DNA from: Minisyncoccota bacterium | GTDB taxonomy: Bacteria > Patescibacteriota > Minisyncoccia > UBA6257 | Direction: 5' to 3' | DNA: 33,644 nucleotides | Assembly (NCBI GenBank): GCA_028695015.1 | Contig: JAQVJR010000001.1 | Span: forward strand, 1-33,644 | Shown here: in pieces, positions 1 to 33,644 of the stretch | Layout of the letters: each line of letters starts with the position of its first letter | Numbering within the stretch: the first letter of the stretch is position 1 | Made by a program: the position numbers and the translations under genes | Notes under the pieces: model-generated | Told to the model about the DNA's origin: nothing | Seen by the model: the letters and a program-made list of their open reading frames with translations, nothing else | Databases searched by the model: none

Positions 1-743
1 GCTCCAGGAATAACCACTCGGGAATCCAAACGAAATATCTTATGATCTGGGGTTTCAAAACGAGTGGTGGCCACCAAAATCTGAGGATCAGTAGAATAAT
101 TATTATAAATAGTAATAATTCCTTTAGTCTTTATTTCATCCTTACCTTGACCAGTACTCTCAAATTCTTGTCTTTCTGTTGAATTAAAAACAAATAAGTT
201 ACCAGGAATTACAGCCTTAGCAACATCTATTGAAGAAACATTATCATCAACTACAATTTCTTTTGAAAAAGGAATTTCTTTTTTATATGTTTCAATCCCT
301 ATTTCTACACGAGCTAAAACTACAAATCCAAAATAATAAAAAGCTAATAAGGCTATTGGAATACTAATAAACCAAAAAAGCTTAAAATCTCCTTTCTTTG
401 CTCTTAAAGGGGGCTTACTAATAGTTCTTGTTCTTAATTCAGGCAATTCTTCTTCTGTTTCCCTAAAGAAATTCTCCAAGCTTTTATGGACATCTTCTCT
501 TGCTTGAGGCACGGTTTCTGTATGCACAATCCTTATTGATTGTTCTTCCATTTCAATATTTATCTCAGGCTCTTCTTGAATTTCTACTGGCTCTTCTGTA
601 ATTTTAACAAAATCACCTGATTTTAATTCATGAGGTGCAAATATATCTTTTACTTTTCTTTTCTTATTAGATTTCATTACTTCATTTTCCTCTATAGAAG
701 AAAAGTCTTTATCTTTAGAAAATTGATCATGTGTATTATTCAT
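1..743 (-). CDS. Single-pass membrane protein of unknown function, partial (runs off the left edge)
   Basis: Manual translation from ATG at 743 gives MNNTHDQFSKDKDFSSIEENEVMKSNKKRKVKDIF...FKLFWFINIPIALLAFYYFGFVVLARVEIGIETYKKEIPFSKEIVVDDNVSSIDVAKAVIPGNLFVFNSTERQEFESTGQGKDEIKTKGIITIYNN...; open to position 1; one clear TM segment. Not in the supplied ORF track. Confidence 0.8.
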   Translation of the reverse strand, partial: MNNTHDQFSKDKDFSSIEENEVMKSNKKRKVKDIFAPHELKSGDFVKITEEPVEIQEEPEINIEMEEQSIRIVHTETVPQAREDVHKSLENFFRETEEELPELRTRTISKPPLRAKKGDFKLFWFISIPIALLAFYYFGFVVLARVEIGIETYKKEIPFSKEIVVDDNVSSIDVAKAVIPGNLFVFNSTERQEFESTGQGKDEIKTKGIITIYNNYSTDPQILVATTRFETPDHKIFRLDSRVVIPG

Positions 744-792
744 TTTGCTTCTTTGTTTTTTAGTATAACAATTTATTTTATTTAACTCAATA

Positions 793-2718
793 TCAATTCA
801 AGATAGCTCTTATTCTTCTTATACCTGAGCTAGAAGATTCTTCTTTTATAATTTTAAAATACCCTAAATCACCTGTATTGGTCATATGTGGTCCCCCACA
901 AATTTCTTTAGAAAACAAATCATCATCTTTACCAATAAAATAAACTTTTACCTTATCACCATATTTTGAATCAAAAACTCCTATTGCTCCTTGTTGTTTT
1001 GCTTCTGCTAATGTCATCTCTTTAAAACAAATAGGTAAATTATCCTTAATTGCTTTATTAACCATTTCTTCTGTTTTTTTAATCTGTTCTTCATTCATTT
1101 TTTCAGAATGAGAAAAATCAAAACGCAACCTTTCAACAGTAATATTAGAGCCTTTTTGTTCTACATGCTCTCCTAAAACTTCTCTTAAAGCAGCTAAAAG
1201 AAGATGACAAGCTGTATGTAGTTTTTTTGTTTGTTCAGATTTATCAGCAAGACCACCTTTAAACTTACCAGCAGCTGCTGTTCTAGAAAGCTCTTGATGT
1301 TTTTTTATCTTTTCTTTAAACAATCTTAATAAATTATCTTCTATCTGTTTAGGAATGGCTGTGCCCCCAACTTGAATTCTTTTTTTATTAATCTCTTCAA
1401 TACTTAATTCAAAAGGAAAACCATAGGTTTGATATAAATCAAACAAAACATCTTCATCAATGATAAATTCTTTAAAATCTTTTTGATAAGTCTCAAATAG
1501 TTTTTCAAATTCCTTTAACCCTTTTTCTAATGTTTTACTAAATTTCATTTCTTCCTGAGCTAAATTATCCATAATCATATTAAGATTATTAATTAATTCT
1601 GGATAAATTGTTTTGTATTTATTAATTATTACTTGAGATATATCTTGAATCCATAATGGTTTTTGAATATTTAATTGTCTACCATAACGAATAGCCCTTC
1701 TAATCAAACGGCGAACAATATATCCTTGCTCAATATTAGTTGGCTTTATTCCTTTATCATCACCCATGATAAAAGTAGCTGCTCGAAGATGATCAGCAAT
1801 AACTTCAAAAGCTGATTGATTATCTTCATATTGAAGATTAGATAATTCTTGTATTTTTTCAATAATATCTATAAATAAATCTGATTTAAAAATATTCTCC
1901 TTGTTTTGTATAACCATGGCTATCCGCTCTAAACCACCACCAAAATCAACATTCTTTTGAGACAATGGTTCAAAACCCTTATCTGTGCGAATGTATTCTA
2001 TAAAAACACTATTACCAATTTCTACAAAACGCCCACAATCACAATTAATATGACAAGGCTGGTCTTTGTATTTAGAATTTTCATGTCTTTTAAGTTCTGT
2101 TCCTAAGTCATAAAAAATCTCACTATCTGGTCCTCCTATCTCTCCTTTTGGCATTTTAGCTGGAATGCCTGAACGTGACCACCAATTTTTAAATTCATCA
2201 TAATAAAAAATCCTACCACCTTGCATGCCTTTTTCTTCAGCAAAATCAACATCCTTAAATGAAAGATTATTCTTTTTAAAAATATCTTTCCAAATAGCTA
2301 CTGATTCTAAATCTCTATTAACACCAATATCTTTATTACCTCGAAAAACTGAAACATATAATCTCTGAGGATCTATCTTTAGTTCTTTTGTTAAAAACTC
2401 AAAAATCCAATTAAGTTGTTCTTTTTTAAAATAATCACCTAATGACCAATTACCCATCATTTCAAAAAAAGTAGTATGCCGGCTATCTCCCACTTCTTCT
2501 ATGTCCTCAGCCCGAAAAGATTTTTGTATATTAACCAACCTCTTACCCAAGCTATGAGATTGACCCATTAAATAAGGCACTAAGGGTTGCATGCCAGAAC
2601 CAATAAATAAAGTTGTTGTATCATCTTCTGGAATTAAAGAAGCTGAAGGAATGACTTGATGCCCTCTTTGTTTAAAAAATTCAAAATATTTTTCCCTTAA
2701 TTGCTCAGAAGATAACAT
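793..2718 (-). CDS. alaS: Alanyl-tRNA synthetase, short form (641 aa)
   Basis: Class II AlaRS N-terminus (REKYFEFFKQRGHQVIPSASLIP...), editing-domain motifs HTACH and CGGPH; ends right after the editing domain (TGA stop). Confidence 0.95.
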   Translation of the reverse strand: MLSSEQLREKYFEFFKQRGHQVIPSASLIPEDDTTTLFIGSGMQPLVPYLMGQSHSLGKRLVNIQKSFRAEDIEEVGDSRHTTFFEMMGNWSLGDYFKKEQLNWIFEFLTKELKIDPQRLYVSVFRGNKDIGVNRDLESVAIWKDIFKKNNLSFKDVDFAEEKGMQGGRIFYYDEFKNWWSRSGIPAKMPKGEIGGPDSEIFYDLGTELKRHENSKYKDQPCHINCDCGRFVEIGNSVFIEYIRTDKGFEPLSQKNVDFGGGLERIAMVIQNKENIFKSDLFIDIIEKIQELSNLQYEDNQSAFEVIADHLRAATFIMGDDKGIKPTNIEQGYIVRRLIRRAIRYGRQLNIQKPLWIQDISQVIINKYKTIYPELINNLNMIMDNLAQEEMKFSKTLEKGLKEFEKLFETYQKDFKEFIIDEDVLFDLYQTYGFPFELSIEEINKKRIQVGGTAIPKQIEDNLLRLFKEKIKKHQELSRTAAAGKFKGGLADKSEQTKKLHTACHLLLAALREVLGEHVEQKGSNITVERLRFDFSHSEKMNEEQIKKTEEMVNKAIKDNLPICFKEMTLAEAKQQGAIGVFDSKYGDKVKVYFIGKDDDLFSKEICGGPHMTNTGDLGYFKIIKEESSSSGIRRIRAILN

Positions 2719-2726
2719 TTTTTAAA

Positions 2727-3998
2727 TTAATACCCTTGTTCTTTTAAAACCTCTCTGGTTACTTCCCTATCATCAAAAACAATTGTCTTTTCTCCATAAT
2801 CCATGAATTTTTCATTACCCCTACCTAAGATAGCAATCAAATCCCCTTTTTTACTTAAATTAATTGCCTTACGGATAGCTTCTTTTCTATTAGGAATTGC
2901 TAAATACTTTTCCTTATTAACATTTTTCTTTTTAACAAAATCCAAGAAATCATCAATGCTAGGTTGAGGAGATAATTCCTGAGGATCATCTTCAGTGATA
3001 ATAGTTAAATCAAAAAAACCAGTTGCAATTTGAGCTAGCTGATCTCTTTCCTCTCTTGGTGTTTCTCCAAAATTACCATAGACTACTCTTTTCTTTTCAG
3101 GATTTAAGGTTTTAATAAACTCTATTATACCACAAAAGGCTGCTGGAGTATTTGCCTTATCTACAATAATAGTAAAAGGTTGCTTAGCTTTTATTTCTTC
3201 TAATCTTCCAGGGATATAGGTTAAACTCTCTAATCCTTTTTTTATCTGTTCAAAACTTAAAGAAAAAAACTGTCCAGCACCAATTGCGGCCAAACAATTA
3301 AAAAGATTAAAAACACCAAGCAAAGGCAAATCAATTAAGAAAGAATCATTTTTAAAATAAATTATTGCCCTATTCTTATCTTTAGTTGATTCTTTAATTT
3401 CAAACCAAAGATCACTTGATTGTTCAGAGCTAAAGCTAATAACTTTTGCCTTTGTGTTTTTAGAAAACAAATCAAAATATTCACTATCTTTTGGTAAAAC
3501 AGCAATTGCTTTTTTATCCAAACCTTGAAATAGTTTTAATTTTGCAAAAACATATTCTTCCATTCCTCCATGAATAGTCAAGTGATGATTAAAAGAAATA
3601 TTAGTTAAAACAGCAACAGAAAACTTAAGACCAAAAACCCGTTCATACATCAACCCAAATGAGGAAGTTTCTATCACCACTGCCTTTACATTATTTTTCT
3701 TCATTTTTCTTAATAAAAAACAAAGCATAAATGGATCAGGTGTTGTTGCTGGGGTTTGGGCTTTAGGGTAAATTGTTTCTGGACCAATATCAAACCCTGC
3801 TGTGCTAATCAATCCAGTTTTAATTCCATTGCTTTCTAAAATACTTTTAATCATAAAACAAGTAGTCGTTTTTCCTGTGGTTCCGGTTACCCCAATAACA
3901 ATTAGATTACGTGCAGGAAAACCAAAAACTAAATGTGCTAAAAAAGCAATGGATTTACGCAAAAAAGAATTTCTTTTAATTTTTTCCAAAAAACTCAT
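2727..3998 (-). CDS. murE: Mur ligase, UDP-N-acetylmuramyl-tripeptide synthetase-like
   Basis: GVTGTTGKTTT P-loop, AQTPATTPDP, IETSSFGL, FGETPREERD, LGRGNEKFMDYG. Confidence 0.85.
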   Translation of the reverse strand: MSFLEKIKRNSFLRKSIAFLAHLVFGFPARNLIVIGVTGTTGKTTTCFMIKSILESNGIKTGLISTAGFDIGPETIYPKAQTPATTPDPFMLCFLLRKMKKNNVKAVVIETSSFGLMYERVFGLKFSVAVLTNISFNHHLTIHGGMEEYVFAKLKLFQGLDKKAIAVLPKDSEYFDLFSKNTKAKVISFSSEQSSDLWFEIKESTKDKNRAIIYFKNDSFLIDLPLLGVFNLFNCLAAIGAGQFFSLSFEQIKKGLESLTYIPGRLEEIKAKQPFTIIVDKANTPAAFCGIIEFIKTLNPEKKRVVYGNFGETPREERDQLAQIATGFFDLTIITEDDPQELSPQPSIDDFLDFVKKKNVNKEKYLAIPNRKEAIRKAINLSKKGDLIAILGRGNEKFMDYGEKTIVFDDREVTREVLKEQGY

Positions 3999-4014
3999 CT
4001 CTAACTTAAAACAA

Positions 4015-5439
4015 CTATTTTAAAAACTCCTTTAATCTTTTAGCTTCAACATGGTCTTTTAATTTTTCCAAAGTCTTAGCTTCAATCTGCCTAATTCTTT
4101 CCCTTGTAACCCCAAAGGCCTTACCTACCTCTTCTAAAGTATGAGTCATGCCATCATCTAGACCAAATCTCATTCTAATAATCTCTCTTTCCCTTTCTGA
4201 TAATTCTTCCATAATCTTTCTTAATTCACTCTTAAGAAGTTCTCTGGTTGCATAATTATCTGGGGTAATTGTTTTTGTATCTGATATGAAATCAGCTAAT
4301 TCACTCCCACTTTCTTCATCACCTAAAGGTTGGTTTAAAGATGAAGTTCTTTGAGAAATTTGCATTAAATAAAGAATCTCTTCTACTTCTTTTCCCATTT
4401 CCTGAGCAATTTCTTCTGGTAAAGGATCCCGACCTAAGGTTTGAGCTAATAATCTTCTCGTTTTTAAATATTTGGTAATTGTTTCTACCATATGTACTGG
4501 AATCCTTATGGTTCTTCCCTGATCAGCTAAAGCTCTAGTAATTGCCTGTCTAATCCACCAAGTAGCATAAGTAGAAAACTTAAATCCTTTTTTGTAATCA
4601 AATTTATTAACTGCTTTTGATAAACCAATATTTCCTTCTTGAATCAAATCTAATAAATTCAAATTACTACTTCTACCGATATAGCGTTTGGCAATAGAAA
4701 CAACTAAACGTAAATTAGCCTCTATCATTTTCTTTCTAGCCTGCTCATCACCTTCTTCTACTTTTTTAGCCAAGCTTCTTTCTTCTTCTACAGTAAGTAA
4801 TGGCACTTTACCTATTTCTCTTAAATATGACTGTACATTACTAGACACAGTATCAGTTGGTGAAACCTTAACTGCTTCATTTAATTCCTTTTCTGTTATC
4901 TCTGTATCAGGAACTAGCAAATCTCCACTTTCTACTACTTCAATATTTGCTTCTGCCAAAGCATCATAAATCTGTTCTAGAAAATCCAAATCTTCTTCTA
5001 TTCGTGGAAAGAATTTTAAAATCTCATCTTGAGTTACAAAACGTCTTGCTTTCCCTCTTTCCACTAGTTCTTGTACCTTATCTACTTTTCCTTTTTTCTT
5101 TTTTGTCTTTGTCCTTGTTAGTACTTGTTTTTTCTTTACAACTCTCTTCTTTCTTGCTACTGATTTCTTTTTAACTATTTTCTTCTTTCTTACTACAGGC
5201 TTCTTTTTAACTACTTTCTTCTTTTTAACCACCGGCTTCTTTTTTACCACAGGCTTCTTTTTCACTATTTTCTTCTTTTTAAGCACAGGCTTCTTTTTCA
5301 CCATAGTTTTCTTTTTCACTACAGGCTTCTTTTTTAAAGTCTTTGCTTTTTTAGAAGCTTTCTTTACTACCTTTTTTCTTTTTAATGCCTTAGTTGTTTT
5401 TTTAGTAGATTTTGATAAACCTTGTTTCTTTTTTTGCAT
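4015..5439 (-). CDS. rpoD: Primary RNA polymerase sigma-70 factor with Lys-rich repetitive N-terminal extension
   Basis: Regions 1.2-4.2: [78 protein letters not shown]. Confidence 0.95.
5119..5334 (-). repeat. 12 tandem degenerate 18-bp units encoding (K/R)KKxVV hexapeptides
   Basis: Translation aa 36-107: [72 protein letters not shown]. Confidence 0.9.
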
Positions 5440-5440
5440 A

Positions 5441-7312
5441 TTAATTTAATAATTGTTTAGATAATTGATTGAATTTTTTCATTAATTCTTCAAGTGATTT
5501 TTTATCATTATCTTTTTCTGCATTCCTGATCTTTGATTCAATTTCACTCATTTGTTGTTTAATAGATTCTTTTTTTAATTCCTTTAATTCTTTGTCTAGC
5601 TCATCTTTTAAAGAAACATTAAACTTTTCTAATAATTCAGTTTCATAATCAGCCCGCAAGCCTAATTGATTGATTTTCTCACTTATCTCTTCATCTAAAT
5701 TAAGTTTTACTAAATTATTCCTATCTATTTCTTTAGCTGAAGAAATATTTTTAATTATCTTGAAAATTTCCTTAAAGCGATGAGGAAAATATTCTTCATA
5801 ATCTAAGGCATTTTTCTTTAATTGAGGGCTTTTAATTAAAAAAGCAATAATTCTTTCAGCAATAATCTCTATTCTTAATAAAGATTCAACGATGGGAAAT
5901 TCATATAAAGATTCATTTTCATCAGTTATGCTCCTAACCATGGTTGCTTTATTCTTTGATAATTTTTCTAATTCTTCTCTTAAGGCCTGTTCAGGAATAT
6001 TTAAAAACCGAGAAAGTTTATTTAACCAAAAAGACTTTTCTATCACATTATTTAATTTCTGAATTTTTGGTAAAAAATATGAAGCAATGGCTTTTTTTCC
6101 TTGAATATTATCTTTATCTCCTAATTTTTGAGCTCTTTCAAAGTAAAAATCCATTATTGGCTTAGCTTTTTTTATTAATTCCTGTATTGTTATACCTTTT
6201 TCTGTTTTGTCTTTTTCTTTCATATCAATAAAATCAGCTAAATCCTTGCCTTCAATCAGACGAAGAATCTTAATATTAAACTCCTTATCTAGAGCTAATT
6301 CAATTGTTCTTTCTGCTGCTAATTCCCCTGCTTCATCCATATCAAATCCTAAAATCAAGGTATTATTGTATCTTTTTAAAATCTTTAACTGATTAGGGGT
6401 CAAAGCCGTGCCTGAACCAGCTACTACATTCTTAATACCTGATTGCCAAACAGCTAAGAAATCCATTTGCCCTTCAACTAATAAAGTTTCTTCTTGAGAA
6501 TACAAATGAGGTTTACTCTTAGAAAGCCCATAAAGAATCATGCTTTTGTCAAAAATCAAAGTCTGAGGGCTATTAACATATTTTCCAGTTGCCTCAATAT
6601 CTTTAATAGTTTTTAAAGGATTTTTCCCTTGGAAAATTCTTCCAGTAAAACCAACTATTTGCTGCACTGAATCATCAATCGGAAACATAATTCGTGAACG
6701 AAAACGATCATAAATATCTGTACTTTGCATCTTATACCTTGTGTTTTGATTAATATTAATATTAGTTGGATCTTTTTTAGATATTGCCAAACCACTGGCC
6801 ACTATTTCTTCTGGTTTAAATCCTTTTTTTATTAAAAAACTACTTAAGCCCCTCCAATCATCTAAAGCCCAGCCAAGATGAAACTCCTTTATTGTTTCAT
6901 CTTTTAGTCCTCTTTGATAAAGATAATCCATCACTTCTTTATTCTGCCAGAGATTGTTTTCAAAAAAAATAACTGCTTGTTTATTAATATCAATCAATCT
7001 TTGTTTTTGAGAACGAGCCTGAGGACTTTCATGTTTTAATCTCACTCCAGCTTTCTTAGCCAACATTCCCAGAGCTTCTTTAAATTCAATATTTTCTATT
7101 CTCATCACAAAGGTAAAAATATCACCACCAGCATTACAACCAAAACAATGCCAAATCTGACGAGATGGAGAAACAAAAAACGAAGGAGTTTTTTCCTTAT
7201 GAAAAGGACAAAGAGCCCTATAATTAGCTCCTGTTTTTTCTAATTTCAGATACTGACCAATAACTTCTACAATATCTAATTTGTTTTTTATTTCTTCTAC
7301 TGGAGAAAGCAT
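5441..7312 (-). CDS. dnaG: DNA primase
   Basis: CHC2 zinc finger ([30 protein letters not shown]), TOPRIM ([16 protein letters not shown]...[10 protein letters not shown]). Confidence 0.95.
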
Positions 7313-7315
7313 AAA

Positions 7316-7687
7316 TTAAAAATGAAAGATAATTAATATTTTTGGAATGAAAATTATCCCTCCAACAATTACCGCCATGCAACATACAACCAACACTGTA
7401 CCCGCTATTACATCTTTAATCTTCTTAACCTCAGGAGATAAATTCGATTCAATCAAATCTAAAGTCGTTTCAGTAACTGTATTAAACATTTCTAAACTTA
7501 AAATCAAACCAATAATCACAATCAAAATCAACCATTCATAATAAGATATTTGCAACCAATAACCTAATAAAATACTACCAATACCTAACAAAATCATTAA
7601 AAAAAAATTCTGTTGAGAACAGGCGTGTTTTATACCTTGAAAAGCATTAAAAAAACTTTTAACTAATTTTTTAAAAGAAATCTTCAT
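7316..7687 (-). CDS. dgkA: Diacylglycerol kinase / undecaprenol kinase family
   Basis: Three TM segments, EMFNTVTETTLDLI motif and KDVIAGTVLV. Confidence 0.88.
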   Translation of the reverse strand: MKISFKKLVKSFFNAFQGIKHACSQQNFFLMILLGIGSILLGYWLQISYYEWLILIVIIGLILSLEMFNTVTETTLDLIESNLSPEVKKIKDVIAGTVLVVCCMAVIVGGIIFIPKILIIFHF

Positions 7688-7702
7688 CTTATGTTTTAAT
7701 TC

Positions 7703-8800
7703 TTATTGATAACTCCTTTTTAATCTCTTTTTGCCTTTATGATTTTGAATTGCCAACTGTATTAGTTTATCAAGCAATCTTGAATAGCTCAATCCACTTA
7801 TCTGCCATAATTTAGGATACATGCTAATTTGCGTAAATCCAGGAATTGTATTAGCTTCATTAACCACTAATTGTCCATTAGGCTTTAGAAAAAAATCAAT
7901 TCTTGCCATACCTTGTAATTCTAATGCCTTAAATGTCCTAATACTTAATTCTTGTATTTGAGAAACTTGTTTTTTATTCAAAGGCGCTGGTATTAATAAC
8001 TTTGCTTCATTATCATCCAGATATTTTGCTTTATAAGAATAAAATGTCTTGGGTTGTATTTCTCCTGGTAAAGAAGCTTGGGGTTTTTCATTGCCCAATA
8101 CTGAACATTCAATCTCTCTCCCTTTAATAAATTTCTCAATCATCACTTGATCATCATATTGAAAAGCATCTTTAATAGCTTTTTGTAATTCTTTTTCTGA
8201 AAAAACTTTTGAAACGCCAACTGAAGAGCCTAAAGAAACTGGTTTAATAAAAAGTGGATAATGGAATTTCGTTATTGCTGATTGAATTTTTAATGCTTTA
8301 TCTTTTTCAGAATCACTTTTCCTAATAACCACATATTCTGCAACTGGGATTTTTTCAATTTTCAATAACTTCTTAGTTATTTCCTTATTCATCCCTATTG
8401 CTGAACCAGCTACATTAGCGCCAACATATGGAACATCTAATAATTCTAAAAAGCCTTGCAAGCATCCATCTTCTCCAAAAGTACCATGAATCACTGGAAA
8501 AAATACATCACCTTGAGCTAATTCTTTTTTCTTTTTCAAACTGAATATTTGACCATAATCCTTTGCTTTTAAAAGAGCTACCTCTTCTAAATTTCTCTTT
8601 AATTTCCATAAAAGACCTTGAGTATTTACTAAATCTTCAAATTGATAACTAAAGAACCATTTACCATTTTTATCAATAGCTAAAACTGAAACCTCATATT
8701 TTTTCTTATCTAAATTATTAAAAACATAATAGGCTGAACGCAAAGAAACTTCATGCTCTCCGCTTTTTCCACCACAGATAATAACAATTCTCTTTTTCAT
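7703..8800 (-). CDS. ddl: D-alanine--D-alanine ligase
   Basis: GGKSGEHEVSLRSA, HGTFGEDGCLQGFLELLDVPYVG, KPVSLGSSVGVSKV, VNEANTIPGFT. Confidence 0.95.
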   Translation of the reverse strand: MKKRIVIICGGKSGEHEVSLRSAYYVFNNLDKKKYEVSVLAIDKNGKWFFSYQFEDLVNTQGLLWKLKRNLEEVALLKAKDYGQIFSLKKKKELAQGDVFFPVIHGTFGEDGCLQGFLELLDVPYVGANVAGSAIGMNKEITKKLLKIEKIPVAEYVVIRKSDSEKDKALKIQSAITKFHYPLFIKPVSLGSSVGVSKVFSEKELQKAIKDAFQYDDQVMIEKFIKGREIECSVLGNEKPQASLPGEIQPKTFYSYKAKYLDDNEAKLLIPAPLNKKQVSQIQELSIRTFKALELQGMARIDFFLKPNGQLVVNEANTIPGFTQISMYPKLWQISGLSYSRLLDKLIQLAIQNHKGKKRLKRSYQ

Positions 8801-8803
8801 AAA

Positions 8804-10351
8804 TTAAGAATTTTTATCAAATATATTTTTGATAATACTTTTTATCTCTTCTTCCTTAGGTTGTACTCTTGCCCTCGGAGATTTTTCTAAATCTTCTGCT
8901 AAGGTTTTGGTTTTTTGAATTTTCCTAACTTCTCTAAAACAATCTTCGCAATAAACAGGCCTTGAAGGATCAGGTCTAAAAGGAACAATGATATTTTTCC
9001 CACATTGAGAACAAACTGCAGCCCAACCTTCTTTAATCCCTGTTCTTGGTCTTTCTTTGAATGTTTCTTTGCTTGGAGAAAAATCTAAAAGCTCCCAACG
9101 AGCAATATTAGATTCAACTTCATGACGAACTGCAGAGAATAATTCTCTAGAATGCTCTATTATTTCCTGAACATATGCTTTTTGGGGCAAACTTGATGGT
9201 GGAATATTCATTGCTGAAAAACTTTTTGAAAGAATACCATCAATCATTAATTTGATATAGAAATTATAATTAGGAAGATTAATTAAATCTTCTTGATTAA
9301 ATTCAGGGGTAAAGTATTTTTCTAAAAACTCTGCATCTTCAGGCCCTAATCTAAAAGCAACTAAGCTACCAATATTACCAAAAATAGAATCTCTAACACT
9401 ATCATTTAATTGAGCAATATATTGATGAGCTAAAATTAAATCCAAACGATATTTTCTTGCCTCAGCAAAGATCGTAGCAAAAGATTCTGTAGAGAAATTC
9501 TGAAACTCATCAACATATAGATAGAAATCTTTTCTTTCTTCTTCAGGTACTTCTACCCTACCCATTGCAGCTAATTGTATTTTAGTAATTAATAAAGCAC
9601 CTAAAAGACTAGAATTATCTTCACCTACTAATCCTTTAGATAAATTAGCTAAAAGAATTTTCCCTTCATCCATTATCTCTCGAATATCAATCTTTGATTC
9701 TTTCTGACCAATAATATTCCTAATTAAAGGATTAGAGATAAACTGACCAACTTTATTCTGAATTGGGGCAATGGCTTCTACAGCAAACCGAGCATGATAA
9801 CGAGCAAATTCTTTTTCCCAAAATGATTTTACTATTGGATCAGTTACTTTTTCCATTACTGTTCTTCTAAAATCCTCATCTGATAATAGTCGATTAATAC
9901 TTAATAAGGTTGAATTTGGATATTCTAATAAAGCCAAGAGTGTATTATTCAAAATGTATTCCATTCTTGCTGACCAAACATCAGGCCAAATTTTCTTAAA
10001 AACACCCATTAAACCAGCCACTACTAAATGACGATGCTCTAAAGGTACTTGTTCAATCACATTAAAAGCAATGGGCCATTCAATATCCCCAGGATTAAAA
10101 TAAACCACATCTTTAATCCTTTTTTCTGGGATAAAATACAAAATCCTATTTACTAATTCCCCATGAGGATCAATCACTCCCACTCCTTTGCCATTATTAA
10201 TATCCTGGATAATCATATTCTCCATCATTGTTGTTTTTCCAGTACCACTCTTACCAACAAAATACATATGCCGACGCCGATCATCGGTTTTAATCCCAAA
10301 TCTTTGATATTCATCTCTAAAGTTTGTAATGCCGATATAATTTAAATCCAT
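8804..10351 (-). CDS. HerA/VirD4-like (DUF87/TraG-type) ATPase with C-terminal zinc ribbon
   Basis: Walker A FVGKSGTGKTTMMENM; Walker B FYLYVDEFQNF; C-terminal CSQCGKNIIVPFRPDPSRPVYCEDC. Confidence 0.85.
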   Translation of the reverse strand: MDLNYIGITNFRDEYQRFGIKTDDRRRHMYFVGKSGTGKTTMMENMIIQDINNGKGVGVIDPHGELVNRILYFIPEKRIKDVVYFNPGDIEWPIAFNVIEQVPLEHRHLVVAGLMGVFKKIWPDVWSARMEYILNNTLLALLEYPNSTLLSINRLLSDEDFRRTVMEKVTDPIVKSFWEKEFARYHARFAVEAIAPIQNKVGQFISNPLIRNIIGQKESKIDIREIMDEGKILLANLSKGLVGEDNSSLLGALLITKIQLAAMGRVEVPEEERKDFYLYVDEFQNFSTESFATIFAEARKYRLDLILAHQYIAQLNDSVRDSIFGNIGSLVAFRLGPEDAEFLEKYFTPEFNQEDLINLPNYNFYIKLMIDGILSKSFSAMNIPPSSLPQKAYVQEIIEHSRELFSAVRHEVESNIARWELLDFSPSKETFKERPRTGIKEGWAAVCSQCGKNIIVPFRPDPSRPVYCEDCFREVRKIQKTKTLAEDLEKSPRARVQPKEEEIKSIIKNIFDKNS

Positions 10352-10373
10352 AAATATATTCCAATTTTAATTA

Positions 10374-11597
10374 TTATCCTGTAGGTAATCCTATTGGTGG
10401 TTCACTTTTTTTACTTAAAACTCTAGTTAAGGTTGGTGTCTTCATAGTCACTGCAGGAAAATGATAAATTGTTGCTAGTTCTTCTGTGGTTAAAATCATT
10501 GATTTTTTCTCTGGCTTTCTCTGAAGTGCTGCTTGATAAAACTTCCTTTTCTTCAAAAACAATTTTCTGGCCTGAAAAAACTTTGTTTTTAATTTTGTTG
10601 TTGTGTCTTTATTAATTTCAAAAGCATTTAAATCTTTAGAATTAAACTGTTTTAAATAAGCCATAAACCCTATGGCCTTAGATTCTTCAAATTCAGGACG
10701 AGGAGAAACATAAAGAACTCTAATACCAGTTTTAAATGATAATTGTCCCATCTTTTTTTCTATGGCCTGAATCTTTTCTTTATCTGACAAGGAAATTTCT
10801 GAAGAAGATTTTTCTTTTGCTTCTCCTTTTTCTGGCCAAACTGGTGGCTCTACTAATCCTACTAAAAGATTTCTAAAAAAAGCAATAACCCAATCTGTCC
10901 AAGTGATTTTTCCTTCTTCTTTTTTTCCTAATAACTTATTGATTTCTTTTTTACCTTCTTCGCTTAATTCCTTTTCCTCATCTTTAGATAAAGCTCTAAG
11001 CAAAATCTGAAAAATACACCATTCAGATCTTTCTAAAGTCCCAAGAGTTTCTGCTAAACTAGCAATAGGATCTATCCTCTTCTCTTCTTTTTTTTCTTCA
11101 AAAGCAGAGTAGGTTTTAATTGGATAACAATTAGACTTGCTTAAATTAATTTCCATGCCCCATAAATCATTATCCTTATTAGGTAAATTAGGGGCCACAC
11201 TTGCAAAATAATCTTCAATTTCCTTTATCTCTAATTCTGGATATTGAGAATAAAATTGAGAGATAACCAAATTCTTGTATTCTTGTGGTGTTCGAATAAT
11301 AAAATGCATTTCTCGATTAATGCCTACAATCTCTAAACACAAACAACCTTTTTCAATAACATTTAAGCTATTGAAAACCTGTTCAATAGATTTTGGAGTT
11401 TGTAAAATCTCACGATTAATCTTAACTTCTAAAACAGCCCAATCCTTAATAGCTTCTTTTTCTTTTTTAACTTCTGCCTTGTGTTTTTTTCTTAAATTAA
11501 TAAAAAATCCTCCTAAAAGGATAAATAATAGCAACCACCAAAAATCTTGAAAAATCGCTAAAATAAAAAACAAAACTTCTCTTATATAATAAGGCAT
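10374..11597 (-). CDS. N-terminally membrane-anchored protein of unknown function, probable partner of the adjacent ATPase
   Basis: N-terminal hydrophobic segment (FWWLLLFILLGGFFI) and large soluble domain; gene begins 1 nt from the stop of the upstream gene and lies 22 nt upstream of the ATPase. Confidence 0.7.
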   Translation of the reverse strand: MPYYIREVLFFILAIFQDFWWLLLFILLGGFFINLRKKHKAEVKKEKEAIKDWAVLEVKINREILQTPKSIEQVFNSLNVIEKGCLCLEIVGINREMHFIIRTPQEYKNLVISQFYSQYPELEIKEIEDYFASVAPNLPNKDNDLWGMEINLSKSNCYPIKTYSAFEEKKEEKRIDPIASLAETLGTLERSEWCIFQILLRALSKDEEKELSEEGKKEINKLLGKKEEGKITWTDWVIAFFRNLLVGLVEPPVWPEKGEAKEKSSSEISLSDKEKIQAIEKKMGQLSFKTGIRVLYVSPRPEFEESKAIGFMAYLKQFNSKDLNAFEINKDTTTKLKTKFFQARKLFLKKRKFYQAALQRKPEKKSMILTTEELATIYHFPAVTMKTPTLTRVLSKKSEPPIGLPTG

Positions 11598-12721
11598 TAA
11601 ACCTCAAGTATTTTATAAGGCTTGACTAGAGTATAATATTTATTTGGTAATTTCTTAAAATACTGTTTATTATTCAAATTAAGAATAATTGTATTGTCTT
11701 TGGCAATTCTTCTTTTTTGCACTTCTTTAATTATGTCTTCCAATTTCATTGGCTTGCCTGCTTCTTGCAAAACATCCTTAATCACATCAATTATCTTTCC
11801 TGGCTTATATCCTTTTTCTTTTAATGCATAAATCCCTCTACCAATCAAAACAAACCTTGAATCTCTAATTAATTCATTATGCACTGTTTGAATACAAACT
11901 TGTTTTTGCCAAGAATTAGAAGTTAATCGAGGATAAATTGGAGATTTATTAATTTCATTTAATAATTCTGTAATTTCAGAAAAGTGCATTGGCTGATCTG
12001 CATGTTTCATAACCATATAGGCACGATCTCTGGTGCCTGAAGGATCTATTTCTGCCCAATCAAATAAACCATATTCACCAAATGGATTCATGCCAATTTC
12101 TTTAGAAACTCTAAAGTATGCTTGTAATTCTTCTTTATTTATCTTATTACTAACATTCTTTTTTGCCCAAGAATATACCTCATCTAAAACCACTGGTTCT
12201 TTCTTATCTTTAAAATATTTCTCAAACACTTTCATATTCTTATCTATCTTTTCTTTAGAAAGTTCTTCTAAATGCCAAAAGCCATAATCAGAATTATCTT
12301 CTTCTTCAAAAACAAATTGAGGGCTAAGGGTTAATAAAAATCTAATTGCAGATAAATTGCCTGCCATTTTTGCATCTTTTTCAGAAATTAATTTCCTTTC
12401 TATTTTTCTTAAAAACTCAGATTCTTCTTCTAATCCCCCGCTTTCTTTTAATAAAGATTTACTCATATTAACAAAACCGCCAATGGTTTCTAAAATTGGC
12501 TGTTTTTTAATAGTCTTTAAAGCGCTTTCAATGATTTGTCTTACTCTTTCCCTAGTAACTTTATAATCTTGACCCACTGCTTCTAGGGTTTTAGGCTTAT
12601 TATCTTCTAAGCCAAATCTCTTTTTTACAATTGCTTGGGTCCGAGCAGGTAAAACCTCTATAATTTTGAAAGATAACTGTTGGGGGGCTTGTTTATTTAA
12701 AATTTCTTTTTTCATATTCAT
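11597..12721 (-). CDS. Sigma-70 region 4-like HTH fused to HARE-HTH/RNAP-delta-like domain(s)
   Basis: RTQAIVKKRFGLEDNKPKTLEAVGQDYKVTRERVRQIIESALKTIKK is sigma region 4.2-like; AYMVMKHADQPMHFSEITELLNE...RDSRFVLIGRGIYALKEKGYKPG is HARE-HTH-like, followed by a second IIDVIKDVLQEAGKPMKLEDIIKEVQKRR unit. Confidence 0.8.
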   Translation of the reverse strand: MNMKKEILNKQAPQQLSFKIIEVLPARTQAIVKKRFGLEDNKPKTLEAVGQDYKVTRERVRQIIESALKTIKKQPILETIGGFVNMSKSLLKESGGLEEESEFLRKIERKLISEKDAKMAGNLSAIRFLLTLSPQFVFEEEDNSDYGFWHLEELSKEKIDKNMKVFEKYFKDKKEPVVLDEVYSWAKKNVSNKINKEELQAYFRVSKEIGMNPFGEYGLFDWAEIDPSGTRDRAYMVMKHADQPMHFSEITELLNEINKSPIYPRLTSNSWQKQVCIQTVHNELIRDSRFVLIGRGIYALKEKGYKPGKIIDVIKDVLQEAGKPMKLEDIIKEVQKRRIAKDNTIILNLNNKQYFKKLPNKYYTLVKPYKILEV

Positions 12722-12732
12722 ATATATACTTA

Positions 12733-12761
12733 ATTAAAGCAAAAATTACCTTACAAGTCAA
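12733..12761 (-). promoter_or_regulatory. Sigma-70-type promoter TTGACT-17-TTTAAT for the sigma4/HARE gene
   Basis: Minus strand: TTGACT (12756-12761), 17-nt spacer, TTTAAT (12733-12738), shortly upstream of the ATG at 12721. Confidence 0.6.
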
Positions 12762-12775
12762 CCCCTATTAAGACT

Positions 12776-13663
12776 CTAGCTCTTGCTTTTAGACCAGTCA
12801 TATAACAAAGGAGCTGCTAAAAACACTGAAGAGTAAGTGCCAATAATCACTCCACCAATCATTGCAGTTACTAATATTTTAATAGAAAAAGGTCCGAAAA
12901 AATACAAAGTGAGTAAAGGGAAAATAGTAGTTAAGGAAGTATTTAAAGATCTCATTAATGTTTGCTGAATACTTAAATTAATAATATCTTTTAATGGTTC
13001 TTTTGTTCTGGTTTTTAGGTTTTCTCTAATCTTATCAAAAACAACAATTGTATCATGAACTGAATAACCAATAACCACTAATAAAGCAACTAAGAAATCA
13101 GAATTTACTTCCCAACCTTGGAATTTTCCTAAAACCGCAAACAAACCAACAATAAAAAGAGCATCATGCATTAACATTAACACTGCTAAAACACCATAAC
13201 GATAAGAAGGAATTGCTGAGGAAAAATGATGAAAAGCATACCAGAGATATAAAAGAATTCCTGTAAATACTAAAATAGTTGCCCAAACAGATTTTACTTT
13301 TAATTCCCCTCCAATAGAAGGACCAATTGATTCAAATCTCTTTTCTTTTATTAAAGGATTAATTTCTTCAATATCTTTTAATAATTCAATGTGTTTTTTC
13401 TCTGGAATATTTGAAAAACGCAAGATAATACTATTCTCCCCTGTGGTTTGAATATTAATTTGCCCTAAACCTTGCTCTGCTAAATAATCTGAGATTTCTT
13501 CTATAGATTGGTTAATATCTTTTTCCATGGTTAACTCCCATAATGAGCCACCAGTAAAATCTATCCCAAAATTAAATCCCCAAATTAGAAAACTCAATAA
13601 TGAAATCATCATTATCATTCCTGAAATTCCATAGAAAATTTTCCTCTTTTGAATAAAATCCAT
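12776..13663 (-). CDS. secF: Protein translocase subunit SecF
   Basis: GIDFTGGSLWEL, SVHDTIVVFDKIRENL, SLNTSLTTIFPLL. Confidence 0.95.
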   Translation of the reverse strand: MDFIQKRKIFYGISGMIMMISLLSFLIWGFNFGIDFTGGSLWELTMEKDINQSIEEISDYLAEQGLGQINIQTTGENSIILRFSNIPEKKHIELLKDIEEINPLIKEKRFESIGPSIGGELKVKSVWATILVFTGILLYLWYAFHHFSSAIPSYRYGVLAVLMLMHDALFIVGLFAVLGKFQGWEVNSDFLVALLVVIGYSVHDTIVVFDKIRENLKTRTKEPLKDIINLSIQQTLMRSLNTSLTTIFPLLTLYFFGPFSIKILVTAMIGGVIIGTYSSVFLAAPLLYDWSKSKS

Positions 13664-13678
13664 TAATATATTTTAAAA

Positions 13679-14974
13679 TTAACTTTTTTTACTATAAACC
13701 ACATTTAAGAATAACTTCGTAATAAAAATTGCCGTTAACAATCCTGTGCCCACACCAATAGCCAAAGTAAGTGCAAATCCCCTAATCATATTAGAAGTAA
13801 AGTAATAAAGAATAATTGCTGATATAATCGTGGCAATATTAGAATCCCGAATAGCTGGCCATGATTTATGATAACCATCTTCCATAGCAATTTTTAAAGG
13901 TTTATTCTTTTTAATCTCCTCTTTAGCATGTTCAAAAATTAAAACATTAGTATCTACTGCCATACCAATAGAAAGAATAAATCCAGTAATCCCTGTTAAA
14001 GTTAAAGTCACTGGAATAAACTTAAATATACTCAAGGTTAAGATAACATAAATTATTAAAGACAAAGAAGCTAATAATCCTGGCAAACGATAAACAGCAA
14101 TCATGAATAAAATTACTAAAATAAAACCCCAAAAAGCTGCCTGAACAATTTTTTCCATTGATTGGTCTCCTAAAATAGCACCAACAGATTGTTGGGATAT
14201 TAAATGTATTGGCACTGGCAAAGCTCCCTGATTTAATCTTAAAACCAATTCTTTAGCTTCAGCTAAGGTAAACTGACCAGAAATCTGAGCCATGCCAGAA
14301 GGAATTTCTTCCTGAACCGTAGGCATACTAATTGGATAACCATCTAAATAAATTGCCAAGGGTTTACCAATATTCTCTTTAGTTAATTCAGCAAAAATCT
14401 CAGCCCCTTCATCATTAAAAGACAAATTAATAACAGGTAAAGAAGTAGTAGATTCAAAATTAACTTCTGCTCTTTTTAAATACTTTCCTGTTAATATGGT
14501 TGGTTTGAAATAAGGATCTACATCTTCAGGTAATTCTTCCATGGCTAATAGTTCTTCGGTTTCTTCTTCTTCACGTAATTCTCTAAATTCTAAAAAAGGA
14601 GTTTCTCCAATCATCTTTATTGCTTCTTGAATATCTTTAATTCCAGCTAATTCAACAGTTAACCGCCAATCTTCTCTACTCTTATTTGCTGTGATTCGTG
14701 GCTCTTTAACCCCTGAATAATTAATCCTTCTTTCTATCACATCTCTTAATCCAGTCATGGCTGAAGAATGATCTGCAGGCTCTACATTGCTTAAATCTGC
14801 TTCATAAATTAATAAAGTGCCTCCAGAAATATCTAAACCAAAACTAAATTCCTTATCAAAAAATTTAGGCAATTGTATCCCTAAACTACTTATGCCCTGA
14901 GGGTAAATAAAAATTGACGCCAAAACAGTCGCCAAAAAAACAATTAAAACAATTAAAACCTTTTTGTAATTCAT
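13679..14974 (-). CDS. secD: Protein translocase subunit SecD
   Basis: GLDISGGTLLIYEAD, GLRDVIERRINYSGVKEP, GMAVDTNVLIFEHAKEEI. Confidence 0.95.
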   Translation of the reverse strand: MNYKKVLIVLIVFLATVLASIFIYPQGISSLGIQLPKFFDKEFSFGLDISGGTLLIYEADLSNVEPADHSSAMTGLRDVIERRINYSGVKEPRITANKSREDWRLTVELAGIKDIQEAIKMIGETPFLEFRELREEEETEELLAMEELPEDVDPYFKPTILTGKYLKRAEVNFESTTSLPVINLSFNDEGAEIFAELTKENIGKPLAIYLDGYPISMPTVQEEIPSGMAQISGQFTLAEAKELVLRLNQGALPVPIHLISQQSVGAILGDQSMEKIVQAAFWGFILVILFMIAVYRLPGLLASLSLIIYVILTLSIFKFIPVTLTLTGITGFILSIGMAVDTNVLIFEHAKEEIKKNKPLKIAMEDGYHKSWPAIRDSNIATIISAIILYYFTSNMIRGFALTLAIGVGTGLLTAIFITKLFLNVVYSKKS

Positions 14975-15013
14975 TATTCCAATATTTTATCAAAAAATCC
15001 CATAAAAAACAAC

Positions 15014-16258
15014 TTAATTGTCGCTTATCTTCTTTTTCATTCTTCTTTGTAGTTTTTCTAATTTTCTGCGAATCATCAACTCAGAATCCCTAATAGCTTT
15101 TTTTAACTCTTCATTGATTTCTGCTTCTCTTTTAGATAAAGCTTCATAACCATCAAAATTAGCTATTATCCTTAAGGTTACTTTTCTTAAATTATTAAAA
15201 GCCTCAAAAAGAACCCTTCTTACCTCTTTAGAATCTTTATTTAATTCCCTTTCCAAGGAATCTATTTTTGCCAAATATTTTCGGCGCATGATAAAAACAA
15301 TGATAATCCAAGAAACAATTAAAGCTAATATCATCACCATCATACAATTGCATATACTTATCTTCCCTGTCTCTTTTATTTCTTCTGTTTTTTCTTCTGC
15401 TATTATCGGTTCTTCTGTTTCTGATATTCCTAATTCTTTAACCTGAACTCGGAAACGAGAAATTTCACCCCAACCATATTGATTTTTTAACTGAACATTA
15501 AAATACCAAATACCATCTCCTAAATTAGTCACGCTCTTGCTCTTTATTGGCGGAGCATAGCTTATAGTCGGAGTTGCTCCTGAAGATTTGCTAATAGAAA
15601 GCCTGACTTCTGTAATGTCACTTGTTAAATCCCAAGAAAATTCAGCTGTTGTTTCACTATACCATTCACTAGGATTAGGATGAGTTGAAGAATAAATCAA
15701 AGGAGCTTTTGGTATTTTTCCTTTTTCCGGAGCTTTTGTTGTTGTAGTTGTGATTGGCGCCCCAGTTATATTATAGCTAGCACTACCTAATCCCTCTAAG
15801 ATATTTGTCCCTAAGCCATCATTAGCTAAAATTGAACCTGAAGCCATGCGCAGATTAACTGTGCCTTGAGCTTTTGGAGAAAAAACTATATCAATAATTT
15901 TCCCCCCACTGCCTCTATAACCTGGATCAAATACAGCACCTTCTAAATCTATTGTTTCATTTGTATTAGAAAAAGATGGTTGTTGAACCCAAAAATTAAT
16001 AATTGATTCAACTTGGGATAAAGAAGAAACTTGTAATAAATTCTTTGGAAAAGTGATTTTCCCAGAAACAGCATTCATGGCTTGAGCTGTACTAGAAACA
16101 TAAACAGAAATAGTAAATGGTTTTCCAATTGCATAAGTCCCAGAAGAAGGAGAAAAATACAAACTAGCTGCATCAGCTGTTTGAATAAAAAGCATAAAAA
16201 TACCTAATATGAATAGGCTAAAACAAAATTTAAATATGGTTTTGGAAAATTTTTCCAT
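15014..16258 (-). CDS. Secreted, membrane-anchored cohesin-like protein with cytoplasmic coiled-coil tail
   Basis: Signal peptide; cohesin-like segment SLYFSPSSGTYAIGKPFTISVYVSSTAQAMNAVSGKITFPKNLLQVSSL...LEGAVFDPGYRGSGGKIIDIVFSPKAQGTVNL; later TM (MVMILALIVSWIIIVFIM) and a charged helical C-terminus. Confidence 0.75.
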   Translation of the reverse strand: MEKFSKTIFKFCFSLFILGIFMLFIQTADAASLYFSPSSGTYAIGKPFTISVYVSSTAQAMNAVSGKITFPKNLLQVSSLSQVESIINFWVQQPSFSNTNETIDLEGAVFDPGYRGSGGKIIDIVFSPKAQGTVNLRMASGSILANDGLGTNILEGLGSASYNITGAPITTTTTKAPEKGKIPKAPLIYSSTHPNPSEWYSETTAEFSWDLTSDITEVRLSISKSSGATPTISYAPPIKSKSVTNLGDGIWYFNVQLKNQYGWGEISRFRVQVKELGISETEEPIIAEEKTEEIKETGKISICNCMMVMILALIVSWIIIVFIMRRKYLAKIDSLERELNKDSKEVRRVLFEAFNNLRKVTLRIIANFDGYEALSKREAEINEELKKAIRDSELMIRRKLEKLQRRMKKKISDN

Positions 16259-16282
16259 ACTTAAGCCCTTAAAACTCCTTTA

Positions 16283-17203
16283 TTAATTCTTTTTATCTAA
16301 TATTCTTGTTTTTCGTAATATTAAGAACATAATCACTATTAAAATTATAACCCAATTTTCCCATAATTCATACCATTTGATTGGATTTCTTGGCTCTGTC
16401 ACAACTATTCTCTCATTACCTTCATTATCCACAGCCTTAATATAGATATAGCTTCTTAAATCCTGGTCTTTTAAGATATAAGGGCTAATAACTGTTATCC
16501 ATTTATTCTTTTCAATTTTAGAAATCTCTATCTTACGATTTGATTCGTAAATCTGATAATAAGCTATGCCTGAACTTTTATCTTGAGTGGCAAAAGCTAT
16601 AAACCACTTACCTCCAAAAACAATTGGGTCATTAGCTAATTCAGGAATAAATACTTCTGGTGGCTCTGTATCTTTTTTTGTCTCTATTGAAAAGGGTATT
16701 GCTTTATCACTAACAATAACTTCTAAGGGAGTAACTATAGTCTGTGTCACTGTGCCCTGACCATCATTTAATAAAACTCTTGCCTGCTGAATTTCTATAT
16801 CCCCTTGTCCTAATTTTCGGGAAAAACCCTTAAAACTAAAAAGGAATCCATTTTGTTCTGTATAGCCACCAGGAATAATTCCAGAAAACCTAATCTCATT
16901 CTTATCTTCATTAAAAATAGGCCTTTCTGCCCATAAACTAATAATTGTACTACCATCACTTACTCCTTGTATTTCTAAAAGACCTTCTGGAATCTTTATT
17001 ATTCCTTCTAAAGCATTGATTTCTTCTTGCTCTGTATCAATAAAGAAATTAATTAAAACAAATTGATCTTGTTTAATTTCTAAACTGTTTGGTTCAAAAT
17101 ACAACTTAGCTGCCTTAACTGAAAACAAAGGCAATAAATTCCAAATAATTAAAAATATTATCAGAAACTTTTTAATTTTAAATTGTGATTTTGAATTTTG
17201 CAT
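16283..17203 (-). CDS. Secreted, C-terminally membrane-anchored cohesin-like protein (start likely at 17203 rather than 17227)
   Basis: KLYFEPNSLEIKQDQFVLINFFIDTEQEEINALEGIIKIPEGLLEIQG... similar in layout to the 15014-16258 product; C-terminal TM WVIILIVIMFLIL. Internal Met (MQNSKSQFKIKKFL) removes the overlap with the upstream gene. Confidence 0.72.
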   Translation of the reverse strand: MQNSKSQFKIKKFLIIFLIIWNLLPLFSVKAAKLYFEPNSLEIKQDQFVLINFFIDTEQEEINALEGIIKIPEGLLEIQGVSDGSTIISLWAERPIFNEDKNEIRFSGIIPGGYTEQNGFLFSFKGFSRKLGQGDIEIQQARVLLNDGQGTVTQTIVTPLEVIVSDKAIPFSIETKKDTEPPEVFIPELANDPIVFGGKWFIAFATQDKSSGIAYYQIYESNRKIEISKIEKNKWITVISPYILKDQDLRSYIYIKAVDNEGNERIVVTEPRNPIKWYELWENWVIILIVIMFLILRKTRILDKKN

Positions 17204-17214
17204 TTTCACTTTTA

Positions 17215-18285
17215 TTAACCAGTCCAATAATATGCCATGATACTAAAATCCACTAAATCAATCTTACCATCACCATTCAAGCGCTCTTGTTCAATCTTAG
17301 CAAACTCAGCACTAAGTACTTTCTTATACCAATAAGCAGCAATAGAAAAATCCACTAAATTAACCTTGCCATCGCAATTCAAATCTGCTTTACCACATTT
17401 CTGAACTTCTTTGATAACATTTCTCGTGCCCACTAAAAAACTTACTGCTTGACTAAAAGAACTTATTTCATTTTCTTTAGCTGCTTTGGATTTTGTAAAG
17501 TGATCTCCATAATCAAGAACCTCAGTACCAAAATTATATAAATAAACCCCATCAGAATCTGATTCTGTATTAACAAAAATTTCCTCATCAGAAGATACTT
17601 GAATAGTTATATTTGCATTTGATAAAGATTGACCAAAAATAGCAATACTATCTCCTCTTTTTACTTCTTCCTTATCAACTTCAATTGTTGGTGCAATAAA
17701 AACACCAGAAACATTTGTAATCACTCCAAAAGTAACCCCCACTGGAAAAGTTAAAAGTGAAGACCTGTTCCCATATTTATCTTCACTATAAATAGAAAAA
17801 ATATAATTACCAGCAGAAATACCAGAGAGGCTCAAAGTAAAATTAGCATCACTACCAGCCATTACTGTTGCTGCTACCTGAGCGTCTTTTAATAAAGTTA
17901 CTGTACTTTTAGGATAAGCTTTACCAGTAAAATTTATTCTAGTTTCTGCTGGGGCCACATAACCGCCACCACCGCCTCCAGGAAAAGTTAAAGTCGTAGT
18001 GGTTGTTGTATAACATCCAGAAGTATCAAATTCATCACAAGCTGGACTACATTTTAAAACTCCAAGTGGGTAATTAAAATCTTGGCAGGTTTTTCCTGCC
18101 AAGTCTGTGCCATCACATACTTCATTATCGTCTTTTATATTATCCCCACAAATAGAAATCTTAATTGTTGTATGAATATGAAAATCTATTATTGTCTTTA
18201 TCTCAGCAAAAATAATACCTATTTGATAAAATAAAACAAAAGCTATAATTAAAAAAATAAGATTTTTGTAAGATAATCCTTGCAT
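17215..18285 (-). CDS. Secreted protein with Cys-rich module, Ig-like domains and C-terminal type I dockerin-like duplicated EF-hand
   Basis: C-terminal repeats KADLNCDGKVNLVDFSIAAYWYKK and ERLNGDGKIDLVDFSIMAYYWTG match the dockerin layout; CGDNIKDDNEVCDGTDLAGKTCQDF Cys-rich module; T-rich/G-rich linker TTTTTTLTFPGGGGGGY. Confidence 0.82.
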   Translation of the reverse strand: MQGLSYKNLIFLIIAFVLFYQIGIIFAEIKTIIDFHIHTTIKISICGDNIKDDNEVCDGTDLAGKTCQDFNYPLGVLKCSPACDEFDTSGCYTTTTTTLTFPGGGGGGYVAPAETRINFTGKAYPKSTVTLLKDAQVAATVMAGSDANFTLSLSGISAGNYIFSIYSEDKYGNRSSLLTFPVGVTFGVITNVSGVFIAPTIEVDKEEVKRGDSIAIFGQSLSNANITIQVSSDEEIFVNTESDSDGVYLYNFGTEVLDYGDHFTKSKAAKENEISSFSQAVSFLVGTRNVIKEVQKCGKADLNCDGKVNLVDFSIAAYWYKKVLSAEFAKIEQERLNGDGKIDLVDFSIMAYYWTG

Positions 18286-18309
18286 TCATCTCTTGTTTAT
18301 AGATTTAGA

Positions 18310-18906
18310 TTACTTTCTATCTATCTGAATCTTAAATTTCTTTTTTAAAATAGAAATTAAGGTTACTAAGAATATCATCGCTAAAATAATTGTATCCCAA
18401 GGATGATATTTAGCATACAAACTTATAAAGCGATAATAAATTCCTTGAAAGATATTAGCTGGAATAACAGAAAAATAAAGCTTTGTCGCTGCTGCCACAC
18501 CAATTGAAGTCATGCCTTGCTCAAGTTCTTGAATTGGTGAAGCACTTAAAAAAGCAAAATAATCTCCAGGCTTAACTCCTTTTACTGGTAAAATAATTTT
18601 AACCTGAACTAATTCACTTTCTCCAGGTTCTAAATAAAATTTCTTTGGTTCAAAATTAATCCATTTTGAATCTGGAATCATTTCAACAACATCCATTTTC
18701 CCTTCAACAGCAATTTGATAATTTGAAGGTTCATCTCCAGTATTCCTAACCACCACTGATGGGATTTCATAAATAGAGCCTGGTCTTAAAGGCTCATCCA
18801 TTTGTATTTTTCCAGTACCCACGCCAACACCTACCCTACCCAAAATCATCAAGGGCAAAGTCAATATTGTAAATATAACAATTAATAAAGTAAATTTATT
18901 ATTCAT
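18310..18906 (-). CDS. Secreted Ig-like protein with C-terminal TM (layout similar to DUF916-type proteins)
   Basis: Signal peptide; SVVVRNTGDEPSNYQIAVEGKMDVVEMIPDSKWINFEPKKFYLEPGESELVQVKIILP; C-terminal TM TIILAMIFLVTLISILKKKFK. Confidence 0.6.
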   Translation of the reverse strand: MNNKFTLLIVIFTILTLPLMILGRVGVGVGTGKIQMDEPLRPGSIYEIPSVVVRNTGDEPSNYQIAVEGKMDVVEMIPDSKWINFEPKKFYLEPGESELVQVKIILPVKGVKPGDYFAFLSASPIQELEQGMTSIGVAAATKLYFSVIPANIFQGIYYRFISLYAKYHPWDTIILAMIFLVTLISILKKKFKIQIDRK

Positions 18907-18945
18907 AAATTATATAAAACCCTAATAAACTGATAATCTTTTATA

Positions 18946-19469
18946 TTATCCTCCCCAAGCAGCTTGTACAGTTACTGTTGCGCTTTGTTGAACTGTTTCT
19001 TCACTAGTTGTTGGAGTAGTAATTTCTAACCCAAAAAAACACTTCCTGAAGCTATTAAACCAGTCTCTAAAGTGGTGTATGTCGTAGTCAAGGCGGTATA
19101 TGAAGCAGGCTCTGTTGCCCCATTTGTTGCTTTACCAAATTTATGCACATATTGATCTTCACCAGATGATCCTTCTAGCTGCCAACTAGCAGTATGGTCT
19201 CCTTTAATCTCTAAATTTGTTACCACTGATCCAACTTCAGCTTCTATATTTTTAACCCCATTACCTTCATTTATTACATTAAATGATTTTTTACTAGTGT
19301 TTAAAGGCATTGTCCCATAAGAAAAACTTGTTGGCGTAAGCGTAACTTGTACATCTCCTATTGTAACAGTAGCAGTTACAGTGCTTGTATCTGCCAAACC
19401 AATATTACCAATAATTATCCCAACAAAAGCCAAGGCACAAATAATAGATAATTTGCTTTTTGTATTCAT
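18946..19469 (-). CDS. Secreted W-x-L-containing surface protein; frame disrupted at T7 (19033-19039). Annotated ORF stops at 19026, a -1 shift continues to 18946
   Basis: ORF 19026-19469 ends ...GLIASGSVFLG*. In the -1 frame the sequence continues GLEITTPTTSEETVQQSATVTVQAAWGG*, which aligns without gaps to the 671-aa paralog ...IAPSSAMEFDLQITTPNSSQAG. Confidence 0.75.
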
Positions 19470-19540
19470 ATGAATTAATTTTTTTATAATTTATATTTTT
19501 TAAATTCAATTTTTCGACCAATTATTTCTTTATACATTTT

Positions 19541-19569
19541 ATTATACCTAATCTTCTCTTGTCAAGCAA
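19541..19569 (-). promoter_or_regulatory. Candidate promoter TTGCTT-17-TATAAT for the small W-x-L gene
   Basis: Minus strand TTGCTT (19564-19569), 17-nt spacer, TATAAT (19541-19546). Confidence 0.45.
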
Positions 19570-19601
19570 ATAAATTTTTTGTATTTATGTAATTTAAAAC
19601 T

Positions 19602-21617
19602 CTATGACTCTGTTGCTAAAATTGTTATTGGCACACTGACCCCAGTTCCTGCTTGTGAAGAATTAGGAGTGGTGATTTGTAAATCAAATTCCATTGCACT
19701 ACTAGGCGCAATATTAGTGTCTAAGGTTTTTTTATTAACTGAATAATCTAAAACCGTCCAGTTGCCTCTTGGATCTCCAGATTCATCAAGTTGTACAAAC
19801 TCATGAGTATATTTTAGATTTCCAGCAGATAAAGTCCATTCTTCATCACCAATGGTATTATCACCATAAATATATAAATCAACAGACACATTTGAATTAT
19901 TAATTACTGCTATTCCATAAGTTCCTGTTTCAGGTACTTGTGTAGAATCAATGGCTCTTTTTTTCCCACCAGCTGGCATTAAGCCATAATCAAATACAGC
20001 AGGACTAACACTGATATCAATAGAAACCACTAACTGAATAGTTGTTGATCCAGAAATAGCTAAAGGAGTTGATTGTAAGCTCACATCTCCTTCAGAAACT
20101 GTAATATCACTAGGACTTGTTATCTGAATTTTTATTGTTTCATTATCTAGGGCCCCAGAGCCAACATCTAATTGGATATAGACACATATTTGAGAATTAC
20201 TAACATTCATTGTGCCTGATACGGTTGCCTTAGATGAAGAAAAATTAACTCCATTAGTATTAAAAGCTGTGGCATCAACAGGAATAGAAGAAGCTTCACA
20301 AACAGCTTGTTGTTTGTAAAAAAGCTTAACATTAGAAAGATTAGCATCTGCATCTACTGTACCTGTTTCAGAGATAATAATTTTACTCACTGTCTGATTT
20401 GAATCACTAGTAAAAGTAAAAGCCCCACCAACATAATTATTAGTTGAAGGAATATCCATTACAGAAACATGATTTCCAGTAACACCAACAGTCAAAGTTT
20501 TATCAGCAGATATTGGAGTATAAGTAACAACAATTAATCCTTGACCACCAGCACCTGCTCTATCGCAATAATTCGATCCTGGTGCTCCACCACATCCTCC
20601 ACCACCACCACCATAAGCTCCACCATCTCCACCATTTCCTGGGTAGCCACCATTAGCTCTTTGACCACCACCTCCTCCACCACCACCACTTGGGCCATAA
20701 GTGGCTGAATTCCAAGCACTAACATTACCAGAATCAATTGATCCTTGACCACCAGCCCCTGAAGTACCACCACTAGTATTATCACCTCCTCCACCACCAC
20801 CTCCAGCACCCTTACCCACAGCACCAGAACTTCCATCAGATTCATCACCTCCTGCGCCTCCTCCTGAGCCATCATATCCTGCACCACCAGCACCACCAAT
20901 TGCTCTATTTGCTGTCTTTCCATCTGTGGATTGTCCACCATTAGCTCCACCACCACCAGAACCTCCATCACCCCCTGAATTCGAAGCTTCTTCACTTGTT
21001 CTCCCTACACCACTAGGACCAGCAGAACCTCCACCACCTCCTCCAGGAATACGAACAGCAGTTCTAGTCTTCCCACCATCACCTCCACTAAATTTTATAT
21101 CTCCTATTGAAGCTACTCCACCAACACCACCTGCATTATTCCCATCTACTGCATTTTTTCCAGCACCACAAGAAAGAACTGTATTTCCATTATCATCTTT
21201 TAAAAATGTATCTTGTTCTGAACCTCCTGCAGCTACAGCAATACTATGATTACCACTTGATAAAGATTGATTAGAGATAGAGGCATAAGAACCACCACCT
21301 CCTCCACCACCACCTTTTGTAGTAGCATTTCCATAAATACTACCATTGCCTCCTGCACCAATACATTCAATTTTATTATTAGAATCATCCCAATCAACTG
21401 GTACATTCCATGTACTCCCAGAAGTAATAAATCCTCGACATTGACCATTACCAATATCACTTCCAAAACCACAAACAGTTTGAGCTTCAGCTAATTGAGT
21501 CTTAGATCCGATAACAGAATCATTCCAAATCTGGAGAATGTGAAAAACTCCACCTTGGATTAAAGCGAAAATAATTAAAAAAACAATAAATCTATTAATA
21601 TCTTTATAAAAATTCAT
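19602..21617 (-). CDS. Large secreted glycine-rich protein with C-terminal W-x-L-like paralogous domain
   Basis: Signal/TM N-terminus; GGGGGGGGSYAS... Gly-rich region; C-terminal VSPAVFDYGLMP...GDEEWTLSAGNLKYTHEF...FDLQITTP similar to the 147-aa neighbour. Confidence 0.85.
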   Translation of the reverse strand: MNFYKDINRFIVFLIIFALIQGGVFHILQIWNDSVIGSKTQLAEAQTVCGFGSDIGNGQCRGFITSGSTWNVPVDWDDSNNKIECIGAGGNGSIYGNATTKGGGGGGGGSYASISNQSLSSGNHSIAVAAGGSEQDTFLKDDNGNTVLSCGAGKNAVDGNNAGGVGGVASIGDIKFSGGDGGKTRTAVRIPGGGGGGSAGPSGVGRTSEEASNSGGDGGSGGGGANGGQSTDGKTANRAIGGAGGAGYDGSGGGAGGDESDGSSGAVGKGAGGGGGGGDNTSGGTSGAGGQGSIDSGNVSAWNSATYGPSGGGGGGGGQRANGGYPGNGGDGGAYGGGGGGCGGAPGSNYCDRAGAGGQGLIVVTYTPISADKTLTVGVTGNHVSVMDIPSTNNYVGGAFTFTSDSNQTVSKIIISETGTVDADANLSNVKLFYKQQAVCEASSIPVDATAFNTNGVNFSSSKATVSGTMNVSNSQICVYIQLDVGSGALDNETIKIQITSPSDITVSEGDVSLQSTPLAISGSTTIQLVVSIDISVSPAVFDYGLMPAGGKKRAIDSTQVPETGTYGIAVINNSNVSVDLYIYGDNTIGDEEWTLSAGNLKYTHEFVQLDESGDPRGNWTVLDYSVNKKTLDTNIAPSSAMEFDLQITTPNSSQAGTGVSVPITILATES

Positions 21618-21657
21618 TTACCTGATAATGCTTTTTTAAAAAACTATTTAAAAAAAT

Positions 21658-21831
21658 TTATAATCCGATTTGAATAGTCACTTTTAAAAAATAAGCTGCT
21701 AATAATAGAAAAATCAAGGTCGCAAAAACTCCAGCAATAAAACCCGATAATGAAGAAGCTAAAGTTTTTCCTATCTTGAATTTAAAATCCCGAGGCTCTT
21801 TAGAAATAAAATCTCTTGTTAATTTTTGCAT
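21658..21831 (-). CDS. Small single-TM protein, 57 aa
   Basis: Manual translation: MQKLTRDFISKEPRDFKFKIGKTLASSLSGFIAGVFATLIFLLLAAYFLKVTIQIGL*. Below the length cut of the supplied ORF track. Confidence 0.5.
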   Translation of the reverse strand: MQKLTRDFISKEPRDFKFKIGKTLASSLSGFIAGVFATLIFLLLAAYFLKVTIQIGL

Positions 21832-21935
21832 TTTTTTAAATTATTAAAGTTATCAAATTACTCTTAATGTCAACCTTAATAATATTATACCTAAATACAA
21901 AATTAACCTCAAGCAAATAATATTAAATAAAAAAG

Positions 21936-22006
21936 TACCCCCAGGAAGAATCGAACTTCCATCAATTGCTTAAAAGGCAACTGCTTTTCCATTAAGCTAT
22001 GGGGGC
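21936..22006 (-). tRNA. tRNA-Lys (anticodon UUU)
   Basis: Minus strand GCCCCCATAGCTTAATGGAAAAGCAGTTGCCTTTTAAGCAATTGATGGAAGTTCGATTCTTCCTGGGGGTA; acceptor, D, anticodon (GTTGC CTTTTAA GCAAT) and T stems all pair; CCA not encoded. Confidence 0.95.
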
Positions 22007-22015
22007 AATTAAAAC

Positions 22016-22044
22016 TTGACGAAAAACCTATTAGATAATACTAT
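22016..22044 (+). promoter_or_regulatory. Sigma-70-type promoter TTGACG-17-TACTAT upstream of efp
   Basis: TTGACG (22016-22021), 17-nt spacer, TACTAT (22039-22044); efp ATG at 22077. Confidence 0.6.
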
Positions 22045-22076
22045 ATCATTGAATAAAATATAAATCAATAAATAAT

Positions 22077-22637
22077 ATGATCTCTACATCTGATTTTGAA
22101 AAAGGCATGGTTTTAAAAATTGATAATCAGCCTTGGCAAATTATTAATTTTGAATTTTATAAACCTGGCAAAGGAGGCGCGGTCATGAGAACTCAATTAA
22201 AAAACTTTCTTACAGGCAAAGTATTAGAAAAAACTTTTCGTTCTGGAGATAAATTTGAACAAGCAGAAATTGATTATCAAACAGCTCTTTATCTTTATTC
22301 TGATAGAAAATCAGCTATTTTTCAGATAGAAAACTCTAAAGAAAGAATCAGTTTTGATTTAGAAAAAGTCCAAGATTTAACTAAATTCTTAAAAGAAAAA
22401 ACAGAAGTTTCTATTATCTTTATAGAAGATGAGCCTGTTTCTATAAAAATTCCAATAAAAATAGAATTAAAGGTTATAGAAGCTCCAGAGGCAGTAAGAG
22501 GCAATACAGTCAGTGGGGCTCTTAAAACTGTAACTTTGGAAAATGGATTAAAGATAAACACTCCCCTTTTTATTAAAGAAGGTGAAAAAATCATTATCAA
22601 TACAGAAACTGGTCAATATGTGGAAAGAGCTAAATAA
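22077..22637 (+). CDS. efp: Elongation factor P
   Basis: DFEKGMVLKIDNQPWQIINFEFYKPGKGGAVMRTQLKNFLTGKVLEKTFRSGDKFE; GNTVSGALKTVTLENGLKINTPLFIKEGEKIIINTETGQYVERA. Confidence 0.95.
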   Translation: MISTSDFEKGMVLKIDNQPWQIINFEFYKPGKGGAVMRTQLKNFLTGKVLEKTFRSGDKFEQAEIDYQTALYLYSDRKSAIFQIENSKERISFDLEKVQDLTKFLKEKTEVSIIFIEDEPVSIKIPIKIELKVIEAPEAVRGNTVSGALKTVTLENGLKINTPLFIKEGEKIIINTETGQYVERAK

Positions 22638-22639
22638 CC

Positions 22640-23461
22640 TTAAATTACTTTTAAAATATCTCTAATATCTTCACTCACATAACCTTTGAATAAATCCTTT
22701 ACTGCTTGTTTTTCATAATCAGGTGTTTGAGAACTAGCTATTAAGAAAACATTACAACCAAGTTTGCCAGGCAAAACCAAATCCAATTCAAATACATCAC
22801 CAACTATCAAGCATTGTTCTGGTTTCACAGATGATTGTTCCCAGATTTGATTTAAAACATCATAATATCGTTTTCTTCTTAAATAAATCTTTCTTTCCAA
22901 ACCTTGTATTTTTATAAACTCAGGCACTAAATCAAAATTGGTATCAAGCCAATTTTTTTGTGCATCACCAAGGATTTTCAATTTTTCTTTACCTAAAGGA
23001 TTTAATACTTGTATTTTATTCAAAACTGCATCTGGTCTTGAATTAGTTACTATAAAAACTGGTAATTTTTTAATTAATTTTTCTAAAACTTCTTTAGCTT
23101 CTTCTTTAAAACAAATTCTACTCTTTAAATAATTCTGGCGGAAAATCTGATGAACAACTTTATCCCTTTCTTTATTTTTTTTAAATACATCATATTTATC
23201 TAAAAGAACTTGAGCAACAGCTGAGGCTAAAAGATAATCATCAGCCTTAGCTGGAGCAATAATCAATCCCTTATCTTTCCAACCATATTGTTCAGGGTTT
23301 TTCAAAACTTCCTTTTCAATCTCTTCCCATTCTTTATCTAAATTATCTTTGCCTAAAAGATTAGCATAATCTTTCTTAAAACTTTTTAAAAATGGCTTGG
23401 CTTCTTCTTGAACCTGAGTTAAAGTACCATCAAAATCTAAAACAACAATCTTATTCTTCAT
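22640..23461 (-). CDS. HAD-superfamily hydrolase
   Basis: VLDFDGTLTQ; VTNSRPDAV; LIVGDVFELDL. Confidence 0.82.
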   Translation of the reverse strand: MKNKIVVLDFDGTLTQVQEEAKPFLKSFKKDYANLLGKDNLDKEWEEIEKEVLKNPEQYGWKDKGLIIAPAKADDYLLASAVAQVLLDKYDVFKKNKERDKVVHQIFRQNYLKSRICFKEEAKEVLEKLIKKLPVFIVTNSRPDAVLNKIQVLNPLGKEKLKILGDAQKNWLDTNFDLVPEFIKIQGLERKIYLRRKRYYDVLNQIWEQSSVKPEQCLIVGDVFELDLVLPGKLGCNVFLIASSQTPDYEKQAVKDLFKGYVSEDIRDILKVI

Positions 23462-23823
23462 TATCCTCTAGGATCAACTTTAATACCATCATTTAAATAT
23501 CGAGGCACAATATGAATATGTGGCCGATGAGCAACTTCAGATTGAGCCGCCTCTCCTTGATTAATCATTAAGTTATAACCATCAGCCTTTAATTCTTTCA
23601 TATGTTTTTCTGCTAATTCTCTAGCTAAAGAACAAATCTTCTGCCATTCTTGTTCAGGCATTTCTCCAATATTAGCCGTATGATTCTTAGAAAACAAAAC
23701 AATATGACCTTTAGCAATTGGATGAATATCAAAAATAACTAAGAAATTATCATCTTCATAATATTTCTCTGAAGGTATTTCCCCTTTTATTATCTTACAA
23801 AAAACACAATCATCTTTTAACAT
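23461..23823 (-). CDS. HIT family nucleotide-binding protein
   Basis: CVFCKIIKGEIPSEKYYEDDNFLVIFDIHPIAKGH; HRPHIHIVPR. Confidence 0.93.
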   Translation of the reverse strand: MLKDDCVFCKIIKGEIPSEKYYEDDNFLVIFDIHPIAKGHIVLFSKNHTANIGEMPEQEWQKICSLARELAEKHMKELKADGYNLMINQGEAAQSEVAHRPHIHIVPRYLNDGIKVDPRG

Positions 23824-23891
23824 ATTTTTAATTTATTAAATTTTTCTAAAATATATCTGTATTCATAAAACTGCCTAATCTTTTTTTGTCA

Positions 23892-25112
23892 GTCTTTGAT
23901 GCAGCGAACCGAGCGGCCATCCCCCCGGTGAGTAGGCCAGCCTAATCAATAAGCATTGCTTTCAATAGACAAATAATTAGTCCACTGGCCAGAGACTGTA
24001 GAAGTCCAGTAGGTTCCGTAACTGTCAACACCGCTGAACGACCCATTGTTATAATTCCGAGTGCCACCTACTGTCAATTTAAGCGGACTTTCAAAAGCGC
24101 CTTGTGCATTACTCGGAACCCAAGAACGAGATTCATTACTCCATTCGTCTAAAGTAGGGATTCTCCACCCAAGAGGACATGGGTTATCAATTCCACTCGC
24201 TTCTTGCCAAAGATGATGGTTTTGTGGATTTCTCCAATCATAAGGAGAACCCGTTCCTGTAATGAAATTACTATGCCCAGGAGTATCAGAGCTTGAACGA
24301 GTAGAAGTTGTCCCACTAGTTCTTGATTGATGTCCATCATCTAATCTTCCCCATTGAAATAAATCTCCATAGGCATTTGTATCAGTAGATGAAATAGCTA
24401 CTCTAGAAGCTCCTAAGTTTCTATCCATCCAGCATTTGCCTTGACTTTCTACTGTGCCATAGGTTACAGAAGATCCTTTATATGTGAAAGTAATATTATC
24501 TCCGCATTGCCAGCCAACAGGAGGACCACCAGATGCAAAAGATTCAAAACAATTTGTATTTAGAGAAATGGGGGCTAAAGATAAATTTGTTCCTAATTCA
24601 TAAAGAGAATCAATATTACCCCCATCTTTGCTAGTAACATCTCCTGAGCCTCCTTCAGAATAATACTCACTTTCCATATTAGCCGTTAGCTTAAAGGTCT
24701 TTCCTAAAGAATCTACTGTATATACATAATAAAGCCCTTTGTCTTTATTACTAACCGGATCTATAGGTAAATTACTTAAGGAGGTAAAGCCACTCATTTT
24801 TGTAAAATCAATGGGGATCCATCCAGAACCATCTATTAACTGGGTAGTAGCACTAGAGCCTTGACCTGTACTACATTGAATTCCTTGAACATGTGAATAT
24901 GTTTGATCATTTTCTCCAATAAATTCTTCTGGTTTTTTAACTATAAACAAGGCAATAGCATTTCTTAAAGCATTTAAATCAGAAATTCTACTAGAATCTC
25001 TGGCCTTAGCTAAGAGCTCTGTAGGATTAATGACTAAAACAATAGTAGTAGAAAGAACAGCTAAGATACCAATAACAATAAGTAATTCTAATAAAGTAAA
25101 CCCTTTTTTCAT
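23892..25112 (-). CDS. Type IV prepilin-like protein fused to a Fib_succ_major-like domain; in-frame TGA at 23946-23948 separates the last 18 codons (ORF-track end is 23946)
   Basis: Prepilin motif KKGFTLLELLIVIGILAVLSTTIVLVI; C-terminus GKCWMDRNLGASRVA...CPLGWRIPTLDEWSNE...YWTSTVSGQWTNYLSIESNAY*LGWPTHRGDGRSVRCIKD*, same frame across the first stop. Confidence 0.8.
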
Positions 25113-25113
25113 A

Positions 25114-26133
25114 TTATTTATTTTTTATTAAATTAATGGGTTTTGATAATTTAAATTGTTTAATATTCTCTATTGTTTTTATTATTATATTCTCCAAAGC
25201 TTCTTGCGTATTAAAGGCATTATGAGGCGAAACAATCACATTATCTAAATCTATAAACACATGATTAGCTAAAAGGATTTTTAATTTTTCAGAAGGAATA
25301 TCTTGTTTTTCCATAAGCATTCTCTGTTCTTCTTTTAAATCCCCTTCTTCTTCTAAAACATCCAAAGCAGCACCACCAAGATGATTATTCTTTATTGCCT
25401 CATAAAGCGCCTGGGTTTCTATTATCCCTCCTCGAGCTGTATTAATGATATAACAACCAGGTTTTGTTTTAAAAATATTATCTTTATTTATCAAATGATG
25501 TGTTTCTTTATTATGAGGAACATGCAAACTAATCACATCAGAAACAGATAAAAGATTTTCCAAATCCACATATTCAAATCCTAATTGTCTGGCTAATTCT
25601 TCTTGAGGATATTTATCATAAGCAATGACCTTCATTGAAAATCCTTTAGCAATTTTAATCACTTCTCTACCTATTTTACCAACCCCTATTACTCCTAAAA
25701 TCTTTTCATATAATTCTCTACCTTGTAATCCTTCTAAAGAAAAACTACCTGTTTCCCTCACTTGATGATAAGCATCATAGACCTTTCTTATCAAGCATAA
25801 TAATAAAGCAAATGTATATTCTGCCACTGTATGTTCTCCATAATCTGGTACATTAGATACTAAGATATTATTATCTTTACAATAACTCAAATCAATATGG
25901 TCAAAACCAGTAGAGCGAGTAGCAATAAATTTTAAATTCTTTAATTGTTTTAAAACTTCTTGAGATAATTGAGATCCAATAAAAACAGAAACAATTTCAT
26001 AATCCACATATTGACTAACATTTTCTAAACTTAATTTTTCTTGAGTAAAATCAATTAATTCTAAAAAATCAGGATATTTTTCTAAAATTCCCTTTTCCTG
26101 TTCTGTTAATTCAAAGAAGATGATTTTTTTCAT
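25114..26133 (-). CDS. D-isomer-specific 2-hydroxyacid dehydrogenase (D-lactate dehydrogenase-like)
   Basis: GVIGVGKIGREV Rossmann motif; TARGGII; LDVLEEEG; VSPHNAFNT catalytic His. Confidence 0.88.
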   Translation of the reverse strand: MKKIIFFELTEQEKGILEKYPDFLELIDFTQEKLSLENVSQYVDYEIVSVFIGSQLSQEVLKQLKNLKFIATRSTGFDHIDLSYCKDNNILVSNVPDYGEHTVAEYTFALLLCLIRKVYDAYHQVRETGSFSLEGLQGRELYEKILGVIGVGKIGREVIKIAKGFSMKVIAYDKYPQEELARQLGFEYVDLENLLSVSDVISLHVPHNKETHHLINKDNIFKTKPGCYIINTARGGIIETQALYEAIKNNHLGGAALDVLEEEGDLKEEQRMLMEKQDIPSEKLKILLANHVFIDLDNVIVSPHNAFNTQEALENIIIKTIENIKQFKLSKPINLIKNK

Positions 26134-27328
26134 AATTTGAAATTTGGATTAATCTATTGTATTTTACCATTCTTTCTTCTGGCTGTGGAGCTCCAGATTT
26201 TAAAGCCCAAGCTCTACTAGCCCAAGCTAAATCAGCAATAAAATTATCTTCAGTTTCTGCACTCCGATGACTGATAATAATTTTAATTTTATTCTTAATA
26301 GCTAAATTAATAGTTTTTAATGTTTCTGAGATTGTCCCAATCTGAGTTGGTTTGATAATTACTCCATTAATGGCTTTTAATTTAATTGCCTTTTCCAATA
26401 TTTCATAATTAGTCGCTGTTAAATCATCACCAATAATAATGGTTTTAATTTTCCTGTTTGTTGCTAAAGCCTTAAAACCTTCAAAATCATTTTCTTCAAA
26501 TGGATCTTCTATTGATAAAATATCAAAACGAGTAATCAGTTTTGTATAAATATCTAATAATTCTTTTTGAGAAACACTTTTATCTTCTTTAATTTCATAT
26601 TTCTCCTTTTCTTTGTTATAAAAAGAATCAGCAGCCACATCTAAAGAAAATCTGATTTTATCTTTTAAATTTAATTGATCTCTAATTTCTTCAAAAATTT
26701 CCAAGGGTTTTGTATAGTCTTCACCTAGCATTATCAAACCTCCTTCATCACCAAATACATTTTTACCAAATTCTTTTTTAAAATATTCTTTTAAACCTGC
26801 AAAGAATATTTGTGCTGTTTCTAAACAAGCTTTTAAATCTTTTATCTGAGGCACAATCATATATTCTTGAATCCTAGGCCCAGAAACAGCATGTTGACCT
26901 CCATTAATTAAATTAAATAAAAACAAAGGCAAATCTTTTCTTTTACCTTTGATTGAAATGTATTTTTCTAAATATTGCCAAAGCTCTAATTTTTCCTTTT
27001 TAGCTGCTAAATAACAAAAAGCTTGTGATAAAACTAAAATCAAATTTCCCCCAAAAGCAGATTTATTCTTTGTGCCATCTAATTCTAATAAAAATCCATC
27101 AAAGTCATTAATATCAACAAATTCAACATCTAGCAACCTTTCTTTGATTTTTTCAAATTTCCTCACTGCTGTATATGGATTCATTACAAAAACCTCTTTT
27201 TCGCCAACACTTTTCCCATGAGGCACACTAGAGCTAACTTCAATATTTCCACTTCTCATAATGGCCTTTAAAGTCTCCTGACCCCTTGAATCATAAATTA
27301 TTTTAAGAAAAATATTGTCAATTTTCAT
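26111..27328 (-). CDS. eno: Divergent enolase
   Basis: DSRGQETL, NGGQHA, FGDEGG, SIEDPFEENDFEG, GDDLTATN, VIIKPTQIGT, SHRSAETED, KSGAPQPEER; N-terminal catalytic loop is divergent. Confidence 0.88.
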   Translation of the reverse strand: MKIDNIFLKIIYDSRGQETLKAIMRSGNIEVSSSVPHGKSVGEKEVFVMNPYTAVRKFEKIKERLLDVEFVDINDFDGFLLELDGTKNKSAFGGNLILVLSQAFCYLAAKKEKLELWQYLEKYISIKGKRKDLPLFLFNLINGGQHAVSGPRIQEYMIVPQIKDLKACLETAQIFFAGLKEYFKKEFGKNVFGDEGGLIMLGEDYTKPLEIFEEIRDQLNLKDKIRFSLDVAADSFYNKEKEKYEIKEDKSVSQKELLDIYTKLITRFDILSIEDPFEENDFEGFKALATNRKIKTIIIGDDLTATNYEILEKAIKLKAINGVIIKPTQIGTISETLKTINLAIKNKIKIIISHRSAETEDNFIADLAWASRAWALKSGAPQPEERMVKYNRLIQISNYEKNHLL

Positions 27329-27373
27329 TATGATTTTTTATTATCTGCAAAAATACAAAGCCAACAATGCAAC

Positions 27374-29794
27374 CTATTTTATTTTACTAATTTCTAAAAT
27401 AGTTTTAATTACTGTATCTGGATTCAAAGACATACTTTCTATTCCCTGCTCTACTAAGAATTTTGCAAAATCCATAAAATCACTTGGTGCCTGACCACAA
27501 ATGCCTACATATTTCTTTCTCCTCTTACAAGCTTTAATTACTGTAGCAATCATTCTCTTTACTGCTTCATCTCTTTCATCACCTATCTTTTGAATAACTG
27601 CATTATCTCGATCAATACCAAGGGCTAATTGAGTTAAATCATTTGAACCAATGCTCATGCCATCAAAAATATCAAGGAATTCTTCTACTAAGATAACATT
27701 AGAAGGAATCTCACACATTACATATAGCTTAGGTGGTTGGCTATTACTTAACAAACCTGATTCTTGAATTAATTTTTTTGAAGCTTTGCCCTCTTTTATG
27801 GTTCGACAAAATGGAACCATGATTGAAATATTTTTTAAACCAAATACCTCTCTTGCTCTTTTAATCGCCTCGCATTCCATTAAGAAAGCTGGTTTAAACT
27901 GAGGGTCAATATAGCGACAAGCGCCTCTAAAGCCTAACATTGGATTAGCTTCTTCTCCTTCATACAATTCCCCTCCTATTAAATTACGATATTCATTGGT
28001 TTTAAAATCAGAAAACCTCACTATCACTTCTTTCGGATAAAAAGCCGCTCCGATTTGAGCAATGCCTTCTGCTAATTCTTTAATAAAATATTCTTTCTTA
28101 TCTTTATGCTCAATAGTTAATTTTTCTATTTGATGAATAATTCTATCCATCTTTGCTTTTTGAGATTTATCTTTAATCTTTGTATTCTCTTTTTTAAGTT
28201 TCATATAATGATACAAAGCCAAAGGATGAATTCTGATTTTTTCAGCTATGATAAATTCTTCTCTAGCCAATCCTACACCTTCATTGGGCAAAAATGAAGA
28301 TGAAAAAGCAATTTCAGGAGCGCCAACATTCATCATAATCTTGGTTTTTACCTTTGGGAATTTCTTAAAATTGTATTCTTTAATTTCAAATGATACCTTG
28401 CCATCAAAAATCCTGCCATCTAATCCCTGAGTGCAATCAACAGTTACCTCTTGCCCATTTTTTAATTTCTTAGTGGCTTCCCGAGCACCAACAATACAAG
28501 GCACGCCTAATTCCCTAGAGATAATAGCGGCATGACAAGTCTTACTGCCTTCATCAGTAATAATGGCTGAAGCCATTGGAAACACAGAGGTCCAATCTGG
28601 GTCTGTCATCTTAGTGACTAAAACCTCTCCTTTTTTAAATTCAGAAAGTTTGGAAACACTAGTAACCACTCTTACCTTGCCTGTGCCTATCTTATTACCA
28701 ATAGCAATTCCAGTTAAAAAGGGTTTTTTTGTTGTTTTAAGTTTATATTCTTGATAAATATTTGATCTGACTGCATGAACTGTTTCTGGCCTTGATTGAA
28801 CAATGAATAATTCTCCTGTTTTACCATCCTTAGCCCATTCAATATCCTGAGGCATCCATCTTTTGTTTAATTTAGAATAATAATCTTCAATAATTACTCC
28901 CCATTTAGCTAAAGTTAAAATTTCTTTATCATTTAAAGAAAACTTTTCTTGTTCTTTTAGAGAAACAGGCATTTCTTTAATTCCTCCTTTTTTATCATAA
29001 ATGTATTTTTTTGTTTTCCTACCTAAATCTTTTCTAATAATCGCTTCATATCCTTGAGCTAAGGTAGGTTTAAAAACATAAAATTCATCTGGGGTAATCA
29101 ATCCCTTAACAATCATTTCTCCTAAACCATAAATAGAATTAATCAAAACAATATTAGGAAAACCTGATTCTGTGTCTAAGGTAAACATAATACCTGAAGA
29201 AGATAAATCTGATCTAACCATCATCTGGACACCAATTGAAAGAGCAAACTTAAAATGAGAAAGTTTTTTCTCTTCCCGATAAGTAATCACCCGATCATTA
29301 AAAGAAGAAGCCAAACATTTTCTAATAGCAATTAATAAATCTTCTTCACCTTTAACATTTAAAAATGTTTCAAATTGACCGGCAAAAGAATCCCTAGGAG
29401 AATCTTCTGCTACTCCAGAAGATCTCACTGCTGTTTCACAATTCTTACCATATTTTCTTTCTAATGTTTTATAGGCTTTAAAAATTTCTTTTTTCAAATC
29501 TTCAGGGAATTTTCCACTTAAGATAAGTCTTCTAGATTTTCTACCAATTTCTTGTAAGCTCTTTATACTCTTTGGATTAAAATCAGCAAAAATATCTTTT
29601 AATTTTTTTTCAAAATTGTTTTCTTTTATAAAATGCCAATAAGCAGCAGAAGTTAGGGCAAAGCCATTAGGAATATTAACTCCTTTTTTAGAAAGGCTAT
29701 TATACATCTCTCCTAAAGATCCATTTTTACCACCAACATCTAAAACATCTTTAATGCCTATTTCTTTGAACCATAAAATGTATTTTTTATTCAT
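27374..29794 (-). CDS. ppsA: Phosphoenolpyruvate synthase (likely start 29794; the ORF track extends to 29827)
   Basis: VLDVGGKNGSLGEMYNSL; AVRSSGVAEDSPRDSFAGQFETFLN; DEGSKTCHAAIISRELGVPCIVGA; GSNDLTQLALGIDRDN; GICGQAPSD. Confidence 0.92.
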   Translation of the reverse strand: MNKKYILWFKEIGIKDVLDVGGKNGSLGEMYNSLSKKGVNIPNGFALTSAAYWHFIKENNFEKKLKDIFADFNPKSIKSLQEIGRKSRRLILSGKFPEDLKKEIFKAYKTLERKYGKNCETAVRSSGVAEDSPRDSFAGQFETFLNVKGEEDLLIAIRKCLASSFNDRVITYREEKKLSHFKFALSIGVQMMVRSDLSSSGIMFTLDTESGFPNIVLINSIYGLGEMIVKGLITPDEFYVFKPTLAQGYEAIIRKDLGRKTKKYIYDKKGGIKEMPVSLKEQEKFSLNDKEILTLAKWGVIIEDYYSKLNKRWMPQDIEWAKDGKTGELFIVQSRPETVHAVRSNIYQEYKLKTTKKPFLTGIAIGNKIGTGKVRVVTSVSKLSEFKKGEVLVTKMTDPDWTSVFPMASAIITDEGSKTCHAAIISRELGVPCIVGAREATKKLKNGQEVTVDCTQGLDGRIFDGKVSFEIKEYNFKKFPKVKTKIMMNVGAPEIAFSSSFLPNEGVGLAREEFIIAEKIRIHPLALYHYMKLKKENTKIKDKSQKAKMDRIIHQIEKLTIEHKDKKEYFIKELAEGIAQIGAAFYPKEVIVRFSDFKTNEYRNLIGGELYEGEEANPMLGFRGACRYIDPQFKPAFLMECEAIKRAREVFGLKNISIMVPFCRTIKEGKASKKLIQESGLLSNSQPPKLYVMCEIPSNVILVEEFLDIFDGMSIGSNDLTQLALGIDRDNAVIQKIGDERDEAVKRMIATVIKACKRRKKYVGICGQAPSDFMDFAKFLVEQGIESMSLNPDTVIKTILEISKIK

Positions 29795-29816
29795 AATTCT
29801 TTTTAAGTTATTTGAC

Positions 29817-29844
29817 TTGACAAACATTCTCTATTTGGTATAAT
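29817..29844 (+). promoter_or_regulatory. Near-ideal promoter TTGACA-16-TATAAT, with an 8-bp perfect palindrome TCTCTATT-TGGTAT-AATAGAGA (29828-29849) covering part of the -10
   Basis: TTGACA 29817-29822; TATAAT 29839-29844; inverted-repeat arms 29828-29835 and 29842-29849. Confidence 0.65.
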
Positions 29845-29848
29845 AGAG

Positions 29849-29897
29849 ATGCTGTTGATTAGATGAGCTTGCTCTTCAAGTCAACAGCATTTTTTTT
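29849..29897 (+). ncRNA. Candidate tiny hairpin RNA (about 49 nt) ending in an intrinsic terminator
   Basis: ATGCTGTTGA (29849-29858) pairs perfectly with TCAACAGCAT (29881-29890); inner partial stem closes on a CTTG tetraloop (29868-29871); T8 at 29890-29897; base of stem coincides with the expected start site of the upstream promoter. Confidence 0.55.
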
Positions 29898-29899
29898 AT

Positions 29900-30754
29900 C
29901 TAAAAGCTGTTTTTTGCAAACAAAATCTCTGCTTCTTTTTTAAGAGTAGAGATTTTTTCTTTAGAAACTTGTAGTTTTTTTGCACATTCTGTCACCTCCA
30001 TACTTAATAATTCCTGAGCTAGCATTATCTTCTCTTTAGAAAATGCTTCTAATAATTCATCTTTAAAAGAAGGTAAGATGGTAATAGGATAAAACTGCTC
30101 TGTTTCCACAATGTATTCTAATCCAGTGCCTCGAGGATATTTCCAACCTAATAAATCTAAACCAACACATTCAGCATATTTTAACAATTGATTGGTGAAT
30201 TTATTATTAGTAATAATAATTGGTCTTGGTTTAAGATTTTTAAACTTTTTTTTACAATAATCTCCTAATTCAATATCTAGACAACGAGCATAATGATGTA
30301 AACCAATCCTTAAGTCTGTTTTTTTCCCAGGCAGGGTATGATATTTACATTCTCCAATCAAATAATATTTTTTTTCTATGGCCACAACATCTACTTCATG
30401 AGTGACACAAGCTCCATCAATATATTGATTAAGCTCTATCTTAAAACCCATTTTCTGTAAAACATCTCCAATATATTTTTCAAAAGGGAAACCACTTGGC
30501 CCTAAGGACATAATGGCTTCTTTTAAACGAAAACGAATACTACCTTTAGGATATTCTTTATCTAATATCTCTTCTACTCTTTCATAGATATCAAAAGTAG
30601 TCATGCCTGGAAAGATTTCTTTTCTAATAGTTAAGGCAATTGATTCAGCTAATTGTTTTGAGGCACCAACTCTTCGAGCACTATTGTAAATTTTTTGTTT
30701 AGAAAATAGTTCTTTTTCTCCTGATTTATTAGTAATATATATCTTTTTCTTCAT
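29900..30754 (-). CDS. ATP-cone domain fused to Mrr-like PD-(D/E)xK nuclease
   Basis: N-terminal ATP-cone-like ITNKSGEKELFSKQKIYNSARRVGASKQLAESIALTIRKEIFPGMTTFDIYERVEEIL; nuclease core THEVDVVAIEKKYYLIGECKYH; C-terminal helical segment. Confidence 0.78.
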   Translation of the reverse strand: MKKKIYITNKSGEKELFSKQKIYNSARRVGASKQLAESIALTIRKEIFPGMTTFDIYERVEEILDKEYPKGSIRFRLKEAIMSLGPSGFPFEKYIGDVLQKMGFKIELNQYIDGACVTHEVDVVAIEKKYYLIGECKYHTLPGKKTDLRIGLHHYARCLDIELGDYCKKKFKNLKPRPIIITNNKFTNQLLKYAECVGLDLLGWKYPRGTGLEYIVETEQFYPITILPSFKDELLEAFSKEKIMLAQELLSMEVTECAKKLQVSKEKISTLKKEAEILFAKNSF

Positions 30755-30767
30755 AAGTTAATATCCT

Positions 30768-31478
30768 TTATTTTACCTTACTCCCTGGTAAAACCTCACC
30801 TTCAGGAATTAATAATACTGGTCCTTGAGAAGCATCAACTGCCAAAAGCATTCCCTGGCTTAATTTGCCTTTTATTTCCCTAGGCTCCAAATTAGCCACC
30901 ACCACTATCTTTTTATTAATTAATAATTCTGGTTTGTATTGATGACCAATACCTGCAATGATTTGTCTTTTCTCTTCTCCTAAATCTATCTCTAAAACAA
31001 GCAACTTGTCAGTGCCTTCTAATTTTTCTGCTTTTAATATTTTTGCAATTCGCAAATCTAATTGTTCAAATTCTTTAAAATTAATCATTTTTTTATCTGA
31101 AAATGGTTTTTTTCTTTTTATACGCTCTCTGATTTCATCTTCATCTAAGCCAAAATGATGTCCAATTTCATGCCAAACTGTTTCTTCTATTATTTCTTTT
31201 ATTCTTTCTTCTTGTTCATTAGCTATTCTTTCAATATTGTTTTTAAAAAAAGTGATTTTATCTGGTACAGCTTGATAATAATATCCTCTTTTGATTTGAG
31301 GCACTCCTTCATAAAGACCTAATAAACAATTACCATCTATATATCCTAATTTTTCTTTTTGAAATTCTGTTGGCTCATCCTGTACTACTATAGCAATATT
31401 TTCCATTTTATTCAAAAAGTTATAAGGGATTTTCTTTAAAGCCTGGCTTACTAATTGTTCAAATTTCTCTTTTTCCAT
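30768..31478 (-). CDS. Zincin-like metallopeptidase fused to EMAP/Trbp111-like tRNA-binding domain
   Basis: VWHEIGHHFGLDEDEI (HExxH); then FEQLDLRIAKILKAEKLEGTDKLLVLEIDLGEEKRQIIAGIGHQYKPELLINKKIVVVANLEPREIKGKLSQGMLLA. Confidence 0.88.
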   Translation of the reverse strand: MEKEKFEQLVSQALKKIPYNFLNKMENIAIVVQDEPTEFQKEKLGYIDGNCLLGLYEGVPQIKRGYYYQAVPDKITFFKNNIERIANEQEERIKEIIEETVWHEIGHHFGLDEDEIRERIKRKKPFSDKKMINFKEFEQLDLRIAKILKAEKLEGTDKLLVLEIDLGEEKRQIIAGIGHQYKPELLINKKIVVVANLEPREIKGKLSQGMLLAVDASQGPVLLIPEGEVLPGSKVK

Positions 31479-31838
31479 TTAATTTTGTGATTTCATGCTT
31501 TTTATTATTTCTTCAAATATGTCAGGGGGAATTGGAATTGGATCTCCAGGTTGAGTAATCCCTGGATATTTCCAAGCACTAATAACTTTTATTGTCTTTG
31601 GTCTTAATTTTTCATCTCTAGATTTAGCATTTTCTATCACATACATTGTCCAAATCTCATATGGATGTTTCTTTGACCCAGCCTTTTGCATTGAAGCTAG
31701 AGTATTAGGCGCAATCCCCTTTTCTACTCTTAAAGGGTTTCTAATTACTCTTTTAATCCTGCTTTCAGAAAGCATGTATTGTTTTAATTTTGCTTCAGAA
31801 TGCTTAGTCCAAGTAAACAAGCTTGTTCCTTTTTTCAT
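31479..31838 (-). CDS. Conserved-looking hypothetical protein (likely start MKKGTSLFTW at 31838 rather than 31904)
   Basis: ORF with HSEAKLKQYMLSESRIKRVIRNPLRVEKG...KTIKVISAWKYPG; the upstream Met would give a Lys-rich N-terminus overlapping the acylphosphatase. Confidence 0.65.
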   Translation of the reverse strand: MKKGTSLFTWTKHSEAKLKQYMLSESRIKRVIRNPLRVEKGIAPNTLASMQKAGSKKHPYEIWTMYVIENAKSRDEKLRPKTIKVISAWKYPGITQPGDPIPIPPDIFEEIIKSMKSQN

Positions 31839-31839
31839 T

Positions 31840-32127
31840 TTATAACAGTATTTTAAATTCTTTAAATCCTTGTTCTTTTTCTTTCTTTTCTTGTGTTTTT
31901 TCAATATTATCTTTTAAAAATCCTTTTAAATGATTAATAAATTTATTCATATCTTTTGCCTTGCCTTCAATAAATAAACTCACACTACCATCTTTATTAT
32001 TCTTAACCCAACCCAAGATATTATATTTCCGAGCTAACCATTTTGTTATAGCTCTAAAACCTACTCCTTGGACTTTTCCATAAAACAAATATCTTTTTGC
32101 AATTATCTTATCCATGCTTAAACACAA
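31840..32127 (-). CDS. acyP: Acylphosphatase
   Basis: KRYLFYGKVQGVGFRAITKWLARKYNILGWVKNNKDGSVSLFIEGK. Confidence 0.93.
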   Translation of the reverse strand: MCLSMDKIIAKRYLFYGKVQGVGFRAITKWLARKYNILGWVKNNKDGSVSLFIEGKAKDMNKFINHLKGFLKDNIEKTQEKKEKEQGFKEFKILL

Positions 32128-33172
32128 TCACATCTCCATCTTGAACCACATAATCCTTACCTTCTAATTGAAGCCAGCCTTTTTGCCTAGCTAAGCTCCA
32201 AGAACCAGCTTCTAATAGTTTTTCCCAATTAATAATCTCAGCCTTAATGAATTTTTCTTGAAAATCAGTATGAATTACTCCCCCAGCATCAGGAGCTTTT
32301 AACCCTTTTAATAAAATCCAAGCTCTAGTTTGATTAGATTCAATAGTAAAAAAAGTGATTAAATCTAATAACTTATATGTTGATTGAATCAAAGTATTAA
32401 TTTCTGATTGAGGCGATAATCCAAGATCTATTCTATCACTTTCAGATAAATCTATAGTTTCTAATTCCATTGCCACATCCATAATCAGATATGGCCAATT
32501 ATTCTTATTAAAAGTTTCTAAGATATGAGCTGGCACTTCACTCTCTTGTCCATTTAGTAAATACAATCTAGGTTTTAATGTTAATAATTGATAAGCTTCA
32601 AGAACTTTCTTTTCTTCCTCTTCCCATTCTTGTTCAAAAAGAATCTGACCTTTTTGCAATAAATCTTGTGCCTTTGCTAATATCCTTTCTTCTTCTTTCA
32701 TACTCTTTTGCCCTGTTTTAATTTCTTTTTCTAATGAAGTTAATCTTTTATTAACTGTTTCTAAATCTTTTAAAATCAATTCTGTTTCTAAAATCTCTTT
32801 TTCCAATAAAGGATCTATCTGATTAAGAGTATTAACAATTTTATCATTTTGAAAACATCTTAAAACACAAACAACTTCATCTGTTTCTCTGATTTGAGCT
32901 AAAAACTGATTGCCCAAACCTTCTCCTTTACTCGCTCCTTTAACTAATCCAGCAATATCAACAAATTCTACAGTAGTGTAAATCTTTTTCTCTGATTGAT
33001 TTAAATGGGCTAATTTATCAACTCGAATATCAGGTACTGCCACTACACCAACATTAGGCTCAATGGTACAAAAAGGATAATTTTCCCTATCTACTTGTTT
33101 TTTAGTAATAATCTCAAAAAGAGTAGATTTTCCCACATTTGGCAAACCTACAATTCCAATTGATAAATTCAT
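32108..33172 (-). CDS. ychF: Redox-regulated/ribosome-binding GTPase YchF (OBG family)
   Basis: GIVGLPNVGKSTLFEIITKK; VEFVDIAGLVKGASKGEGLGNQFLAQIRETD; TGS-like C-terminus. Confidence 0.96.
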   Translation of the reverse strand: MNLSIGIVGLPNVGKSTLFEIITKKQVDRENYPFCTIEPNVGVVAVPDIRVDKLAHLNQSEKKIYTTVEFVDIAGLVKGASKGEGLGNQFLAQIRETDEVVCVLRCFQNDKIVNTLNQIDPLLEKEILETELILKDLETVNKRLTSLEKEIKTGQKSMKEEERILAKAQDLLQKGQILFEQEWEEEEKKVLEAYQLLTLKPRLYLLNGQESEVPAHILETFNKNNWPYLIMDVAMELETIDLSESDRIDLGLSPQSEINTLIQSTYKLLDLITFFTIESNQTRAWILLKGLKAPDAGGVIHTDFQEKFIKAEIINWEKLLEAGSWSLARQKGWLQLEGKDYVVQDGDVIVFKHG

Positions 33173-33205
33173 AATATGTTAATTACAATTTTAGATTCTC
33201 TTATT

Positions 33206-33234
33206 ATTATAATAAAAAACAGGGCTGATAACAA
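33206..33234 (-). promoter_or_regulatory. Candidate ychF promoter TTGTTA-17-TATAAT, overlapping the upstream terminator
   Basis: -35 TTGTTA at 33229-33234, -10 TATAAT at 33206-33211, 17-nt spacer; ychF ATG at 33172. Confidence 0.45.
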
Positions 33235-33244
33235 TATCAGCCCT
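33214..33244 (-). terminator. Intrinsic terminator after the 33252-33644 gene
   Basis: AGGGCTGATA-TTGT-TATCAGCCCT perfect 10-bp stem on the minus strand followed by G then T6. Confidence 0.85.
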
Positions 33245-33251
33245 ACACTTT

Positions 33252-33644
33252 TTAATAATTTCTATTATTTTTATGTATTACAATTCTCCGGTGGTGGTTC
33301 TTATAAGTCTTTTTCTTTTTTCTTGAATTATTATTCCTTTTTATCTTAAATGGTTTGTCATTAACCATTTTTTCATAAAAAACAATGTTTTTAAAATCTT
33401 TTTTTACCCTACCAGCAAGCTTACCAGTATTTTTCTTTAAAAACCTAAAAATTACTTCTGCCATATCTTCACAATAACTCTCTGGCAGAATAATTGACTT
33501 CGGATACTGAGCAATAATTACCTTTTCACCAGTTTCCTTATCTTCAATAATAACTTCAACTTTAGGAACTTTATTCCCTCCATTATCTTTAAAACTCAAT
33601 CTTACTTCCTCCTCTTTCTTTATATTTTCTTTTTTATTCTTTTT
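33252..33644 (-). CDS. Hypothetical protein with basic C-terminus; possibly partial at the right edge
   Basis: ORF MSFKDNGGNKVPKVEVIIEDKETGEKVIIAQYPK...; the start at 33599 is TTG with AGGAGG upstream, but the frame stays open to the window edge (KKNKKENIKKEEEVR-L/M-SFKDN). Confidence 0.55.
   Translation of the reverse strand, partial: KKNKKENIKKEEEVRLSFKDNGGNKVPKVEVIIEDKETGEKVIIAQYPKSIILPESYCEDMAEVIFRFLKKNTGKLAGRVKKDFKNIVFYEKMVNDKPFKIKRNNNSRKKKKTYKNHHRRIVIHKNNRNY

Follow-up and report, generated by a model that had tools for sequence, protein, structure and literature searches.

A conserved cohesin–dockerin and WxL-cluster-like gene block in Patescibacteria: a candidate surface-display module

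In Firmicutes, the commonest WxL cluster comprises one WxLIP and two WxL proteins as its partners, one large and one small (PMC10599100). Cohesin and dockerin domains are also found outside cellulosomes; ANME archaea carry many non-cellulosomal dockerin and cohesin proteins (PMC9012536). In CPR bacteria, cohesin and dockerin genes have earlier been read as a cellulosome (Shapirobacterales; PMC9123182), and the envelope proteins essential to the epibiont S. epibionticum include one with a dockerin domain, SEML1_0315 (PMC10633639). No description of the gene order reported here was found in a literature search that excluded most subscription journals and all preprints, and the only paper found to pair Patescibacteria with WxL was an unrelated one.

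The gene block and its flanks

The block lies in a stretch of 33,644 nucleotides (the window) from a genome of 516,567 bp in 8 contigs, with an estimated completeness of 99.8%. By both DNA and protein the nearest kin of the window are Parcubacteria-type Patescibacteria, and the source organism is a tiny, probably host-dependent bacterium. The open reading frames had been assigned correctly in coordinates and strand by the initial annotation, and are closely spaced. The core block consists of six genes, listed here in order of transcription with a flanking gene and associated features:

21658–21831, minus strand: 57-aa small TM protein (flanking gene), between secD and tRNA-Lys; also at 10431–10604, minus strand, in locus L184
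19602–21617, minus strand: large secreted protein, 671 aa; a signal peptide, a Gly-rich region and, at the C-terminus, a beta domain bearing the conserved W-T-L motif
19536–19565, minus strand: promoter-like site TTGACA-18-TAAAAT (11/12), upstream of the small-protein gene
19026–19469, minus strand: small secreted protein, 147-aa ORF; same W-T-L domain as the large protein
18946–19023, minus strand: C-terminal end of the small protein in the next frame, ITTPTTSEETVQQSATVTVQAAWGG, followed by a stop
18310–18906, minus strand: WxLIP-like protein, 198 aa; a signal peptide, a single Ig-like (PGBD-like) domain and a C-terminal TM helix at residues 169–187
17215–18285, minus strand: dockerin protein, 356 aa; a signal peptide and Cys-rich N-terminus, then a Gly-rich linker, two Ig-like domains and the dockerin at the C-terminus
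17218–17391, minus strand: dockerin domain; two DxNxDGxVxxxDFSI-type loops, with Arg in place of Asp at position 1 of loop 2
16283–17227, minus strand: cohesin protein 1, 314 aa; signal/anchor, cohesin (about 16709–17110), Ig-like domain, C-terminal TM helix
15014–16258, minus strand: cohesin protein 2, 414 aa; signal peptide, cohesin (about 15761–16168), Ig/Fn3-like domain, TM helix (about 15290–15346)

The gene spacing fits an operon. The TTG start of cohesin 1 overlaps the dockerin gene, with an alternative ATG possible at 17203, and in relatives' loci the two cohesin genes usually overlap. The longest gap in relatives is that between the large and small secreted-protein genes (median 102 bp). 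The promoter-like site in the window is weak on its own, since 45 such sites were found overall against 40.4 expected.

Two of the flanking elements had been drawn into the cluster and are now set apart from it. The 57-aa TM protein is encoded by a separate gene: in a cluster-free genome of the same genus (G002) it is all that lies between tRNA-Lys and secD, and a third genome (G001) has neither this gene nor the block at the site. The identity of secD and secF in the window is certain by Pfam and their adjacency to the block is real, but the functional link once drawn from it fails: secD lies downstream of the module in only two of 80 loci besides the window (L099 and L146), and secD–secF were rejected as partners.

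Pfam also ruled out the labels pilB and pilC for two genes downstream of the module, of which one encodes a HerA/T4SS-coupling-like ATPase and the other has no Pfam match. Near them Pfam identified a sigma-70-region-4/HARE-HTH protein, DnaG, a sigma-70 factor and a Mur ligase. Another gene near the block (23946–25112, minus strand) encodes a pilin-like secreted protein, in which Pfam finds a Fib_succ_major domain as well as a prokaryotic N-terminal methylation motif. Matches in the window to Pfam EssA, DUF6377, HAP2 and similar families were scattered and under cut-off, and were set aside. The block edges showed no convincing integration-site repeats and its base composition no mark of foreign origin; a rise in GC at 20–21 kb is due to the Gly-rich coding region there.

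Domain identities of the six products

The dockerin, originally called by motif reading, was borne out: the last 61 aa of the protein match the solved dockerin 2y3n_B (E 6e-7). Pfam found an Ig domain in the window protein and scored Dockerin_1 just below threshold (22.6 bits against a cut-off of 22.9), while 38/43 relatives match the latter model. The duplicated calcium loop and F-hand motif of type I dockerins are present. Among 43 aligned sequences, positions 1, 3, 5 and 12 of loop 1 are almost invariant (D, N, D and D) and a DFSI helix start follows both loops; at position 1 of loop 2, 20 of these sequences, the window protein included, have Arg, Lys or a different residue in place of Asp. 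The Cys motif is common to 37/43 and the Gly run to 40/43. An AlphaFold2 model of the protein (pLDDT 88.5) has three helices in the dockerin part; when the whole protein was used in a fold search, Ig-domain matches swamped the result. Hydropathy indicated no C-terminal TM helix.

In some relatives a dockerin terminates very large surface proteins of about 1,470 to >2,300 aa (L073, 3879–8429; L080, 2–7060; L145, with a dockerin ORF of 1473 aa), one of them with fibronectin-like repeats by eye. These are a hint as to the anchor's cargo in other lineages.

Neither cohesin protein of the window matches Pfam Cohesin, so the evidence for their identity had to come from relatives and folds. The Pfam model matches 6/17 members of the cohesin 1 set (best 4.8e-6) and 4/21 of the cohesin 2 set (best 1.1e-6), and profiles of the cohesins match solved cohesins weakly (E 0.0012). 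An AlphaFold2 model of cohesin 1 (pLDDT 92.1) was compared with the PDB using Foldseek; its best 34 matches are all cohesin entries except the Bacillus cereus pilin BcpA. A cohesin–Fn3 double module ranks first, single cohesins reach E-values down to 4e-8, and the non-cellulosomal cohesin of Archaeoglobus fulgidus gives a TM-score of 0.79 by target length. The profile of cohesin 2 aligns with that of cohesin 1 (hhalign E 6e-44). The cohesin fold is thus found in cohesin 1 by model and in cohesin 2 by profile kinship, which upholds the original calls. Each protein has a signal/anchor and a C-terminal TM helix by hydropathy. Some loci (L133, L126, L148, L157 and L159) contain additional cohesin-2-type genes, giving three or four cohesin proteins per locus.

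After its TM helix, cohesin 2 continues for about 90 charged, helical-looking residues, which from the sequence are predicted to form a cytoplasmic helical tail. A similar tail is kept in most relatives read, which could speak for a sensor, in which the tail reads dockerin occupancy of the cohesins and display is secondary. We consider this improbable: Pfam detects no known signalling domain, and the tail is shorter in some relatives.

The product of 18310–18906 had been described as an Ig-like TM protein; both features hold, and its identity can now be corrected to WxLIP-like. A profile built from it and its relatives matches the solved EfmWxLIP1 across both domains of the latter (E 2e-5), and Pfam WxLIP_PGBD matches 8/14 family members, though not the window protein alone. 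A WxLIP PGBD domain with a C-terminal TM helix is indicated by the family profile, Pfam matches of members and hydropathy. The second domain, HBD, is absent from the window protein, and long forms of ~300 aa occur in relatives. Its kinship to WxLIP is remote.

The two secreted proteins had been described as W-x-L proteins. The motif stands: in an alignment of their C-terminal domains W75-T76-L77 is nearly invariant. Membership of the WxL family found no support in Pfam and PDB searches. The Pfam WxL model was above cut-off in none of 61 genomes, with a positive Lactococcus lactis control, and in none of 13 members of the secreted domain, for which a PDB search also gave no match; the domain carries a single W-T-L motif in place of the dual W-x-L motif. 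The large protein has no Pfam or PDB match, and its sole hydrophobic segment is N-terminal; by hydropathy neither secreted protein has a C-terminal TM anchor. A frameshift at seven consecutive T (19033–19039) breaks the reading frame of the small protein, and the C-terminus encoded in the next frame matches the C-termini of homologues in the secreted-domain alignment. The frameshift may be genuine loss or an artefact of sequencing or assembly; intact small homologues in relatives have 173–200 aa and adjoin the WxLIP-like gene.

Conservation, exchange and loss of the block

A single scan of a genome collection returned 177 relatives of the dockerin protein, from which 80 loci were kept; the records come from many Parcubacteria-type lineages, with one labelled Methylomirabilis, perhaps by binning error. 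Since the loci were chosen by the dockerin, the cohesin and WxLIP counts are independent of that choice. By profiles, at least one cohesin occurs within four genes downstream of the dockerin in 77/80 loci and at least two in 72/80; the order dockerin, cohesin 1, cohesin 2 is kept in 72/80 loci of Parcubacteria and relatives, and most departures from it are at contig ends. The number of relatives and the conserved order place the six-gene cluster beyond chance: it is real, and the two membrane-anchored cohesins with one dockerin protein proposed originally form a conserved unit. A WxLIP-like gene is present within five genes upstream of the dockerin in 50/80 loci, and no recognisable one is nearby in the other 30, in some owing to a contig end. 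In a genome of the same family (G007), the module lies at 1–4.7 kb of a 13,823-bp contig (JAAZNP010000014.1). In 81/287 genomes of the phylum a cohesin-1-type protein was matched at E ≤ 1e-5; the weaker of these matches may be other cohesins.

These surveys bear on whether the block could form a degradative complex of the cellulosome kind, which shares its domain pair and has a published precedent in the Shapirobacterales reading. Such a complex would have several dockerin-bearing enzymes and a multi-cohesin scaffoldin. Here there are 0–5 dockerin matches per genome, usually the module's own, a number too small for a cellulosome; each protein has one cohesin, no multi-cohesin scaffoldin occurs in the window, and Pfam finds no enzyme domain in the cluster. 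This reading, already set aside in the initial annotation, is very improbable.

The upstream part of the block is more variable. Short WxLIP-like proteins (<270 aa) occur with W-T-L-type secreted proteins in 11/11 loci, and long ones with another, Cys-containing secreted type in 14/14. The pairing thus holds in 25/25 loci (Fisher p 2e-7, a value weakened by kinship among loci); on the dockerin tree, 3/3 independent contrasts agree, which is not significant (sign test p 0.25). The dockerin tree does not follow the split in display types, with a minimum of 11 type changes, a number probably inflated by the many weak forks in the tree. In the window itself, the dockerin clusters with those of its own family (L111 and L146; support 96/92), whereas its WxLIP-like protein has its closest counterparts, at 54% identity, in L106 and L161, from other lineages, and matches none of the WxLIP-like proteins of its own family. 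The display part exists in at least two types, which appear to be exchanged as a unit atop a conserved anchor part; the support comes from the pairing of types and from the discordance between the window's own dockerin and WxLIP-like proteins. That swapping this cassette, a secreted pair with its own WxLIP-like clamp, changes the partner cell to which the bacterium attaches, across much of Patescibacteria, is a tentative and rather doubtful extension.

The closest relative of the window, a genome of the same genus (G003), has flanks 93–96% identical, and between them the entire 7-kb block is missing (window 14979 to about 21968), tRNA-Lys being followed directly by secD. Its estimated completeness is 100%. 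Searches of this genome and of the other two of the genus (G001 and G002) gave no dockerin or cohesin match at other places, and the dockerin protein has no match in 36/61 sampled relatives. The block is thus dispensable. The difference between the window and its closest relative would by itself fit either gain in the window's line or loss in others; in a sister-genus genome (G004), the anchor part occurs at the same place, before secD–secF, and loss in the block-free relatives is therefore favoured.

The adjoining tRNA-Lys(UUU) gene (21935–22006, minus strand) is unlike the tRNA-Lys at the same place in four family members. Its closest copies found in the order are 88–89% identical and belong to other families, and the DNA beyond it is 93–96% identical to the closest relative. 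The tRNA gene looks to have been replaced from outside.

Dispensability also weighs on a structural role, in which the module would fasten a surface layer, or envelope proteins of another kind, to the membrane, serving cell structure and not adhesion. Both the TM-anchored cohesins and the Ig-like domains fit what is typical of envelope proteins, and the dockerin model weakly matched S-layer proteins among many Ig-fold matches. Such a scaffold would nevertheless be missing from the closest relative and, by dockerin matches, from much of the sample, and its display types vary; we regard it as unlikely.

Proposed function and comparison with known systems

Display at the cell surface, as originally suggested, remains the best reading. 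A block with these domain identities, membrane anchors, conserved order and type pairing is probably a two-part surface-display module, in which a membrane-anchored cohesin–dockerin scaffold carries an exchangeable head resembling a WxL cluster. In the anchor part, two cohesins would be held in the cell membrane via their C-terminal TM helices and bind one dockerin-ended secreted protein, probably with calcium. Once bound, the dockerin protein would project its Ig-like domains and linker away from the cell, and cohesin 2 may report occupancy via its cytoplasmic tail. In the display part, the WxLIP-like TM protein would retain at the surface the large and small secreted proteins with their common C-terminal beta domain, by analogy with WxL clusters. 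As the secreted domain has no detectable WxL kinship, this clamp role is suggested by gene order and the kinship of the partner. Weighing against the module as proposed are the missing first Asp of dockerin loop 2, the broken small-protein frame in the window and the 30/80 loci where no WxLIP-like gene was recognised nearby.

The likely use of the module is to present adhesin-like proteins. That these attach the cell to a host or partner cell is a guess, consistent with the epibiotic life of known members of the phylum and with the essential dockerin-domain protein of S. epibionticum (PMC10633639), but set against the dispensability of the block within a genus. Host recognition and attachment in Patescibacteria are still poorly understood, and are usually ascribed to type IV pili. 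The analysis names six particular proteins, most of them small, whose gene order is conserved, and the proposed display module makes binding predictions: one dockerin with two cohesins, and each type of WxLIP-like protein with the secreted pair that belongs to it. Nearly identical genomes that differ in whether they carry the block offer a natural comparison.

SEML1_0315 of S. epibionticum, needed for epibiotic growth, is by description likewise a dockerin protein in a CPR bacterium. With the cellulosome the module shares cohesin and dockerin domains, but it differs in its lack of cluster enzymes and of a multi-cohesin scaffoldin, and in its few dockerins per genome; a cellulosome should not be the default reading of CPR cohesin and dockerin genes. 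Like the non-cellulosomal proteins of Archaeoglobus, Clostridium perfringens and ANME (PMC9012536), it has single cohesins and not scaffoldins. Unlike them, it has a fixed order of one dockerin and two TM-anchored cohesins, seen across many CPR lineages and coupled to a display head of WxL-like type. As in the WxL cluster of Firmicutes, large and small secreted proteins share a C-terminal domain and adjoin a TM-anchored, Ig-fold relative of WxLIP. In contrast to that cluster, the secreted domain is not Pfam WxL, the WxLIP-like protein of the window has a single Ig-like domain, and the WxLIP-like gene is followed by a dockerin and two cohesins.
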